From positions 1 to 64,000 of the forward strand of contig NZ_JAENIO010000010.1 in assembly GCF_016595415.1 (NCBI RefSeq): a DNA stretch of 64,000 nucleotides, written 5' to 3'. This DNA is from Roseibacillus ishigakijimensis. GTDB taxonomy: Bacteria; Verrucomicrobiota; Verrucomicrobiia; Verrucomicrobiales; Akkermansiaceae. The position numbers were made by a program, and so were the translations under genes. Of the stretch, positions 1-64,000 are shown piece by piece; positions within the stretch are counted from its first letter, which is position 1; every line of letters starts with the position of its first letter. The notes under the pieces were generated by a model. That model did no database searches and was not told the DNA's origin. It worked only from the letters and a program-made list of their open reading frames with translations.

Positions 1-2
1 TC

Positions 3-140
3 CCCGCCACGGCGGCCCGCATCGCGGAAAGCGGCTGCTTCTTTGCCCGCAAATTCAGCGCGACCTCAAACATCGGTGACTATGGGCTGCATCTCGCAAG
101 CGCACCGACGATAACGACAGCGAAAGTGGCAAGCTCTTGA
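3..140 (+). CDS. C-terminal tail of a probable Core-2/I-branching-type glycosyltransferase (partial)
   Basis: Only the last 45 codons are in the window. The frame runs open from the left edge to a TGA at 138-140. The tail contains ESGCFFARKFS, which resembles the C-terminal 'FARKF' motif of Core-2/I-branching beta-1,6-N-acetylglucosaminyltransferase-like enzymes. The following gene on the same strand is a sugar-nucleotide epimerase, which fits a cell-surface polysaccharide locus. The family call is inference from one short motif; the existence of a coding tail is better supported by the open frame and the closely following gene. Confidence 0.4.
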   Translation, partial: PATAARIAESGCFFARKFSATSNIGDYGLHLASAPTITTAKVASS

Positions 141-167
141 GCCTTACGACAACGAAAGCACAACTCC

Positions 168-959
168 ATGAAAATCCTCGTAACCGGTTCAGCGGGATTC
201 ATCGGACGGCATGTCGTCCGGGAACTCGAAGTGGGAGGGCATGACGTGATCGGCCTGGATCGCCGGGATAAAGACAGCCCCCTCGATCTCGCAACGGTGA
301 ACCTCTCTCAGTTTCCCTGCGAGGTCATCATTCACCTGGCTGCCACCAGCGAGGTGCGGACTTGTGAGAAATATCCGGCGGAAAACTGGAATCAAAACGT
401 CCTCCTAACCCAGAAAGTAGCTCGCTATGCGGAAAAAACCGGACTCCGCCTCGTCTTCGCTTCCTCGGCTTCGGTCTATGGGGACCACGATGGGCCAGCC
501 CGCGAAGACAGTCCCACCAGACCGATAGGAAACTACGGGTTGGCCAAGCTCCTCTCCGAACAACTCGTGCGCGCCCGGGTAGCGGACCACTCCATTTTGC
601 GATACTTCAACGTCCATGGCCCGGGACAAACGCGCGGATTGCACGCACTCTTGAAAAAAGCCCGGGAGCGCTTCACGATCCACGGCGACGGTCGCCAGAC
701 GAGGGACTTCGTCGCCGTCCGGGAAGTTGCCCGGATCACCGCCCTAGCCGCCACCGAAGGCCTCGCGGGCACCTACAACCTGTGTTCGGGAGAGGCCACG
801 ACCATTCTCGACGTGGTGCGGGGCCATCCCGAGCTGTGTCTGGATTTTGCCCCTCCCCCAGAGGAGGATATCCAACATTCCCTCGGCAGTCGGGAGAAAC
901 TGGACACCGCACTCGCGCATCTGGCTTGCCAGAAAATCAGGATCGCCTCCTCGCTGTGA
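168..959 (+). CDS. NAD-dependent epimerase/dehydratase (extended SDR, sugar nucleotide)
   Basis: A 263-residue protein with a Rossmann nucleotide-binding start, MKILVTGSAGFIGRHV (GxxGxxG at about residues 7-13). SSASVYGD near 100-107 holds the catalytic Ser region, and YGLAK (about 123-127) is the YxxxK catalytic pair. RYFNVHGPGQ is typical of UDP-glucose 4-epimerase/dTDP-sugar dehydratase-like enzymes. It is shorter than the usual 310-330 residues, because the C-terminal substrate-binding part is compact. It probably acts in the cytoplasm on a nucleotide sugar for polysaccharide synthesis, after the glycosyltransferase that ends 28 nt upstream. The exact substrate cannot be read from the sequence. 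Confidence 0.85.
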   Translation: MKILVTGSAGFIGRHVVRELEVGGHDVIGLDRRDKDSPLDLATVNLSQFPCEVIIHLAATSEVRTCEKYPAENWNQNVLLTQKVARYAEKTGLRLVFASSASVYGDHDGPAREDSPTRPIGNYGLAKLLSEQLVRARVADHSILRYFNVHGPGQTRGLHALLKKARERFTIHGDGRQTRDFVAVREVARITALAATEGLAGTYNLCSGEATTILDVVRGHPELCLDFAPPPEEDIQHSLGSREKLDTALAHLACQKIRIASSL

Positions 960-1198
960 CTGACCAAATGAACTCCATTCGGCTGTGGACGGTCTCATCC
1001 CTTTCACAGTAACCCAAGTGAGAGCCACTGGACAATTTTCACATCAACTTTGAAAGGAATGCATCCGCGAACTCTCCGCAGCCGGCTTTCACCACCAAAA
1101 GACCCTCCGCCATCTCCCCTGGCAGCACTTGATGATTTTCGAGAAAAAAGCCCCATGAGCTCCCGGAGATCGCCAGGCACACCCCTTCCCCGGCACGC

Positions 1199-1594
1199 TC
1201 ACTCCGCAGACGAACCGGGCAGGAGCGAGAAATGGCTGTGAACAGCTAAAAAATCATCTCCTTTGGGTCGCAAAAAGAGCGTGCACCGACCGTGACGCTC
1301 AAAGCGCTGACCGTTCCGAAAGCCGGTGGATTGCCAAAGAGCGCACACGCAGACTTCGCCACTCGCGGCCGCGATGATGTGGGTTCATTCCCAGTCGAAG
1401 GAGAATCCCTCCGTCACTGGCCAGACTTTTTTCCATTGTCCATCAAACAACTCAGGCAATCCTTGCACGACTTCGGCAACGGTCCCGAAAGCGTGAACAT
1501 CCTCGCAAAACAACCGGCTCCCCCCTGCAAAATCGCGCTCACGCACACATTCGGCAAAGTCCTCTAAGAACTTCCTGACTCGCTCCCGCATCAC
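1199..1594 (-). pseudogene. NTF2/SnoaL-like protein gene with one in-frame TGA
   Basis: Read on the minus strand from GTG at 1594 (or ATG at 1591), the frame gives a complete NTF2-like protein of about 131 codons, interrupted only by TGA at 1387-1385. Before the stop come RLFCEDVHAFGT and QWKKVWPVTEGF. After it the same frame continues with ALWQSTGFRNGQRFERHGR and LAVHSHFSLLP, exactly the order of conserved blocks in the nuclear-transport-factor-2/SnoaL-like (DUF4440-type) family. It then ends at a natural TGA at 1201-1199. No frameshift is needed. The start lies 13 nt after the end of the broken PP-loop gene, so the two were probably co-transcribed. It is either a nonsense allele or a base-call error. 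The family is a cone-shaped fold of varied function, so no reaction is assigned. Confidence 0.7.
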
Positions 1595-1607
1595 TCTCGG
1601 TTTTTCC

Positions 1608-2756
1608 TTATTTCTTTCCGCCCCGCCAAAGGCGAATTTTGCGCAGCTTACGATTCAAGAACTGTCTGGAAAGCGCTTTTTCGCACTCGCGGGCCAGCTC
1701 GGTCATACCCTGGCGACGGGCCTCGCGAGCGAATTCGGCAAAGAGCCCCCGATTTTGCGTGCTTCCCTTCAGGTAGGTGTCCCTGACAGTCTGGAGGTCG
1801 CACCCCTCCCCGAAAGCTCCGGGCCGGGGCACTCCACTGAGCCAAAAACAAATCTGGGTGGCCACGCACTTGAAGCAAGTTCCGCAGTTCTTTCCTTTGT
1901 CTTCCCCTTCCCAACAAACGCGCAAGAGATCGCAGGCTGCGGGTGACTTCGCGAGCACACGGACCTTGCCCAGCTTGTTTTGCGCGGCGCCATCGTGCCA
2001 CCACTCCCTTTCCTCCGAAGACCAGAAGTGATTGGTAACGGGACAGCTGCCCCAGGGAAACTTGAGGTCACGATAGGCAAAGGTGGACGGGATCACGATT
2101 TGACCGAAGGCGCCCTCATAGCAGGCCAAGGCACTGGCCAGGGCCAAGCCATGCCCTTCCCGGCCCCAGCTCAAGCCACAGTCGGCAAGAACCTCCCGCA
2201 CGTTGGTCCGCAGCGAGAGGGGCTCCAGGCCAAAAGATTACATCAGCTCGCGACTCCGCTGCCAGGCTTCGCCAAAATGCTCCTTTTCGCGCAAAGGAAT
2301 ATCGAGGCCATGCACCATCAATCCAGCGGTCACGTGCAAGCGCGGGAGAGACTCCGCCACGTGTCCGCGAAAGGCCGAATAACAGCTATCCACCCCTCCG
2401 GAAAAGGCACAGAGAGAACCGGGACGAGCCCCGAGAACCTTCTTTTCCCGGCCCAGCCGCAGCTCGATTACTTGCAGCTTGGGCAGGGCGCTGGCGCAGG
2501 CCGCTTGCCATTCGTAAAGATTAGGCAGCGTCACCTCGTCGAGATCCTCAGGCAGCTCCAGAGGCAAGCCCAACCTCATGGCAGGCAGGAGAAAGGCAAA
2601 AATCAACGGTCGCACCGTGACCGCTGGCAATCCAGCCGCTAGAGAATCCCCTTCGAAGAACACCTCCCTGCAAGGCTGGCCCTCCACCTGCCAGCGACCG
2701 ACCAGGCGAAATCCTCCCTCCGCTGTGACCGTGTAGTTGTAGTCAATCGTGCTCAT
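1608..2756 (-). pseudogene. PP-loop ATPase-like protein gene with one in-frame TAA
   Basis: The frame starts at ATG 2756 (MSTIDYNYTV) and runs for 383 codons to 1608, with a single internal TAA at 2240-2238. The N-terminal part carries the PP-loop signature LCAFSGGVDSCYS of N-type ATP pyrophosphatases (asparagine synthase/QueC-like). In the same frame after the stop come LRTNVRE, HGLALASALA, LKFPWGSCPVTN and a Cys cluster NCGTCFKC that probably binds zinc, the expected C-terminal half of the same protein. Codon choice and frame are unbroken on both sides, so one substitution (for example CAA or GAA to TAA) explains it. It starts 11 nt after the dCMP deaminase gene and precedes the broken NTF2-like gene. 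A substrate is not predictable. Confidence 0.75.
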
Positions 2757-2767
2757 CGTCCAGTCTC

Positions 2768-3181
2768 TCAGGCGATGATCTGCTCCAACTTGATGCCATA
2801 GGTCTCCGCGATCTCCGGGGCGTGGGAGGCTTGGTAAATTTCGCGGTAATAAATCTCCCGAATGCCGTAGGCGCAGAGGGTCTGCATACAGGCAGTGCAA
2901 GGCATGGTGGTGGTGGCCACGATTTTGGCTTCGCCCCGCTTGAAGAGGCTGCAGAGATTGATCTCGGCATGCAGCATGAACTTTTGCCGTTTGTCCCGGT
3001 CGTCCCAGAATCCCTCGGGCGCGTCGAAGCCCGGCGCCAGGCCGTTGTAGGCGGTGGCGATGACGCGATTGTCGAAGTCCAGCGCCGCCGCCCCCACCTT
3101 GCGAAAGGGGTCCTCGGATCGCAGGCTGGCCACCTCGGCCAGAGCCATCGCATAGCGCGGGATAGAGAGTCGCTCACTCAT
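2768..3181 (-). CDS. dCMP/cytidine deaminase family protein
   Basis: A 137-residue zinc-dependent deaminase. HAEIN (about residues 71-75) supplies the zinc-binding His and catalytic Glu, and PCTACMQTLC (about 95-104) supplies the two zinc-binding Cys (PCxxC). The N-terminal RKVGAAALD is typical of the dCMP deaminase (ComEB-like) group, which makes dUMP for thymidylate synthesis. It is the first and only intact gene of a three-gene minus-strand group. A divergent SurA-like gene starts 145 bp away. Deamination of another nucleoside monophosphate, or a role tied to the PP-loop neighbour, is possible. Confidence 0.8.
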   Translation of the reverse strand: MSERLSIPRYAMALAEVASLRSEDPFRKVGAAALDFDNRVIATAYNGLAPGFDAPEGFWDDRDKRQKFMLHAEINLCSLFKRGEAKIVATTTMPCTACMQTLCAYGIREIYYREIYQASHAPEIAETYGIKLEQIIA

Positions 3182-3326
3182 CGCGGCCAGTCTCTTCTCC
3201 CCCTCCCTTCTGCCAAGAAGAAAAACGAGCCCGTTTTGGCAGTGCCCGGAGTGGCAAGGAAACGCAAAACTCGCACCTTCCAGCCTTGCACCCAGCCGCG
3301 TGCGGGGCTAAGCCTTTCGCCGCACC

Positions 3327-5042
3327 ATGCTCGAAAACATCAGAAAATACACCGGCCTCTTCATCGTGGTTCTGGTCCTCATCTTTGTCGGCCTCGTCTT
3401 TCTGCAAGACAATATGGGAGGCAGCGGCGGCCCGGGCAGTGGTCCCGTGGTGGTCAAAACCAATGAAAAAAATTTCTCTTACAAAGACATGCAAAATGCC
3501 GAGCAGGACATCCGCCTCGGCCAGCGTCTCATCCAGACATCCATGCAGAATGGCTCCTTCACCACCTACAGCGATATTTCCCAATTTCTTGGCACGCTGG
3601 AGGCCGGGGGCACCAGCGACGAGAGCTTGAAGCGCTATCTGGTCCACCGCGATCATTTTGAAAAAGCGAAAGCCCAGTTTGGTCTCTACCCCTCCAAGGA
3701 AGCGATTGACCTCTATCAGCGCGAAAACATCTTCACCGACCGCAATGGCCTCTTCGATGACGAAGGCTACAAGGACTTCACCGAAAAAGGGCTCAAGGGC
3801 CTGGGCCTCACCGTTAACGACCTCAATGACTTCATCGGCGATGTTCTCGCTTTCCAGAAGTTCAGCGACATCCTGAGCGCCGGTGTGCTGGCCAACGAGA
3901 CCGCGGCCAAGGAGAACTTCATCGCCGGGAGCCAGCGCTTCAATCTCTCCGTCCTTTCCCTCGACCTCGAGACCTTCAAGGAAGGCCTTGAGCCCAGCGA
4001 AGAGGGAGTGAAAACCTACTGGCAGGAGCATCGCGGCCGTTACCTCACCGAGGCCAAACGCCGCCTCACTTACTTCACCGCCCAGCCCGACTTCGACAAG
4101 CTGCTGGCAGAGAAAAAAGAAGCGGAAGCCAATCGCGAAAAGACCCCCGCCGAACTGGCCGCGGAAGCGGAGCAGGAGGAAGGCGAAGAAAGTGAAGAAG
4201 CTCCCGCCGAAGAAGTGGTCCTCACTCCCCAGGAGCGCAAAACAGCCATCGACGAACTGGGCTTGGAAATCGAAGAAAACATCTGGGTGATCCTGCAGGG
4301 CCAAATCGAATCGGGCGCGGAGAAAGCGGACCTGGAAGCCCTTGCCCAGGAATACGGCTACGAGGTCAAGACCACCGAGCTGCTGCCTCTGAGCGAACTG
4401 CCGGAGGAGATTCGCGGCCCCGTGCGTGGCAGCACCGCCACGGTGGAGCAGGAACTGCAGGAATCCCTGGCCGACACGGGCGATGCCATGGACAGCCTGA
4501 GCGACATTCTCGGCGTGGGCACCGACTCCTGGTTGCTCTACCGCGTGGACGAGTCAGTGGAACCGACGGAGATGACTTTTGAGGAAGCGAAAGAAAGCGC
4601 CCAGGCCGATTACATTGCCGAGAAGGCCGAAGAAGCCCTCGCGACGGCCATTGAGGAAGCGCGCGAAGCCGTGGCCAAAGCCTTGGCGGAGGAAACTCCC
4701 CTCAATGAGGCGGCCGAAGCACAGAATCTTAAGCTCACTAACCAGCTGGAGATGACAGCAGGAGCCCCCCTTCCCGGCGAGCCCGATGCCCGCGAGGTCT
4801 TCCGCCTTGCCTCCCAGACCAAGACTGGTGAACTCTCCGATGCGCAAGTGATCGAGCCCAACAAGAACCGCGCCCTCTTCGTCTACGTCAAGGAGCGTGA
4901 ATTCGTGGAAAGCCCCGCCAACGAGGCTGGCCTGAGCCGCGCGGTGGACCAGCAGGAGCAAGCCCTCCGGGCCGCCCTCGTCCAGCACTGGTTCACGGCT
5001 CAATTCGACGCCGCGGAAGTGGAACTCATCAGCCTCAAGTAA
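3327..5042 (+). CDS. SurA/PpiD N-terminal-domain-like membrane-anchored periplasmic protein
   Basis: A 571-residue protein with a cytoplasmic MLENIRKYTG start and one transmembrane anchor (about residues 10-27: LFIVVLVLIFVGLVFL), then a long helical periplasmic part. The layout matches the SurA_N/PpiD chaperone arm: a short stretch after the anchor with NFSYKDM, then helical segments with FSDILSAGVLANE. I see no parvulin-type PPIase domain, and the middle (about 255-300) is a very acidic, Ala/Glu-rich linker. A role in folding or holding exported proteins at the inner membrane is inferred from the fold family. A small TPR gene follows after 5 nt, so they form an operon. Confidence 0.7.
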   Translation: MLENIRKYTGLFIVVLVLIFVGLVFLQDNMGGSGGPGSGPVVVKTNEKNFSYKDMQNAEQDIRLGQRLIQTSMQNGSFTTYSDISQFLGTLEAGGTSDESLKRYLVHRDHFEKAKAQFGLYPSKEAIDLYQRENIFTDRNGLFDDEGYKDFTEKGLKGLGLTVNDLNDFIGDVLAFQKFSDILSAGVLANETAAKENFIAGSQRFNLSVLSLDLETFKEGLEPSEEGVKTYWQEHRGRYLTEAKRRLTYFTAQPDFDKLLAEKKEAEANREKTPAELAAEAEQEEGEESEEAPAEEVVLTPQERKTAIDELGLEIEENIWVILQGQIESGAEKADLEALAQEYGYEVKTTELLPLSELPEEIRGPVRGSTATVEQELQESLADTGDAMDSLSDILGVGTDSWLLYRVDESVEPTEMTFEEAKESAQADYIAEKAEEALATAIEEAREAVAKALAEETPLNEAAEAQNLKLTNQLEMTAGAPLPGEPDAREVFRLASQTKTGELSDAQVIEPNKNRALFVYVKEREFVESPANEAGLSRAVDQQEQALRAALVQHWFTAQFDAAEVELISLK

Positions 5043-5047
5043 TTCTG

Positions 5048-5389
5048 ATGAGCGAACGCGACGAAGCCTTTGACCAAGCCAATACCCACCTCGCGGTGGG
5101 AGAATTGGCAGAGGCCGAAGCTTGCTACCGGCAGGCCGTCGCGCTCGATGGTAACTTCTTCGACGGCTGGCACGCCCTCGGCATGACCCTGATGAAGCAG
5201 GGAAAAATCAAAGAAGCCATCGGCTGCGGCTTGCAAGCCACCCACCTCAAGCCCAACGACCTTCTCGCCTGGACCGCGCTTTCGCAGATGTATGTTCAGA
5301 ACGAACAAATCGCGGAGGCGGAAAACGCCAAAGGCAACGCCCGCATCCTTTCCATGGGAGGCAAAGTCGTGCGCGAGGAGGCTTCTTAA
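5048..5389 (+). CDS. Small TPR-repeat protein
   Basis: A 113-residue protein of about three tetratricopeptide repeats: ANTHLAVGELAEAEACYRQA, then WHALGMTLMKQGKIKEAIG, then WTALSQMYVQNEQIAEAE. No signal peptide or membrane segment is visible, so it is probably cytoplasmic. It starts 5 nt after the SurA-like gene and is presumably co-transcribed. The partner it binds is unknown. It ends 3 nt before the stop of the convergent gene at 5393. Confidence 0.75.
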   Translation: MSERDEAFDQANTHLAVGELAEAEACYRQAVALDGNFFDGWHALGMTLMKQGKIKEAIGCGLQATHLKPNDLLAWTALSQMYVQNEQIAEAENAKGNARILSMGGKVVREEAS

Positions 5390-5392
5390 GCC

Positions 5393-6661
5393 TTAATCCA
5401 AGGGTTCCCCTTCATGGGAAGCCAATTGAGTGGTGGTCAGGATGTATATGGTCTGGCCACCCTCGTTCTCGGAAACATGGAGATACCCCCAATCTCCCGG
5501 AATGATCCCACTTTGTTCCACGTTAATCTGCAATCCATCCGGGAATTCAGCATGGGGATTGAGATGAATCCTCGTCCATAAAGATTGCTCCATCCCAAAT
5601 CCATACCCCGAACTCTTCGCCAAAACCGAGAGTCCCCGCCAACCCGGGTGTCGGAAATTCAAAGCAGGTAGCGAATCAGGTGCAGCCAACTTCGTGACCT
5701 CCGACTCTCCATTGCGGGCGAATGCGGATTCCATGGTCAAGGATTCAACGCCAGAGGCTTGAGCAAGTGACTTCCGGATTTCTGCCAGCTCGCCCAAGGG
5801 ATAATAACCGCTTTCGTGGGCGGATGCATGATTTGTCGTGATAATCACAGGTTTTGTTTCAAAACGCTTCTGGCTCTTGCCTGACAAGCCCTCCAAGAGA
5901 TGATTCAGAAATTCGCTTTGGCTCTCGGTGAGGGCAGAGGCTAAAACTCCATCCTGCTCATTGTATTGGATACGCTGACCTTCTACCTTTGGCATCCCGA
6001 GCTCCATGAGCAGTTCATGAAGGTCATCGCCCGTCGCCGAATCTCGCCCCAGCAGCTTCGCCAACTGGGAAACCGAGTCCGCAGAAAACTGGTCAACTCT
6101 TACAGTTTTCAATTCTTCAGAAGACGAGCCCTCTTCACCGAATCGTTGAAAAGCAAGGTTAGTCCCTTCTTGCTCCAACTGCATGCCGAAAAACGTCGCC
6201 AGATAGCGAAACCGGGAGGCTAGGTCTCCAGCAGGCAAAGTGAAGGTGCGCTCGGCCCCGAAATCCGCAGGCAACTGATAATAAAAGGCAAGCGGAGCCT
6301 GATTCGTGCGAAGGCAGACCTCGTTGTATTGCGCAATGATCGCTTCCAACGACTCATCCAAGGTGGCGACTTCAACCGAAAGCTCCGGTAACAAAAATCG
6401 CCCAAGATCCGCGACTTCATGAACGCCCGGCTCTGAAAAATTCTCCATTGGCTCGATATCCGGGGAGCTGGCAGCCACCTGTAACCACCCTGATTTGGAG
6501 GCTTTTCTCTTTTCCTCCGCTGACTTCGATAAAGAAGACTTCGTCGCCTGATATCTCGGTGTGGTATTTGCCTGAAGGGAGGGACGCCAGGGATTCTTCA
6601 CCAGAAGCGCAGCGAGCAGGAGCAAAATGAAAACTCCCCCTAATGCCCAAGACTTTTTCAT
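5393..6661 (-). CDS. Signal-anchored protein of unknown function
   Basis: The start at 6661 (MKKSWALGG) was chosen over upstream codons because it puts a Lys-Lys plus hydrophobic segment (about residues 7-23) at the N-terminus, a signal peptide or membrane anchor. The 422-residue protein then has a low-complexity Ser/Lys stretch. Blocks such as LSVEVATLDESLEAIIAQYN and VRVDQFSADSVSQLAKLLG loosely recall the small alpha/beta N-domains of secretins. That resemblance is weak and no function is assigned. It is divergent from the sulfatase at 6751 across an 89-bp gap that must hold both promoters. Confidence 0.6.
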   Translation of the reverse strand: MKKSWALGGVFILLLLAALLVKNPWRPSLQANTTPRYQATKSSLSKSAEEKRKASKSGWLQVAASSPDIEPMENFSEPGVHEVADLGRFLLPELSVEVATLDESLEAIIAQYNEVCLRTNQAPLAFYYQLPADFGAERTFTLPAGDLASRFRYLATFFGMQLEQEGTNLAFQRFGEEGSSSEELKTVRVDQFSADSVSQLAKLLGRDSATGDDLHELLMELGMPKVEGQRIQYNEQDGVLASALTESQSEFLNHLLEGLSGKSQKRFETKPVIITTNHASAHESGYYPLGELAEIRKSLAQASGVESLTMESAFARNGESEVTKLAAPDSLPALNFRHPGWRGLSVLAKSSGYGFGMEQSLWTRIHLNPHAEFPDGLQINVEQSGIIPGDWGYLHVSENEGGQTIYILTTTQLASHEGEPLD

Positions 6662-6750
6662 GCCTCCCATGCATACAGCTCGCGACCCTCTGTCAAGGCC
6701 CATTCCTTGAAATGCCTCCTCGAAGTCCGCAGTAACTCCTCCTGCACGCC

Positions 6751-8229
6751 ATGAAGATTCTGCTCGCTCTCCTTCTTTTCTCCCCCTTTCTCCGGGCAGC
6801 GCCCAATATCGTCCTCTTTGTGACCGATGATCAGAGCCCCATCGCCGGATGCTATGGCTCTCCCCTCATCGAGACCCCTCACCTCGATGCCCTGGCGGCG
6901 GAGGGCACGCTTTTCACGCAAGCCTACGCCACCACCGCTTCCTGCTCGGCCAGCCGCTCAGTCATACTCACCGGATTGCACAATCACGCCAATGGGCTCT
7001 ACGGGCACACCCACGACTATCACAAGTTCGAGAGTTTTCTCTCCTCCGCGGCGGTGAGCTTACCGCTGCAACTCAAAGCCCTAGGCTACCGCACGGCCCA
7101 CATTGGCAAGCTGCACGTCGCGCCCCAGGCCGTCTATCACTTCGACCAATACCTGCCCAAAAAAGGCGGCCACAATACCCCGCAGTGGGTGGAATCCTGC
7201 CGTCCATTGTTCGAGGAGGACAGTGACGCGCCCTTCTTTCTCGCCTTTTGGACGCAAGACCCCCATCGCAGTGGCCAGGTGGTCAGTGATGTGCCCGAGA
7301 AGCTCAAGCCCAATCGCTTTGGCAATCCCGCACCCGGAGAGTCCTACCCCGGCACCGAAGAAGTGATCTATGACCCGGCCGAAGTGCCCGTGCCCGCCTT
7401 CCTCCCCGACACCATCGAGTGCCGCCGCGAGCTGGCCCAATATTACCAGAGCGTGACCCGCACCGACAAGGCGCTCGGAGCCCTCGTTCAAGCCCTGAAA
7501 GACGCGGGAGAATACGACAAAACCCTCATCCTCTTCACCGCCGATCACGGAATGGCCTTTCCAGGCGCCAAGACCACCGTCTACGAAGCCGGGCTCCATG
7601 TTCCCTTCGTGGTGCGCGATCCCCGGGTGAAAAAAGGGGGCGTCCAGAATGCCGCGCTCCTCTCCCACGCCGACATCACCCCCAGCCTCCTCGATGCCGC
7701 AGGCGGACTCCGCGAGGATCAAAAGACCCCCCGCCAGCTCCTTCCCGTGCCCAAACCGGGCAAAGGGGAAAATCCCGGCCGCAAGGTGACCTCCTACCAC
7801 GGGCGCTCTTGGCTGGGCCTCGTGGGCACCAGCGAGGACGAAGGCTGGGACGAAGTGATGGCCTCCCACACCTTCCACGAGATCCAAATGTATTACCCCA
7901 TGCGGGCCCTCCGCGACCGCCGTTACAAGCTCATCTGGAATCTCGCCGCCCCCCTGCCCTACCCCTTCGCCTCCGACCTCTGGGCCGCTTCCACTTGGCA
8001 GGCCCAGTATCAAAAAGGCCCGCAAGCCCCCTATGGCCAGCGCACGGTGGACTCCTATATCCAGCGACCCGCCTTCGAACTCTACGATCTCCAGGAAGAC
8101 CCGGCGGAATCACGCAATCTCGCCCAAGACCCCGCGCACCGCGAGCGCCTGGACTCCCTCAAAGCCCGCCTCAAAGCCGCCCAAGAGAACACCGCCGACC
8201 CGTGGGTCCTCAAATGGCGCTATGAATGA
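6751..8229 (+). CDS. Exported sulfatase (formylglycine-dependent)
   Basis: A 492-residue sulfatase of the alkaline-phosphatase superfamily. It has a short signal peptide (MKILLALLLFSPFLRA) and the metal-binding start PNIVLFVTDDQ. The maturation signature C65-S-A-S-R69 lies in TTASCSASRSVILTG, so the Cys would be converted to formylglycine. LILFTADHGMAFPG near residue 265 is the second metal site. It would hydrolyse sulfate esters, probably of algal polysaccharides, outside the inner membrane. The A in CxAxR fits FGE-type maturation or anSME; neither maturase is in the window. Confidence 0.9.
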   Translation: MKILLALLLFSPFLRAAPNIVLFVTDDQSPIAGCYGSPLIETPHLDALAAEGTLFTQAYATTASCSASRSVILTGLHNHANGLYGHTHDYHKFESFLSSAAVSLPLQLKALGYRTAHIGKLHVAPQAVYHFDQYLPKKGGHNTPQWVESCRPLFEEDSDAPFFLAFWTQDPHRSGQVVSDVPEKLKPNRFGNPAPGESYPGTEEVIYDPAEVPVPAFLPDTIECRRELAQYYQSVTRTDKALGALVQALKDAGEYDKTLILFTADHGMAFPGAKTTVYEAGLHVPFVVRDPRVKKGGVQNAALLSHADITPSLLDAAGGLREDQKTPRQLLPVPKPGKGENPGRKVTSYHGRSWLGLVGTSEDEGWDEVMASHTFHEIQMYYPMRALRDRRYKLIWNLAAPLPYPFASDLWAASTWQAQYQKGPQAPYGQRTVDSYIQRPAFELYDLQEDPAESRNLAQDPAHRERLDSLKARLKAAQENTADPWVLKWRYE

Positions 8230-8316
8230 CTCCCGCGAAAAGGGCAAACATAGAACATCCTTACCCTTTCGACTGTTCGCGCTTTCAATCTGAAGAAAAG
8301 AAGCAAGAATCCGGCC

Positions 8317-9675
<1,359 letters not shown>

Positions 9676-9756
9676 CTGCTTGATGAAAATTTGATTTTCA
9701 CCCTTAAAAGAATCCATATTACCTTTTGAGATAAACCAAAAAATCAGCCCTGCACC

Positions 9757-11568
9757 ATGAAAACAAAAGCAATCGTTCTCTCCCTCGCCAGCCTCCCCCT
9801 CTCCCCTTTGACCTTGTCCGGGCAGAGCCTCATCGTAAAGGACAACGTCGGTTCCGAGGTCGACTTCGAGCTCGGGGCCTCGTGGGTGGGCGGCATCGCT
9901 CCCGGCAGCAACGACCGCATCCTCATCGATAGCACCCTGGAAGCAGACAAGGTTTTCGGGCGACTGGGAGCCGACCTGAGTGTCGCCGGCCTCAAAGTGA
10001 ACGATCCTCAAAGTGCCAACATCACCAGCGGATATACGCTCTCCTCCCGCTTGGAAGAGGGTGTCTTTTTGGGAACCCTCAGCTTGGGGGCCGAGGGAAT
10101 CGACTTTTCGGAAGCCCAGGCCCCCGACCTTTCTCCTCCCTTCAACACTCTTGGGTGGAACAGCTTTTTTAGCATCTCCACCAGTTTGACCCTGACGGCG
10201 GATCAAGAGTGGAACATTCCCCGGATGGAGAAGAATCCGAGCAGGGAGCTGAACATCGCAGGCTCCACCGGAAGCAATCCGCGGGTTTTCCTCGACTTGG
10301 GGGGTCACGAGCTGACCAAAAGCGGAGACGGGATCGTCACCTTTGCCTTCAATCGGGACATCGCAAACGGCAGCCTCGCCCTCACCGGAGGCACCGCGCT
10401 CTTCGTCAATAGTCACAATGGCTCAAATTCCTCGGACTTGAGTTTGCAAGTGGCCGAGAGCTTTTCGGCCACCGTCGAGTCCCCCGGCACTCTCGTCATC
10501 GGGCGCGCTCCCGGGGAAGGAGAGGTCGACTGGCAAGCCGACATCGCCCTCAATGGCGGCACCCTCCACCTCGCCGGGGACAATTACGGGGGGGCACTGG
10601 CGCTCGATGGCTCCCTGACCCTTCAGGCAGGAAGCGAGAGCACTCTTCTTTACACCAACGCGGCCCCTGGCGACGAGCCCCTTCACCACCTGCTCAATGG
10701 CCCTCTGGCAGGCTCGGGCACCCTCCGGTTGGAAGGCTCCTCAAGCCGCACCCGGGACCTCATCGTGCTGGCTGGCAATGATTCCACTTTCAACGGCTCG
10801 CTCATCACCTTCGGCGGTTCCTATTCCATTGAAAACAGCTCTGGCAGTGCCACTGGCACCGGCACCCTCGATGTCGATGCCAATGCCCTCCTGACAGGAA
10901 ACGGCACCACCGGACCAGTCCTGATGGCCGGATTTTACTATGTCGAGCCGGGGGGCCGCCTCTCGGGCCTGACCGTCAACGGCAGCCTCACCTTCGACGA
11001 CGCGGTTTTTGACATGCCCGCTGACATCGAACTGACCCGGCCCATCTACATTGTGGCCCAAGCAGATAGCATTACGGGAGAAATCACCCCCTTCAATGCC
11101 CTCCCGGAAGGTTACGAGCTGGAAGTGGTCACCGTCGATTCCGGGCAACAACTCTGGCTCACCAATGGGCAAACCTACGATCCTTATGGCGAATGGCTGG
11201 CTGATTATCCCTCCCTGACCGCCGAGGAATCCACATTGGAGGCGGACCCCGATGGCGATGGTCTGCCCAACCAAATCGAGTTTGTTCTCGGCAGCAGTCC
11301 TCTCTCCGGAACGAGGGAGAACCTCCCTCACATCGACTCCACCGGGGACTCCTACCTCTTCACCTACACCCAGCGCGCGGATCTCGCCCTTGCGTCCATG
11401 GAAACGGTCGTGCAAGTCTCCCCCAATTTGGAGGAAAACTCCTGGACCGAGGTCGCCAGCAGCTTCGTGAGCAGCGAGGACAATGAGGAAACCCGCCAAG
11501 CCACCCTCACGCTCCCCCCGGGGGAATCCCGGCTCTTCGCCCGTCTCCTCGTGCGTCCCTTGCAGTAA
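9757..11568 (+). CDS. Secreted beta-helix protein, autotransporter-associated-repeat type
   Basis: A 603-residue protein with an N-terminal signal peptide (MKTKAIVLSLASLPL) and long runs of Gly/Ser/Thr-rich strands such as GTLHLAGDN and GSGTLRLEGSS, the pattern of Verrucomicrobia/Planctomycetes proteins with autotransporter-associated beta-strand repeats. Near the C-terminus LEADPDGDGLPNQIEFVLGS is an Asp-rich calcium-binding element, followed by a domain (about 520-603) also seen at the ends of the RCC1, LamG and discoidin-like proteins here (PNLEENSWTEV, SRLFARLLV). It is probably exported and surface-exposed; the ligand is unknown. No PEP-CTERM anchor is present. Confidence 0.75.
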   Translation: MKTKAIVLSLASLPLSPLTLSGQSLIVKDNVGSEVDFELGASWVGGIAPGSNDRILIDSTLEADKVFGRLGADLSVAGLKVNDPQSANITSGYTLSSRLEEGVFLGTLSLGAEGIDFSEAQAPDLSPPFNTLGWNSFFSISTSLTLTADQEWNIPRMEKNPSRELNIAGSTGSNPRVFLDLGGHELTKSGDGIVTFAFNRDIANGSLALTGGTALFVNSHNGSNSSDLSLQVAESFSATVESPGTLVIGRAPGEGEVDWQADIALNGGTLHLAGDNYGGALALDGSLTLQAGSESTLLYTNAAPGDEPLHHLLNGPLAGSGTLRLEGSSSRTRDLIVLAGNDSTFNGSLITFGGSYSIENSSGSATGTGTLDVDANALLTGNGTTGPVLMAGFYYVEPGGRLSGLTVNGSLTFDDAVFDMPADIELTRPIYIVAQADSITGEITPFNALPEGYELEVVTVDSGQQLWLTNGQTYDPYGEWLADYPSLTAEESTLEADPDGDGLPNQIEFVLGSSPLSGTRENLPHIDSTGDSYLFTYTQRADLALASMETVVQVSPNLEENSWTEVASSFVSSEDNEETRQATLTLPPGESRLFARLLVRPLQ

Positions 11569-11681
11569 TCACTCGCCAAGAACAAGGGACGAGCAAACGC
11601 GTCCCCCCGCGCAGACCACTTTGGCTAAAGACTCCTCGCGACGAGGCCTCACCCTACTCCTGCCCAAGGAACCAAAAAAAG

Positions 11682-11717
11682 AACCGGCTGCCCAGATGTG
11701 GGAGAGCCGGTTTTTTT
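11682..11717 (+). terminator. Rho-independent terminator
   Basis: The stem AACCGGCT / AGCCGGTT is followed by a run of seven T. It lies about 115 nt after the beta-helix gene. An A-rich run just upstream (11674-11680) gives a T-run on the other strand, so it can also stop minus-strand transcription from tRNA-Gln. Confidence 0.8.
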
Positions 11718-11781
11718 CGGACCCGCCTTCTTGCCGGGAAAAGAGGTCAAGAAGGCGAAAGGAAAGCGGAAAGAGAGAGAG

Positions 11782-11853
11782 TAGCCCCACGAGGACTCGA
11801 ACCTCGAAATACTGAACCAAAATCAGGTGTGTTACCAATTACACTATGGGGCT
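11782..11853 (-). tRNA. tRNA-Gln (UUG)
   Basis: Read on the minus strand it folds as a tRNA: acceptor AGCCCCA paired with TGGGGCT, D stem GTGT/ACAC with AATTGGTA loop, anticodon loop TTTTGGT (anticodon TTG), and T arm CGAGG-TTCGAGT-CCTCG. The discriminator is A and CCA is not encoded. The gene stands alone between the beta-helix gene and prfA. Confidence 0.95.
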
Positions 11854-12027
11854 GTTGCTAACCGTGAATCTTGGGATTCGCAGCGCGGGGCGAGGGATTT
11901 ACCTCATCTGGGAGAAGAATCAACCATGAAATGCCAACTTTTGCAAATTTTCTTCCTCCCCCGGGTTCGATTCGGCAAAGCGCACCCTTGACCAACGGCC
12001 AGGAAGGCCAGAACCTAGCGGCCACCC

Positions 12028-13107
12028 ATGGATTACGGCTCTCTCATCGCCAAGCGGCGCGCACGGTTCGACGAAATTGAAAAGGCAATGTCCGAACCGG
12101 ACTTCTTCAGCGACCAGACGCGCGCCACCGCCCTTTCCCGCGAGCACCAGCAGATCAAAAAGGTCATGGATCTCTGGGACGAGCTGCAGAAGTCCACCAG
12201 CGAGCTGGAAGACAACCGCGAACTGGCCAAGGGCGACGACGAGCTCGCCGAGATGGCTGCCGAAGAGATCCCCGGCCTGGAAGAAGCCGTCGAGCGCCTG
12301 ACCTCCGAGGTGCAATACGCCCTCCTCCCCCGCGATGCCTCCGAGGAGCGCAACGCCCTCGTCGAGATCCGGGCCGGAGCCGGTGGCGACGAGGCCTCCC
12401 TCTTTGCCAACGAACTCCTCAAGCTCTACGAAACCTACGCCACCAACCGGGGCTGGAAGGTGCAACACCTCGACTCCTCCCCCAGCGACGTGGGCGGCTT
12501 CAAGGAAGTGGTCATCAAGGTCACCGGTGAGGAGGTCTTCCGCTACCTCAAATACGAATCCGGCGTGCACCGCGTGCAGCGCGTCCCGGCCACCGAGACC
12601 CAGGGCCGCATCCACACCTCCACCTGCACCGTGGCCGTGATGCCCGAGGCCCAGGAGGTGGACGTGGTGCTCAAGCCCGAGGACCTCCACATCCAGGCCA
12701 CCCGCTCGGGCGGACCCGGCGGCCAGCACGTCAACACCACCGACTCCGCCGTGCAGATCACCCACCTCCCCACCGGCCTGCAGGTGAAGTGCCAGGACGG
12801 ACGCTCGCAGACCCAGAACAAGGAGCGCGGCCTGGAGATCATGCGTTCCAAGCTTTACGAAAAGAAGGTGCAGGAAGAGGCCGAGAAGTATTCCGCCCAG
12901 CGGCGCTCCCTCATCGGCTCCGGCGACCGATCCGAGAAAATCCGCACCTACAACTTCCCCCAGTCCCGCGTCACCGACCACCGCGTCAACCACACCTCGC
13001 ACAACATCGAGGGCATCATGCAGGGGCAGATCCACGAATTCACCGAAGTCCTGCAAAAGGCCGAGATGGAGCAAAAGCTCGCCGAGGCCGAAGCGGAGAA
13101 CAGCTAA
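12028..13107 (+). CDS. prfA: Peptide chain release factor 1
   Basis: A 359-residue class I release factor that frees the finished peptide at UAA and UAG. The codon-recognition tripeptide P187-A-T189 (in RVQRVPATET) marks it as RF1 rather than RF2. The catalytic G231-G-Q233 lies in GGPGGQHVNTT. Length and domain order are normal. It starts after a 174-bp gap from the tRNA and is followed 21 nt later by upp. In most bacteria prfA is followed by the methylase gene prmC, which is not next to it here. Confidence 0.97.
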   Translation: MDYGSLIAKRRARFDEIEKAMSEPDFFSDQTRATALSREHQQIKKVMDLWDELQKSTSELEDNRELAKGDDELAEMAAEEIPGLEEAVERLTSEVQYALLPRDASEERNALVEIRAGAGGDEASLFANELLKLYETYATNRGWKVQHLDSSPSDVGGFKEVVIKVTGEEVFRYLKYESGVHRVQRVPATETQGRIHTSTCTVAVMPEAQEVDVVLKPEDLHIQATRSGGPGGQHVNTTDSAVQITHLPTGLQVKCQDGRSQTQNKERGLEIMRSKLYEKKVQEEAEKYSAQRRSLIGSGDRSEKIRTYNFPQSRVTDHRVNHTSHNIEGIMQGQIHEFTEVLQKAEMEQKLAEAEAENS

Positions 13108-13128
13108 ACCACCCCACCCGCCCACGCC

Positions 13129-13758
13129 ATGAGCCGCCTGACCGTCATCGACCATCCCCTCGTCCAGCACAAGCTCGCCCTCCTACGCGACGCCGCCACC
13201 CCCTTCCCCACCTTTCGCCGCGTGCTGCGGGAGACCACCTGGCTGCTGGCCTACGAGGCCACCCGCCACCTCCGCGTGGAAGCCACCCCCATCGAGACGC
13301 CGCTGGAAAAGATGACCGCCCACACCCTGCCCGAGCGCGGCCCCGTCCTCATCTCCATCCTGCGCGCGGGCAACGGGCTCGTCGACGGGCTCATGGACGT
13401 CATGCCAGAGGCCGCCGTCGGCCAGCTCGGCCTGGTGCGCAATCCCAAGACCCTGCAACCCGAGGAATACTACTGCAAACTCCCCGCCGCCATCGAGGAG
13501 CGCCAGGTCATCCTTGCCGACCCCATGCTGGCCACCGGCGGCAGCACCGTCGCCGCCATCGACCGTTTGCGCGAAAAGGGTGTGCGCGACCTCGTCTTTC
13601 TTTGCCTCGTGGCCGCTCCGGAAGGCGTCGCCGCTTTACAAGCAGCCCACCCCGAGGTCCCCGTCTTTACCGCCGCCCTCGACCGCGAGCTCAATGAAAA
13701 AGGCTACATCCTCCCCGGCCTCGGCGACGCCGGCGACCGCATCTACGGGACGGAATAA
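13129..13758 (+). CDS. upp: Uracil phosphoribosyltransferase
   Basis: A 209-residue enzyme for pyrimidine salvage that makes UMP from uracil and PRPP. The PRPP loop is DPMLATGGST (131-140). The uracil-binding end YILPGLGDAGDR (193-204) is characteristic. The N-terminal IDHPLVQHKL and ISILRAGNGL are family motifs. It starts 21 nt downstream of prfA and is likely co-transcribed with it. A hairpin after the gene can terminate it. Confidence 0.96.
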   Translation: MSRLTVIDHPLVQHKLALLRDAATPFPTFRRVLRETTWLLAYEATRHLRVEATPIETPLEKMTAHTLPERGPVLISILRAGNGLVDGLMDVMPEAAVGQLGLVRNPKTLQPEEYYCKLPAAIEERQVILADPMLATGGSTVAAIDRLREKGVRDLVFLCLVAAPEGVAALQAAHPEVPVFTAALDRELNEKGYILPGLGDAGDRIYGTE

Positions 13759-13802
13759 AAACAAGGGTTCGCAGGCATCCCGCCAGCCAGTGGGCATTCG
13801 AC

Positions 13803-13838
13803 AAAAAAGGCGAAGAAGACTGAGCTTCTATGCCTTTT
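13803..13838. terminator. Bidirectional terminator hairpin between upp and the copper cluster
   Basis: The outer stem AAAAGGC (13805-13811) / GCCTTTT (13832-13838) and inner stem AGAAG / CTTCT form one hairpin. On the minus strand it is followed by six T, making a good terminator for the convergent metal cluster ending at 13866. On the plus strand the T run is four long, weaker, for upp. Confidence 0.65.
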
Positions 13839-13865
13839 GCTTGCGATTCGAAGGTGAGCGGGGAC

Positions 13866-14141
13866 TCACATCGCGGCCAGCTTCTGCAAGTATTTGTCCG
13901 GATTGGCTTCGAACTTGGCCACACAGGGCTGGCAGCAGAATTTCACTTCCTTGCCCTGATAAACCTTGCTCACCGGGTCGCCCATGGAGCCGAGCTTGTT
14001 ATCGGTGACCAGGCAGGTGTCGGCGGGATACGGTTCGGCCGATCCGGTCAGGGCGCTTCCGCCACAGGATGCCAGAGCTAGGAGACCGGCTCCGCAGAGG
14101 CTACGAAGGGCCGTCTTGCGCTTGAGAGTTCGTGTTTTCAT
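13866..14141 (-). CDS. Lipoprotein with YHS/TRASH-like metal-binding domain
   Basis: The start at 14141 (MKTRTLKRK) gives a 91-residue protein with a lipobox-like LLALASC (Cys near 26), so it is probably a lipoprotein. The mature part has DTCLVTDNKLGSMG and then FCCQPCVAKFEANPDKYL, a Cys pattern (C...CCxxC) typical of YHS/TRASH-like domains that bind copper or other soft metals. It lies 4 nt after a paralogue of similar length and is last in the cluster. A role as a periplasmic metal carrier or sensor is inferred from the domain and the multicopper oxidase neighbour. Confidence 0.7.
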   Translation of the reverse strand: MKTRTLKRKTALRSLCGAGLLALASCGGSALTGSAEPYPADTCLVTDNKLGSMGDPVSKVYQGKEVKFCCQPCVAKFEANPDKYLQKLAAM

Positions 14142-14145
14142 CGTG

Positions 14146-14421
14146 TTATTTCTTTGTTTTCTTTTGTTCTTTCTCGAATTTCTTGCGGAATTTTTCGGGA
14201 TCCTCGCGGAAGTCCTTGGTGCAAGGCTTGCAGCAGAATCCGTAAGCCTGCCCTTTGTATTGGAGGTAGAGAGGCTTGCCCATCTCCCCCAATTTCTCGT
14301 CGGAGACGATGCAGGTCTGCAGGGGATAGGGAGTCGGCGTTTCCTTTGCTGGCTCGTCGGCCCAAAGCGGGTTGAGCGAAGCCAAGCCAAGAAGAAGGAT
14401 AAGGAGGGATTTCTTTTTCAT
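14146..14421 (-). CDS. Secreted YHS/TRASH-like metal-binding protein
   Basis: A 91-residue protein with a clear signal peptide (MKKKSLLILLLGLASLNPLWA) and the core LQTCIVSDEKLGEMGKPL ... YGFCCKPCTKDFREDPEKF. This is the same Cys layout as the downstream gene, from which it is separated by 4 nt. The two are a tandem duplication that has diverged: this one has an ordinary signal peptide and a Lys-rich tail, the other a lipobox. It is probably periplasmic and metal-binding. It follows the glutaredoxin-DoxX gene by 25 nt in one operon. Confidence 0.7.
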   Translation of the reverse strand: MKKKSLLILLLGLASLNPLWADEPAKETPTPYPLQTCIVSDEKLGEMGKPLYLQYKGQAYGFCCKPCTKDFREDPEKFRKKFEKEQKKTKK

Positions 14422-14446
14422 TATTGAGTTTGTTAATCGTTGGGGT

Positions 14447-15208
14447 TCAGGTCGGGAGGCCCGCGCTTTTCACGAGCATCCAGAGGGACATGGCCATCAT
14501 CATGAGGTTCTCGGTGAGGGAGATGAAGCCGAGGGGGACGCTACTGCCGCCACCGACGCAGGCGCAATTGAGGTCGCGCTTGTCGAGGTAGACGGCCTTA
14601 AAGACCGAGATCGCTCCCAAGGTGCTGACCAACAGAGCCAAGGGGGCAACGAGCCAAGTGAAGAGGCCGGCCACCATGAGAATGCCCGCCCCGGCTTCCA
14701 CGAAGGGATAGAGGTAGGAGTAAGGAACATACCTGCGGGCGAGGAGGTCGTATTGCACAAAGCCGGTGGCAAAAGACTGCAGGTCTTGCAGCTTCAGAAT
14801 GCCCAGCACGGCCATACTAAAGGCGGTGAAGAGCTCGCCAATGCGGAGGAGAGCCAACTCGCCCTGGGAAGCCCAGGTCATGGTCACCGCGAGGAGGAAG
14901 GTCACCGCGAAGACAGCAATGACGGGTTGGTAGGTCTCCCCTTCCTTGGGATCAGGCGGTAGGCCGAGGTGCTCGCGGAGCTGGTCGTAGCCGCCCAGAT
15001 GCTCGCCCTCGAGGAAGATTTGCGGGGTCTCCTCATAACCTTGCTCGGCCTTGTAGGCTTTGTTGGCCTCCATGGATTCCAAGTGTTCGTCCTCAATCTC
15101 ATAGTGATGACGGCGGAGGAGGTCGATGGCCTTGATTCCCCAGGGACACAGGTGATCGGGAGTGACCATGCGGACGATTTTTGCCTTTTTCTTTTGGGTC
15201 TTAGTCAT
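14447..15208 (-). CDS. Glutaredoxin-like domain fused to DoxX/MauE-type membrane domain
   Basis: A 253-residue fusion. Residues 1-85 form a glutaredoxin-like domain: IVRMVTPDHLCPWGIKAIDLL carries a single active-site Cys in CPWG, and ETPQIFLEGEHLGGYDQL is the cis-Pro and glutathione-binding part. Residues about 95-250 hold four hydrophobic segments (for example VIAVFAVTFLLAVTMTWA) of the DoxX/MauE type, with CAC near 217. It could move reducing equivalents across or at the inner membrane. It sits between the multicopper oxidase (22 nt upstream) and the two YHS-like genes, so a role in metal or thiol redox balance is inferred. Confidence 0.72.
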   Translation of the reverse strand: MTKTQKKKAKIVRMVTPDHLCPWGIKAIDLLRRHHYEIEDEHLESMEANKAYKAEQGYEETPQIFLEGEHLGGYDQLREHLGLPPDPKEGETYQPVIAVFAVTFLLAVTMTWASQGELALLRIGELFTAFSMAVLGILKLQDLQSFATGFVQYDLLARRYVPYSYLYPFVEAGAGILMVAGLFTWLVAPLALLVSTLGAISVFKAVYLDKRDLNCACVGGGSSVPLGFISLTENLMMMAMSLWMLVKSAGLPT

Positions 15209-15230
15209 GGTTGTCGTTTTGGTGATTCTT

Positions 15231-17249
15231 TTAAAAGCGGAAGCTCACCCCGGCTCCGAGACCGTGCTCGGAATGATAGGTCCCGGTGAGGGAGAATTGT
15301 TTGTTGAGAAGATAAGAAGCACCCGCCGACCACTCCCACCGGGTGTTGGTGTCGTATTCCACCTCGCCAAAGAGGGAGAGCCGATCGGTGAGGGGAACCT
15401 CCTTCTCCAGACCCACGCGCACGTCCCCCTGCGAGTCAAGGGCGAGAGTGGACTCGATCAGGAAGGGCAAGCGGTAATTCGCCTGAGCGAAAAAGCGGTC
15501 CTCGGCCTCGTGGGAGTTGGTGAAGCGGTAGCCCAGCATGGTGGAGAGATTGGGGTCGAAGTAATGCATCCAGTAGGCATCGAGCTCATACTCCCGGTGG
15601 TCGTGGAAGCCGTAATCCCACATGAGACCGAAGTCCTCCCGCCCCCACATCACGCGGGCATCGCCCATGGTGTGATGGCTAAGCAACATCCCATCCAGAA
15701 GCCAAAAGGTGGGGTTGATGAGCTTGGGATCGAGCTGAGGTTGGTGAGCGGGATTCCGCGCTTTTTCATAGGAAAAGACCCGCGCCATCCCGGCATCCAT
15801 GTGATAGAGGAGGTGGCAATGGAAGAACCAGTCGCCCTCCTCATTGGCCAGGAACTCGATGGTCTGCCGGCCCATGGGCGGGACATCGACGGTGTGCTTG
15901 AGGGGCGAACGGGCGCCCTGGCCATTGAGCAGGCGGAAGAAATGCCCGTGCAGATGCAGGGGGTGGTGCATCATGGTGTCATTGACCAGAGAAATACGCA
16001 GGACTTCGCCCTGTCGCACGGGGATGGTGGACTCCTCCGCGAGGGTCTTGCCATTGAAGGACCAGATGTAGCGGGTCATGTCGCCTGTCAGGCGGAGCTC
16101 GATCTCGCGCACCGGGGCGGAGGCCGGCAGCGTGGTGCTGCGGCGCGCCTGGAGGCGGCCATAGGGAGCCTGGGGGCGGTCCTGCTCCTGGCCCTCCATC
16201 CCGGCCATCGCCATCCCCTCGCCCATAGACCCCATGGCGGCTTCCAGCATGTGGTCCATGGAGTAGAGATTGGGATCGGGCAAATCACGGGCGAGGTGCT
16301 CGGGCCCCTCACCTAAGAACAGAGAGGCATGGCCGGAATTGTCCTGTGCCGTAGCCCGGAATTCCCATGACCCCGACTCCGGAATGGTCACGAGCACGTC
16401 GTAGGTCTCAGCCATGCCCATGAGGAGCTTCTCCACCCGCACGGGCTGCACTGCGGGCCCGTCAGCCGCTACGATGGTGAGCGGACCGGTCGCGGAATGG
16501 GCATAGAAATAAGTGGATGCCCCGGCATTGATCAGCCGCAGCCGCACGGTCTCCCCCGGGGGGGCCGGGAGGCGGCTACGCTGCTGGCCATTGATGAGAA
16601 AGGCATCATAATACACGTCGGAGATGTCCATGGGGGCCATGCGCGACCTTTCCCGCTGCCAGTAGTCGCCCCAGGCCCCCGCTTGCCAGGCTCCCAAGAG
16701 GCTCTGGGCATTGCCTTTCCTGATGGCGTAGTATTCGGAGCCCCGCATCAGGGTCCGCATCACCTCCTGGGGCTTCTCATTGGTCCAATCGGAGAGCACG
16801 ACGACATAATCGCGGTCCGCAGCCACGGGCTCGCCCCCTTGGGGAGTGACGACAAGGGAACCATAGACCCCACGCTGCTCCTGCAAACCAGTATGCGAAT
16901 GATACCAGTAGGTCCCGGCATGGGTGAGCTCGAACTCGAAGAGATGGCCCTCCCCCGGCGGAATGGGCGGCGTGGTGAGGTAGGGCACCCCGTCCATCTC
17001 GTTGGGCACGAGAAGACCGTGCCAGTGGATGGAGGTCTCCTCATCGGCAAGGCCATTGTGCACACGGATGCGGGCTGTATCACCCTCGCGAAAGCGGAGA
17101 GTGGGACCGGGGATGCCGCCATTGAGGGTGAGCGCCCGGCGCGCTTTCCCGGCGGGAGAGAGGGTCTTTTCGGAGACCGTGAGTTCGTAGTTAACGATTT
17201 TTCCCCAAAGCGGGGCGGTAAAGAGAAAGAGAAAGGTCAATATTTTCAT
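15231..17249 (-). CDS. Multicopper oxidase (CopA-like) fused to a CopB-like C-terminal beta-barrel
   Basis: A 672-residue exported protein. Residues 1-16 are a signal peptide. Residues 17-500 form a three-cupredoxin multicopper oxidase with all copper motifs: HWHG 75-78, WYHSHTG 115-121, HPLHLHGH 429-436 and HCHLLYHMDAGM 477-488. A Met-rich stretch at 331-352 recalls the Cu(I)-binding region of CopA/CueO. Residues about 535-672 are not oxidase. They alternate aromatic and polar residues in short strands and end in GVSFRF, with a terminal Phe like an outer-membrane beta-signal, and resemble the CopB copper-resistance barrel. It would oxidise Cu(I) in the periplasm, possibly tethered to the outer membrane. 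Confidence 0.8.
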   Translation of the reverse strand: MKILTFLFLFTAPLWGKIVNYELTVSEKTLSPAGKARRALTLNGGIPGPTLRFREGDTARIRVHNGLADEETSIHWHGLLVPNEMDGVPYLTTPPIPPGEGHLFEFELTHAGTYWYHSHTGLQEQRGVYGSLVVTPQGGEPVAADRDYVVVLSDWTNEKPQEVMRTLMRGSEYYAIRKGNAQSLLGAWQAGAWGDYWQRERSRMAPMDISDVYYDAFLINGQQRSRLPAPPGETVRLRLINAGASTYFYAHSATGPLTIVAADGPAVQPVRVEKLLMGMAETYDVLVTIPESGSWEFRATAQDNSGHASLFLGEGPEHLARDLPDPNLYSMDHMLEAAMGSMGEGMAMAGMEGQEQDRPQAPYGRLQARRSTTLPASAPVREIELRLTGDMTRYIWSFNGKTLAEESTIPVRQGEVLRISLVNDTMMHHPLHLHGHFFRLLNGQGARSPLKHTVDVPPMGRQTIEFLANEEGDWFFHCHLLYHMDAGMARVFSYEKARNPAHQPQLDPKLINPTFWLLDGMLLSHHTMGDARVMWGREDFGLMWDYGFHDHREYELDAYWMHYFDPNLSTMLGYRFTNSHEAEDRFFAQANYRLPFLIESTLALDSQGDVRVGLEKEVPLTDRLSLFGEVEYDTNTRWEWSAGASYLLNKQFSLTGTYHSEHGLGAGVSFRF

Positions 17250-17447
17250 GAGGTCTTGGTGGCGTTCACCGGTCCCTACTGAGAGACGGGAGATCCGATG
17301 GGTGCGAAATCCGGGATCAACGAGATACCGGGGATTCAGGCCTTCAACGCTTCCGCTCAGGAAGCCGATGCCTGGGAACGAAAAACCCTCGGGTCAGCCA
17401 AGATCCACAGCAAGTGGAGCGGCCTTCACGAGGGACACCAAGAACCA

Positions 17448-17867
17448 TCAAAGACGGAAGACTTGCCACAAACTGCGCGTAAGGACGGCAGGAGGCGGGA
17501 GAGGAACACTGGGACCCCGCACCTGCACCGCAGGGAACTGCTGCCGGGGTTCGGGCTGCCACTCCAGCGCAGCCAGGGTCCACTCGCTGGCGGGCTTGGC
17601 AGGCAGGGCCAGCGGGCTGTCCGGCAGCTCGGCGGGATGGGCCGCGCAGGGGCAAGAGTGACCAATCGGCCCCTCATCCTCCCCCGTATCCGAGCCTTCC
17701 TCTGGCTGCTCCTTCTTCTGACACGGACAGGACGACTCCACTGCGGAAGTCTCTGGCGAGGCGGGAAGTTGACAACAACAAGCCGGATTGCCGATCAGCA
17801 GGATCAGGCAAAAAGTGACGACTTGGTGCAGGAAACTCACGATTCTAAGATGCCTCCCCCCCCTCAT
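17448..17867 (-). CDS. Small secreted Cys-rich protein of the copper cluster
   Basis: A 139-residue protein with an N-terminal hydrophobic segment (VVTFCLILLIGNPACCC) ending in a Cys triplet at 30-32, which could be a lipidated or processed signal peptide. Two CPC motifs follow (47-49 and 72-74), the second after HS. The C-terminal half is Pro-rich. A GTG at 17840 is an alternative start. It is upstream of the multicopper oxidase on the same strand with a 198-bp gap. It resembles no family I can name; metal binding is inferred from the CPC and CCC motifs and the position. The gap 17250-17447 holds no gene I can support. Confidence 0.5.
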   Translation of the reverse strand: MRGGRHLRIVSFLHQVVTFCLILLIGNPACCCQLPASPETSAVESSCPCQKKEQPEEGSDTGEDEGPIGHSCPCAAHPAELPDSPLALPAKPASEWTLAALEWQPEPRQQFPAVQVRGPSVPLPPPAVLTRSLWQVFRL

Positions 17868-17913
17868 TTATTCCAGAGAAAAGACCGGAAAGGCTCCAGA
17901 GATCCCCGGCCCC

Positions 17914-18993
17914 TCACGCTTCCAGAGGGCCGATGCTCCCCCCCGCAAGGTAGTCGGGCATGACGGCATGCTGCACCGCGAGAGGGTGGCCGGCGACCAA
18001 CTGCTCCAACATGACCTTGCCGAGGAGACGCCCCATGCGAGCCCCACTGCTGCGATAGCGCGCAATGGAGGGGAGGGTGGCCTCGAGGTTGGCATCGTCC
18101 CACATGGCGATGAGGGCAGCCTCCTGCGGGATGCGCTTCTTTTCCCCCAAGAGAAAGCAGAGGGTGGAGATGGAGGCTTCGGTGGAGCCTACGAGGATGC
18201 CGGTGGGAGGCTCGGGCTGGCGGGAGAGACGGCGCAGGACGGAGGCAACGGAGCGCGCGGTGCTCTGGTGACTCTCGACGGAGGCTTCCATTCCCAGGGC
18301 ACGGGCTTCCTCGACGAAAATTCGCGAGGCGGTCTGGTCACCCAGGCTGGTGGGATGCCCGATGAGGTAGAGGACCTTGCGGTGGCCGTATTGGCGAAAG
18401 CGCCCGGCGGCATGGCGGGCGGCAGCCAGGCTATCGGGCACCACGGAGGGGAGCTTGATCTCGTCGTGCTTGCGCCCGAGAACGACGGCGGGCTTGTCCC
18501 GCTCGCTGAACCAACGGTGGATGCTGGCGGTGCCATAGCAAAGGATCCAGCCCGCGGTCTCCGGCTGGGCATCCCACTGCGCGAGCAAGGAGGGCTTGAA
18601 GTGGGTGAAGATGCCCCGATGAGCCTCGAGCTCGAGCTGATAACCGGCCGCCCCCAACCGCTCCCGCAGGGCACCGAGCAGCTCATTGTCGGTGGAGGTT
18701 CTCTCCCCCAGATCAAAGGGGGTGAGGACGCGGATGATGCGGCCAGTGCGGGGGACGATGGCGGGGGCGACAGCGAGGATGCGATGGTGCTTGCCCCGCC
18801 CTCCGAAGGCGAGAATGCCCTCCTCGGCGAGCAGTTGCAGACTTTTCCGCAAGGTCATGCGGCTGACTTGCAGCTCCCGGCAGAGGGCAGCCTCGCTGGG
18901 CAAGGTCCCCTGCCATCGGCCTTGCGATATCTCGCGGCGCAGCACCTGGTAGAGCTGCTGGTGGAGGGCACTGCGATCGAGAGGAGAAGCCAT
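17914..18993 (-). CDS. GntR-type HTH / LacI-type sensor hybrid transcription regulator
   Basis: The start at 18993 (MASPLDRSALHQQ) is preceded by GAGGAGAAG-like sequence on its other side and gives 359 residues. Residues 1-70 are a winged helix of the GntR type (YQVLRREISQG, LPSEAALCRELQVSRMTLRK). The remainder is a LacI/GalR-like periplasmic-binding fold (GRIIRVLTP, GWILCYGT, GHRKVLYLIGHPT, PTGILVGSTEA). Such hybrids in Verrucomicrobia usually sense sugars. It is divergent from a LamG-domain protein gene with 124 bp between the start codons, so that gene is the likely target. The ligand is unknown. Confidence 0.85.
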   Translation of the reverse strand: MASPLDRSALHQQLYQVLRREISQGRWQGTLPSEAALCRELQVSRMTLRKSLQLLAEEGILAFGGRGKHHRILAVAPAIVPRTGRIIRVLTPFDLGERTSTDNELLGALRERLGAAGYQLELEAHRGIFTHFKPSLLAQWDAQPETAGWILCYGTASIHRWFSERDKPAVVLGRKHDEIKLPSVVPDSLAAARHAAGRFRQYGHRKVLYLIGHPTSLGDQTASRIFVEEARALGMEASVESHQSTARSVASVLRRLSRQPEPPTGILVGSTEASISTLCFLLGEKKRIPQEAALIAMWDDANLEATLPSIARYRSSGARMGRLLGKVMLEQLVAGHPLAVQHAVMPDYLAGGSIGPLEA

Positions 18994-19042
18994 GACGAGG
19001 GTGCGGCACGATGCACGCGGCGGGCCAAGCGGGCAGCAGAGT

Positions 19043-19059
19043 TGTCTAGCCCGCAGACA
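19043..19059. promoter_or_regulatory. Candidate operator in the regulator/LamG intergenic region
   Basis: TGTCT-N7-AGACA is a perfect 5-bp inverted repeat centred in the 124-bp divergent gap, where the hybrid regulator would be expected to bind. The repeat is short and could occur by chance. Confidence 0.3.
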
Positions 19060-19117
19060 GCAACAATCACCGGGGAAAAAGGCGCGCTGGCACGCCCACC
19101 GCTGACTTGGGGCAGCT

Positions 19118-21871
19118 ATGATTTCACCAAGAACAATCAGCATTCCAGCCCCGCTGGCTCCCATTGCCCGCACTCTTCTGCTCGCTTGGGGGAGTGGCCA
19201 CCTTTCGGCGGAGACCGTCGTCTACTGGCGCTTCGAGGGCGATGGCACGACCGAACCCACCGAGGGAGCCTATGTGCAGGACACCGATGGCCACACTGCG
19301 GTGCAGGCCGCAGGCATCCCCGCCATCGACCTCTCGGGAAATGGCAACAACCTTTATTCGTGGAACAATGATTACTCGGGCCACCAATACCAGGCCCTCG
19401 GCACGGCGGGCAATCCCTTCACCACCCTTCCCAACAACGGAGAGGCGAACAACTGGGCCATCCACAATGTGAGCGGCTACTCCGGCAGCTTCACCTGGTC
19501 GGAGCAATCCAACCCCACCGGCACGGACCTGGAAACCTGGACTTCACCGACCTGGACCATCGAGGCCTCCTTCCTCACCACGACCACCAATGGGCACCAG
19601 ACCTTTGTGGGGCGGGACGGCAACGGGGTCTCCAACACCAATGCGGCCAATGCCCCCGTCTACTTCCAAATCACCCCAGGCGGCAGCGTGCGCATCCTCT
19701 ACGTGGATGCGGCGGGCAATGCCCACGCCGCCCTGGACCCGACCCCGGTGCGCACCAATACCTGGTATAGCTACGCCGCCATCAGCGATGGCGAAACCCT
19801 CAGCCTCTGGCGCACGGAGCGGGGCAGCACCTTCCTGGAGGTGGCCTCGGCCGACCTGAGCGAATCCACCAACCCCGCCCTCGCCGACCCGGGGGTGGAT
19901 GCCAATGGCGAGGTCTGGCCCTGGACGGTTGGCCGGGGACGCTACGGCACCTCGGACAATCCCCACGACAATCACGGCGACCGCTTCTATGGCTCCATCG
20001 ATGAGGTGCGCATCAGCGATGTGGCCCTCCCCGTAGAGGAGCTGCTCGCTTCCTTCCCTACCACGGCAGAAGACAGCGATGCCGATGGCTTACCCGACAG
20101 CTGGGAAACCACGAACTTTGGCACCATCAACTACTACCCCGATGATGACTACGACCTGGACTTCAGCACCAACTACGCGGAATACGCCGCAGGCACCGAT
20201 CCCGACGACGAGAACGACTGGCCGGATAGCGACGACGACGGTCTGGGCGATGGCTGGGAAATGCTCTACCTCGGTGGCACCCTGGACGGTGGACCCGACG
20301 AGGACCCGGATGGCGACTACAACACCAACCTGGCGGAATTCCTCGCCGCCAGCGATCCCTCCAGCGCCCTGAGCTTTCCCGACTGGGACGACGACTATGT
20401 CAATGACGGCTGGGAGCTCCATTACTTCCCGGCCTACAGCGATCCGGAGGAGATTGACGTCACCCTCGATCCGGATGGCGACCTGCATAGCACCGAGGCA
20501 GAATTCCGGGCCGAGACCGATCCCAACGATATCTTCTCCTCGCCGGACCTCGATGATTTCCTCGGAGACAGCCTTCCCGATGGCTGGGAGGTCTACTACT
20601 TCGGGCAAACCGGAGACGACCTGGAGACCGCGGTGGGACGGCAGGGCCCCACGGACGATCCCGATGGCGACGGCTTCTCCAACTTCATGGAATACGCGGC
20701 GGCCACCGACCCCACGGATGCCCAATCCTACGAGGCCACACTGGGCTACTGGCGCTTCGAAGAGGCCAGCGAGGGAGAAGTGCCAGCGGGAGGCAATGGC
20801 CAATATCTCTACCCGGCCTCCATTCAGGATTCCTCCCTCTACGGCAACCACATGATGGCCTGGGCGGACTATAGCCGCCCCAACTACGCGGCTCTCTTGC
20901 CCGCCGCCACCATTCCCGCTACCGGGGAGAGCAATGAGGGGTCCCTCCTCTTCACCCGCAATGGCAATGGCGTCTACTACATCGAAGCGGTCTTCACCAC
21001 CCCCACCGCGCATCTGGGCGGCGGCACCGCCACCTTGCGCACCGCGACCTTTGAGGAGCTCACCGTCGAGGCAAGCTTCCGCACCGAGGTCTCGGGGGTC
21101 TGGCAATCGCCCGTGGCCAAGTTCGGCAATCCCGTGGGTGGCCAGCCCCCCTTCTCCTTCAAGGTCGACACCACCGACAAGCTCCGCCTGGGCTTGATCG
21201 ATGGCTCGGGAGTCGCTCGCGAGATCATCAGCGAGACAACCATCGCCGTCGGCAGCTGGTATTCCGCCGCCGCCGTGATCACCGCCGACGAGATGCGGCT
21301 CTACCTCAAACTACCGGGCGAAGCCTCCTACCGGCTGGAAGGCTCCCTCGCCATCGAGGGCGCATGGCACGTGCCGGAAAGCGGACCGGAAAACACGGTT
21401 TGGAACATCGGAGCAGGGATGTGGGCCGGCACCCAGACCGATGCCTTCGGCGGCTACCTCGACGAAGTCCGCATCACCGCCAAGGCCCTCCCGGTGAGCG
21501 CCTTCCTCTTCCACGAAGAAAGCACGGGCTCGCCCTATGAGCTCTGGGCCGCGAGCGAAATCCCCGACCCCGCCCAGCGGGAGGCAGGCGCCGACCCCGA
21601 TGGCGACGGCACCCCCAATGGTATCGAGTTCGCCCTTGCTCTGGATCCGATGGACGCGCATTCCACCTTTACCGCCAGCCTCAGTGACGAGCTCGCGCTC
21701 ACCTGGCCGGCTGCCGAGGGCCTCAGCTTCACCATCCAGACCAGTCCGGACCTCAGCCCCGGTAGCTGGCAGGACGTGACCACGGTCACCGCCAGCGGAG
21801 CGGAGGGCACCTGGCCCCTCCCGGAGGCGAGCGGCACGGCCTTCTTCCGCATCGTGGTGAATGGCAACTAG
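19118..21871 (+). CDS. Large secreted protein with two LamG-like domains and Asp-rich repeats
   Basis: A 917-residue protein with an N-terminal hydrophobic export signal (about residues 14-30). Two LamG/concanavalin-like domains are seen: about 30-310 (VVYWRFEGDG ... GSIDEVRISDVALP) and about 545-800 (LGYWRFEEAS ... GYLDEVRITAKALP). Between them lie several Asp-rich calcium-type motifs: DSDADGLPDSWE, DSDDDGLGDGWE, DPDGDGFSNFMEYA. The C-terminal 100 residues contain DPDGDGTPNGIEF and the tail domain seen in other secreted proteins here. It probably binds glycans or cell-surface material outside the cell. A strong terminator follows. Confidence 0.8.
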   Translation: MISPRTISIPAPLAPIARTLLLAWGSGHLSAETVVYWRFEGDGTTEPTEGAYVQDTDGHTAVQAAGIPAIDLSGNGNNLYSWNNDYSGHQYQALGTAGNPFTTLPNNGEANNWAIHNVSGYSGSFTWSEQSNPTGTDLETWTSPTWTIEASFLTTTTNGHQTFVGRDGNGVSNTNAANAPVYFQITPGGSVRILYVDAAGNAHAALDPTPVRTNTWYSYAAISDGETLSLWRTERGSTFLEVASADLSESTNPALADPGVDANGEVWPWTVGRGRYGTSDNPHDNHGDRFYGSIDEVRISDVALPVEELLASFPTTAEDSDADGLPDSWETTNFGTINYYPDDDYDLDFSTNYAEYAAGTDPDDENDWPDSDDDGLGDGWEMLYLGGTLDGGPDEDPDGDYNTNLAEFLAASDPSSALSFPDWDDDYVNDGWELHYFPAYSDPEEIDVTLDPDGDLHSTEAEFRAETDPNDIFSSPDLDDFLGDSLPDGWEVYYFGQTGDDLETAVGRQGPTDDPDGDGFSNFMEYAAATDPTDAQSYEATLGYWRFEEASEGEVPAGGNGQYLYPASIQDSSLYGNHMMAWADYSRPNYAALLPAATIPATGESNEGSLLFTRNGNGVYYIEAVFTTPTAHLGGGTATLRTATFEELTVEASFRTEVSGVWQSPVAKFGNPVGGQPPFSFKVDTTDKLRLGLIDGSGVAREIISETTIAVGSWYSAAAVITADEMRLYLKLPGEASYRLEGSLAIEGAWHVPESGPENTVWNIGAGMWAGTQTDAFGGYLDEVRITAKALPVSAFLFHEESTGSPYELWAASEIPDPAQREAGADPDGDGTPNGIEFALALDPMDAHSTFTASLSDELALTWPAAEGLSFTIQTSPDLSPGSWQDVTTVTASGAEGTWPLPEASGTAFFRIVVNGN

Positions 21872-21904
21872 CCACCACGCCCCCTTTCTTGCCAGCAATC
21901 CAGG

Positions 21905-21939
21905 AAAACCGCAGATGCCCCGGCATCTGCGGTTTTTTT
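21905..21939 (+). terminator. Rho-independent terminator of the LamG gene
   Basis: A long perfect stem AACCGCAGATGCC / GGCATCTGCGGTT with a two-base loop and a seven-T run, 34 nt after the stop codon. Confidence 0.92.
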
Positions 21940-22146
21940 GCAATCCGCGCCAACCCCAAGGCTCTTTCCTCCTGCCGGAGGTCCCCTAGGTAGACGTAGT
22001 GCTGGGGTGGGATAGGCCAGGCAGGTGCACCCATCGGGACCGTGGACATCAAACCCGCCGTGCCCTCCAGTGAGGCACCGGCCTTTTTCGGCGGCCTCCT
22101 GACGGAAGGCCGGCTATCTCATAAAGGAGCTCACCGAACCGCTTTT

Positions 22147-22230
22147 TCTAACAGTTTTTTGAAACTTCCACCCGGCCACTCCGGTTAGCAAGGCCCTCTC
22201 CCAAGGGAGAGCTTGTTAGAAATTGTTAGA
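22147..22230. promoter_or_regulatory. Repeat-rich leader of the discoidin-like gene
   Basis: Just before the ATG at 22232 there is a perfect inverted repeat CTCTCCC-AA-GGGAGAG (22196-22211) followed by two direct copies of TTGTTAGA (22213-22230 region). An inverted copy TCTAACA lies about 65 bp upstream. This looks like an operator or a structured 5' leader. No known family of site is recognised. The rest of 21940-22146 shows GC-rich short palindromes but no gene. Confidence 0.35.
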
Positions 22231-22231
22231 C

Positions 22232-23572
22232 ATGAAAACAGCAGCCCGCCTCATCGCGACCCTACTCGCCCTCGCCACCTGCCCGCTCACCGCCCGCATC
22301 ATTTCTCCGGATGGCTCCGCCTACCTCAGCGTCTCGGCCCACCCCGTGCTGCGGGCCGATTACGCCGCCGGAAACCTCTTCGACCAATACCTGACCGTGA
22401 ACCAGGACCCGGGCGATGACAACGACAGCGGGCGCGCCTGGGCCTCCGATTTCGACCTCACCACCGCCGTCGTGGAGTTCGAGCTTGCCCAGAGCCACTC
22501 CGTAGAGGGCTTCGCCTACTCCCAGCGCCAATACCTCATCAACGACGCCAATGACAAGTTCACCGCCGTAGACATCTGGGTCAGCGAGACCACCGCCTAC
22601 TCCGCCACCGCCTACTCCGCCACCGCTGCCCCGGCCGACGCCCCCCGGTTCAGCAATATTCCCCTGCGCACCGACGCCACCGATCAGTTCCTCCTCTACC
22701 GCCTCCCCGAGGCCATCGAGGGACGCTACTTCCGCTTCGCCTTCAAGCGCCCCTTCAATAGCGAGGGAGTGGCCGGCGGCACCGAGCTGCGCCTGGTCAC
22801 CGACCTGCCCACCATCGCCACCCCCGCCGACCCTGCCATCATCTCCCCCGACGGCTCGCTCTACACCCATGTCGTCGCCAGTGCCGAGCTCAATGGCAAC
22901 TACAGCGCTGACAAGCTCTTTGACCAAAACCTCCTCCCCGGTGACGACCCCGGAAGCAATAGCGATGCCGGTCGAGCCTGGGCCATCCAAAGCGGACAAG
23001 AAGTCGGCACCCTCAGCTTCCAGCTCGATCAGCCCTACCTCGTCAGCTCCCTCGTCTACTCCCAGCGCCAGTTCCAGGTCTACAACTTCAATGACAAGGT
23101 GCGCACCCTGGAGATCTGGGCCAGCGGCAGCAGCCCTCTGACCAGCGAGCCCGACCGCGCCCCCGACGCCACCCTGACTCTCAACGAAGAGCTCACCGAT
23201 CGCTTCATCGACTATCCCCTGCCGAACACCCTGCGCGGACGGTACTTCTTCCTGAAGTTCCACGCTGCCCCCGGTGACGGCATCATTGGTGGCACCGAGC
23301 TGCGCCTCGCGGGCTCCCCCGCAGCGGAGGCGGCCCCCCTGGCCATCACCTCGCTGGTTCGTGGCGCCACCGCCCTCGACCTCGAGCTCACTGTGCCCGC
23401 CCCCGGCAACTTCCTCTTGCAATACTCGCACACCCTCGCCCCCGACAGCTGGCAGCCGGTCGAGAACGGCCGCTTCCAAGCCGAATTCCCCCACATCCAC
23501 CTGCGCGACCGCGAGCCCGGCAACCTCCAGCCCGCCGACGGCAAAGTCTTCTACCGGGTGATTGCGAATTGA
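22232..23572 (+). CDS. Secreted protein with two discoidin-like repeats
   Basis: The ATG at 22232 (MKTAARLIATLLALATCPLTA) gives a clean signal peptide; a TTG nine bases earlier is less likely. The 446-residue protein is two tandem copies of a roughly 175-residue unit. Each begins IISPDGS, continues with LFDQ and a DPG-DD/SN-S--GRAWA block, then YSQRQ, NDK, EIWVS/EIWAS and a closing GGTELRL. The fold is probably an F5/8-type-C (discoidin) jelly roll for carbohydrate binding. A short C-terminal domain follows, as in the neighbouring secreted proteins. It is exported; the target is unknown. Confidence 0.7.
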   Translation: MKTAARLIATLLALATCPLTARIISPDGSAYLSVSAHPVLRADYAAGNLFDQYLTVNQDPGDDNDSGRAWASDFDLTTAVVEFELAQSHSVEGFAYSQRQYLINDANDKFTAVDIWVSETTAYSATAYSATAAPADAPRFSNIPLRTDATDQFLLYRLPEAIEGRYFRFAFKRPFNSEGVAGGTELRLVTDLPTIATPADPAIISPDGSLYTHVVASAELNGNYSADKLFDQNLLPGDDPGSNSDAGRAWAIQSGQEVGTLSFQLDQPYLVSSLVYSQRQFQVYNFNDKVRTLEIWASGSSPLTSEPDRAPDATLTLNEELTDRFIDYPLPNTLRGRYFFLKFHAAPGDGIIGGTELRLAGSPAAEAAPLAITSLVRGATALDLELTVPAPGNFLLQYSHTLAPDSWQPVENGRFQAEFPHIHLRDREPGNLQPADGKVFYRVIAN

Positions 23573-23649
23573 GTGACTCCCCTCCCGGCGGGGACACTGA
23601 CGGTCACTCCGCCATTGCCCCCGCCCCCTTTTTCCGCCAAAGGGAGGTC

Positions 23650-24309
23650 ATGCGACTTGCCATTGGCGACATTCACGGCTGCCTGACCTCTCTAGAGACC
23701 CTGCTCGACACCGTCCAGCCCACCCCCGACGACCTGGTGGTCACTCTGGGCGATTATGTGGACCGGGGGCCGGACTCCAAGGGGGTGATCGACTTTCTCC
23801 TGGCCTTTCGCCAGACCCACCAGCTCGTCCACCTGATGGGGAACCACGAAATCCAGATGCTGCGGGCGCTGGAGGGCGCGCCCCATCTCGCGCGCTTCCT
23901 GAGCGCGGCCTGCGGGGGCCAGGGCACCCTCGATTCCTACGGCGGCAGCTTCGAGGACGTGCCCGGGGAGCACTGGGACTTCATGAAGTCGGCCGCCCTT
24001 TACCACGAGCTGGAGGGGCACATCCTGGTCCATGCCGGGCTGGCTGCCGATTTGCCCGTGGACCAGCAGGGGCGCGAGACCTACTACTACCAGCGCTTCT
24101 ACGAGCAGGAGCCCCACTGCTCGGGCAAGGTGGTGGTCTGCGGCCACACCATCCAGGGCGACCTGCCCAGCGATATCGGCCACGCCATCTGCCTCGATAC
24201 CTGTGCCTACGGGGGCGGCTGGCTGACCGCGCTGGACCTCGATAGCGGGCACCTCTGGCAGAGCAATGAAAAGGGCCAGTGCCGCGAGCTGGAGCTCGAG
24301 GATCTCTAG
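23650..24309 (+). CDS. PPP-family metallophosphatase (serine/threonine or diadenosine type)
   Basis: The start at 23650 follows GGGAGGT and removes an unrelated leader. The 219-residue protein has the full PPP metal signature: GDIHG (6-10), GDYVDRGPDS, GNHE, HAGLA and CGHT. These bind two metal ions and hydrolyse phosphomonoesters or nucleotide polyphosphates. Its small size is typical of bacterial PrpA/ApaH-like enzymes. No signal peptide is seen, so it is cytoplasmic. Its stop codon overlaps that of the convergent sulfatase by 4 bp (CTAG). Confidence 0.9.
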   Translation: MRLAIGDIHGCLTSLETLLDTVQPTPDDLVVTLGDYVDRGPDSKGVIDFLLAFRQTHQLVHLMGNHEIQMLRALEGAPHLARFLSAACGGQGTLDSYGGSFEDVPGEHWDFMKSAALYHELEGHILVHAGLAADLPVDQQGRETYYYQRFYEQEPHCSGKVVVCGHTIQGDLPSDIGHAICLDTCAYGGGWLTALDLDSGHLWQSNEKGQCRELELEDL

Positions 24310-25706
24310 TAGCGGTAGTCCGCGCCGTCGCGGCTGAGGCGGCAGCTCTCGTCCCACTCCGCCACCGCCGCCTTCAGCTCGCGCAGGAGTTCGGGCTTCT
24401 CGGCGGCGAGGTCTTTTTTCTCAAAAGGATCCTCCGCCAGATTGTAGAGCCGCCAGCGGCCCTCCGGCTGGGCCTCGTGCAGGATCTTCCAATCGCCGCG
24501 GATGAGGGCCAGGCCATCCACCCCGCGCACGAGGCGCCGGTAGCCGAAGAAAAGGTCCTTGCCGCGCTCCTCCCGCTCCCCGCGCAGCAGGGGCAGGAGG
24601 TCGATGCCGTCGATGGGCCGCCCGTCCTTGCCGGTGGCCTCTCCCGTGACCGCTGCCGCGACGGTGGGAAAGAGGTCCACCGTGGCGGTGCGGGTGCGCA
24701 GCTTTTTCCCGGCGGGAAGGGAGCCGGGCCATTCCACACAGGCCGGCACGAGCAAGCCGCCCTCATACATCAGATGCTTGTGCCCGCGAAAGCCCCCGGT
24801 GGAGGCGATCTCCTTTTTCGCCATGAAGCCGGCCGGACCATTGTCACTGCAGAAGAAGATGACGGTGTCCTCCGCCAGCTCCAGCGCACGCAGCTCCTCG
24901 CGCAGCCTCCCGATCTGCTCGTCCATGGCGGTGATGCAGCCGTAGTAGTTCTGCCGCGCCTCCCCGGCCTTGGGATAGAGGGCCTTGTATTCCGGACCAG
25001 CCACCACGGGCTCGTGGGGAGCATGGAACCAGACTGTGGCGAGGAAGGGCTGCTCCTTCTTCGCCCGCACGAAGTCAATGACCCGGTCCATGATGATGCG
25101 GCTGTCGTCCCCCGAGAGATTCTCGCGCACCTCCACGCCATTGTGGACATAGGGCGCGCCTCCCTTCCAGGGCTCGCCCTCCTTCATCCCCCAGCTCTTC
25201 CACCCCTGGGGGGTCACCGTCGGGTCCCAGGTGGGCACCGCGCTGGTGGTGGCAAAGGTCTCCTCAAAACCATGCAAGCTGGGCGGCGAAAAGAAGCCCC
25301 GCGAACCCGCATCCGCCAGCTTGACCCAGCCGAGATGCCATTTGCCAAAGAATCCCGTGGCGTAGCCCTCCTCCTGCAGCCGCTCGGCAATGGTCTCCTC
25401 CCCCACCCGCATCCCGGCCGTATGCGCGGCAAGCACGCCGAAGCGGAAGGGATGGCGCCCCGTCAGGCAAGACCCCCGGGTGGGCGAACACAAGGGTGAG
25501 GCGGCATAGAAGCGCTCCAGCACCACCCCATTGGCCGCCATCGCATCGAGATGCGGGGTGCGGAGGCGCTCGTTGCCATTGAAGCCCACATCCCCCCAAC
25601 CCTGGTCGTCGCTCATGAGCAGAATGACATTGGGCTGACGGGCCGCCGCCGGGAGTCCACTGAGCACCAGGCCGGCCAAGACGAAGTAAGGAAACAACCA
25701 CCGCAT
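24306..25706 (-). CDS. Exported arylsulfatase-type sulfatase
   Basis: The start at 25706 (MRWLFPYFVLAGLVLSGLPAAA) gives a signal peptide and 466 residues; ATG 25718 is an alternative. PNVILLMSDDQGWGDV is the first metal site. SPLCSPTRGSCLTGR holds the formylglycine signature C73-S-P-T-R77. ATGFFGKWHLG and VIFFCSDNGPAG are further conserved blocks. It would remove sulfate esters from polysaccharides in the periplasm or outside. It stands alone on its strand, convergent with the phosphatase. Confidence 0.93.
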   Translation of the reverse strand: MRWLFPYFVLAGLVLSGLPAAARQPNVILLMSDDQGWGDVGFNGNERLRTPHLDAMAANGVVLERFYAASPLCSPTRGSCLTGRHPFRFGVLAAHTAGMRVGEETIAERLQEEGYATGFFGKWHLGWVKLADAGSRGFFSPPSLHGFEETFATTSAVPTWDPTVTPQGWKSWGMKEGEPWKGGAPYVHNGVEVRENLSGDDSRIIMDRVIDFVRAKKEQPFLATVWFHAPHEPVVAGPEYKALYPKAGEARQNYYGCITAMDEQIGRLREELRALELAEDTVIFFCSDNGPAGFMAKKEIASTGGFRGHKHLMYEGGLLVPACVEWPGSLPAGKKLRTRTATVDLFPTVAAAVTGEATGKDGRPIDGIDLLPLLRGEREERGKDLFFGYRRLVRGVDGLALIRGDWKILHEAQPEGRWRLYNLAEDPFEKKDLAAEKPELLRELKAAVAEWDESCRLSRDGADYRY

Positions 25707-25850
25707 GACCGCCAGCATCCCGAAATTTCCCCCGGGCCGACAACGGAAAAGAATCACCCGCGTCAGTCTCCATGTCACGCAACTTAGCGCAGGCAGACAT
25801 TGTCATCCCCGACCCCGCGCGGCACAGTGCCGGAAAGACCGTTGCCGCTC

Positions 25851-26708
25851 ATGAAATCCCTCCTCCTCTCACTCACCGCCCTTCTCGTGCTCCCTCTCAC
25901 TGCCGAAGACTTCACCCCCGACCGCAGCGTGGTCTACAAGGAGGTCGATGGCCTCAAGCTCAAGCTCGAGGTCTTCGAGCCCGAGGACCTGCAGCCCGAC
26001 GACGAGCGCCCCGCCATCGTCTTTTTCTTCGGCGGCGGCTGGAGCGGAGGCTCGCCCAAGCAATTCTACCCCCACGCCCGCGAGCTGGCCGGGCACGGCC
26101 TGGTGGCCTTCTCCGCCAACTACCGGGTGAAGAGCCGCCATCAGACCACCCCCTTCGAAGCGGTAGAAGACGCCAAGTCCGCTCTGCGCTGGCTGCGCCA
26201 GAATGCCGACACCCTCGGCATCGACCCCGACCGCATCGTGGCCAGCGGGGGCTCGGCAGGCGGCCACCTCGCCGCCTGCACTGGCGTGATCAGCGGATAC
26301 ACCGTGCCCGGCGAAGACCAGGCGGGGAGCTCCCGGGCCAATGCCCTCATCCTCTTCAACCCCGTCCTCGATACCAGCCGCGAGACCGGCTTCGCCCCCG
26401 ACCGCTTTGGCGCAGGCCGCGAAAAAGTGCTCTCCCCCATCCACCACCTCACCCCCAACGAGGAGCCGCCCACCCTCATCTTCCACGGCACCGCCGACCG
26501 CACTGTGCCCTTCGAGCAGGCGGAACGCTTCACCGCCGCCATGCAAAAGAAAGGCAACGACTGCACCCTCATCGCCTCCGAGGGCGCGGGCCATGGCTTT
26601 TTCAACCACGGATTCTACCGCCCCGGCAATGCCGACGCCCCCTTTTATCGTGACACCATGGACGCCAGCCTTCGTTTTTTGAGAAAACTGGGCTATCTCG
26701 CGGAATGA
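25851..26708 (+). CDS. Exported alpha/beta-hydrolase esterase
   Basis: The start at 25851 (MKSLLLSLTALLVLPLTA) gives a signal peptide; 285 residues. FFFGGGWSGG is the oxyanion-hole loop of the BD-FAE/lipase-like group. ASGGSAGGHLAA carries the nucleophile Ser, HGTADRTVPF the Asp, and EGAGHGFFNHGFY the His. Family members remove acetyl or feruloyl groups from plant or algal polysaccharide, which fits the sulfatase neighbours, but the substrate is inferred. Its TGA overlaps the ATG of the methylase (ATGA), so the two are translationally coupled. Confidence 0.88.
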   Translation: MKSLLLSLTALLVLPLTAEDFTPDRSVVYKEVDGLKLKLEVFEPEDLQPDDERPAIVFFFGGGWSGGSPKQFYPHARELAGHGLVAFSANYRVKSRHQTTPFEAVEDAKSALRWLRQNADTLGIDPDRIVASGGSAGGHLAACTGVISGYTVPGEDQAGSSRANALILFNPVLDTSRETGFAPDRFGAGREKVLSPIHHLTPNEEPPTLIFHGTADRTVPFEQAERFTAAMQKKGNDCTLIASEGAGHGFFNHGFYRPGNADAPFYRDTMDASLRFLRKLGYLAE

Positions 26709-27490
26709 CTCCCACCACGCCGCCGCTGAAGTGGGCCGGCGGCAAGCGCTGGCTCCTCCCCGAGCTCCTCCCCCTTTGGCAGCCCCACTCCACCCGCCGC
26801 CTCGTGGAACCCTTCTGCGGAGGACTCGCCGTCGCCCTCGGCCTCCGCCCCCGCGCCGCCCTTCTGAGCGACGCCAACCCCCACCTCATTAACTTCTACC
26901 GACAGCTGCAGCGTGGGCTCGCCCTCAGCATCACGACCAGCAACGAGGCCTCCCTCTACTACGCACATCGCGACCGCTTCAATGCCCTCATTCGTGCCGG
27001 GCAGGCCGACACTGCCGAGGCCGCCCAGCTCTTCTACTACCTCAACCGCACGGGCTTCAACGGACTCTGCCGCTTCAACCGCTCGGGACTCTTCAACGTC
27101 CCTTTTGGCCGTCACAAAACCATCAACTACCGCGCGGACTTCGCCGAATTGACCGCCCTCTTCGCCCCCTGGGCCTTCTCGCAAGGGGATTTCACCCACC
27201 TCGAGATTGCGCCCGACGACTTTCTCTACGTGGACCCACCCTACGACGTCGAGTTCACCCAATACTCGGCAGGCGGTTTCACTTGGGACGACCAGATCCG
27301 CCTCGTGCAATGGCTCGCCAACCACCCCGGCCCGGTCGTCCTTTCCAACCAGCTCACCCCCCGCATCGAGGCCCTCTACCGCGAGGCAGGCTATGACCTC
27401 CGCCCCTTGGCCGCCCCCCGCCGCATCTCCCGCACCGGCGACCGCACCCCCGCGCAGGAGGTCCTCGCGACCCGCAATCTGGAACTGTGA
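26705..27490 (+). CDS. Dam-type DNA adenine methyltransferase (D12 class), orphan
   Basis: A 261-residue alpha-class N6-adenine methylase. KWAGGKR (9-15) and VEPFCGGLAVAL form the AdoMet site; D177-P-P-Y180 is the catalytic motif; NRTGFNGLCRFNRSG is the DNA-contact region of the D12 family. Members often methylate GATC, but the site here cannot be read. No restriction endonuclease gene is adjacent, so it is an orphan that may act in gene regulation or mismatch repair, or protect against another system. Its start overlaps the esterase stop. Confidence 0.9.
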   Translation: MTPTTPPLKWAGGKRWLLPELLPLWQPHSTRRLVEPFCGGLAVALGLRPRAALLSDANPHLINFYRQLQRGLALSITTSNEASLYYAHRDRFNALIRAGQADTAEAAQLFYYLNRTGFNGLCRFNRSGLFNVPFGRHKTINYRADFAELTALFAPWAFSQGDFTHLEIAPDDFLYVDPPYDVEFTQYSAGGFTWDDQIRLVQWLANHPGPVVLSNQLTPRIEALYREAGYDLRPLAAPRRISRTGDRTPAQEVLATRNLEL

Positions 27491-27598
27491 GCGCCCCACC
27501 ATCGCGGGCAGCGCAAAATCAGCTCCGGGACCGCAGATAAGAATGGCTAACAACAGCTTCTCCGAGCCTTTCTCTATCCCATCCCTCCAGAGGAAATC

Positions 27599-29707
27599 CT
27601 AGTTCCGCTGCACCCGGAGCCGGGCAAAGATGCGCTCTTCGCCGGTGGGGAGCTGAAAGGTAATTTCCTCATCATTGTCGATGAGCGGCGTCACTGTGGT
27701 CCAGGGCTCCTGCAGATCGGGAGAGGTCTCGATGGCATAACTCAGGTCGCCATTGCCGACCGCTTCCGTCCCTTTTTGAAAGGAAAGCAAGCCCGCAGCC
27801 AAGCGACCGGGCGCGGCATCGGTCGAATGGGGATCCAGCCCCAGGGCATACTCGATCAGATTGCTCACGCCATCACCGTCGCCATCACCTTGCCCCCCGC
27901 CCGCCACTTCATTCTCGCTCAGCCAAACCGAAAACCCGTCGGAATCATACTGATAGAAGGTGGCATCACCCCCCGCTGAGATTTTTGAGACGGGAGGAAG
28001 GTTGGCTGGAAAGTTTATTTGATTAAAAACCCAGACTCCCCACGCGACCAAGGAACCGTCGGCCTTCAAGGCCACCGTGTGGTATAATCCCGCAGCAATG
28101 GCAGTCACGCCACTGGACGCTTCCGGTGGAACCCTGATCTGACCACCATAATCAGGTCCCCAAACAAGCACGGAACCGTCGGCCTTCAAGGCTACCGTGT
28201 GGAATACTCCCACGGCAATGGCAGTCACCCCACTGGATGCTTCGGGCGGAACCTTGCGCTTACCATCGTTATCGTAACCCCAGGCGACTACTGAACCGTC
28301 AGCCTTCAAGGCCACCGTGCGTTCACCGTGTGCTGCAGCTATGGCGACCACCCCACTGGACGCTTCAACCGGCACGGTGCTCTGACCATAAAAATCAGAG
28401 CCCCAGGCGAGCACCGAGCCGTCCTCCTTTAAGGCCACTGTGTGATTACGGCCAGCCGCAATCGCGATCACCCCGCTCGAGGCCTCCGCCGGAACCGCGC
28501 TCTGGCCATCATCATTGCGCCCCCAAGCGAGCACCGAGCCGTCCTCCTTCAAAACCACCGTATGGTCGGCGCCAGCCGCAATGGCGGTCACCCCGCTCGA
28601 CGCCTCCTCGGGGACCGTGCTCTGGCCCCAGTCATTGTCACCCCACGCAATCACCGAGCTGTCCCCTTTCAAGGCCAACGTGTGACGACCCCCAGCTGCG
28701 ATAACATTCACTGTGCTGGATACCACCGCTGGCACCACATTCTGACTAAAATAATTGGAGCCCCAGGCAATCACCGACCCGTCTTCCTTCAAAGCCACCG
28801 TATGGAATCCACCAACCGCAATCGCGGTCACCCCGCTCAACCCCTCCTCCGGCACCGTGCTCTGACGATAGTTATCGCGCCCCCAAGCGATCACCGACCC
28901 GTCCTCTTTCAAGGCGACCGTATGATCGGCACCCGCAGCAACGGCGGTCACTCCGCTAGACGCCACCACCGGCACCGCACTCTGACCAAAGGCATTGTCT
29001 CCCCAAGCGAGGACGGAGCCGTCTTCTTTCAAAGCCACCGTGTGGGATTCACCCGCCGCTATTGCGACAACCCCGCTGGACGCCTCTACAGGCACTGAAC
29101 TTTGCCCTTCAGAGATTCCTCCCCAAGCGAGCACCGAGCCGTCCTTCTTGAGGATCACCGTATGAGTTCTACCCGCCGCAATGGCGACCACCTCGCTAGC
29201 CCCCTCCTCCGGCACCGTGCTCTGGCCATCGGCATTATCTCCCCAGGCGATTACCGAGCCGTCCTCCTTCAAGGCTACCGTGTGGGAGAATCCCGCCGCA
29301 ATGGCAGTCACCCTGTCGGAAGCCTCCGCTGGAACTGCTAGCTGCCCAGAAGAGTTACTTCCCCAAACGAGCACAGAGCCGTCTTCTTTCAAAGCCACCG
29401 TGTGGGATTCACCCGCCGCTATTGCGACAACCCCGCTGGACGCCTCCTCTGAAACCGTACTCTCGCCATTATAGTCACGTCCCCAAGCGAATACAGAGCC
29501 ATCCTCCTTCAAAACCACCGAGTGTTGATAACCGGCCGCAATAGCGGTGACATCGGTTACAATTGGCACCGCTATTTCTTCAGAAATAGGAGCACTCCTT
29601 CGCCCAACATACCCCCATTGACCGGGCTCCTGAGAGTAGAGAGGAAAGTGGGCCAGCACCCAGAGGAGAGCGAGTGCGAAAAGCTGTTTTGGGGGACAAG
29701 TTCTCAT
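27599..29707 (-). CDS. Secreted RCC1-repeat protein with 13 tandem repeats
   Basis: The start at 29707 (MRTCPPKQLFALALLWVLA) gives a signal peptide and 702 residues. Residues about 45-570 are 13 nearly identical 40-residue units of the form HTVALKEDGSVIAWGDN..GQSTVP..ASSGVTAIAAG, the RCC1/BNR beta-propeller type. Thirteen is about two seven-bladed propellers minus one. The DNA shows the same 120-bp period. The C-terminal part contains GDGDGDGVSNLIEYALG and the shared tail domain ending RIFARLRVQRN. It is probably surface-exposed and binds a protein or glycan. The start of the divergent region 29708-29896 has no gene. Confidence 0.85.
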   Translation of the reverse strand: MRTCPPKQLFALALLWVLAHFPLYSQEPGQWGYVGRRSAPISEEIAVPIVTDVTAIAAGYQHSVVLKEDGSVFAWGRDYNGESTVSEEASSGVVAIAAGESHTVALKEDGSVLVWGSNSSGQLAVPAEASDRVTAIAAGFSHTVALKEDGSVIAWGDNADGQSTVPEEGASEVVAIAAGRTHTVILKKDGSVLAWGGISEGQSSVPVEASSGVVAIAAGESHTVALKEDGSVLAWGDNAFGQSAVPVVASSGVTAVAAGADHTVALKEDGSVIAWGRDNYRQSTVPEEGLSGVTAIAVGGFHTVALKEDGSVIAWGSNYFSQNVVPAVVSSTVNVIAAGGRHTLALKGDSSVIAWGDNDWGQSTVPEEASSGVTAIAAGADHTVVLKEDGSVLAWGRNDDGQSAVPAEASSGVIAIAAGRNHTVALKEDGSVLAWGSDFYGQSTVPVEASSGVVAIAAAHGERTVALKADGSVVAWGYDNDGKRKVPPEASSGVTAIAVGVFHTVALKADGSVLVWGPDYGGQIRVPPEASSGVTAIAAGLYHTVALKADGSLVAWGVWVFNQINFPANLPPVSKISAGGDATFYQYDSDGFSVWLSENEVAGGGQGDGDGDGVSNLIEYALGLDPHSTDAAPGRLAAGLLSFQKGTEAVGNGDLSYAIETSPDLQEPWTTVTPLIDNDEEITFQLPTGEERIFARLRVQRN
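27965..29550. repeat. Thirteen 120-bp tandem repeats inside the RCC1 gene
   Basis: The motif around GAGCCGTCCTCCTTCAAGGCCA recurs at exact 120-bp spacing on the plus strand, in register with the 40-residue protein units. Units differ most at the SNY/DNAD-like loop, which suggests recent expansion or gene conversion with loop variation. Confidence 0.85.
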
Positions 29708-29896
29708 TCTTCGGAAAAACCAACACACTAGACGACGAAAGTCGAGTGCCTAACACGCTGGAAATTAGGAAAAACACTCCCAAAAAGAACCTGCCTTGTC
29801 GGTAATCTCCCAGAATCGGAATGCTTCCGGACGCCCTCATCCAGGAAATTGCCCCGCTCAACAGAAGAGAAATTTGCACAAAGCTTCTGCGGACGC

Positions 29897-31426
29897 TCAC
29901 TTCTTCGCCGCCGCATACAGTTCCTTGGTCCGCTGACGCAAGCTCTGCAGGACCTCCTGCGACTGGGGATCGGCGGCGAGGTTGTTTTGTTCGAGAGGAT
30001 CGTTCTCCAGGTCGTAGAGTTCCTCGATGACGGGATTCTGCTCGTAGTAGACAAAGTATTTCCACCGATCGGTGCGGAGCCCGTGGCAGCGGTAGGACTT
30101 GTTCTCCGCGATATGCTTCTCGTTGACGCTCTCGGGGTTGGGATGGTTCCGGGCTCCCATGAGGTTGACCAGAAAGAGACTCTCCATGAAGACGCCGTCC
30201 TGCCACTGGGAGAGGTCCTGGGACTGATCGAGGATTTTGCTGAAATCATGCCCTTGCATGGAATCCGGAGGAGTCAGCCCGGCGAGAGAAAGGATAGTGG
30301 GGGCGACGTCGACGGAGGAAATGAGGGCGTTCTCGCGGCGGCCTCGCTGAGCCTTGGGCACCCGGCCATCGAAGACGATGAGAGGAGCCTTCATGGACTC
30401 TTCGTAGAGCAGGGCTTTGTCAAAAAGTCCGTGGGAACCCTGAAAGCGCCCATTGTCACTGGTGTAGATGACGATGGTGTTTTCCAGGAGCCCCTTCTCC
30501 GCAAGCTTGTCCATCATTTTGCCGATCTGCTGATCGACGGTGTAGCCTTGGGCGGCAAAGCGACGGACCTGGCGCTGATAGAGCTCCGGGGTGGAGGACC
30601 GCTGCAGGTGCAAGCGGTGGCCACGCCAATAATTCCTGACCACGGCGGGAAGCTTCTCGTTCGCTCCTTCCACCCAGTTCGCGGGCACGGAGAATTCATG
30701 GTCCTTGAAGAGGTCGAAGTGGGGACGATGGATGTGGGAATCGCTGTCGTGCTTGACGGCCAGGAAGCTGACGGAGAGGCAGAAGGGCTGGTCCGCAGGC
30801 TGGGTATCGAGAAAGTGAAGCATGGCCTCGCCGTTTCTCAGCGTGCGGGTCTTTCTTTCCCCATCCTTATCGTAAATGGCCTGCAGGGTCTCGTCTTCGA
30901 GGGGCCAATACTTGCTACCACCGCCGGTATGGGTGCCATCGCCCGCGAAGAAGTCGAAGGTCTCGGTGAGGTGCTCGCGGAAGTCATAGCCTTTCAACAT
31001 ATTCGGCCGTTGCGCCTCGTCGGTGACCGTGAAACCGAATTTGCCAATGAAGCCCGTGCGGTAGCCAGCCTTCTTGAGCTGGCTGGGGTAACTGTCCTGG
31101 AAATCGGACTGCGAGAGAGAAAAGTTATAGGGAGGAGAAAAGCCCACCTGGTGACTGGAGAGATAACGCCCCGTCATCATGGTCACCCGGCTGGGCATGC
31201 ATATCGAGACCGCGTAGTAGGCTTTGTCGAAAAGCACTCCTTCCTTGGCCAGTTCGTCGATGTTCTCGGTGCGAAACTCGGGGCGGCCATAGCACCCCAG
31301 ATTGTCGCAACGCTGATCGTCGGTCATCAGGAAGATGATATTCGGACGCTCGCTCGAAGAAGCGGCGACCTCAACGAAACTAGACAAACCGAAAAGGAAG
31401 AGGAAGAGATGGGAAAGAGCATTCAT
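29897..31426 (-). CDS. Exported sulfatase
   Basis: A 509-residue sulfatase with signal peptide (about residues 1-22), PNIIFLMTDDQRCDNLGCYG as first metal site and the maturation signature C76-M-P-S-R80 in SICMPSRVTMMTGR. IVIYTSDNGRFQGSHGLFDK is the second metal site. It belongs to the same superfamily as the two other sulfatases but is closer to choline-/iduronate-2-sulfatase-like sequences in the CYGRPEFRTENID block. The substrate is not determined. Confidence 0.92.
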   Translation of the reverse strand: MNALSHLFLFLFGLSSFVEVAASSSERPNIIFLMTDDQRCDNLGCYGRPEFRTENIDELAKEGVLFDKAYYAVSICMPSRVTMMTGRYLSSHQVGFSPPYNFSLSQSDFQDSYPSQLKKAGYRTGFIGKFGFTVTDEAQRPNMLKGYDFREHLTETFDFFAGDGTHTGGGSKYWPLEDETLQAIYDKDGERKTRTLRNGEAMLHFLDTQPADQPFCLSVSFLAVKHDSDSHIHRPHFDLFKDHEFSVPANWVEGANEKLPAVVRNYWRGHRLHLQRSSTPELYQRQVRRFAAQGYTVDQQIGKMMDKLAEKGLLENTIVIYTSDNGRFQGSHGLFDKALLYEESMKAPLIVFDGRVPKAQRGRRENALISSVDVAPTILSLAGLTPPDSMQGHDFSKILDQSQDLSQWQDGVFMESLFLVNLMGARNHPNPESVNEKHIAENKSYRCHGLRTDRWKYFVYYEQNPVIEELYDLENDPLEQNNLAADPQSQEVLQSLRQRTKELYAAAKK

Positions 31427-31664
31427 GGTCTGGGGAACCGGAGGCTAGCCGCCACCGCCTGCCGAACGAGATTTTTCAAAGGAAGGGCCACGGCAAAAGC
31501 GAGGGAAAGCCTCAGAATCAAAGAGAGTTGAGAGCAAATGCGACAATCGTAGTCAATCTGTTGACAAGGCCAAAAAAGACTTCATCCCACCAGTTCGCTC
31601 TTGCCTACCGCTCAAGCGGCCCGAGATTTTTCCCCTCCCGCAGCAAACTGACACCACCCTCGCG

Positions 31665-32198
31665 ATGAAGACCCTCTCTCCCACAGAAGCCCACGACCAT
31701 CTACAGAACACCCCCGCCACCGCTCTCGATGTGCGCACGCCCGCAGAATTCTCGGAAAAACACCTCGCCGAGGCGCGCCACATTCCGGTGGATGAACTCG
31801 CCAGTCGCCACAAGGAACTCGATGCCTCCCAGCCCTACTGCCTGATTTGCCAATCCGGTCCGCGAGCCGAACGAGCCCACCGGATTCTCAGCGAAGCGGG
31901 CTTCACCGACCTCTCCGTTCTCTCCGGCGGCCTTGGAGCCTGGGAGGAGCAAGGCTTGCCCCTGGAGCGCGGCGAGAGCAAAACTCTGCCTCTGATGCGG
32001 CAAGTGCAGCTCACCGTGGGGCTTGCCGTTCTTCTCTTCTCACTCCTCGCCTTCTTCGCCCACCCGGCCTTTGCCTTGGGTGCCGCTTTCTTTGGGGCCG
32101 GGCTCACTCTGGCGGGCGCGACCGGCTGGTGCGGTCTCGCCATCCTGCTTTCCAACATGCCCTGGAATCAATCATCCTGCTGCCGAGGCAAGAAATAG
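31665..32198 (+). CDS. Rhodanese domain fused to DUF2892-type membrane domain
   Basis: Residues 1-100 form a rhodanese domain with ALDVRTPAEFSE and the active-site loop C60-Q-S-G-P-R-A (CxxGxR type), which takes a sulfane sulfur. Residues about 110-170 hold two hydrophobic segments ending in GWCGLAILLSNMPWNQSSCC, like DUF2892. The 177-residue protein is probably an inner-membrane sulfur carrier. The paired Cys near the C-terminus may receive the sulfur. It is convergent with the gene at 32199, with adjacent stop codons. Confidence 0.85.
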   Translation: MKTLSPTEAHDHLQNTPATALDVRTPAEFSEKHLAEARHIPVDELASRHKELDASQPYCLICQSGPRAERAHRILSEAGFTDLSVLSGGLGAWEEQGLPLERGESKTLPLMRQVQLTVGLAVLLFSLLAFFAHPAFALGAAFFGAGLTLAGATGWCGLAILLSNMPWNQSSCCRGKK

Positions 32199-32495
32199 CT
32201 AGTTCTTTCCGAGCCCCAGCTCCTTTTGCAGCACCATATTCAAATCGTTCTCGTCAGGGGTGAGGACTTCGGTGCTGCCGAATTTGATAATCTGGACGCC
32301 CTTCTCGGTCTCTCCAATCGCGAGAAAGAGACTTTTCCCACCGGGAAGACCAGAGTATCGGGTCGCCCGGACTTGACCTAAGAAGCGACCATCGCCGCCC
32401 TCACTGGTCCTCATCTCCCCACTTTCGGTCATGTAACCTTCCAACTGAACGCTGATCGCATTTTCGATGTAATCTTGAATTTCCTCGGTGGTCAT
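32199..32495 (-). CDS. Small protein of unknown function
   Basis: The start at 32495 (MTTEEIQDYIENAISV) gives 98 residues with balanced charge, no signal peptide and no membrane segment. It starts with an acidic helix, then has LPGGKSLFLAIGETEKGVQ and IIKFGSTEVL. I recognise no family. It is part of an AT-richer group of minus-strand genes up to 33.9 kb. Confidence 0.5.
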   Translation of the reverse strand: MTTEEIQDYIENAISVQLEGYMTESGEMRTSEGGDGRFLGQVRATRYSGLPGGKSLFLAIGETEKGVQIIKFGSTEVLTPDENDLNMVLQKELGLGKN

Positions 32496-32674
32496 GGGCT
32501 CGTGCTCGCACAACGCTGGCCGACCCGCCTGCCGAGAGCGAGTCTCGATCCCTTCATACCACGACGATCCGAAGCATTCTGCCGTCTGTTCTTGGCAAAA
32601 GCACGCTTCCCGCAAGGCCTTGCGGCGTCCAAATCAGGGGTAGCGGATATACCGAACCCTAATCTCTTTAGCGT

Positions 32675-33328
32675 TCAGCAAGATTTTGTGAGTCCTAAAG
32701 TAGGAGCCCCAACAGAGGGAAATCCCTGGAAAAAAAGGACAAATGGTCCCCCTAGAATTCTAGCACAGTAGAAAGGCACCTCATAAAGGCACTCTTCTTT
32801 TTTGCTTCGGATTATCCGTTGCCCAATCTCGCGACGATAGCGTTGCTTCACAAATTCTGGCACCTGCTGCCGATACGTTCGGATTTGCGTGAACGAATCA
32901 AATGGCAGACAGCCATTTCCCCCCATATCTGCATTGAATAACAATCGGCTGCGAAAGACGCTGATTAGGATGGAAACCAATCCAAAGGGGAGAACCCAAA
33001 GAAGATTCCAACCTCCTCCCCCATTCACCAAGATTCCGATAAAAACAGCCCATGCCAGCCAAGCCAAAGCGTGATCCCATGACCAGCGAAACTCGAGCGA
33101 GGACGAAATCTCTGCATCGGAATGTAAAACGAGAAGAAGGCGCTGGAAGTAATCCCACTCGGCCTTCGACAGCCGAACTTTATGGTCCCTGCAGTCGTCG
33201 TAATGGAGCCAGAGAACATGGGACACTTCGTCCACCATGCCATCTTCGCTATGAATGCGCTGTAGCTTTTCGTCGAGTTCGAACGCAGTGATTTGGTCAT
33301 CCAAGTAGGATTCCAGCACGCTGATCAT
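32675..33328 (-). CDS. Membrane protein of unknown function
   Basis: A 217-residue protein with a soluble N-terminal helical part (about 1-80, DEVSHVLWLHYDDCRDHKVRLS), two transmembrane segments (about 84-131: ALAWLAWAVFIGILV and LLWVLPFGLVSILISVF) and a Lys/Arg-rich C-terminal cytoplasmic part. The base composition is visibly more AT-rich than in the flanking genes. No family recognised. Confidence 0.55.
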   Translation of the reverse strand: MISVLESYLDDQITAFELDEKLQRIHSEDGMVDEVSHVLWLHYDDCRDHKVRLSKAEWDYFQRLLLVLHSDAEISSSLEFRWSWDHALAWLAWAVFIGILVNGGGGWNLLWVLPFGLVSILISVFRSRLLFNADMGGNGCLPFDSFTQIRTYRQQVPEFVKQRYRREIGQRIIRSKKEECLYEVPFYCARILGGPFVLFFQGFPSVGAPTLGLTKSC

Positions 33329-33462
33329 TTCTGTTTCTGGCTACGCGATCAATCATCATGTTCCTGCCGTTCAACCTAAACTGCGGCCATTCTAATCGAG
33401 AGAGCAGTCTGACCCCAGATAAAGAGCTTCCTCCCATGTTCTTTGTTCGGCTGCTTCCATTC

Positions 33463-33930
33463 TCACGCGTCCATCTCCCCTGCATTTTGAGCGTCACGAA
33501 AGAGAGCAATCTGATCGGGCTGCGAGCATTTTTGAAACTCGGGATGAGCGTCTAACCACTCGGTAAAGATTCTCAATTCTCTGCGCGTCAAACTAGTCGC
33601 GGAATCAACTTCGTCGTCAGGATTGACAGCATGAACCGGAGGAATATGCGGTGAAGGCCCCTCTATCGGCTGAAACATCAACCGGTCATGAATCCCCCGA
33701 CCTCCGAACAATAAGTAACACCCCATCGCGGCAGGGGCTCCTACCGAGAAAAGGAAAGTGAGGACGAAAGATAAATTCCCGCCAGACAAAGATGAGAGAA
33801 GCAAGTTCCCAGAAACCAGATTAGCGACAAGGAGTCCGACAAAAGTCAAAAAAGCTTGGAAGATCAAGACGATACCGAAGGAACGAATGACCACCCAGCA
33901 GAGTTGATTTTTGGTCAGTGAATCCTTCAT
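33463..33930 (-). CDS. Membrane protein of unknown function with soluble C-terminal tail
   Basis: The start at 33930 (MKDSLTKNQLCW) removes a doubtful leader; 155 residues remain. Two transmembrane segments lie at about 14-40 (SFGIVLIFQAFLTFVGLLVAN) and 53-75, followed by an acidic tail ending in a small helical domain (TRRELRIFTEWLDAHPEFQ). The layout is similar to the downstream membrane protein, though order of soluble and membrane parts is reversed. No function can be named. It is AT-rich like its neighbours. Confidence 0.55.
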   Translation of the reverse strand: MKDSLTKNQLCWVVIRSFGIVLIFQAFLTFVGLLVANLVSGNLLLSSLSGGNLSFVLTFLFSVGAPAAMGCYLLFGGRGIHDRLMFQPIEGPSPHIPPVHAVNPDDEVDSATSLTRRELRIFTEWLDAHPEFQKCSQPDQIALFRDAQNAGEMDA

Positions 33931-34173
33931 TTCAATGACACATTTGATAACGTCACTCTCACCGACCTCACAAGACAAAAAACGAATAAACGGTTAGCCT
34001 TCCGCCGGGCGATGCAAAAGTGGTGATAGCGGAATGATTTCCAATCCTCCGGGATTGCTTGGGCGTGATCCGTGCGGTCAGCAGGGCAGCTCGGCCCCCG
34101 CATGCCATGCAGGCCATTTTGTCACTTGCAGAGTCTTGCCCTGGGGGTTGGCCCGGGTTGCACTTCCCCCAAT

Positions 34174-35049
34174 ATGCGCCGTATCCTGCTCTTTCCTCTC
34201 ACGCTTCTTCTTTTCTCCACCCTCTCGCCCGCAGAGCCGTCGACCACTCTCGCCCCTCCCGCAGCCAACAGTTCCGGGTCCTGGTCGCCGCTCTATCACG
34301 GCGTCGCCATTCGCCACGATCGGCGTGAAGAGCCCCGCCTCCTCCGCATCACCACGGTGCGGGTCGATTTGGCGGCAGAAGGCGTGGAACTCTTTGTCAC
34401 CCCGGGAAATGGCGACCAACCCAAGGAAGACCACTTGCGGCGGACGAGCTCCTTTCTGGAAGAATTCGACCTGGAGGTCGCACTCAATGCCACGGGCTTT
34501 CATCCGGTGGCGGCAGAAGGCACGGCGGTCGACATCATCGGACTCTCGCTCTCGGAGGGCGAAGTCGTCAGCGAAGTGCAGCGCGACGCGCCCGTCTTTT
34601 ATCTTGATGCCAAGGGAAAAGCACGCATCACGGCCGCGCCCTTCGCCCCGGGACAATTCGCAGGGGCCAGGCTGGCGGTGCAGGGCTGGTATGGAGCCAA
34701 AGGGATGCTCCTCGATGAGGGCGAGGTCGTCACCGAGGCCGTGGATGTGCATCCCCGCTCGGCCCTCGGCGTCGACCGCGAGGGACGCTTCGTCTATCTG
34801 GTGACTTTTGACGGACGGCGCAAGGGCTACAGCCTGGGAGCGGACCTGCCGGAGATGGCGCGGTTTTTCCAAGAATTGGGCTGCTGGCAAGCCATGAATC
34901 TCGATGGTGGCGGCTCGACCACCCTGGTGGTGAAAGATCCAGTCAGTGGAGAGGCCACCTTTGCCAACCGCCCCTCGGGGAGCGGGGAACGGGCAGTGGG
35001 CAACCACCTCGGGGTGCAGGCGGTGCCCGAGGCAAAGACCGGGCACTAA
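34174..35049 (+). CDS. Exported phosphodiester glycosidase (NAGPA-like) family protein
   Basis: The start at 34174 (MRRILLFPLTLLLFSTLSPA) gives a signal peptide and 291 residues. LNATGFHP, ALGVDREGRFVYLVTFDGR and MNLDGGGSTTLVV (about residues 246-258) are signature blocks of the NAGPA-like phosphodiester glycosidase domain, which in human enzyme uncaps mannose-6-phosphate and in bacteria may process phosphodiester-linked sugars of the envelope. It is a typical periplasmic protein. Its stop codon overlaps the convergent small gene by 3 bp. Confidence 0.85.
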   Translation: MRRILLFPLTLLLFSTLSPAEPSTTLAPPAANSSGSWSPLYHGVAIRHDRREEPRLLRITTVRVDLAAEGVELFVTPGNGDQPKEDHLRRTSSFLEEFDLEVALNATGFHPVAAEGTAVDIIGLSLSEGEVVSEVQRDAPVFYLDAKGKARITAAPFAPGQFAGARLAVQGWYGAKGMLLDEGEVVTEAVDVHPRSALGVDREGRFVYLVTFDGRRKGYSLGADLPEMARFFQELGCWQAMNLDGGGSTTLVVKDPVSGEATFANRPSGSGERAVGNHLGVQAVPEAKTGH

Positions 35050-35249
35050 CGGGTGAGAAGCTGCTCGCGGCAACAGGAGGCCTCAGCCGGAGGGGTGGCG
35101 GCCTTTTTCTTACGGCGGACGATTTGCTCCGCGTAGTAGGCGCAGCCGAAGGGCTGGTAGCGGACGAAGCGCCAGAGAGCGGGCAGGGCTTGCAGGAAGG
35201 GCGAGATCTTCTGGCGGAAAGAACGGGGAGTGGGTTTGTTTGCTGTCAT
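35046..35249 (-). CDS. Small basic protein of unknown function
   Basis: A 67-residue protein (start 35249, MTANKPTPRSFRQ) with a basic, aromatic middle (FLQALPALWRFVRYQPFGCAYYAEQ) and a C-terminal stretch with CCRE. No membrane segment or known family. It is kept because its stop overlaps the neighbour stop as in the other compact gene pairs here, but the evidence is thin. Confidence 0.4.
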   Translation of the reverse strand: MTANKPTPRSFRQKISPFLQALPALWRFVRYQPFGCAYYAEQIVRRKKKAATPPAEASCCREQLLTR

Positions 35250-35389
35250 CCCCACGAAATTGCCGGAAAATTCGCAGCATGCACAGAGGCAGAGAATAAG
35301 AAAATTGAGCAGATCAGTTCATCTGTCATGGTCTCTTTCGGTCAAAACTGTATCTGTCCTTTCCTGGTTTTTGGCGTTATGCTGGGAGC

Positions 35390-36826
35390 ATGAACGCTGC
35401 TCCCGAGAAGCCGACCTATCGCCAGTTGGCGGATGATTTGCAAAAGCTAATCGAGAGCAAGACGCTGCGGCTGAATGACCGCATGCCCTCCCTGCGCAAG
35501 TTGGCGCGGGACCGTGGGGTCAGCTTGACCACGGTGCAGAGCGCCTACGAGGTGCTGGAGAGCCGGGGGCTCATCGAGGCCCGGCCGCGATCAGGCTTTT
35601 TCGTCTCCCCCTGTGTCTGCAACGGCGAGCGCCTTCCCAGCATGCCACAGCGGAGCCACCAGCGGGCCGCCACCGTGGAACGCCCGGACTTTTACGAAGA
35701 GGTGATGACGGCGATCAATGATCCCGAGATCATTCCGCTGGGCTGCGCCATTCCCAGCGATGAGGTCTATCCGGAGAAAACCCTCTCCCGCCTCTCCAAT
35801 GCCGCCATCCGCCAGCAGGGCGCCAAGGCCTTCCGCTACACCATCTGCCCCGGCCGGGCCGATCTCCGCCACCAGATCGCCCTGCGCCTGCTCCGATCGG
35901 GCGCTACAGTGAGCGAAAACGAAGTGATCACCACCACCGGAGCCACTGAGGCCGTAGTGGTCGCCCTTTCCGCCGTCACCAGGCCCGGCGACCTGGTGGC
36001 GGTGGAGATGCCCACCTTTTTCGGCATTCTCCGCATCATCGAGGCCCTCAACCTGAAAGTGGTGGAAGTGCCGGTATGCCCCATCCAGGGCATGAACATG
36101 GACTTTCTCGATGAGGTCACCACGCAGCACGACATCAAGGCCTGCATCGTGCAACCGAACTTCCAGAATCCTACCGGAGCAGTGATGGGCCGGGCCGACC
36201 GCGAGCGCCTCGCCACCCTGGCGCAAGAGCGGGAATTCGCCATCATCGAGGACGATCTCTACGGCGATCTGGTCTACGAAGGCAAACGCCCCACCTCCCT
36301 GCTGGCCCACGACAAGGGCGGGCGCGTGATCCACTGCGGCGGGGTTTCCAAGACCCTTTCACCCGGCCTGCGGGTGGGCTGGCTGGTGAGCAAGCATTAC
36401 TACCGCGATCTCATCGCGGTGAAGAGCGTATCCTTCAGCGCGAGCTCCACGCTCTCGGAGATGACGGTGGCCAGCTTCCTCGCCGACGGAGGATTCGACC
36501 GCCATCTGCGCAAGATCCGGCAGATTTACCAGGATCAATCGATGAAGATGCGCGACGAGGTCTTTGCCGCCTTCCCCGAGGGCACCCGGGTCAATGCTCC
36601 CACCGGCAGCTTCATTCTCTGGGTGCAACTGCCCCGTCAATACGACAGCGAGCGCTTGGCCAAGGACGCCCTTTCAGAAGGGATCAGCCTGGCGCCGGGC
36701 ACCATCTTCACCGCCTCCGACTCGCTCCGCAACTGTCTGCGCCTCAATTGCGGCTACGCCTCCGATGAGCGCATCCCAAAGGCCATCCGACGGTTGGGGG
36801 AGTTGTTGCGCGCGCAGGAGAAATAA
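35390..36826 (+). CDS. MocR-type regulator (GntR winged helix plus fold-type-I aminotransferase domain)
   Basis: A 478-residue protein. Residues 1-75 are a GntR winged helix (YRQLADDLQKLIES, MPSLRKLARDRGVSLTTVQSAYEVL). Residues about 110-478 are an aminotransferase domain with NPTGAVMGR, EDDLYGDL and the PLP-binding Lys in GGVSKTLSPGLRVGW. MocR/PdxR-type proteins sense PLP or amino acids and control nearby or distant metabolic genes. The DNA-binding part precedes the enzyme-like part as usual. A small membrane protein gene starts 22 nt downstream and is a candidate target or operon partner. Confidence 0.9.
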   Translation: MNAAPEKPTYRQLADDLQKLIESKTLRLNDRMPSLRKLARDRGVSLTTVQSAYEVLESRGLIEARPRSGFFVSPCVCNGERLPSMPQRSHQRAATVERPDFYEEVMTAINDPEIIPLGCAIPSDEVYPEKTLSRLSNAAIRQQGAKAFRYTICPGRADLRHQIALRLLRSGATVSENEVITTTGATEAVVVALSAVTRPGDLVAVEMPTFFGILRIIEALNLKVVEVPVCPIQGMNMDFLDEVTTQHDIKACIVQPNFQNPTGAVMGRADRERLATLAQEREFAIIEDDLYGDLVYEGKRPTSLLAHDKGGRVIHCGGVSKTLSPGLRVGWLVSKHYYRDLIAVKSVSFSASSTLSEMTVASFLADGGFDRHLRKIRQIYQDQSMKMRDEVFAAFPEGTRVNAPTGSFILWVQLPRQYDSERLAKDALSEGISLAPGTIFTASDSLRNCLRLNCGYASDERIPKAIRRLGELLRAQEK

Positions 36827-36848
36827 GCTACCAAGAGAACATCCCCTC

Positions 36849-37043
36849 ATGGATGCCCTTTTCTCCTGCTCCCTGGCCTTTGGCGGACTCTTCACCTTCG
36901 CTTTCAGCATGGGTTGGATCGTGCCTCTCGTTGCCGCCGTGCAAGAGGAGCGAATAAAGCGGCCCCAGTTGGAAGGGCTCGCCGCCTTCTCCCTCACTTT
37001 CATCACGGGCACCCTGACGGCGGGCTCCTTCTTTCTCTTCTAA
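36849..37043 (+). CDS. Small two-helix membrane protein
   Basis: A 64-residue protein (MDALFSCSLAFGGLFTFAF) with two hydrophobic segments (about 8-28 and 46-63). It sits 22 nt after the MocR-type gene with CAAGAGAA just before its start, and its stop overlaps that of the convergent DUF1428 gene by 3 bp. Too short for family recognition; it may be a transporter or a regulatory membrane peptide. It is smaller than the usual gene-call threshold. Confidence 0.55.
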   Translation: MDALFSCSLAFGGLFTFAFSMGWIVPLVAAVQEERIKRPQLEGLAAFSLTFITGTLTAGSFFLF

Positions 37044-37399
37044 AAAGTCACCAGAGCCTCGAAGCCGCCAAAAGCCATGCGCTTGCAGTCGAAAGGCATC
37101 TCCTCGTTCTCGCTTTCCTTGATGCGCGGATCAGCCATCACCTTGGCATTGACCTCGTCGCGATGCGCGCGGGAGCGGTAACAGATCCAGGCAAAGACCA
37201 CCGTCTCCCCCTCCCGGGCTTGCGCGAGCTGGGGAAAGCTCACCATCTCGGCCGAGCCCGCATCCTCCAGCACGGTCTCGCGATACTCGAGGGCCCCGTG
37301 CTCCATCCAGACCCTCCCCGCTTTTTCCGAGAGAAGGCGATACTCCGCCAGCTTGTCCTGCGGCACGGGAATGACAAAACCGTCAACGTAAGGTTTCAT
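37040..37399 (-). CDS. DUF1428 family protein
   Basis: The start at 37399 (MKPYVDGFVIPVPQDKL) gives 119 residues matching the DUF1428 (YbaA-like) alpha/beta family: YVDGFVIPVP at the start, FAWICYRSRAHRDEVNAKVM in the middle and MPFDCKRMAFGGFE at the end. The family is a ferredoxin-like dimeric fold of unknown activity and often sits next to VOC proteins, as here (11 nt downstream of one). Confidence 0.9.
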   Translation of the reverse strand: MKPYVDGFVIPVPQDKLAEYRLLSEKAGRVWMEHGALEYRETVLEDAGSAEMVSFPQLAQAREGETVVFAWICYRSRAHRDEVNAKVMADPRIKESENEEMPFDCKRMAFGGFEALVTF

Positions 37400-37410
37400 G
37401 GGCACGCTGG

Positions 37411-37848
37411 TCAGGCTTGGGCTTCTCCTTCCGGCTCCACGTTGATCATCCACTTCATCTTGAAGCGGTCCTGCAACAGGCCGAAGCATGGCGACCAGAA
37501 GGTTTCGGCCAAGGGCATCTCGACTTCTCCCCCTGCGGCCAGCTGGTCGAAGACCTCCCGGGCTTCCGCCACGCTCGCCGGATTCAGGCTCAAGGCAAAG
37601 CCCGCGAAGGCGGGAGCGGGCTCCCCCTCGCAGCAGGAATCCGAGGCCATCACGAGCGAATCGCCAATCTTGAAGCTGGCGTGCATGACCTTGTCCGCGA
37701 TAGCCTCGCCATCGACCCCGGGAGGTAGGGGATCGGGACAGTCGCGGAACTTCGAGATCATCTCGATTTCCGCCCCAAGGACTTGCTGGTAAAAGGACAG
37801 CGCCTCTTCACAAGTGCCATCGAAAAACAGGTAAGGGTGGGTATTCAT
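37411..37848 (-). CDS. VOC/PhnB-like protein
   Basis: A 145-residue protein of the PhnB/glyoxalase-like vicinal oxygen chelate family (3-demethylubiquinone methyltransferase-like type): YLFFDGTCEEALSFYQQVLG at the start, VMHASFKIGDSLVMASDS in the middle, WSPCFGLLQDRFKMKWMIN at the end. These are metal- or ligand-binding dimers of uncertain substrate. It precedes the DUF1428 gene in the same operon. Confidence 0.9.
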   Translation of the reverse strand: MNTHPYLFFDGTCEEALSFYQQVLGAEIEMISKFRDCPDPLPPGVDGEAIADKVMHASFKIGDSLVMASDSCCEGEPAPAFAGFALSLNPASVAEAREVFDQLAAGGEVEMPLAETFWSPCFGLLQDRFKMKWMINVEPEGEAQA

Positions 37849-37994
37849 GGTTCGGTATCAGGAGCGGAAAAAGGAGCCCCCGGACAAACCCGGCAAGCTT
37901 CTTTTTCCTTCTCCTCTCCTAGCGGAAAAGAGGAGCGGGCGGAAGAAGAACTCTCCCGCCACGGAGCCTTTTTTTCTCCCCGGCAACTGAGCCA

Positions 37995-38630
37995 TCAGAG
38001 AGAATCCAATTCGCCCCATTTTCCCCGGGAATGGGAGAGGAGTCCGTGGTTTCGCCCAAGCCAGAGCCCCCCCACGAATCCACAGAGATGGGCCTCCCAC
38101 GAAACCCCCGCCTCGCTGGGCAAAACGCCCCAAACCATTCCGCCGTAGACGAGAGCAATGAAGATCCCCGCCGCGATCCAGGCGGGCTTGCGCTCGGTCC
38201 AGGCCCGCATCAAAAGGTAGCCGAAGTAGCCGTAAATCAATCCGCTCGCGCCAATGTGCACACTGCCCCCGCGACCGATGAGCCAGGTGCCCAGCCCGCT
38301 GAGCAGCACCAGCCAAAAGGTGGTCGCCAGAAAGCGCCGCCCCTCCGCCACCAGCACGAAAAATCCCAAGCCCACGAAAGCGACGGTGTTGTTGATCAAA
38401 TGGAGCCAATTGCCGTGGAGCCAGGGGGAGGTGATCACCCCCACGAGGCCCCGGGGCTGGCGGGGCCAAATGCCGAGAGCATCGAGGGGAAAGCCGAAAA
38501 AATGAAAGACCTGATCAGCCACCTCGACCAGCCAAGCGAGAACCACAAGAGTCAGGATAAGGCCGCAGCCGGGCCGGGAAAGCCGACGGGAAGAGCTGGT
38601 GGAGCGCAGAGTGGAGGAATCCCAAGCCAT
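37995..38630 (-). CDS. Rhomboid family intramembrane serine protease
   Basis: A multi-span protein with the rhomboid catalytic dyad: Ser in VHIGASGLIYGYFGYLL and His in WEAHLCGFVGGLWLG. HGNWLHLINNTVAFVGLG is the conserved helix-2 block. The start at 38630 (MAWDSST) gives 211 residues. An alternative ATG at 38696 has a better Shine-Dalgarno sequence but would share the CATG site with the divergent lipoprotein start. It cleaves transmembrane substrates in the inner membrane; the substrate is unknown. Confidence 0.85.
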   Translation of the reverse strand: MAWDSSTLRSTSSSRRLSRPGCGLILTLVVLAWLVEVADQVFHFFGFPLDALGIWPRQPRGLVGVITSPWLHGNWLHLINNTVAFVGLGFFVLVAEGRRFLATTFWLVLLSGLGTWLIGRGGSVHIGASGLIYGYFGYLLMRAWTERKPAWIAAGIFIALVYGGMVWGVLPSEAGVSWEAHLCGFVGGLWLGRNHGLLSHSRGKWGELDSL

Positions 38631-38694
38631 TTCGCAGCGAGCATTATCCAGCTGGGGAATTGTCGCACTGAAAAAATGTGCCAGACTTTTCTCC

Positions 38695-39456
38695 ATGAGC
38701 AAGGCCCTCCTCGTCATCCTCCCCTTCCTCCTTCTCGCCTGTGCCAGCCCCTCACAGGAGGCCGGGAGCCAGCCAGAGACCTTCAACGCCCTCACCCTCG
38801 CGGCCCTGCGGGAAATGCCCTCCGGCGGAGCCTACTCCGGGACCGATGCCACCAAGAACAAGCTCGTCCTCGCCTGCCGGGCTGAAGGCGCGGACCTCGT
38901 CTTCACCCCCTCGGCAGCCCGGCCGAGCTTTTGCTCCGGGGCGACTTATCTCGTCTTCTTGAGAGCGGCGGAAGAGGCGGGCGTGCTCACCCCGGCAGTG
39001 GCACAAGCCCTGGTCGTTCAGCCCGACCAACAGGACGGACACGGGGTCTTCGGCCGCTGGAATGCCAATGGGCCCGGCTGTGCCAAATTGATCGCCGATC
39101 TCGGCGCCGGGATGAATTTCACCAGCTGGGAGGAGGCTCGCCCGGGCGATTTTCTCAAAATCTGGTGGACCGAGGCAATCGGCGGGCGCGAGCGCGGCCA
39201 CCACGTGGTCTACCTCGGGCACGACGCGCATTCGGTGCGCTTCTGGTCGAGCAACCAGCCCGCTGGATATGGCGAGAAAACCATTCCCCGCGAGCAATGC
39301 CGCCGCTTGCTTTTCACCCGCCTCACTCAGCCGGCCCGCCTCCAGCAGGTCACCCGGTTACCGGCGACCGACGAATGGCTGGCGCGCATGCTGCGGGAGG
39401 ATTTTACCTGGCAAGAAGTGGTCGAGAAGTGTCACGTGCAGAGGGTGGCGAATTGA
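38695..39456 (+). CDS. NlpC/CHAP-like lipoprotein
   Basis: The start at 38695 (MSKALLVILPFLLLACAS) gives a lipoprotein signal with lipobox LLAC (Cys 16). In the 253-residue protein ARPSFCSGATYLVFL carries a candidate catalytic Cys and RERGHHVVYLGHD the following His, with GDFLKIWW between them, the order of NlpC/P60 or CHAP amidases. It would be an outer-membrane-anchored peptidoglycan or amide hydrolase. The family call is inferred from the Cys/His layout, as similarity beyond it is not visible. Confidence 0.65.
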   Translation: MSKALLVILPFLLLACASPSQEAGSQPETFNALTLAALREMPSGGAYSGTDATKNKLVLACRAEGADLVFTPSAARPSFCSGATYLVFLRAAEEAGVLTPAVAQALVVQPDQQDGHGVFGRWNANGPGCAKLIADLGAGMNFTSWEEARPGDFLKIWWTEAIGGRERGHHVVYLGHDAHSVRFWSSNQPAGYGEKTIPREQCRRLLFTRLTQPARLQQVTRLPATDEWLARMLREDFTWQEVVEKCHVQRVAN

Positions 39457-39474
39457 GAGATGAGGCCTTTTGGT

Positions 39475-39563
39475 ATTTGGACAGAATGAACGGAATGAAA
39501 CAGAATTTTTTCTCTGATAAATTGCCTGGGATTTGGACAGGATTGACCGGATGAGACAGGATT
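39475..39563. repeat. Two imperfect 33-nt direct repeats (ATTTGGACAG...ACAGRATT)
   Basis: Copies at 39475-39507 and 39531-39563, 26 of 33 identical, each made of ACAGRAT-like subunits. The 39457-39747 gap holds these repeats and no gene. Sequences of this kind occur as dispersed intergenic repeats in some bacteria; I recognise no named family. Confidence 0.6.
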
Positions 39564-39747
39564 CCAATTTCCGCGTTGTCAATCGGTTGCGATGCCCGCA
39601 GCACGCCCTCTTTCCGCCTCGAACTTGCAAACCTGAACCTCGCCCCTTTGACCAGGTGGATCTTTTCATGCGTATAACCCTAAAACCCCGACCTCAATTT
39701 GCCCCTTCCTGCTTGCAACGGGAACGAGCGAGGGCGAGTCTGATGGC

Positions 39748-40761
39748 ATGAAACAACGTCGATTGGGAGGAAGCGGCATCGTAGTGAGCGAGATTTGCCT
39801 GGGCACGATGACCTTTGGCACGCAAGCCGACAAGGCGGAGAGCTTTCGCATCATGGACCACGCGGTGGAGGCCGGGGTCGATTTCTTTGACACCGCCGAG
39901 GTCTACCCCGTCCCGCCCACTGCCGAGCTGGCCGGCCTGACCGAGGAATGGGTGGGCAATTGGATGAAGGACAAGCCCCGGGAAAGCCTCATCATTGCCA
40001 CCAAAATCGCGGGGGCGGCCCACGGCTGGTTCAATCCCCCCATCCGCCACGGCAAGGCCGCGCTTGATCGGGTCCATCTCCGCCGCGCGCTGGAGGGCTC
40101 CCTGCGGCGTCTGGGCACCGATTACATCGACCTTTACCAAGTGCACTGGCCCGACCACGGGATGAGGGCGGAGGACACCCTTGAGGAGCTCGACAACTTT
40201 GTCCGCCAAGGGAAAGTGCGTGCCATCGGCATCAGCAACGAGGACTCCTACGGTCTCATGAAGGGTCTCTGGACCAGTGATGTGCACGGCTACGCCCGCT
40301 ACGACACCATTCAGAACAACTTCTCGCTCAACAATCGCCGGGCCGAGGACGAGCTGGCAGAGGTCTGTCGGCGGGAAAACGTGAGCCTCCTGCCCTATTC
40401 CCCGCTGGCGGGCGGCGTGCTGAGCGGCAAATACAATGCCGGCACCCCCGAGGGCGCCCGCTTCACCGCCTACCTCAAAGCCGGCCCCCGGCAGGCCAAG
40501 ATGGCGGAACGCTTTGTCAACGAGCACTCTCTGGAGAGCACCCGCCGCTTTATCGAAATCGGGGAAAAGGCCGGGCTCGATCCGGTCACCCTCGCCACCG
40601 CGTGGAGCAAGCAGCACGACTTCGTGGCCTCCACCATCATCGGAGCCAGCAAGGCGGAACAGCTCACCCCCATCCTCGCCGCCGCCGGGCTGCAGCTCAG
40701 CGAGGAAGTCCTCGCCGAAATTGACCAGGTGAGCGAAGAGATTCGCTACCCCATGGGCTGA
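39748..40761 (+). CDS. Aldo/keto reductase (Tas-like)
   Basis: A 337-residue NADP-dependent aldo/keto reductase. GTMTFGTQADKAESF and VDFFDTAEVYPVPP give the catalytic Asp-Tyr pair. Lys is in IIATKIAGAAHGW, and HWPDHG is the Tas-type His block. SLLPYSPLAGGVLSGKY and the NADP loop TIIGASKAEQL complete the fold. The start ATG at 39748 has no strong SD. It is a cytoplasmic carbonyl reductase of unknown substrate, standing alone. Confidence 0.92.
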   Translation: MKQRRLGGSGIVVSEICLGTMTFGTQADKAESFRIMDHAVEAGVDFFDTAEVYPVPPTAELAGLTEEWVGNWMKDKPRESLIIATKIAGAAHGWFNPPIRHGKAALDRVHLRRALEGSLRRLGTDYIDLYQVHWPDHGMRAEDTLEELDNFVRQGKVRAIGISNEDSYGLMKGLWTSDVHGYARYDTIQNNFSLNNRRAEDELAEVCRRENVSLLPYSPLAGGVLSGKYNAGTPEGARFTAYLKAGPRQAKMAERFVNEHSLESTRRFIEIGEKAGLDPVTLATAWSKQHDFVASTIIGASKAEQLTPILAAAGLQLSEEVLAEIDQVSEEIRYPMG

Positions 40762-40878
40762 CTGATGCCCGCTCATCCCGGCCCACAGCCCCCCTTGGCG
40801 ACCTGCCTCGAGTGGAAATTTTCGTTTGAGAAAGGTTGGTCAACGCCCGGATTTCTGGTAGCCAAGGGCCCAACAGCT

Positions 40879-42792
40879 ATGAGCGATGCGGATAAAAGCC
40901 CCCTCGATTTGACCGGACTCGATTTCGGACCGGCTTGGGCCAAAGACAAAAGCCCCGCCCGGGACTACTCCAAGGAAGTTGGCCCCCGCGAAGGCCGGGA
41001 CCGCCGAGGAGGCGGTGATCGTCGGGGAGGTGGTGGCGGCCGCGGACGGCAACAGAATGATCGTCGGGACCAACGGGGAGGAAACCGCGGTAAGGACAAT
41101 CAGGACCGGGGAGATCGTCGGCGCCCGGATCGTCGGCGCGACGACCGCCGGGGCCCGCGGGAACCACGTGTGGAAGTGCCTGCCCCCGAGGGCTTCACCG
41201 CCAGCGTGATGCCGGTGGAAGAAGGCCTCGACAACCTCGCCCGCGAGATTCAGGGCGGAGGCCGCACCTATTCTGTCTTCGACCTCGCCCGCGTGGTGAT
41301 GGGAGCCCGCGAGCGCTTCAACGTCACCTTCGAAGCCCCCAAAGGCAGCAAATTTTTCCGTTGCAAAAGCGACGGCTCCCTCTGGTTAACCAAAGGGGAA
41401 GCAATCAGTCACTTCTGGCAGGCCAACCTCCTGCCGGAGCTCTACGAAGAGATTGAGACCGAAGTGGAAGCCCCCAAAGGCAACTTCACCGCCGTCGCCA
41501 AGTGCGGATTCTCCGGTGAACTCATCGCGCCGCCCAATTATCACAGCTATCAGGCCACCATTGCCCAACGCCATGCCGAGCGCTTCAGCAACATGTCGCT
41601 GGAGGACTACAAGCGCCGCATCCGGGTGGAAAACGGCGAAGAAATCGTCAACGAATGGCTGGAGAGCCAGAAGAAGCAACTCCAGTATCGCCCCCTTTCC
41701 ACCGAAGAAATTCTCGCTCTGCGCGAAGCCCGCAAAGCCGCCGACAAGGCCCGGGAAGAAGAAAAAGCCGATAGCAAAAAGGATAGCGAAACTTCTTCCG
41801 AGGAGGAGCAAGCGAGCCCCGAAGCAGCTGCACCCCAGGGAGAGACCGCTTCCCCGGAACAGGAGAAACAACCTGCCGCCGATGCAGAGCAGCCTCCTGC
41901 CAACGAGAACGCTGAGCCCCAAGAGGAAACCGACACCGCGACCGCCCCAGCAGCCGAAGAGGAATCGGCCACGAGCAGTGAGGAATCGGCCGCAGACAGC
42001 GCGCAAAAAGCCGCTCTCCTCACCGACCGCCGCGAGGTGGAAGCCCACTTCCTCGCCACCCACTTCAAACACCTCTACGCCGAGGTCGACCGCGCCTGGG
42101 TGCCGGGCAACATTCCGGCCAAACTCCTCTCCCCCGGCCTCCTGACCCTGTTAAAGACCACTGTTGGCGACGAGCGACGCTATCCTTCCAAGCTCACTCC
42201 CATCCTCTGCCGCCAGCTCTCCGGACGCCACCTCGCCGTCTTCAAGTGGAAGAAAAAGCTCAAGGCCGGCCCCGCCCGCCCCCACGCCGTGCCCGAGGAC
42301 CTCAGCCTCTCCGAGCGACCCGCCCAGCTGCTCACCTGGATCCGCGCCAATAGCGGCAAAAACCTGGAAGAGCTCTGGAAGGGCGTCCTCCCGGCCGACT
42401 CGGCGGAAGAGACCAAGCGCTCTTACTACCACGACCTCCACTGGCTGCTCAATCAGGGTTTTGTGCTTCTGATGGCCGACAGCACCGTCCACTTGGCCAA
42501 AAGCAACCCTCCCCAACAACCTCAGCCCCAGGCGAAGGAAAAGAAAAAGGAGGAGACTGCGACCCCTGACGCCGAGGAGACCTCCCAGCCCTCTGAGCCC
42601 GCTCCTGCCTCCGCCGAACAACAGGAAGCGCCCAACAAGGAACCGACCGAAGCCCCCGCAGCAGACTCCGCCCCAGCTCCGGAAGCCACCCCCGCAGCCG
42701 AGGAATCTCCCGCCACTGCGCCCCCGGCAGAAGAACCCACCCCGGCAGAAGAACCCACCGCGAGCGAAGAGCACGCTACCGACAAAGAGTAA
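40879..42792 (+). CDS. Disordered RGG- and acid-rich protein of unknown function
   Basis: The start at 40879 (MSDADKSPLDL) gives 637 residues. About 35-115 is an Arg/Gly-rich, RNA-binding-like region (RRGGGDRRGGGGGRGRQQ). Two ordered blocks follow (about 115-290, GLDNLAREIQGGGRTYSVFDL...; and about 375-570, HFLATHFKHLYAEVDRAW ... YYHDLHWLLNQGFVLLM), separated and followed by long Glu/Ala/Pro-rich tails. The layout suggests an RNA-binding or condensate-type protein. No catalytic motif is visible. An excellent terminator closes it. Confidence 0.65.
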   Translation: MSDADKSPLDLTGLDFGPAWAKDKSPARDYSKEVGPREGRDRRGGGDRRGGGGGRGRQQNDRRDQRGGNRGKDNQDRGDRRRPDRRRDDRRGPREPRVEVPAPEGFTASVMPVEEGLDNLAREIQGGGRTYSVFDLARVVMGARERFNVTFEAPKGSKFFRCKSDGSLWLTKGEAISHFWQANLLPELYEEIETEVEAPKGNFTAVAKCGFSGELIAPPNYHSYQATIAQRHAERFSNMSLEDYKRRIRVENGEEIVNEWLESQKKQLQYRPLSTEEILALREARKAADKAREEEKADSKKDSETSSEEEQASPEAAAPQGETASPEQEKQPAADAEQPPANENAEPQEETDTATAPAAEEESATSSEESAADSAQKAALLTDRREVEAHFLATHFKHLYAEVDRAWVPGNIPAKLLSPGLLTLLKTTVGDERRYPSKLTPILCRQLSGRHLAVFKWKKKLKAGPARPHAVPEDLSLSERPAQLLTWIRANSGKNLEELWKGVLPADSAEETKRSYYHDLHWLLNQGFVLLMADSTVHLAKSNPPQQPQPQAKEKKKEETATPDAEETSQPSEPAPASAEQQEAPNKEPTEAPAADSAPAPEATPAAEESPATAPPAEEPTPAEEPTASEEHATDKE

Positions 42793-42820
42793 AGACGGAA
42801 CCCCTTTCCTCCTCTCTCAG

Positions 42821-42853
42821 GCCGCTTTTTCTCAGGAAAAGCGGCTTTTTTTT
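42821..42853 (+). terminator. Rho-independent terminator of the RGG protein gene
   Basis: GCCGCTTTTTC / GAAAAGCGGC stem followed by eight T, 28 nt after the stop codon. Confidence 0.85.
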
Positions 42854-43026
42854 GGCTCCTTTCCACCGCTCCTCAACTGCGCACGTGGAACATTTCACCT
42901 ACCTTGATTTTCAAGAATATTCGATTGATTATCAGCCCTCCTCCTCTTTTTTAAAACTCAGACTTGGCGTGATGGGGATTCCTGATCTAGCGTTGGGATG
43001 GATGTAAAATCCGTAGAACGTAATTC

Positions 43027-43617
43027 ATGAAAACTGCAAACGCTGATGCACCTGTAAATGTAACCGTCCGTCACGAAGAAATCACCGACTCCCTGCGGGA
43101 TTACGCTGTTTCCAAAATTGACGGACTTTCCTTAGACTATCCCCGCATCATCGAGGCCAAGGCCATTCTCGACGTTCAAAAGAACCGCCACATCGCGGAA
43201 ATCCTGCTCTTTTGCGCCGACCATATTGTCATTGAGGCTTCGACTGAGTCCGAGGACATGTATAAGAGCATTGACAAGACGGTCGACAAGATCGCCCGCC
43301 GCATGCGCAAGCACAAGACCCGTTTGCTCAAGAAGCACCGCCCCAAGCCGGAGAACACCATCAAGCACCTCGAGGAGAAATGGTATAATGACGCCATTCT
43401 CGACCACCCGGAAGAAGCCGAGGTCGATCCGGAACCCCTCATCGTCCACCGCGAAGGCTACCGGCTGCGCACTCTCTACAAGGAAGAAGCCATCATGGAG
43501 CTCGAGCTTTCCGACAAGCCTTTCGTCCTCTTCAAGAACGCCCGGCGCAACCTCAACCAGCTCGTCTACCGCCGCAAGGACGGCGAATACGCCCTGCTAG
43601 AGCTGCCCACTGAATAA
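43027..43617 (+). CDS. hpf: Long-form ribosome hibernation promoting factor
   Basis: A 196-residue protein. Residues about 8-110 are the S30AE domain (NVTVRHEEITDSLRDYAVSKI, MYKSIDKTVDKIARRMRKHK) that sits in the decoding centre. Residues about 135-196 (VHREGYRLRTLYKEEAIMELE, YRRKDGEYALLEL) are the C-terminal domain that dimerises 70S ribosomes into 100S in long-form HPF. It protects ribosomes in stationary phase. No neighbour of the rpoN-hpf cluster is adjacent; a terminator follows. Confidence 0.93.
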   Translation: MKTANADAPVNVTVRHEEITDSLRDYAVSKIDGLSLDYPRIIEAKAILDVQKNRHIAEILLFCADHIVIEASTESEDMYKSIDKTVDKIARRMRKHKTRLLKKHRPKPENTIKHLEEKWYNDAILDHPEEAEVDPEPLIVHREGYRLRTLYKEEAIMELELSDKPFVLFKNARRNLNQLVYRRKDGEYALLELPTE

Positions 43618-43645
43618 CGTCCGGCAAAGAAGATCAGCTGAATTC

Positions 43646-43679
43646 AAAAACCCGGCCCTAGCAAGGTGCCGGGTTTTTT
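43646..43679 (+). terminator. Rho-independent terminator of hpf
   Basis: The stem AAAACCCGGC / GCCGGGTTTT with six T run, 28 nt after hpf. The following 43680-43891 is the leader of the RHS gene and shows no gene. Confidence 0.85.
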
Positions 43680-43891
43680 GTGCCCTCGGTGCCGCCCCGG
43701 CGGAGTTCACTTCCTTCGACGATCGGCAGGTTTTTCACGAAACAGGCGGAACGTCCTTCTGTCTCGCTTGGCATTGTGGTATGAAGGCCAATGGGATTAC
43801 GGTTCATAAAAGTGACTCCATTTTCTTTATGAAAAAATATAATCCCTCCCTTTGCCCGACGGTTGAACCCTTGTCCCTAACCTCCTTTCCC

Positions 43892-46800
43892 ATGCGTGCG
43901 CTCCTGATTTCCCTCTTCCTCACCGGCCTTTCCCCCGCTCAAACGACGGGGCAATTTTTTCTAGAATCCAACCAGCTCGAAGCCTGGCAGTGGGACTTGG
44001 ATCCTGATGGAGACGGGCTCACGACCCGCTCGGAATACTACGCCGGCACCGATCCCTTCGATGCCAACTCGCGGCTCTATCCTATTTTTGAGCGTCAGAA
44101 TGACAACTTCCTCCTCTCTTGGAACACCACTCCTTATTCACGCTTTCAAGTGGTCGCCTCGCCTGACCTGCAACTCCCCTTCGAGCCTGTTCCGGACTCG
44201 GCAGTCCTTGCCACGGGGTCGGAGGAAAGCCAAACCCTTACCTCCGAAGAGCCCCGCTACTTCTTCGCGGTGGAACCTCTCCCTTCCCTCGATCAGGACA
44301 ACGACGGCCTCTCCGATCGGGAAGAGGTGATTCTCGGGACCGATATCACGGACGAAGATACCGACGGCGACACCGTGTCGGATGGGCGGGAGATCTTTTT
44401 CACCATGACCGATCCCCTCATCTTCGATCCCACCGGGGGGACGATCCAGGGCACGGTCTATCTCACCGCCGACCTCTCCGGGGATTTGACCGACGCCACG
44501 CCCATCGCCGGGACGACGGTCTTTCTGGACCGCAACTTCAACGGCCGACTCGATGAGGAGGAGCCTCGCCAGCTGACCGACGACGACGGTTCCTATTCCT
44601 TCACCCGACTCTCACCCGGCCTTTACGAGGTCCGCCAGGTCCTCCGCGCAGGAGACACCCAGACCCTCCCGGTGGAAGAATTCCCGGTCCTGCCCGACGG
44701 TCTCGCCGACGAGGTGGTGGACTACACCCATGCTCCCGGCTCTCTCCCTGAAGCTTACGGATTTTTCCCTCTCGACAACTATCCGGCCCTGGACGTGGCC
44801 ATCCTCGGACGCGAGCTCCAAACGGTGGATCCGGACCTCCTTCTCCTGCCAATCGGAGCCCGCCCGGTCAATCCGCCTATTGGCTCCTTTCCCCGGGCCC
44901 ACCACCTCTCCCTTCCCGAAAATGCCTCGGTGACCGTTCGCTTCGATGAAACCATCGTCGATCTCGAAGGCCCCGATTTTCTCGTCGCGGTGCCGCGCAA
45001 CGGCAATCAAGCTCGTGCCGGGGAACCAGCCTCCTACTTCCTCGGTCCCGATGAAAGCAACCTCATTGAATACGATCAGGAGGTTCTGCTCGGCGCCTCC
45101 CAAGGCTTCACCATTCCAGTGGACCTGGCCGACTTTCCCGAGTTGTCAGCGGTGCGAGTGATCCGGGTGGTTTCGCAGACTTCCGGTGAGGCCACCACAA
45201 ACAATTCCGACGGAGGATACGGGCTGGCGGGTTTTCAGGCCCTCAACTATCTTCCGCTCAACACCTCGGCCCACCGCGTGGAAATCACGGGCACAGAAAC
45301 CTTCGACCGGCACTTCGGCCGCTTCTTCCAAGACCTCCCCCCGGCGGTGCTGGTGCAGAGCGATTCCCAAGCTCAGGTTGGCCAGGCGCTCACTCTCACA
45401 TTCATCGCAAGCGACGATCTCGGCACTCCAGGCCTCTCCGCAATCGTAAATGGCAACCCGGTGGTTCTCGACGAGAATCATTCTGTAACCTTTACCCCCG
45501 GCTTTGCTGGCGAACTCCGTTTCTCGGCCACGGCGACGGACTCGGGGGGACAAATGACAACCGAAGACTGGACTTTCATCGTCCTCGATGAAAACGGAGA
45601 ACTCCCCTACGACCCGCAAGCTTTGGCCGAGCAGCAGGGAGCCGGGACTATCGACCTGCGCCTTTTCTCCCCCCAACCGGGAGAGGTGCCCACCGCAAAC
45701 CTGACCGTGGTGGGTTCGGTCATTCCCACCAATGGAACGGAAGTGAATTGGTCTCTCGAACTCGCTCCCATTGACGACATCGACCTCACTGACATCTCGA
45801 TCGCCGACCCCGATTATGTCTCGCTCGCTACGGGCAACACCGCCATTTACTCGGATGCCCTGGGCGATCTGAATATCGATGACCTGGACCCGGGGATCTA
45901 TTTTCTCCGTCTGAGCGCTACCCCGGCGGCAGGAGGACTGAGCAATTTCCTCGGCCAAGCCATCGGCATCGGGGTCGAGGAGGCCGCCCTGCGGCCCGTA
46001 GTGGAAATCATCACCCCGGAACACGATAGCACGGCGGCGATGGTTCAGGAGGTCATCGCCAGTCTGCAGTCGGAACGGGATCTCACCGAATGGACCGCCG
46101 AGGTCGCACCCTACGAAGAAGTTGACCCCGCGGCAGTCGGTGCCGACTCCGCAGCTTGGACCGAGATTGCCTCCGGCAGCGAGGCCTTTACGGAGTCGTC
46201 CATTGGCACCATTGACACCACGGGTTTGCGAAATGGCCGCTACCTGCTGCGTCTGACCGCCTTCAATGACCTCCGCCTGGGGCGGGTCGAAGCCGTGGAA
46301 TTCGAGGTCGCGGGCATCGCCAAGCCCGGTCGCAACCGCCAACTCTTTACCGATGCCTCGATCGAACTGGCAGGATTTCCCCTGCAAATCGAACGCGTTT
46401 ACGACTCACTCAACGCTGGGCAATCGGGCGACTTCGGTTACGGCTGGTCCCTCTCCGTGGGGGATCCCGATCTGTTTGAAACCGTGCCCAATACGGGAGC
46501 CACTCTCTTCGGGGCAAGCCCCTTCCGGGTCGGCACGCGGGTCTATCTGACCGCGCCAAACGGCCAGCGAATCGCCTTCACCTTCCAACCCGAATTTGCC
46601 GCCGGCGGTCCCTTCGGCGCGATTTACCGCGCTACTTTCGTTCCGGATCCCGGAAATCCCTATCAACTGGAAGTTCCCGAACGGGACCGGCCCTTCCTTT
46701 CTCTTACGGGCAGCGGGGACGTCACCTTGAACTTTGTTCCGTTCCCGTGGAATCCCGACACCTATCTGCTGACGGAGATGAATGGCACCGTCCACACCAT

Positions 46801-49777
46801 CCACCAGGAAAACGGCCTCTTGGCCTCCGAGAACACCAGTGGCACGGGCCTCCGCTATGGGCCGGAAGGAATCACCCACACCAGCGGACTGGCCCTCACT
46901 TTCGCCCGCGATGAGGCCGGACGCATCACGACCATTACCCAGCCTGACGGGGGTGTTTGGAGCTACTCGTATGATGCCAATGGCGATCTCGCCTCCGTGC
47001 TGCCTCCCGCGCAAGTGGTCGCCACCACCTTTGCTTACGATCCCACTTTCGCCCATTACCTGACCTCCGTGACCGACCCGGCCGGGCGCATGGGGAGACG
47101 CTTTTCCTACGATGAAGACGGCCGTCTCGCCGAGGTCTATGATGAGTTTGGCAACAAGGAGGAGCAATCGTGGGATCCCCTCGCCCGCAGCGGCACCCTC
47201 ACCAGTCCCCGCGGATTCGTGACAACCTTGCTTTACGACGATCGCGGCAACGTCATTGAAGAAACCGATCCCCTCGGCAAGGTCACCACCCGCGTTTACG
47301 AGGACGAACGCCACCCTGATTTGGAAACTGAAGTCCGGACCGAAAACACCCGCCGCCGCACCCGCTACAATGAGGCTGGCCTGGCGGAGTTCATTGACTT
47401 CGCCCCCGAGGGGTCCATCTTCAGCACCGACCTGAGACTGGAGTATGACTCCTTTGGCAATCTCACCCGAGAGCAATCCATCGGCGGACGCAACATCTTG
47501 AAGGACTATGATGAACTCGGACGCCTCATCCGCGAGCGGGGCTATGCCATTCCGAACCTCTCTGAACGAATCCTGACTTATTCGGACAGCGGCGCGCTCA
47601 AAACTGAAACCCGTAATGGGGAAGAGTATCACGTCACCTACTATGATGAGACCGGGCTCATGTCCCGCCTGCAGGGCCTTGAAGGATTCGACCGATCTTA
47701 CCACTACGATGAACTTGGACGCCCCCTTCTCATGATCAACAGCTTGGGCGAAGAGATCTCCTTTTCCTACGACGACAGCACCGCTAGCAGCACCGTCACC
47801 TACCCGAATGGAGCCACGATCGCAAACAGCTACGCCGAAATGGATGGAGAGGGCATCTACACCGAAACCGATGCGTTTGGCGAAACCCGCACCGAACTTC
47901 TGGACAGTGATTTCAACTTGTTGAGCGAGACCATGAAAAATGGCGTCACGGTGCCACGCGAGTTTGATGCCTCCCGCAACATGACCGGGATCACCGTCCC
48001 GGGAGGGCATGAAAACACCTTCACTTTCGATGCCCTCGAACGAGAAACCTCCTTCACCGACGCCAACGGCCAAACGGCAACCACCAGCTACGATGCCGAG
48101 GGCCGGGTAAGCGAACGAGTCAATCGCAATGGCAAGCGCATCACCTATACCTACAACGAATACAGCCAGATCGCCAGCGAAGCTTGGCACGAGGGGGAGG
48201 AGATCATTCGTCAGTTCGACTATAGCTATTTCGGCTCGACCTCTCGGCTCAGTTCGGTGAGCGACGGCGACAACGTCTGGTCCTTCAGCTCGAGCAACAT
48301 TGGCGGGATACCCGACTCCTTTACTTTCGCCTATCAGGGACAAGACGATTTCACTTTGGGATACATTTTTCTCCAGGGCCGCACCGATGTGCCTTCGCGC
48401 CTTACCCTCAGCCCCGGCATCTCGGTCAGGTCAAGCTTCGTCGGCCCCCGGCCCTACGGCTTCAACTATGAAATCCCCCCCACGCCCGATGGCGCCGGGG
48501 GAACCACGGACTTCGATGTCAGCGTGAGAATGCGCTACGACGCCGAGGGCAACCAGACCGCCATCGAGAGATACAACGTCTACAGCACCTCGGATTTCTA
48601 CTTGGAACCGGTTTCACGATCGCTCTTTACCCGGCTCCCGGGCGGAGCCCTCGGCAGCATTTCTCACCAGAATTCCCTGGGCGAACTGGCCTTTCCCGAA
48701 AGCGAAGTCACTTTCACCCGCGACTTGGCCGATCAGATCCTCACCCGCGCCCAAGCCGGAAACACCTCCACCTTTGCCTACGATGTGATGGGGCAGCTCA
48801 CCTCCGCGACTCATACCGCTTTCGACGATGAAAGCTTCACCTACGACCTCGCCGGGAACGACATCAGCGGCGACTTGAGCACCTACGGGGCAGACAACCG
48901 GCTCCTCACCCGCGGCGATCTCTCCTTCGACTACGACAACGAAGGAAACATCATCTCACAGCGGAATACAGTCACTGGTGCCGAGACTCTCTACAGCTAC
49001 GATCACCGCAACCAGCTCACCACCGTCGCGACCCGGCCGGACCAACTCACCGATGCCACCGTCATCGCAGAGTTCGCTTACGATTACCTCGGGCGCCAAA
49101 TGTCGCGGACGATTGCTGGCACGACCACCTATCTCCTCTGGGACCGGGAACACGTCTTTGCCGAGTTTTCGGAGGGGGCGACAGAGATTAATAAAATGTA
49201 TCTCTACAATCTCGCCGAACCACTCGAGCGCTATGGCGAATGGACCCCTCAAAACGGCACCCGCTTCTACCTCACCGACCAGATTGGCAGCGTCAACGGC
49301 ATCCTGGCGCGCGACGGGAATCCCCTCCACTGGGTCGACTATGATTCCTTCGGCAATCCGCGCGGAACGGTCCCGGCTGATTTTGCCTCGATCCGCTTTG
49401 CGGGCCGACACTTTTACGAAGACCTCGGCCTCTACGACAACCAGCGGCGTCACTACAACCCGGCCTTGCGCCGCTTCCAGCAACAGGATCCGATTCGCTA
49501 CCAGGGCGGCGACTACAACCTGTATCGCTACGTCAACAACAACCCTCTCAGCTTCACGGACCCTGCGGGAACCGCCGCCCTCACCGAGTATGGGCTACTC
49601 GTCAGACGGGTGGGCAAATGTGTTAAAAACTTGAGAAAATTCTCGAAATGCGTCGATCAAATCTTTGGCGAATCCGCCCGCATCATCGCCGAAGCGGTGT
49701 CAAACGGTGGCGGCGGCGGCAAAGTCGATGTCTCATGCCTATCGAAAATTCTGATCGGCGCCAATTGCGCAAGGTAA
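43892..49777 (+). CDS. Giant RHS/YD-repeat exported protein with short variable C-terminal tail
   Basis: The start at 43892 (MRALLISLFLTGLSPA) gives a signal peptide; two earlier in-frame ATG (43781, 43829) lack one. In 1961 residues I see Asp-rich DPDGDGLTT and EDTDGDTVSDG motifs, an SdrD-B-like domain (about 190-260, GTTVFLDRNFNGRLDEEEPR), Ig-like blocks, then YD repeats from about 850 to 1860. The RHS core ends RRFQQQDPIRYQGGDYNLYRYVNNNPLSFTDPAG. The tail after it (about 65 residues, VGKCVKNLRKFSKCVDQ ...) is unlike known toxins and no immunity gene follows. Confidence 0.88.
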   Translation: MRALLISLFLTGLSPAQTTGQFFLESNQLEAWQWDLDPDGDGLTTRSEYYAGTDPFDANSRLYPIFERQNDNFLLSWNTTPYSRFQVVASPDLQLPFEPVPDSAVLATGSEESQTLTSEEPRYFFAVEPLPSLDQDNDGLSDREEVILGTDITDEDTDGDTVSDGREIFFTMTDPLIFDPTGGTIQGTVYLTADLSGDLTDATPIAGTTVFLDRNFNGRLDEEEPRQLTDDDGSYSFTRLSPGLYEVRQVLRAGDTQTLPVEEFPVLPDGLADEVVDYTHAPGSLPEAYGFFPLDNYPALDVAILGRELQTVDPDLLLLPIGARPVNPPIGSFPRAHHLSLPENASVTVRFDETIVDLEGPDFLVAVPRNGNQARAGEPASYFLGPDESNLIEYDQEVLLGASQGFTIPVDLADFPELSAVRVIRVVSQTSGEATTNNSDGGYGLAGFQALNYLPLNTSAHRVEITGTETFDRHFGRFFQDLPPAVLVQSDSQAQVGQALTLTFIASDDLGTPGLSAIVNGNPVVLDENHSVTFTPGFAGELRFSATATDSGGQMTTEDWTFIVLDENGELPYDPQALAEQQGAGTIDLRLFSPQPGEVPTANLTVVGSVIPTNGTEVNWSLELAPIDDIDLTDISIADPDYVSLATGNTAIYSDALGDLNIDDLDPGIYFLRLSATPAAGGLSNFLGQAIGIGVEEAALRPVVEIITPEHDSTAAMVQEVIASLQSERDLTEWTAEVAPYEEVDPAAVGADSAAWTEIASGSEAFTESSIGTIDTTGLRNGRYLLRLTAFNDLRLGRVEAVEFEVAGIAKPGRNRQLFTDASIELAGFPLQIERVYDSLNAGQSGDFGYGWSLSVGDPDLFETVPNTGATLFGASPFRVGTRVYLTAPNGQRIAFTFQPEFAAGGPFGAIYRATFVPDPGNPYQLEVPERDRPFLSLTGSGDVTLNFVPFPWNPDTYLLTEMNGTVHTIHQENGLLASENTSGTGLRYGPEGITHTSGLALTFARDEAGRITTITQPDGGVWSYSYDANGDLASVLPPAQVVATTFAYDPTFAHYLTSVTDPAGRMGRRFSYDEDGRLAEVYDEFGNKEEQSWDPLARSGTLTSPRGFVTTLLYDDRGNVIEETDPLGKVTTRVYEDERHPDLETEVRTENTRRRTRYNEAGLAEFIDFAPEGSIFSTDLRLEYDSFGNLTREQSIGGRNILKDYDELGRLIRERGYAIPNLSERILTYSDSGALKTETRNGEEYHVTYYDETGLMSRLQGLEGFDRSYHYDELGRPLLMINSLGEEISFSYDDSTASSTVTYPNGATIANSYAEMDGEGIYTETDAFGETRTELLDSDFNLLSETMKNGVTVPREFDASRNMTGITVPGGHENTFTFDALERETSFTDANGQTATTSYDAEGRVSERVNRNGKRITYTYNEYSQIASEAWHEGEEIIRQFDYSYFGSTSRLSSVSDGDNVWSFSSSNIGGIPDSFTFAYQGQDDFTLGYIFLQGRTDVPSRLTLSPGISVRSSFVGPRPYGFNYEIPPTPDGAGGTTDFDVSVRMRYDAEGNQTAIERYNVYSTSDFYLEPVSRSLFTRLPGGALGSISHQNSLGELAFPESEVTFTRDLADQILTRAQAGNTSTFAYDVMGQLTSATHTAFDDESFTYDLAGNDISGDLSTYGADNRLLTRGDLSFDYDNEGNIISQRNTVTGAETLYSYDHRNQLTTVATRPDQLTDATVIAEFAYDYLGRQMSRTIAGTTTYLLWDREHVFAEFSEGATEINKMYLYNLAEPLERYGEWTPQNGTRFYLTDQIGSVNGILARDGNPLHWVDYDSFGNPRGTVPADFASIRFAGRHFYEDLGLYDNQRRHYNPALRRFQQQDPIRYQGGDYNLYRYVNNNPLSFTDPAGTAALTEYGLLVRRVGKCVKNLRKFSKCVDQIFGESARIIAEAVSNGGGGGKVDVSCLSKILIGANCAR

Positions 49778-49792
49778 CTCCCCTTCCAGACT

Positions 49793-50785
49793 TCAGCCTC
49801 CCAGATAGCTCATCTCGGCCTTCTTCTTGCTCCCTTGACCGCGCTCTTCGGAGTAGCGGTCAGTGCGCTGTTGCCACACTCCGGCCAGAGCCGCTTGCAG
49901 CTCTTTCGCACTGGCCCCACTCCGCAGAAGACTCTTGATCTCCGTTCCTTCGCTCGCAAAAAGACAGGTGAAGAGCCGCCCTTCGGCAGAAAGTCGCAGC
50001 CGGGTGCAGTCGCGGCAAAAGGGCTTGCTCACCGAGGAAATGACCCCGAACTCACCCTTGCCATCGGCAAACTGCCAGCGCCCCGCGACTTCGCCGCGGT
50101 AACGCGAATCCGCAGGCTCGACGGGCATCTCGGCCGCCACCAGGTCCACGATCTCGCGCGCAGTGAGCACCTCCCCCATGCGCCAGCCATTGCTCTCCCC
50201 CACATCCATGTATTCGATGAAGCGCACCGTGACCCCGCTTTCGCGCCCCCAGCGGACGAGAGGCAGCACTTCCTGCTCGTTCACCCCGCGCTGGATAACG
50301 GCATTGACCTTGACCGGCAGACCGGCGGCGAGGGCTGCCTCCACCCCGGCCAGCACGCGGCTGACCTTGGCCCCCACACCATTCATGCGGGCAAAAACTT
50401 CTTCGTCGAGGGCATCGAGACTGACCGTCACGCGATCAAGCCCGGCCGCCTGCAGAGCCCCGGCATGGCGGGCCAAAAGGGTGGCATTGGTCGTCAGAGC
50501 CAGGTCCTCCACGCCCTCGATGGCCTTCAGTTGCGCCACCAATCGGGTGACATCGCGGCGCAGCAGGGGCTCGCCGCCGGTGAGCCGAATCTTGCGCACG
50601 CCCAGCGCCACCGAAGCTCGGGTCACGCGCACGATTTCCTCGAAGGTGAGGACCTCGGCCCGGTCCAAAAATTGGTAGTCCGGTCCGAAAACCTCCACCG
50701 GCATGCAGTAACGACAGCGAAAATTGCACCGATCAGTCACCGAGATGCGCAGATCGCGGAGGGGGCGGCCAAGGGTGTCGTTCAC
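49793..50785 (-). CDS. moaA: GTP 3',8-cyclase
   Basis: A 330-residue radical-SAM enzyme that starts molybdenum-cofactor synthesis from GTP. C20-NFR-C24-RY-C27 binds the SAM cluster and C257-x2-C260 plus C274 the second 4Fe-4S cluster that holds GTP. The protein ends in the Gly-Gly tail (SYLGG) required in MoaA. Length is normal. It lies convergent with the RHS gene and divergent from the YwaF-like gene. No other moa gene is in the window. Confidence 0.97.
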   Translation of the reverse strand: MNDTLGRPLRDLRISVTDRCNFRCRYCMPVEVFGPDYQFLDRAEVLTFEEIVRVTRASVALGVRKIRLTGGEPLLRRDVTRLVAQLKAIEGVEDLALTTNATLLARHAGALQAAGLDRVTVSLDALDEEVFARMNGVGAKVSRVLAGVEAALAAGLPVKVNAVIQRGVNEQEVLPLVRWGRESGVTVRFIEYMDVGESNGWRMGEVLTAREIVDLVAAEMPVEPADSRYRGEVAGRWQFADGKGEFGVISSVSKPFCRDCTRLRLSAEGRLFTCLFASEGTEIKSLLRSGASAKELQAALAGVWQQRTDRYSEERGQGSKKKAEMSYLGG

Positions 50786-50874
50786 GCCGGGAAAGTCGCC
50801 CCGAGCGCCCTCCCCGACAAGCGGAAATGCTTTTTTACCTGACGAAGGGGCCTGGCCCAGTCAATCTGCCCGGA

Positions 50875-51597
50875 ATGCCGCTCTTGCCCGCCGCCGCCTT
50901 CGTCCACGGTTCCCCCAGTCACTGGGCGGCCCTCGCCTGCGGTTTCATCTTCTTGCTCGCCGCCATTCTGACCCACCGTCGCGATCCCGGGCATCCGGCG
51001 GCGAAGTCTCTTCTCTGGATTCTCATTCTGGCCAACCTGACCTCCGTCTTTCACACCATGATTTCCCACCGGGTGGCTTTTGAGAATCCCAAGCTCGACA
51101 ACCTCCTCCCCCTGCACCTCTGCGACTGCGCTTCTCTGGTCGCCGCCGCCGCCCTCCTCACCCGCCGCCCGCTCCTTTGCGAGCTAACCTACTACCTCGG
51201 CCTCGGGGGCACGTTACAGGGGCTCATCACCCCCAGTTTGACGCGAGACTTTCCCAACCCGGTCTATTTTTCCTTTTTCCAACTCCATCTCGCCGTCGTC
51301 CTGGCCGCTCTCTTTCTCCCCCTCGGCCTCGGTTGGCGACCACGGCGACCTTTGTGGAAAACCACCTTGCGCGTCTTCCTCTGCATCGACCTCTACCTCC
51401 TCACGGTTCTCATCATCAATGTCCTCCTCGATACGAATTACGCCTTCCTCATGCGCAAGCCCGAGCAGGCTTCCCTCTTCGACCATCTCGGTCCCCATCC
51501 CTGGTGCCACCTCAGTGTGCAGGGCCTCATCCTGCTCATGCTGGCGGTCCTTTCCCTGCCATTCCTGAAAAACAAGCCGCTCACTCCTCGCCCTTGA
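50875..51597 (+). CDS. YwaF/TIGR02206 family integral membrane protein
   Basis: A 240-residue (from ATG 50875; an in-frame ATG at 50827 is possible) polytopic protein of about six segments. NLLPLHLCDCASLVAAAALL, CELTYYLGLGGTLQGLITP and NVLLDTNYAFLMRKPEQASL match the YwaF/TIGR02206 family, which has no known function. It lies in the inner membrane. Its last 17 bp overlap the 3' end of the convergent LprI-like gene. Confidence 0.8.
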   Translation: MPLLPAAAFVHGSPSHWAALACGFIFLLAAILTHRRDPGHPAAKSLLWILILANLTSVFHTMISHRVAFENPKLDNLLPLHLCDCASLVAAAALLTRRPLLCELTYYLGLGGTLQGLITPSLTRDFPNPVYFSFFQLHLAVVLAALFLPLGLGWRPRRPLWKTTLRVFLCIDLYLLTVLIINVLLDTNYAFLMRKPEQASLFDHLGPHPWCHLSVQGLILLMLAVLSLPFLKNKPLTPRP

Positions 51598-52258
51598 GCA
51601 CCTCCGCTTTTTCCTCTGTGCTCAAAGCCCTCATCCAAAGGTAACGGCCGTCGAAATAGGCCCGGGCACCGTGGTGATACCAGGTATTCTCCCCCAGCAG
51701 ACGGATGCGCGGGGTGCCATCGTCCTGCCAAAGCAGGGTCAACCAAGTGGGCCGTTCGCCTTCCCCATTGTCGACTTCGAACCACGCCGTCGAGCCATTG
51801 ACTTTTAACGCGCCGCTGAGGTAGCCGACATGAAAAGTGGGGCCGCGCACCACACTGAGCCGCATCTGATACCCCGCCTCCGTCTTCACAATGCCCAACT
51901 CGCCACCGTATCCATCGCTGTAAAGTCCCTCGAACTCGGGAGCCTCACCCGCTTGCAACCAAGCCCGCAACCACTTGATGCGCTCCTTGGTCAGACTGCC
52001 CGCCAAGTCATACTCCGCTTCCCGGTTTTTCCCATCCGCAGCCGCCTGCCATTCGCTCAACCCAATGCGGTAGTCCACCCACTGACGCTGGTCGGCCTGC
52101 ACCACCGAAAAAAGTGATTCGCTGAGGCCCTCTTTCACCTCTTGGTAGACCCGATTGAGCTCGGCATCCGCCTTCTCAAACTCCGCCAGGGCCTTCCCAG
52201 CATCAGCCCACAGGAAGGGAGAAAAGACCATCAGAACGAGCGCAAAGAGAATTTTCAT
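51581..52258 (-). CDS. LprI/DUF1311-like periplasmic protein
   Basis: The start at 52258 (MKILFALVLMVFSPFLWA) gives a signal peptide; 225 residues. The N-terminal part after the signal (FEKADAELNRVYQEVKEGLS ... QRQWVDYR) matches the lysozyme-inhibitor LprI/DUF1311 block. The rest is a beta-rich C-terminal domain (GGELGIVKTEAGYQMRLSV ... WLTLLWQDDGTPRIRLLG) I do not recognise. It may inhibit lysozyme or act on another glycan enzyme; inference only. Confidence 0.7.
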   Translation of the reverse strand: MKILFALVLMVFSPFLWADAGKALAEFEKADAELNRVYQEVKEGLSESLFSVVQADQRQWVDYRIGLSEWQAAADGKNREAEYDLAGSLTKERIKWLRAWLQAGEAPEFEGLYSDGYGGELGIVKTEAGYQMRLSVVRGPTFHVGYLSGALKVNGSTAWFEVDNGEGERPTWLTLLWQDDGTPRIRLLGENTWYHHGARAYFDGRYLWMRALSTEEKAEVLKGEE

Positions 52259-52411
52259 GGCCTCCCAATAGCAGTTCGCAGCCGCCAAGTCCCGCTCCAA
52301 ACGATCAGCGCCCGGGACGGAACCACCCTGCAGCCCTCCCCTCAGTCCGGCTCTATGCTCGACAAGCGCGGGTCCATCCTTTACCTCCCTGCCCCTTTCC
52401 CTCGCACCACT

Positions 52412-53704
52412 ATGGCATCCGGCTTTCAAACTCTCACAGGCTTCCGCGACTTCGATCCCAACGATTGCCAACTGCGCAACTACCTCTTCGACCGCTGGCG
52501 GCAGGTGGCCACCCGCTATGGCTTCGTGGAATACGAAACCCCGCTCCTCGAACCCACCGAGCTTTACCTGAAAAAATCAGGGGGTGAACTTTCCTCGCAA
52601 CTCTTTCGCTTTGAGGACCAGGGCGGTCGCGACGTCACCCTCCGGCCCGAAGTCACCGCCTCTCTCGCCCGCCTCGCCGCCGCCAAGCAACGCGACTACC
52701 CCAAGCCGCTCAAATGGTTCGAGATCGGCCAGTGCTTCCGCTACGAAAAGCCGCAAAAGGGCCGCACCCGCGAGTTCTACCAATTCAACACCGACATTCT
52801 GGGTGACGATTCCCCCGCTGCCGATGCCGAACTCATCGCCCTCGCCATCGACACCATGCGCGACCTGGGTTTCGGCCAAGACGACTTCAAAGTGCGCCTC
52901 TCTGACCGCAATGCCTGGTCGAAATTCGCCACCGAGCAGAATCTCAATGACGAGCAGCTGGCCGAACTGCTGCAAGTGGTCGACAAACTGGAGCGCGAAA
53001 AGCCCGAAGTGACCGCCGCCAAGCTGGCCCCCCTCGGCCTGCAGGCGGAGCAGCTGAGCGCCTTCATCGCCGATCCCGCCAACGAGTCCGAAGCCCTGCG
53101 CGAAATCCAGGCCAACCTCACCGCCCGCGGGCTGGGCGACTTCATCGAGGTCGACCTCTCCATCGTGCGCGGACTGGCCTACTACACCGGAGTCGTGTTC
53201 GAGATTTTCGACACCAAGAAGTCCCTGCGCGCCGTGGCCGGAGGAGGCCGCTACGACACTCTGGTCGAGACCCTGACCGATGGCAAAGTGAAGCTCCCCG
53301 CGATGGGCTTCGCGATGGGCGATGTCGTCATTGGCCTCTTCGTCAGCGAGAACGCCAATGCCCAGCGGCAGTTCGAAGCCTGGCGCCAACGCAATGCCAG
53401 CTGCGATCTCTACGTGGTCATCGACGACGAAAAAAAGCGCCCCGAAGCCCTCGCCCTCATCCAGGAATTGCGCGAGAACGGCTTCCGCATCGACTACCCG
53501 CTCAGCAAGACCAAGTTCGACAAACAGCTCAAGGCCGCCACCGCCACCCTCGCGCCCTTCGCCCTCGTCATTGGTCGTGATTACCCGCAGCTCGTCCTCA
53601 AGAATCTCAGTGCCCGATCCCAAGAGGAGATCGCCCCCAACACCAACCTCATCGCCTATCTCAAAAACCGCCTCAACGACCCCGAAGGTCCCTTGTTGGC
53701 TTAG
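52412..53704 (+). CDS. hisS: Histidyl-tRNA synthetase
   Basis: The start at 52412 (MASGFQTLTGFRDFDP) gives 430 residues, normal for the class II enzyme that charges tRNA-His. ETPLLEPTELYLKKSGGE is motif 1 region, WFEIGQCFRYEKPQKGRTREFYQFN is motif 2, and VEVDLSIVRGLAYYTGVVFE with GGGRYDTL is the histidine-specific block and motif 3 side. The C-terminal anticodon domain starts about 345. It is followed after 62 nt by the GxxExxY gene and later aspS, an aaRS pair that is usually adjacent. Confidence 0.96.
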   Translation: MASGFQTLTGFRDFDPNDCQLRNYLFDRWRQVATRYGFVEYETPLLEPTELYLKKSGGELSSQLFRFEDQGGRDVTLRPEVTASLARLAAAKQRDYPKPLKWFEIGQCFRYEKPQKGRTREFYQFNTDILGDDSPAADAELIALAIDTMRDLGFGQDDFKVRLSDRNAWSKFATEQNLNDEQLAELLQVVDKLEREKPEVTAAKLAPLGLQAEQLSAFIADPANESEALREIQANLTARGLGDFIEVDLSIVRGLAYYTGVVFEIFDTKKSLRAVAGGGRYDTLVETLTDGKVKLPAMGFAMGDVVIGLFVSENANAQRQFEAWRQRNASCDLYVVIDDEKKRPEALALIQELRENGFRIDYPLSKTKFDKQLKAATATLAPFALVIGRDYPQLVLKNLSARSQEEIAPNTNLIAYLKNRLNDPEGPLLA

Positions 53705-53710
53705 TTTTTC

Positions 53711-53745
53711 GTCGCAGAGACACCAAGACGCGGAGAATCGCAGAG
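53711..53745. repeat. Left 35-nt inverted end of the GxxExxY element
   Basis: The arm begins GTCGCAGAGACACCAAGACG and ends GCGGAGAATCGCAGAG. Its inverted partner is at 54219-54253; 31 of 35 positions match. It lies 6 nt after the hisS stop codon. Confidence 0.8.
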
Positions 53746-53766
53746 TCTAATTTGACTATTCTATCA

Positions 53767-54147
53767 ATGGATTTGAACAAGTTGTCAGAACTCGTGATTG
53801 GCGCAGCGATCGAGGTGCACCGGATCCTCGGACCGGGTTTATTGGAGCAGAGTTACGAAAAAGCTCTTATCTACGAACTTGAACTCCGCAATCTCACTTG
53901 TGACTCCCAAATCACCCTCCCCATTGCCTACAAAGAACTCTCAATTCCAGATGCCTATCGCATCGACCTCCTTGTAGAGAGACGCTTGCTCATCGAAATC
54001 AAAGCCGTCGAGAATATTTTACCCGTCCACAAAGCCCAACTCCTGACCTACCTGCGCCACACGCAAAAAGAGCTCGGTCTTCTCATCAATTTCAATAGTT
54101 CACTCCTCAAAAACGGTCTCACCCGCATTGTTAACTCTCCAAAATAA
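53767..54147 (+). CDS. GxxExxY protein (PD-(D/E)xK-like nuclease fold)
   Basis: The ATG at 53767 (MDLNKLSELVIGAAIEV) gives 126 residues, the family length. G24-x2-E27-x2-Y30 (in GPGLLEQSYEKAL) is the name motif. Y64-R-I-D67-L-L-V-E71 and E77-I-K79 give a D...E-x-K pattern like PD-(D/E)xK nucleases, followed by QLLTYLRH. Activity is not proven for the family. The gene lies between the aminoacyl-tRNA synthetase genes hisS and aspS, is more AT-rich than both, and is bounded by inverted repeats, which suggests insertion of a mobile or domesticated element. Confidence 0.9.
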   Translation: MDLNKLSELVIGAAIEVHRILGPGLLEQSYEKALIYELELRNLTCDSQITLPIAYKELSIPDAYRIDLLVERRLLIEIKAVENILPVHKAQLLTYLRHTQKELGLLINFNSSLLKNGLTRIVNSPK

Positions 54148-54218
54148 ACTCTTTCCAAAACCCTGAGAAACTCTGAGCCTCCGCCTCACCACCAAAAACC
54201 CTAGACTCATCCAAGAAC

Positions 54219-54253
54219 CTCTGCGCTCCTCCGCGTCTCAGTGTCTCTGCGAC
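54219..54253. repeat. Right 35-nt inverted end of the GxxExxY element
   Basis: Reverse complement of the left arm with four mismatches (31/35). It ends 21 nt before the aspS start. Degenerate fragments of the same CTCTGCG/CGCAGAG words lie at about 54160-54190. The space between the gene stop (54147) and this arm holds no gene. Confidence 0.8.
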
Positions 54254-54274
54254 AATTATTCCAACCCTTTTCCC

Positions 54275-56074
54275 ATGAGAACTCATCACTGCTCACAACT
54301 CCGCTCCGCCGATATCGGCGAAACCGTCACCCTCATCGGCTGGGTGAAGTCTGCCCGTGACCACGGCGGCGTCATCTTCATCGACCTCCGCGACCGCGAG
54401 GGCCTCACCCAAGTCGTCTTCCACCCGGAAGTCTCCGCCGAGATGGCCAAGCTCTCCCACACCCTCCGCGATGAAGACGTGGTGCAGATCGTGGGCAAGG
54501 TGGAAGCCCGTCCCGAAATCGATGGCAAGTCCACCGCCAATGCCGACCTGCCCACCGGCGACATCGAGGTCTCGGCCACCGAGCTGAAAATCGTCAACAA
54601 AGCTGCGGTCCTCCCTTTCCAACTGGACAAGGAACTCTCCAACGAGGACTTGCGTATGAAGTATCGCTACCTCGACCTGCGCCGCGAACGCATGAACCGC
54701 AACATGCGCCTGCGCCACCGCGTGACCAAGGCTACTCGCGACTACCTCGACGAAGGCGGCTTCCTCGAAGTGGAGACCCCCATTCTCTCCAAGTCCACTC
54801 CCGAAGGCGCGCGCGACTTCCTGGTGCCCTCCCGCATGCACCCCAAGGCCTTCTACGCCTTGCCCCAGGCCCCCCAGCAATACAAGCAGCTCCTCATGGT
54901 CGGAGGCATCGAGAAGTATTTCCAGATCGCCCGTTGCTTCCGCGATGAAGACCTGCGTGCCGACCGCCAGCCGGAGTTCACCCAAATCGATATCGAGACC
55001 TCCTTTGTCACTCAGGACGACATCATCGCCCTCGTGGAAGGCTTGCTCGGTCGCATCTTCAAGGAATCCCTCGAAGTCGAGATTCCCGCGAACTTCGAGC
55101 GTCTCACCTACCGCGAGGCCATGAACACCTATGGTTCGGACAAGCCCGACCGCCGCATTGGCATGGAGATCGTGGACGTCACCGAGGACCTCAAGGACTG
55201 CGAATTCCGCGTCTTCTCCGGCGCGGTGGCCAAGGGCGGAGTGGTCAAGGCCATCAACGCCAAGGGCTTCGCCGACGCCACCACCGGGCAGATCGAACGC
55301 CTCACCCAAACCGCTATCGAGGCCGGGGCAAAGGGACTCGCCTACATCCAAGCCCGCGACGTGGACCGCAAGACCTGGCGCTCGCCCTTCGTCAAACGCA
55401 TGACCGAAGAAGAGGTGGAGGCCCTGCGCAGCAAACTCAACATTGAGCCCGGCGATCTCATCCTCTTTGCCGCCGACAAATGGGAGCCCGCCTGCGAAGT
55501 GCTCGGCCGCATGCGTCTGGAAGTGGCCAACCTGCGCAATCTCTTGGAAGGCAACAAGGAGCTCGACTTCCTGTGGGTCACCGAATTCCCCCTCCTCGGC
55601 TACGACGAAGAGGAAGGCAAATGGAACGCCGTCCACCACCCCTTCACCCGCCCCATCCCCGAGCACGAAGAAGCGCTCAAGAAGGGCGAACTCGGCGACG
55701 GCCTCCTGGCCCAAGCCTACGACGTGGTCCTCAATGGCTACGAACTGGGCGGCGGCTCCATCCGGATTCACGAACAAGACCTGCAATCGGCCATGTTCGA
55801 CGCCCTCGGCGTGACCGCAGAGGAGAAGGAAACGATGTTTGCCCACATCCTGGAGGCCTTCACCTTCGGCGCCCCTCCCCACGGCGGGGTGGCCCTCGGC
55901 CTTGACCGCATTGCCATGCTGGTGGCGGGAGAGAGTTCCATCCGCGAGGTCATTGCCTTCCCGAAAAACAACAAGGCCAGCGACCTGATGACCGACAGCC
56001 CGGCGGAAGTGGACTTCAAGCAACTGCGCGAACTCCGCATCAAGTCCACCGTGGTGGACAAGCCCGCCGAGTAA
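54275..56074 (+). CDS. aspS: Aspartyl-tRNA synthetase
   Basis: A 599-residue bacterial-type class IIb enzyme. The N-terminal OB fold (about 10-110) binds the anticodon; motif 2 is FRDEDLRADRQPEFTQIDIE; motif 3 is GGVALGLDRIAMLVAG near the end; the GAD insertion (about 290-420) marks the bacterial form. QAPQQYKQLLMVGG is conserved. It charges tRNA-Asp, and possibly tRNA-Asn if AspRS is non-discriminating, which cannot be judged here. A terminator follows. Confidence 0.97.
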   Translation: MRTHHCSQLRSADIGETVTLIGWVKSARDHGGVIFIDLRDREGLTQVVFHPEVSAEMAKLSHTLRDEDVVQIVGKVEARPEIDGKSTANADLPTGDIEVSATELKIVNKAAVLPFQLDKELSNEDLRMKYRYLDLRRERMNRNMRLRHRVTKATRDYLDEGGFLEVETPILSKSTPEGARDFLVPSRMHPKAFYALPQAPQQYKQLLMVGGIEKYFQIARCFRDEDLRADRQPEFTQIDIETSFVTQDDIIALVEGLLGRIFKESLEVEIPANFERLTYREAMNTYGSDKPDRRIGMEIVDVTEDLKDCEFRVFSGAVAKGGVVKAINAKGFADATTGQIERLTQTAIEAGAKGLAYIQARDVDRKTWRSPFVKRMTEEEVEALRSKLNIEPGDLILFAADKWEPACEVLGRMRLEVANLRNLLEGNKELDFLWVTEFPLLGYDEEEGKWNAVHHPFTRPIPEHEEALKKGELGDGLLAQAYDVVLNGYELGGGSIRIHEQDLQSAMFDALGVTAEEKETMFAHILEAFTFGAPPHGGVALGLDRIAMLVAGESSIREVIAFPKNNKASDLMTDSPAEVDFKQLRELRIKSTVVDKPAE

Positions 56075-56104
56075 GCGACCGGCTCTCCAGAAAACCACTT
56101 TTAC

Positions 56105-56142
56105 AAAAAGGGTGTCTGCCTCATCGGCGGACACCCTTTTTT
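56105..56142 (+). terminator. Rho-independent terminator of aspS
   Basis: AAAAAGGGTGTC(T)GCC / GGC(G)GACACCCTTTTTT hairpin with a T run, 30 nt after aspS. The 56143-56467 stretch shows no gene I can support. Confidence 0.85.
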
Positions 56143-56467
56143 CCTATTCAGCGACTCTGGAGAGAACGTCTCATCTGAGCGTTCTTAGCAACAGTCTCCC
56201 CCACTGCCCACGTCACAAGGAACCCCGTTGCAACAAAGTTTTCGCCAGTGAAAAGACCCCCTCCTTTCCAATCAAGATCGCAATCTCTCCCCAAAGCGCC
56301 GATCGAAATACGTCAGGCGAGAGCTCGGAGCCATCAAAAGGAGCATACCGACACCTTCCTCGTTTTGCGGCAGAATTAGTCCTTCCCTAAACTTTATTCT
56401 TGCGCCCCAAGAACCACTTCACTCCTATCGGAGCACCGTTGCAGTAATCGACCCTGTCCCACTAAAA

Positions 56468-56848
56468 ATGAGCCTCATCGACAAAGGATACCTTGCATCA
56501 TACACTCTATTTTTCACATTCTGCGGGATGTCTATCTTGGACATGCGGGATAACACGGAACTCTCGAACCTTGGCACAACAAATACAGCTCCTGAGAATC
56601 TTCGAAGGTCAGCGGAAAGTCTTAGACTTGGACTTGCCGTTGAGATCGGTTCGCAGACAGCCGGGCAGGTTTCGTCCTCAGAATCTTGGGCTGATTTAGA
56701 GGATAAGTTGTCATCCTATTCTCAGCGCCTTGAATTACTAGAGGATCAGAAACGCAAACGGGACATGCTCATCATGTGGCTTTATCTCGCCTCAGCGATT
56801 TCAATGACCTTCTTCACGTTTTTCCAGTGCGGAAAGAGACACAAATAA
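56468..56848 (+). CDS. Small membrane protein with coiled coil
   Basis: A 126-residue protein with an N-terminal hydrophobic segment (about 8-25), a Ser/Glu-rich middle, a coiled-coil stretch (WADLEDKLSSYSQRLELLEDQ) and a C-terminal transmembrane segment (IMWLYLASAISMTFFTFF) ending in a basic tail. It is AT-rich compared with the genes on each side. No family recognised. It may be an insertion. Confidence 0.5.
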   Translation: MSLIDKGYLASYTLFFTFCGMSILDMRDNTELSNLGTTNTAPENLRRSAESLRLGLAVEIGSQTAGQVSSSESWADLEDKLSSYSQRLELLEDQKRKRDMLIMWLYLASAISMTFFTFFQCGKRHK

Positions 56849-56938
56849 TCAAACCTTGTTTTCAGGACAGCCAAGAAAGAATCGGTCAAATAATGGGTTT
56901 TCCCCTACCCAAGCAGCTCTTCTCGCCCAGATAGATAA

Positions 56939-58546
56939 TCACTTCTCCCGCACTGGCCAGGAGAGCCCCCATTTGGCGAGATACTTTTTCAGCCGATCGC
57001 AATCATTGGGTTTGGCCCGCCTCAGGCGCGAGACGGCGAAAAGCTCCCGTCCAGCGGCCGAGAGGCTGGGTGAGCGCTGGCAAACGGCGATCACGTGAGC
57101 CAATTGCACCCGGTCAAAAGGGTCGATCTCGGCCAATTGCGCTGCCGGGAAATAGTGGGTCAAGTCCACTCCCAAAGCGGCGGCGTTCTCTCCCGGCCGA
57201 TGCCAGCTCGCCCGCAGACGGGCGATTTCCTCCTCCACTTCTTCCACCCGAATCCGCCCCCGGGGTGCCAGGGTGGACATGCGGGTGAGCGCGGCATTGA
57301 GGTCCCGGAAGTTTCCCCGCCAGGGGGTGTCGGGCGACTCCGCGAAACGCAGAAAAGCCTCGCGCGCTTCTTTGTTGAAACTGACGCGCCGCCCTTCCTG
57401 CTCACTCAAGCGTGCGAGCTCGAAATCGAGATTGGGGGCTAGGTCTTCCCGTCGTTCCGCCAGAGCCGGGAGGGCAAAGGTCCAAAGCTGGATGCGGGCC
57501 AGCAAATCCTCGCGAAACCGCCCCTCCGCCACCGCCCGGCCGAGGTCGCGATTGGTCCCCGCGATGAGCTGGAAATCGCTCCTCACCGGCGCATCGGCCC
57601 CCACGGGCAGAAAGGTCTTTTCCTCCAACGCCCGCAGCAGCATGGCCTGCTCGTCGCGACCGAGTTCGCCAATTTCATCCAAAAAGAGCATGCCCCCATC
57701 AGCCGTGCGGAGGAGGCCGGGGCGATGGCTCTGCGCGCCCGTGAAGGCTCCCTTGCGATGCCCAAAGAGGGTGGAAGCAGCGGTATCTCCGCCCAAAGTG
57801 GCGCAATTGACCTCCACAAAGTCACCCGCCAGATTGGCCCGACTACGACGCAACTCGTAAATGCGGCGCGCGAGGTGACTCTTCCCCGCTCCCGTTGGGC
57901 CGGTGAGCAAGACCGGGGCCCGCGAGCGCAGGGCCACTTGCTCAATGCGGGCGATGAGGCGGTTGAAGCCTTCATTGCGGGTGGCAATGCCGCTTTTGAG
58001 AAAATCGGTGCTCGCAATCTGCTCTTTCGCAAAGCGGCTGGTCAACTCGTCGTAACGCGAGAGGTCGAGATCAATGAAGGAGTAACGCCCCACCCGCGGC
58101 TGCCCCCGCCGGGCTTTGCCAAAGGGAGGCGCGGTCTGCACCAGGCGCCCCGGCAGATAACCCGCCTCATTGAGCAAAAAGAGAGAAATCTGCGCCACGT
58201 GGGTGCCGGTGGTAATGTGAATGAGATGGTCGTCCCCGGAGTGAAAATCCTGCCCACGGGCCCAGTCGAAAAGCGCCCCATAGACGTTGGCGAGGTCCCA
58301 GGCATCGCGCCCGAAGGCAATCTCCTCCACCCGCACCTCGGTCTCGGGCGAGACCAGGGCGATGTCGGCCGCCACCTGATCGGCCAAGTCGCGGTGACCA
58401 GCCTCGGTGAGCAAGTGATAACGGTCGAGCAAGAGATCCTCGTGCTGAAAGAGCGACACTGTCGGCCGCCAGCCTTCCCATCGCCCCGGGCTATTCCCGC
58501 GATCCAAGCGCGAGCCCAGCAAGCCCATTCCCACCGTCTTTTTCAC
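56939..58546 (-). CDS. rtcR: RtcR, CARF-domain sigma-54 activator of RNA repair genes
   Basis: A 535-residue protein. Residues about 1-180 are the RtcR N-terminal CARF-type sensor (HIAHITTGTHVAQISLF-like block at about 110). Residues about 190-430 form the AAA+ domain with Walker A LLTGPTGAGKSHLARR, the sigma-54 contact loop GAFTGA in GHRKGAFTGAQS, Walker B GGMLFLDEIGEL and the R-finger side. A DNA-binding end follows. It activates sigma-54 transcription of rtcBA when bound to an RNA-damage ligand, as known for E. coli RtcR. The rtcBA operon starts about 1.3 kb away on the other strand. Confidence 0.93.
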   Translation of the reverse strand: MKKTVGMGLLGSRLDRGNSPGRWEGWRPTVSLFQHEDLLLDRYHLLTEAGHRDLADQVAADIALVSPETEVRVEEIAFGRDAWDLANVYGALFDWARGQDFHSGDDHLIHITTGTHVAQISLFLLNEAGYLPGRLVQTAPPFGKARRGQPRVGRYSFIDLDLSRYDELTSRFAKEQIASTDFLKSGIATRNEGFNRLIARIEQVALRSRAPVLLTGPTGAGKSHLARRIYELRRSRANLAGDFVEVNCATLGGDTAASTLFGHRKGAFTGAQSHRPGLLRTADGGMLFLDEIGELGRDEQAMLLRALEEKTFLPVGADAPVRSDFQLIAGTNRDLGRAVAEGRFREDLLARIQLWTFALPALAERREDLAPNLDFELARLSEQEGRRVSFNKEAREAFLRFAESPDTPWRGNFRDLNAALTRMSTLAPRGRIRVEEVEEEIARLRASWHRPGENAAALGVDLTHYFPAAQLAEIDPFDRVQLAHVIAVCQRSPSLSAAGRELFAVSRLRRAKPNDCDRLKKYLAKWGLSWPVREK

Positions 58547-58557
58547 CGCCGCAGGCT

Positions 58558-58785
58558 AGCAGTCTGTTGAAATAGGAGGGAATGAAAAACAGCGAGCCAT
58601 TTTGTGGTCAGGCCAGGCGAAAGGAGGAAGCGGGGTGTGCCCCGCGACCGACGAGCAACGCCGCCTGACCACAAAAGGGCCGCCGCTCGTCAGAGGCCCC
58701 TTCTTCCTCTCCTCAACGGAGCCGCAGAATCTCCCTCCCTCACACAAGGGATTTTTCGTTTCCTCGTTTTTCAACAGGCTGCCAG
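58558..58785. repeat. Nested inverted-repeat element (MITE-like)
   Basis: The outer ends GCAGTCTGTTGAAA (near 58559) and TTTCAACAGGCTGC (near 58770-58782) are inverted. Inside, TTTTGTGGTCAGGC (58600-58613) pairs with GCCTGACCACAAAA (58663-58676), and a GCGGGG-TGTG-CCCCGC hairpin sits at 58630-58645. There is no coding frame. The outer CTGTTGAAA word resembles termini of several bacterial insertion sequences; the element may be a non-autonomous remnant. Confidence 0.6.
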
Positions 58786-58872
58786 CACTCGCCAGAAAGC
58801 AAGCCCACTCTTTTCCTCGCGAGTCTCCATTCTCCCCTTGCGGGATGGCAGGAAGACCCTATTTTGGCGGAG

Positions 58873-59655
58873 ATGATGAAAATCGTGTTCCCCTTGCTCT
58901 CCAGTCTCCTTCTGGCCCCCACCAGCTGGGCCGAGTTGGTCAAAAAGACCATCAGCTACCACGACGGCGACACCCAATTTGATGGCGTCCTCGTTTTCGA
59001 TGATTCCCTCAAGGATCCTGCACCCGCGATCCTGATGGTTCCCAATTGGATGGGGGTCACCGAAGCCTCCATTGAAAAAGCAGGTCAAGTGGCCGGCCAG
59101 GACCGCGTGGTCTTCGTGGCGGACATGTATGGTGCCGGAGTGCGCCCACAAAATGCCCAGGAAGCCGGACAACAAGCGGGCAAAGTGCGCGCCGACCGCG
59201 ACCTCATGCGCCGACGGGCCAATCTGGCCTTGGAAACTCTTTTGGCCCAGAAAGCGCCGCTCGACAAATCCCGCACCGCTGCCATCGGCTTTTGTTTCGG
59301 CGGCGGCACCGTGCTGGAACTGGGCCGCAGTGGCGCCGACCTTGATGCTATCGTCTCCTTCCATGGCGATCTCGTTTCCCCTACCCTCGAACGCGATGCC
59401 GACAAGATGAAAGGCTCGGTTCTCGTCCTGCACGGAGCTGCTGACCCCTTCGTGCCCCAGGAAGACGTGACCGCCTTCGAGCAAGCCATGCTCACCACTG
59501 AGGTTGATTGGCAACTGGTTCAGTTCAGCAACACCGTCCACTCTTTCACCGACCCCGAGGCCAAGATGGAGGGCAAAGCAGAATACAATGAGACCACGGC
59601 CAAGCGCGCCTTCCGCTACATGGACGATCTTTTTGCCTCCATTTTCGAGAAATAG
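58873..59655 (+). CDS. Dienelactone-hydrolase family protein, exported
   Basis: The start at 58873 (MMKIVFPLLSSLLLA; 58876 is an alternative) gives a signal peptide and about 260 residues. AIGFCFGGGTVLEL holds the family Cys nucleophile in G-x-C-x-G-G. VLHGAADPFVP gives Asp and FSNTVHSFTDPEA the His. It hydrolyses lactone or ester bonds in the periplasm. It stands between rtcR and rtcB on the rtcB strand but has its own strong terminator, so it is not part of the rtc operon. Confidence 0.87.
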   Translation: MMKIVFPLLSSLLLAPTSWAELVKKTISYHDGDTQFDGVLVFDDSLKDPAPAILMVPNWMGVTEASIEKAGQVAGQDRVVFVADMYGAGVRPQNAQEAGQQAGKVRADRDLMRRRANLALETLLAQKAPLDKSRTAAIGFCFGGGTVLELGRSGADLDAIVSFHGDLVSPTLERDADKMKGSVLVLHGAADPFVPQEDVTAFEQAMLTTEVDWQLVQFSNTVHSFTDPEAKMEGKAEYNETTAKRAFRYMDDLFASIFEK

Positions 59656-59681
59656 ACCCACTCTGAACCTTCTTTTTTCTC

Positions 59682-59718
59682 AAAAAGCGCTCTCCTCACC
59701 GGCGAGCGCTTTTTTTTT
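59682..59718 (+). terminator. Rho-independent terminator of the dienelactone hydrolase gene
   Basis: AAAAAGCGCTC / GAGCGCTTTTT stem followed by more T, 27 nt after the stop. It separates this gene from the rtcBA promoter. Confidence 0.9.
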
Positions 59719-59752
59719 CGCGAAAAGAACGTCTTACTGGATAAAAAACTCT

Positions 59753-59773
59753 CCAGAAAGATAAATTTTCTGG
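59753..59773. promoter_or_regulatory. Candidate upstream activating site for RtcR
   Basis: Inverted repeat CCAGAAA-N7-TTTCTGG, about 80-100 bp upstream of the sigma-54 promoter, the usual distance for an enhancer bound by an AAA+ activator. A nearby CTGG...CCAG overlaps it. Binding by RtcR is inference. Confidence 0.5.
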
Positions 59774-59852
59774 AAAAAGGTCCATTCACACCGACACCAA
59801 AAGAACACCCAATAAGCCAATAGTCAATCAGTTAAGACTTTATGAGCACCTC

Positions 59853-59867
59853 TGGCACGGAGCTTGC
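59853..59867 (+). promoter_or_regulatory. Sigma-54 promoter of rtcBA
   Basis: TGGCACG-GAGC-TTGC matches the consensus TGGCACR-N4-TTGC completely, with GG and GC at -24/-12 spacing. Transcription would start about 10-12 nt after the TTGC, close to the rtcB ATG, so the leader is very short. This and the adjacent rtcR explain each other. Confidence 0.88.
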
Positions 59868-59887
59868 CATTAGAAAATTATCTAACC

Positions 59888-61372
59888 ATGATCACCATTC
59901 ATAAAACCGACGAGGCGATTGGCTTCATCCCTCTGCCCGACAATTCCGGCAAGCCCATCACCGTGATCGCCAACGATGCCATCCGGGAGGCCTTCGACCC
60001 CACTTGCCTCCAGCAAATCGTGAACTCCCGCCTGGCCCCGGGCGTGAGCGAGGTCATTCTGAATCCCGACGGACACGCGGGCTACGGTGCCCCCATCGGT
60101 TGCGTGATGGTCTCACCCACCCACATTTACCCCGGACCCGTCGGCGTGGACATCAAGTGCTCGATGTCTCTCCTGCAGACCGATGTCGCGGAGGAAGCCA
60201 TCGCAGACAAGCGCGTCCGCCGGGCCCTCATTCAGGCCATCACCGACCGCACCCCCACCGGAGCCGGTCGCGGAACCCGCAACGTGAAAAAAGGCCGGAA
60301 AATCTCCGAGGAACTCGGTCGCCAGGTCGTCACCGAGGGAGCCTCCCGCGAGGTCTGCGAAGCCCTCGGCATTCCCCCCGAATGGGCGGCGCGTTGCGAG
60401 GACTCGGCCCATCTCGGCCACGACGGCACCGTGGAGAGCCTGCGCAAGCGCCTCGATTTCATCATTGAAAGCAAGCGCGTGCGGCACTTTGGCCAAAAGA
60501 TGGGCCAGCTCGGCTCCTATGGCGGCGGCAACCACTTCGGCGAGTGCGAGATCACCCGGGTGGCGGATCGCCCCTCCGCGCGGGAGGCCGCAGAGGTCTT
60601 CGGGCTGCGCGACGGGCACGTCTCTTTCCTCAGCCACTGCGGCTCGCGGGGCTTCGGCAACATTCTCGCCTGTGCCCAGTTCAAGGACCTGGAAGCGATG
60701 TTCGAAAAGTGGAACATCCCCTATCCCGCTGGTGACAAAAAGCTGGTCTACGCTCCGCTGGGAACTCCCGAGGCCAATGCCTACCTCGATGACATGGCGC
60801 TGGGCGCGAACTTTGCGACTGTGAACCACCTCCTCATCAATGCCCTCGTCCTGGAAGCCTTCCAAGAAGTGCTCCCCGGCACCATTGGCGAGCTGGTTTA
60901 CTTCATCTCGCACAACATCGCGCGGGAGGAGATCGTCGACGGAAGGAAGGCCTGGGTCCACCGCAAAGGCGCGACCCGGGCCGTGCCGGGCGGACACTTT
61001 TCGCTCGCAGGCACTCCCTTTGCCGAGACCGGTCACCCCATTCTCCTGCCGGGCAATCCCCGCGATGGCTCGGTGGTGATGGTCGCGCAGGGCGGGGCCG
61101 AGCGCACCGCTTGGTCGGTCAATCACGGAGCTGGTCGCCAGATGGGCCGCCGTCACGCCGCCCGCACCCTCGACCAAGCGGCGGTCGATGCCGAGTTCGA
61201 CACCGCCGATATTTTGTTCAATAGCCGCAAGTATCCCATCGACGAGTCGCCCGACGCCTACAAGAATTTCGCCGAAGTTCTCCACAGCGTGGAAGCGGCC
61301 GGCTTGGCCAAAACCGTGGCCCAACTGGAAGCCCGCTTCGTGATCAAGGATTCGGCGGCGGCGGATGATTGA
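59888..61372 (+). CDS. rtcB: RNA-splicing ligase RtcB
   Basis: The ATG at 59888 (MITIHKTDEAIGF) is chosen because the promoter lies just upstream; an ATG or alternative nine codons earlier would start inside the promoter. In 494 residues, D61-G-H63-A-G-Y-G, C91 in VGVDIKCSM, and the His-rich blocks around GGGNHFGE, CGSRGFGN and VNHLLINA form the two-Mn site; SVNHGAGRQMGRRHA near the end carries the GMP-linked His. It joins 3'-phosphate (or 2',3'-cyclic) ends to 5'-OH RNA ends. Regulated by RtcR and sigma-54; rtcA follows after 22 nt. Confidence 0.93.
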   Translation: MITIHKTDEAIGFIPLPDNSGKPITVIANDAIREAFDPTCLQQIVNSRLAPGVSEVILNPDGHAGYGAPIGCVMVSPTHIYPGPVGVDIKCSMSLLQTDVAEEAIADKRVRRALIQAITDRTPTGAGRGTRNVKKGRKISEELGRQVVTEGASREVCEALGIPPEWAARCEDSAHLGHDGTVESLRKRLDFIIESKRVRHFGQKMGQLGSYGGGNHFGECEITRVADRPSAREAAEVFGLRDGHVSFLSHCGSRGFGNILACAQFKDLEAMFEKWNIPYPAGDKKLVYAPLGTPEANAYLDDMALGANFATVNHLLINALVLEAFQEVLPGTIGELVYFISHNIAREEIVDGRKAWVHRKGATRAVPGGHFSLAGTPFAETGHPILLPGNPRDGSVVMVAQGGAERTAWSVNHGAGRQMGRRHAARTLDQAAVDAEFDTADILFNSRKYPIDESPDAYKNFAEVLHSVEAAGLAKTVAQLEARFVIKDSAAADD

Positions 61373-61394
61373 GGAGACCAGCAGCAGAAAAACG

Positions 61395-62411
61395 ATGAAA
61401 ATCCTCACTCTGGACGGGCAAAAGGGCGGCGGACAAATCCTCCGCAGCGCCCTCAGTCTGGCCCTCATCACGGGGCAACCCTTCCGCCTCGTCAACATTC
61501 GCGGCCAGCGCACCCGCCCGGGCCTGATGCGCCAGCATCTGACCTGTGTGCGGGCAGTCTGCGCCATCAGCGACGGCACTGCCGACGGCGCGGAACTGGG
61601 CTCGGGCGAACTGGTTTTTCGCGCCGGAGAGGTGCGGCCAGGCGCTTACGAGTTTGCCATCGGCACTGCCGGGAGCACGACACTCCTCCTGCAGACTCTC
61701 CTCCCGGCGCTCTGGCTGGCGGGAGGGCCCTCCACCCTCACCCTGCGCGGCGGCACCCACAATCCCCTCGCCCCCCCGGTGGATTTCATCGAACGGGTCT
61801 ACCTGCCCGCTTTGCAAAAAATGGGGGCCCGCGCGACCCTGCAACTGCGGGAGACCGGTTTTGCCCCCAGCGGCGGCGGCGTTTTGGAAAGCACCATTGA
61901 GCCCTTGGACGGAGGATTTCAGCCTCTCACACTCACCGATCGCGGGGCTCTGCAAGAGCAGGCGTTGCGGGTCATCTCCCGCCAGATCAAGGACTCGGTG
62001 GGCGAGCGCCTGATGGCCTCGGTGGCCCGGCAATGGCCTTGCGAGCATCAATCCCTTGAGCGCCGCGAGGAAGGGCCGGGGCAAGGCCTCATCGTGCTGG
62101 CCGAGGCCCGCTACGAGCACAGCAGCGAACTGGCCAGCGGTTGCGGGGAACGAGGCCAGAGCGCGGAGCGAATCGGCTCGCGGGTGGGCAAGGCAATGCG
62201 CACCTTCCACGACACTGGAGCGGCGGTAGGCCGGCACCTCGCCGATCAACTTCTTCTCCCCCTGGCCCTGGCTGGGGGAGGAGAATTCACCACCACCGCC
62301 CCCGACAACCACCTGCCGACCAATAGCGCGGTCATCGAGGCTTTCCTCCCGGTCTCCTTTTCGGTAGAAAAAGAAGAAAAGGGCCTCTTCCGGGTGCGCT
62401 GTTGCTCCTAA
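61395..62411 (+). CDS. rtcA: RNA 3'-terminal phosphate cyclase
   Basis: The ATG at 61395 (MKILTLDGQKGGGQILRSAL) gives 338 residues, normal for RtcA. GQKGGGQILRSALSLALITGQPF is the start signature. GTAGSTTLLLQTLLPALWLAGG and GFAPSGGGVLE follow. The nucleophile His sits in the block GAAVGRHLADQLLLPLALAGGG. It turns a 3'-phosphate into a 2',3'-cyclic end using ATP. It is in one operon with rtcB, 22 nt apart, and forms a complete RNA repair pair with it and RtcR. Confidence 0.93.
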   Translation: MKILTLDGQKGGGQILRSALSLALITGQPFRLVNIRGQRTRPGLMRQHLTCVRAVCAISDGTADGAELGSGELVFRAGEVRPGAYEFAIGTAGSTTLLLQTLLPALWLAGGPSTLTLRGGTHNPLAPPVDFIERVYLPALQKMGARATLQLRETGFAPSGGGVLESTIEPLDGGFQPLTLTDRGALQEQALRVISRQIKDSVGERLMASVARQWPCEHQSLERREEGPGQGLIVLAEARYEHSSELASGCGERGQSAERIGSRVGKAMRTFHDTGAAVGRHLADQLLLPLALAGGGEFTTTAPDNHLPTNSAVIEAFLPVSFSVEKEEKGLFRVRCCS

Positions 62412-62473
62412 GGTAGTGACAAATCCAGGCGTGTTGGGCATTGGAGATGTTGAAGTTTCTCTTTCCCGATCCC

Positions 62474-64000
62474 ATGAACTCCTCCCGCCGCACGCTCTTT
62501 CTCTCCCTAGCCGCTCTGCTTGGTCTTGCCCTCGGGGCCACGCTCCGGCACTGGGGCTCCTCGCCTGCCGATACGGCCTCCGCCCATACCGCTTCCCAGC
62601 ACGAGCAGAGTCGTGTCCCACAAACTCTGGGACCGACCCGCACCACCCGGTTGCTGAGGGAGATTTCACAATGGGACAGCGAGCAATGCGAAGAGTTCAT
62701 CCTCGCGGAAATACTCAACCCCGCCGCCAGCGAGGCGGCCAAAAGCGCGGCCTTTCTCCGTTGGCTCGAGCTCGCAGGCACGGAGGCCGTCTTAACAAAA
62801 TTCGGCGGTCCTCGCGCCCCCTTCCACGAACAGCCCGGGCTGATATTTTCCTTCTTCGACGCTTGGCTGGTTCATGATGAAGAAGCGGCCATGAATCCCG
62901 AACATTATTCGAGCTTTCACGATCTCCGCGTCCGCGCTGCTCTCGAACGGACCCCTCTTTCCGTTCCTCAACTTATCGAGAACGGCCAGTCCAGTCTCAG
63001 CCACAATCACTCGGCTCACTTTGAGGGGTTCCAACAAGCTGGGAAGCTGGGAGAGCCCTTTCTCGATGCTCTGATCGCCGCCAAAAGCGAAGCCCTTATT
63101 CACCCCTCTATTCTGGGGCCCGCTTTGCAAGGATGGGCTCACACCGATCCCGAGGCCGCAATGACTTGGATTGACGAGCAAGCGTTTTCTGAAACATTCG
63201 CCTTTGAGGCCAAAAAGCAGGTTCTCCATATCTGGGCGGAAAAGGACTTCATGGCGGCGAGAAAGGTGGCCGTGACTCTCACTCCTCCTGAGCCGGAAGG
63301 AGGCATGCCCAATCCTTTCCTCAGGTGGCCGAATACTTCCACTCGCACTCTCCTCTCCCAGCCGGACAATCCCGGCGTCCGTTTGGCATACGCCCACCAC
63401 AGCGATCCTTTTCTCACTGTCACCGAGGCGCATGAGTTCCTCAGCGATCCTGCTCTCACTTGGGGTGATGAGCCGCCAACGGTCGCCACCCCCCATCCGC
63501 ATAATCATAATGAAGCTCTCGATCGGGATGGCTGGTTTCCCGCCAACCCGGCGGAACTCTTACCGGAAGCGGAAGCACTTCCGCCCGGCCGGGCCCGCGA
63601 CTTGATTCTTCGTCGCCTCCTCAACACGCTCTTGGTCACCGATCCCACACTGGCAGTGGCCAAAGGACAGGAACTGGGCGTCGACACCGCGCACCTGGCC
63701 ACCGAGCGCGCAACGCCCCCTCCGGAGCTGCTCGCCAAAATCGAAAGCAATCCCGAGCTTCTCCTGGAAAGTCTCTTCAATGAGAAAGTCGAAGAATTGG
63801 CCACAGTCTCCGACCAGCAGGTGCTGAATTACGCGCAACTCTGGGCCAGAGACAATCCAGTGCGGGCCGCCTACCGGATAGCCGAGGAAGGTGTGCAAAG
63901 GGTCCATGGCGTCTCCCGGGATAGCGAACTGTTCCTTTACAATACTTTGGGCCCTTTCTTTGCGCGGCAAGACCCCATCGGGTCACTGGCGTGGCTGGAG
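62474..64000 (+). CDS. Exported protein with WA..DP-type repeats, unfinished at right edge
   Basis: From ATG 62474 (MNSSRRTLFLSLAALLGLA) the frame stays open to the last base of the window, at least 509 residues, and so is a partial gene. The start is a signal peptide or membrane anchor. Helical segments repeat the pattern WAHTDPEAAMTWIDEQ, LWARDNPVRAAYRIAEE and FARQDPIGSLAWLE, which recalls helical repeat proteins common in Verrucomicrobia. The family name and function are not known to me. It starts 62 nt after rtcA on the same strand and could be read from the rtc promoter, but a separate role is likely. Confidence 0.7.
   Translation, partial: MNSSRRTLFLSLAALLGLALGATLRHWGSSPADTASAHTASQHEQSRVPQTLGPTRTTRLLREISQWDSEQCEEFILAEILNPAASEAAKSAAFLRWLELAGTEAVLTKFGGPRAPFHEQPGLIFSFFDAWLVHDEEAAMNPEHYSSFHDLRVRAALERTPLSVPQLIENGQSSLSHNHSAHFEGFQQAGKLGEPFLDALIAAKSEALIHPSILGPALQGWAHTDPEAAMTWIDEQAFSETFAFEAKKQVLHIWAEKDFMAARKVAVTLTPPEPEGGMPNPFLRWPNTSTRTLLSQPDNPGVRLAYAHHSDPFLTVTEAHEFLSDPALTWGDEPPTVATPHPHNHNEALDRDGWFPANPAELLPEAEALPPGRARDLILRRLLNTLLVTDPTLAVAKGQELGVDTAHLATERATPPPELLAKIESNPELLLESLFNEKVEELATVSDQQVLNYAQLWARDNPVRAAYRIAEEGVQRVHGVSRDSELFLYNTLGPFFARQDPIGSLAWLE

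Follow-up and report, generated by a model that had tools for sequence, protein, structure and literature searches.

On sequence, a single gene of Roseibacillus ishigakijimensis encodes a complete multicopper oxidase (MCO) joined in one chain to a distant relative of CopB that is predicted to form a 12-stranded outer-membrane beta-barrel. The gene is one open reading frame (15231-17249, minus strand; ATG start, 672 residues) in the 64,000-nucleotide stretch of contig NZ_JAENIO010000010.1 that was analysed (the window). Its product is read here, at a probability of roughly 0.6, as a single-chain PcoA-PcoB, in which a Cu(I) oxidase is tethered to a copper-passing barrel and YHS proteins encoded downstream supply or buffer Cu(I). 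The core of the original prediction, a complete oxidase followed in the same chain by an outer-membrane-type barrel related to CopB/PcoB, is borne out by Pfam domains and by the 12 predicted strands.

A putative Sec-like signal peptide without a twin-arginine motif (residues 1-16, MKILTFLFLFTAPLWG; 17202..17249, minus strand; cleavage site placed by eye) precedes the MCO region (residues 17-495; 15765..17201, minus strand), which is delimited by Pfam, NCBIfam, ligand columns and predicted strands. Three cupredoxin domains score above their Pfam cutoffs (150.9, 127.8 and 77.3 bits against 21, 20.4 and 21), with Cu-oxidase_3 at residues 25-137 (E 2e-44), Cu-oxidase at 147-304 (E 1.8e-21) and Cu-oxidase_2 at 382-495 (E 3.1e-37). 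All 12 copper ligands are present (H75, H77, H117, H119, H429, H432, H434, H477, C478, H479, H483 and M488), and all 12 columns are identical in 54/54 aligned fused proteins, an alignment of 53 of the 54 candidate fused reading frames plus the window protein (L051, with an odd insert, is omitted). These ten histidines, one cysteine and axial methionine presumably build the T1 and trinuclear copper sites. Compared with annotated PcoA, the oxidase shows about 43% identity across 60% of the query length, and copper is its presumed substrate. The R. ishigakijimensis genome holds no second gene with a Cu-oxidase_3 match, no PF05275 (CopB) match at E 0.001 and no CopC that could be found.

A linker (residues 496-513; 15711..15764, minus strand), with a short helix at 508-511 in the full-length model, leads into the predicted barrel (residues 514-672; 15234..15710, minus strand), assigned from AF2, Foldseek, PF05275 and hhalign. 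The domain was first put at about 130 residues and in fact spans about 159; the chain does end in the terminal Phe claimed for it (...GVSFRF). Modelled alone by AF2 from 60 aligned sequences, the domain is neither a soluble fold nor a barrel of fewer than eight strands but a 12-stranded barrel (mean pLDDT 92.7, pTM 0.80), and the full-length AF2 model has the same 12 strands (pLDDT 90.1, pTM 0.89). PcoB (7pge) ranks first in a Foldseek search of the PDB (E 3.4e-6). The alignment to PcoB (VIA) reaches Z 15.4 over 158 residues at 2.9 Å, tied with OmpLA, KdgM and VhGalP (15.6 each), so PcoB does not stand out on fold alone.

Sequence comparisons add to the fold evidence and make the domain a distant CopB relative that stays below the family cutoff. 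PF05275 matches residues 551-635 of the whole protein at E 0.0069 (16.4 bits) and the C-terminal part alone at E 0.00059 (19.9 bits), both under the cutoff of 27; the proposed resemblance to the CopB barrel thus stands as distant kinship, upheld by fold and by hhalign, and falls short of membership in the Pfam family. Across a 60-row barrel alignment (59 of 60 barrels from the scan plus the window barrel, with L051 omitted), CopB is the Pfam family matched most often (23/60 at E up to 0.1, best 3.2e-7), with the generic OMP_b-brl a close second (22, best 8.4e-5). Alignment of the barrel profile to eight CopB sequences by hhalign gives a probability of 95.8% (E 7.1e-9). Searched by sequence against the PDB, the profile finds only a designed barrel (9fdg, E 0.00023); PcoB is recovered by fold and not by this profile. 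A barrel model run on 387 Verrucomicrobiota genomes matches 37 places in 33 genomes, of which 32 lie in frames of at least 700 residues and four in broken or cut frames, while the sole stand-alone gene is a true CopB (G254).

The closest known systems are PcoA and PcoB of the E. coli plasmid pco system and CopA and CopB of the Pseudomonas cop system, which likewise pair a copper MCO with a 12-stranded outer-membrane barrel, although as two genes rather than one chain. PcoB has 12 strands with both termini in the periplasm (PMC9210255). Because a 12-stranded barrel of this kind keeps both termini periplasmic, the oxidase most likely sits tethered at the periplasmic face of the outer membrane and not on the surface. 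The suggestion that copper oxidation is placed at the outer membrane therefore survives as to the tethering, which is probable, but needs the periplasmic side specified.

In the proposed mechanism, the MCO would be exported by Sec and fold in the periplasm, where the short linker would tether it to an outer-membrane barrel of PcoB/CopB stock. The oxidase probably converts Cu(I) to the less toxic Cu(II) beside the barrel's periplasmic opening. Copper would probably cross the outer membrane through this barrel, whether inwards or outwards. The part of PcoC/CopC would in Verrucomicrobiota fall to the one or two exported four-cysteine YHS/TRASH proteins, which probably capture Cu(I) in the periplasm and either deliver it to the oxidase or keep a buffered supply for that enzyme. 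Both the conduction of copper by the barrel and the role given to the YHS proteins are inferred.

The barrel might instead be a non-conducting anchor whose sole task is to keep the oxidase at the outer membrane. This reading is unlikely, but it draws on the fate of the PcoB pore acids, the pairs D97-E207 and E130-E223 plus E187 (PMC9210255). Three of these (E187, E207 and E223) can be placed on the fusion barrel in a register set by eye from the LT-N/D-R and LxP turns common to both proteins, and in that by-eye register none has a conserved counterpart in 54 rows: the commonest residues are E (20/54) and W (14/54) at position 599 of the window protein, G (20/54) and A (13/54) at 615, and E (18/54) and Q (16/54) at 631. 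With those three acids not conserved, a copper path would have to run along other residues. The outer and inner barrel halves do not differ significantly in mean conservation (2.71 versus 2.58 bits, permutation p 0.17), which also suits a bare anchor.

Against this, 19 of 26 near-invariant barrel columns fall in the extracellular half (hypergeometric p 0.018), although several of these columns vary outside the pattern-selected sample. The genome scan used the pattern HS[ED][YH]G[LFT]G[AG]G, so that the near-invariance of H659, S660, G663, G665 and G667 is partly built in; with columns 659-667 dropped because their pattern served to find the loci, 15 of 21 near-invariant columns remain in the extracellular half (p 0.036). 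Among 11 usable members found by other routes (the L076 row, in the wrong frame, is left out), residue 659 is Asp in six and His in five. A lipid could serve as a bare anchor, and the retention of a whole barrel suggests a pore.

The reading of the protein as an oxidase coupled to a copper-passing barrel also draws on its neighbours. A contig scan with a barrel-only query finds 63 loci, and the barrel model recovers 62 of them (the one missed, L075, matches over 35 residues where its contig begins); of these, 43 are labelled Verrucomicrobiota and 19 are others. Downstream of the R. ishigakijimensis fusion gene lie two genes for 91-residue YHS/TRASH proteins with CCxxC motifs, the first exported (14146..14421, minus strand; PF04945, E 2.8e-8) and the second with a lipobox-like signal, LASC (13866..14141, minus strand; E 1.4e-7 on a longer frame). 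Both pass the PF04945 cutoff (34.0 and 31.9 versus 30.3 bits), and they are the only PF04945 matches in the genome. They share this family with other YHS/TRASH proteins but differ as small, exported, stand-alone proteins tied to the Verrucomicrobiota fusion. The genes are candidates for the copper carrier of a genome without CopC.

A YHS gene lies within 900 bp behind the fusion gene at 42/62 loci, which are 42 of the 43 Verrucomicrobiota loci and none of the 19 others; behind the lone Verrucomicrobiota locus without one (L014), the contig ends after 329 bases. All 51 YHS sequences share four invariant cysteines, and a lipobox-like stretch occurs in 17 of the 42 proteins encoded by the first YHS gene. 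No YHS match occurs in the sequence stretches covered beside the more distant Verrucomicrobiota fusions L109, L112-L114 and L116. Absence of YHS at 19/19 loci outside Verrucomicrobiota indicates that the fusion as such can do without it. Among 10 proteins of six such loci, drawn from the 15 with frames listed, there is no common partner; the neighbours include histidine kinases, a response regulator, a DUF302 protein, a c'-type cytochrome and a protease, among others.

Other genes around the fusion recur less. A 253-residue protein with a glutaredoxin-like N-terminus and a MauE/DoxX membrane domain (14447..15208, minus strand; glutaredoxin domain and PF07291, E 1.8e-13) is encoded from 22 bp after the fusion gene, ahead of the YHS genes, and is found at 3/62 loci. 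Upstream, a candidate Cys-rich secreted protein of 139 residues (17448..17867, minus strand) has no Pfam match, and similar frames occur at 3/62 loci. A further frame (17914-19173, minus strand) adjoins the upstream region of the locus; by eye, it seems to resemble a GntR-type helix-turn-helix protein with a ligand-binding domain.

A tethered, periplasm-facing oxidase could also act on another substrate, as a ferroxidase or a manganese or phenol oxidase, with the YHS proteins serving that metal. CopA (TIGR01480) is the best NCBIfam match but at 438.6 bits stays under its cutoff of 478.95, and many fused relatives have only a weak Met-rich segment (down to 1-2 Met) ahead of the third cupredoxin domain. 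Yet CopA is by far the best subfamily match, and the window protein's own segment (about 330-352) has 7 Met in 30 residues. The closest experimental parallels are copper oxidases, and the YHS cysteines suit Cu(I), as general chemistry would have it. A different substrate is accordingly rather improbable.

Classical (type Va) autotransporters thread a helix through the barrel pore and hold the passenger outside. An arrangement of this kind, with the oxidase passed through the barrel and displayed for surface oxidation of copper, iron or manganese, would match the order of an N-terminal passenger and a C-terminal 12-stranded barrel; the autotransporters EstA (Z 12.6) and NalP (11.9) are among the structural matches, and surface Mn(II)-oxidising MCOs exist (PMC4454072). 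It is nevertheless very unlikely: PcoB comes first in Foldseek, with Z 15.4 versus 12.6 for autotransporters, and strand 1 of the full-length model is preceded by no long helix, just residues 508-511. PcoA, the nearest functional parallel, is periplasmic (PMC9210255).

The single-chain PcoA-PcoB differs from its two-gene counterparts in its apparent export route. PcoA carries a Tat signal (PMC7558416), whereas the R. ishigakijimensis fusion has a Sec-like one, and the N-termini extend this difference: the fused proteins are almost all Sec-like, while most of the unfused partners have Tat motifs. A twin-arginine motif occurs in 13 of 16 unfused oxidases with a whole N-terminus, namely 6/8 plasmid proteins by pattern (L079 and L085 are near copies) and 7/8 Verrucomicrobiota proteins read by eye; cut or frame-broken N-termini (L084, L086-L093) are left out of this count. 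By comparison, 52 of 54 fused proteins lack the motif, one of the 54 (L024) being frame-broken and uninformative for the signal. The two that match a loose pattern (L030 and L034, SRRLA) are close relatives, and one loose match (L108) is seen among further fused proteins. The fusion could hardly use Tat because the barrel must reach the outer membrane unfolded. Many Verrucomicrobiaceae-type fusions (L039, L040, L041, L044, L045, L046 and others) carry an ACDxCK-like CxxC directly after the signal peptide, a motif absent from the window protein that may serve as a lipid anchor or as a metal site.

The fusion is real and old. Its architecture recurs at full length and 79% identity in a genome of the same genus (G001) and at 54-64% identity in other genomes, with Roseibacillus persicicus (L013) as a named record. 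At 60/62 loci the MCO shares an open frame with the barrel; the exceptions are a barrel at a contig edge (L023) and L056. The 19 loci outside Verrucomicrobiota include Desulfobacter-, Desulfobulbus-, Desulfuromonas-, Geobacter- and Syntrophus-type or other Deltaproteobacteria/Thermodesulfobacteriota, as well as Nitrospirae, Acidobacteria, Neomarinimicrobiota and Methylococcaceae, plus two that are less well placed. On Bacteroidota plasmids, a Hymenobacter barrel query falls inside an annotated multicopper oxidase in 22/23 records, as does the barrel match in Ilyobacter. A few homologues have broken frames (L024, L035, L038, G013 and G167), but nothing about the R. ishigakijimensis gene suggests that copA and copB were joined by a fault of assembly or reading frame. 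The isolate genomes, the 60/62 loci and the annotation of the fusion as one gene on Bacteroidota plasmids refute such an artefact, leaving it a negligible probability.

An LG+C20 tree of 58 oxidases separates 43 fused from 15 unfused proteins by one branch with a support of 100/100, a single change. The fused rows comprise 30 scan loci picked for spread, 12 other fused proteins and the window protein, and each unfused oxidase stands beside a CopB; the barrel served to find the fused rows and CopB the unfused ones, so a barrel-less oxidase belonging to the fused side could have escaped. With the tree unrooted, one fusion and one split fit it equally well, and a single origin of the fusion is compatible with it. 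A broader proposal is tentative, at somewhat less than even odds: that these proteins form an unnamed, old family of one-chain copper oxidase-conduits, which arose by a single fusion as export changed from Tat to Sec and which now occurs in at least seven phyla. In Verrucomicrobiota, it would form a constant module with four-cysteine YHS proteins that supply the tethered oxidase with Cu(I), so that copper is oxidised and transported at the outer membrane in one coupled step.

Fusions of this kind were already known but barely described. The multicopper oxidase G2EDV6 belongs to Bizionia argentinensis, presumably a marine flavobacterium. It has three cupredoxin domains and a porin-like segment at residues 611-809 with some similarity to PcoB, a like architecture mentioned in passing in a 2024 paper whose available portions hold no analysis of distribution, signal or neighbours (PMC11213822). 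A fused PcoA-PcoB was reported in five Legionella species and read as evidence of PcoA-PcoB interaction (PMC3548706, BMC Microbiol. 2012); as described in the one sentence given to it there, it is the same kind of fusion, and the contrast first drawn with the separate CopA and CopB of Pseudomonas-type systems is thus not unique. Plasmid searches with gammaproteobacterial and proteobacterial barrels return no Legionella record. The Hymenobacter qilianensis plasmid protein WP_187734547.1 has the same architecture, and that plasmid type (L076) falls on the fused side of the tree, but its barrel is more distant, its neighbours differ and no YHS gene is annotated beside it. The barrel has been overlooked because plasmid records name such genes merely 'multicopper oxidase domain-containing protein'. 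The breadth, Sec export and YHS partner of the PcoA-PcoB-type fusion look new: searches of open-access literature found no report of them and no experiment on any member, and the available portions of PMC6769254 and PMC11082258 contain nothing on such a fusion.

How PcoA and PcoB cooperate, and in which direction PcoB works, is unsettled. Cu2+ flux through PcoB in liposomes was read as import (PMC9210255), whereas Caulobacter PcoB was read as a route of efflux, with docking of PcoA on PcoB proposed (PMC12509749). A natural one-to-one fusion across several phyla argues for coupled oxidation and passage. With a single chain, stoichiometry and side are set, and one polypeptide suffices for assays of both steps.

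Several loci depart from the general pattern. At L056, a partial barrel (L056:1644-2102) is followed by two YHS genes, and the 1.6 kb ahead of it hold no oxidase; the locus may be a remnant, a rearrangement or an assembly fault. L112-L114, from a genus (g3) in the family of R. ishigakijimensis, encode a highly divergent fusion. It clusters with the Hymenobacter plasmid protein, apart from the family's other copies, which suggests transfer between phyla, and no YHS gene was found nearby. In one genome (L102, G414), a fusion lies within a few kilobases of a Tat-type oxidase that is encoded separately, together with its own CopB.

Follow-up and report, generated by a model that had tools for sequence, protein, structure and literature searches.

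Between hisS and aspS, in the window (the whole 64,000-nt stretch of DNA that was analysed), a short gene of the GxxExxY family is enclosed by inverted repeats and by little else. Is this arrangement a mobile element and, if so, does the protein encoded by its single gene move it?

Architecture of the unit between hisS and aspS

The candidate mobile unit is 543 bp long (53711..54253) and lies on the plus strand, the same strand as hisS and aspS. Its borders were derived from copies in unrelated flanks and from empty sites. The left arm (53711..53745, plus strand) is 35 nt long and consists of four 7-nt iterons of the form CRCNRAG, at 53713-53719, 53721-53727, 53729-53735 and 53739-53745, with starts spaced 8, 8 and 10 nt apart; this repeat structure refines an earlier, sequence-only reading of the locus. 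The right arm (54219..54253, minus strand) repeats the left arm in inverted orientation, with equal 8-8-10 iteron spacing. The two arms match at 31 of 35 positions, and 35-mer pairs in shuffled flanks reach 21 matches at best (200 shuffles), which bears out the inverted arms described in that reading. Only 6 nt (53705..53710) separate the hisS stop codon at 53704 from the left arm, and 21 nt (54254..54274) separate the right arm from the aspS ATG at 54275, so the unit is indeed lodged in the gap between these genes, as had been noted.

The gene between the arms, at 53767..54147 on the plus strand, starts with ATG, has an alternative in-frame TTG start at 53752, and encodes a predicted PD-(D/E)xK nuclease of 126 aa. 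Between its stop codon and the right arm, the stretch at 54160-54195 resembles a decayed extra arm, CTGAGAAACTCTGAGCCTCCGCCTC. Elsewhere in the window, a minus-strand frame at 56939-58546 reads, as judged by eye, like an RtcR-type sigma-54 activator.

The GxxExxY protein

Profile searches identified the window protein as a clear member of TIGR04256 (GxxExxY), with 140 bits against a cut-off of 35 (E 3e-41), and also matched it to PF13366, PDDEXK_3 (E 3e-40). The residues D67, E77 and K79, from which a PD-(D/E)xK-like gene had been proposed, are invariant in an alignment of 59 proteins, and so are G24, E27, Q91 and Y95. An AlphaFold2 model of the protein was obtained with a mean pLDDT of 97.2. 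The closest solved fold was that of SSO0001 (4ic1, Z 9.4), which we take to be a Cas4 protein, followed by other restriction-endonuclease-like folds. In both fold and catalytic residues the protein thus conforms to the PD-(D/E)xK superfamily.

In a comparison with known anti-phage defence families, only Cas4 profiles matched the window protein, and these weakly (E 0.003-0.01). A search of solved structures by sequence profile gave no match, and no relatives of the protein were found in the viral contigs and phages searched. Judged from the model, the protein is best read as a Cas4/lambda-exonuclease-like PD-(D/E)xK nuclease that is presumably catalytically active. It shares the fold and the QxxxY motif with Cas4, RecB and lambda exonuclease, but unlike these it is a single domain of 126 aa, and the window copy has no adjoining CRISPR gene.

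Inverted arms at other GxxExxY loci

We examined 144 GxxExxY loci from the host phylum by aligning the upstream flank to the inverted downstream flank, and a score of at least 15 was counted as arms. Control flank pairs were taken from the same 144 loci, 650-950 bp away. Inverted, iterated arms were present at 89.6% of the loci and at 2.2% of the control pairs; about 10% of the GxxExxY copies were without detectable arms. The median element length was 489 bp. A typical arm repeats a unit of 8-10 nt three or four times in tandem, and the arms fall into several classes, including CRCRRAG, ACAGGATT, CACGAAT/CACGGAA and CRCAGAT. Beyond the host phylum, arms were found in named genomes of Planctomycetota, Terriglobia, Ignavibacteria and Anaerolineae, and on Bacteroides, Bernardetia and Sphingomonas replicons; they were absent at several other Bacteroidota GxxExxY loci examined. 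The arms therefore recur around other genes of the family, at about 90% of the sampled host-phylum loci and in several other phyla, a recurrence on which the earlier proposal depended.

A genome can contain up to 13 GxxExxY copies. The genome of the window has three further GxxExxY genes (L001, L003 and L004), the arms of each of which differ in sequence from those of the window element, and the L004 copy contains an in-frame TAG. Four loci (L104, L107, L122 and L155) have an odd class of arm, ACCACCCG(C/T)TC...CTAGAGG or CTGGAGA, without regular iterons, and this irregular class may use another mode of recognition. Two copies without detectable arms, L032 and L045, are possibly domesticated; the L045 domain lies inside an open frame of 369 codons.

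Copies in unrelated flanks and empty sites

The borders of the moving unit are clearest in a pair of elements from two species of one genus, L155 (in G057) and L107 (in G060). These are 88.2% identical over 500 bp, exactly from arm to arm, and their flanks do not match each other. Further close pairs of elements end at or near the arms, less exactly than this pair. The L155 site is empty in seven genomes (G032, G371, G365, G367, G157, G108 and G060) and the L107 site in nine (G364, G157, G367, G369, G370, G365, G371, G057 and G108); each of the two sites is thus vacant in the partner species as well as in further members of the genus. At most empty sites the arm pair is absent altogether.

The window site varies in the same way. 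In at least nine relatives hisS and aspS are adjacent without a GxxExxY gene, so that the unit is not fixed there and the empty site sought at the outset exists. The site is filled in three genomes (G000, G001 and G009). The G001 and G009 elements are related, with 51% protein identity, and form one supported clade; the window element belongs to another clade and another arm class, and the hisS-aspS gap has therefore been occupied independently at least twice. In genus g3 the family is present in only 4 of 76 genomes; there, the empty-site comparisons for L232 and L228 have one variable flank. Copies inside one genome are mostly divergent and not fresh duplicates. In L280 and L293, the orthologous gap contains solo arm-like remnants where sister species hold the full element, which suggests reuse of the site.

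The unit had been put forward as a candidate minimal mobile element, and the recurrent arms, the empty sites and the 88% identical arm-to-arm copies in unrelated flanks support this. It is very likely that the unit delimited by the arms is mobile, and that the arms and the protein form a matched set.

Placement of the elements

The gene nearly fills the element: the median distance is 13 nt between arm and start codon, and 7.5 nt between stop codon and arm. These margins are too short to accommodate a promoter, and transcription that reads through from the preceding gene is therefore the probable mode of expression. At 103 of the 113 loci with an assignable left neighbour, this neighbour is co-directional; over 121 loci, the arm starts a median of 8.5 nt from the 3′ end of a neighbouring gene. 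Read-through expression would explain why the surviving copies are mostly co-directional and lie right behind stop codons.

A target-site duplication had also been raised as a possibility for the unit. None was seen over 121 loci, with no signal at any offset for lengths of 2 to 15. At the empty sites, the intergenic DNA has diverged too far for base-by-base alignment.

Gene-less pairs of arms

The exact four-iteron pattern of the window arms occurs 30 times in its own genome, and a reversed control pattern does not occur (0 matches). All but two of these arms (28 of 30) are found elsewhere than in the window element. The nine REPIN-like pairs without a gene that were measured are 82-86 bp long and have loops of 16-20 nt. 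Tandem arrays of such pairs are found at contig ends (L007, L009, L015 and L026, on contigs C119, C123, C106 and C144 of the same genome). As these arrays probably break the assembly, satellite counts are lower bounds. A single genome can hold tens of gene-less pairs.

A three-iteron pattern gave 1279 matches in 289 genomes of the host phylum and none in the control. Of these matches 1249 sit in genomes that carry GxxExxY, both counts including the arms beside genes. Presence of the repeat accompanies presence of the gene across the 289 genomes (odds ratio 15, Fisher p 6e-20), and the association holds under within-family permutation (97 against 83.8 ± 2.4).

Match between arms and proteins

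More than one arm class is present in 27 of the 39 genomes that have two or more loci. When arm class was placed on the protein tree, 14 changes were required, compared with 46.4 for shuffled classes. Protein and arm are correlated with a rho of 0.24; when arms were permuted among the loci of one genome, the value fell to 0.05 ± 0.02, with a maximum of 0.13 in 500 permutations. Residues 60-66, 93-98 and 110-118 separate the arm classes, a separation that is confounded with phylogeny and provides leads only.

The two arms of a locus were also compared with each other. At 57 CRCNRAG loci, mismatches affected 7% of the positions in iterons and 46% of those in spacers (p 4e-46). The iterons are therefore kept while the spacers are free to differ. 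Inverted arms near a short gene could in principle pair in the transcript, stabilising or terminating it, instead of serving as recognition sites on DNA; direct evidence for such pairing was not found. G.U-type mismatches, which numbered 139 against 171 of the A.C type, were however not favoured at these loci, and together with the freely differing spacers this pattern speaks against the RNA stem; we give that explanation almost no credence. What is conserved thus appears to be a motif in the DNA that is iterated and fits the protein. As far as such an association between sequences can tell, the protein very probably recognises its own arms. The earlier suggestion of a nuclease that targets the flanking repeat is upheld indirectly as to recognition, by the co-variation of arm and protein and the conservation of iterons over spacers; as to cutting, it is a prediction.

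A possible transposition pathway and its alternatives

Probably, in our view, the GxxExxY protein is itself the mobilising enzyme of a minimal element with non-autonomous satellites. A complete element would consist of little more than an arm, the nuclease gene and an inverted arm. The protein would recognise the iterons repeated in tandem in its own arms and, with its PD-(D/E)xK centre, cut or nick the DNA at the pair of arms. The segment from arm to arm would then be moved or copied into a new intergenic site with the aid of host replication or repair, in a transfer that would leave no visible target-site duplication. At the new site the gene would be transcribed by read-through from the gene upstream, and arm-loop-arm copies of 82-86 bp lacking the gene would be satellites served in trans. 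We infer all three activities that this pathway calls for, namely binding to DNA, its cleavage and the chemistry of transfer. Points against this reading are the missing target-site duplication, the roughly 10% of copies that have no detectable arms, and the mostly divergent state of copies that share a genome.

A related pathway would be homing, in which the nuclease cuts gene-less pairs and repair through the arms copies the gene-bearing element into them, the satellites being target sites of the element and not its offspring. Such a pathway would suit a nuclease with no other partner. It is also in keeping with the arm architecture common to gene-less pairs and gene-bearing elements, and with the solo arm-like remnants that some relatives (L280 and L293) have at the orthologous position. 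We nevertheless regard homing as unlikely, because the arm pair is wholly missing at most empty sites and because tens of gene-less pairs per genome would be left unexplained. That the arms belong to the transposase of another element, with GxxExxY as a passenger, would be compatible with the fact that mobilisation by GxxExxY itself is our inference; but arm class tracks GxxExxY subfamily across genomes and the repeats are almost confined to GxxExxY carriers, which makes a passenger role extremely improbable.

The protein might instead bind DNA as a regulator, with the arms as its operators and the gene-less pairs as its regulon. Something of this kind has been proposed in Geobacter metallireducens, where, in the part of the report covered here, multicopy octanucleotide sites composed of 3-5 tandem repeats of 7-9 nt, paired on opposite strands, were read as sites for IHF/HU or a global regulator, with no link to a nuclease gene (PMC2700814). 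Against such a role stand the invariant PD-(D/E)xK residues, the mobility of the unit from arm to arm, the presence of arms on both sides of the gene and the tandem arrays of gene-less pairs; we consider it very unlikely. Mobilisation by the GxxExxY protein thus remains the reading that we prefer.

Relation to known systems

Like insertion sequences with their MITEs, the GxxExxY elements have inverted ends around a moving unit, an internal gene and gene-less derivatives. They differ in that the sole gene between the arms (PDDEXK_3) encodes no transposase of a known family, and in that a target-site duplication was not seen. We know of no transposon that relies on a PD-(D/E)xK nuclease alone.

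The closest functional parallel is with REPINs and RAYTs. REPINs are doublets of short inverted repeats that reach high copy number and occur as singles and in tandem arrays; each repeat class is tied to one protein, the gene is flanked by its repeats, and spread is presumed to occur in trans (PMC3116915). The GxxExxY elements likewise have many-copy inverted doublets of a short repeat tied to a protein. The enzymes differ, however, RAYT being an HUH Y1 transposase that uses a tyrosine and the GxxExxY enzyme a PDDEXK_3 protein with a Cas4-like fold. The arms of the GxxExxY elements are moreover tandem iterons of 7-10 nt, and the unit that moves, which runs from arm to arm, includes the gene. 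The element would therefore work like RAYT/REPIN without belonging to it, the enzyme being unrelated.

In the open-access texts on GxxExxY, so far as they were covered, arms, mobility or satellites are not described, and no paper in the open-access literature searched joins GxxExxY with such repeats (preprints, subscription papers and supplementary files lay outside this scope). Related elements and their gene-less derivatives are dispersed across many bacterial genomes, apparently without having been described before as mobile DNA. We lean towards the view that they form a class of autonomous transposable elements whose driving enzyme is one PD-(D/E)xK nuclease that binds iterated arms, and that this class, accompanied by REPIN-like satellites, is widespread in bacteria and the source of many unassigned intergenic repeats. 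GxxExxY, a common family so far without an assigned function, would thereby gain a role open to testing, that of the enzyme behind a minimal mobile element, and the natural set of protein-arm pairs would provide a readout of DNA choice by a 126-aa nuclease. Paired iterated repeats earlier left as unexplained regulatory sites would also find a possible explanation. In the portion of the Geobacter metallireducens report covered here, the consensus of class 2, TCTCCGTS, is complementary to a SACGGAGA iteron (PMC2700814). By analogy, the GxxExxY data suggest that the paired repeats of that genome may be open to another reading than that of global regulator sites.
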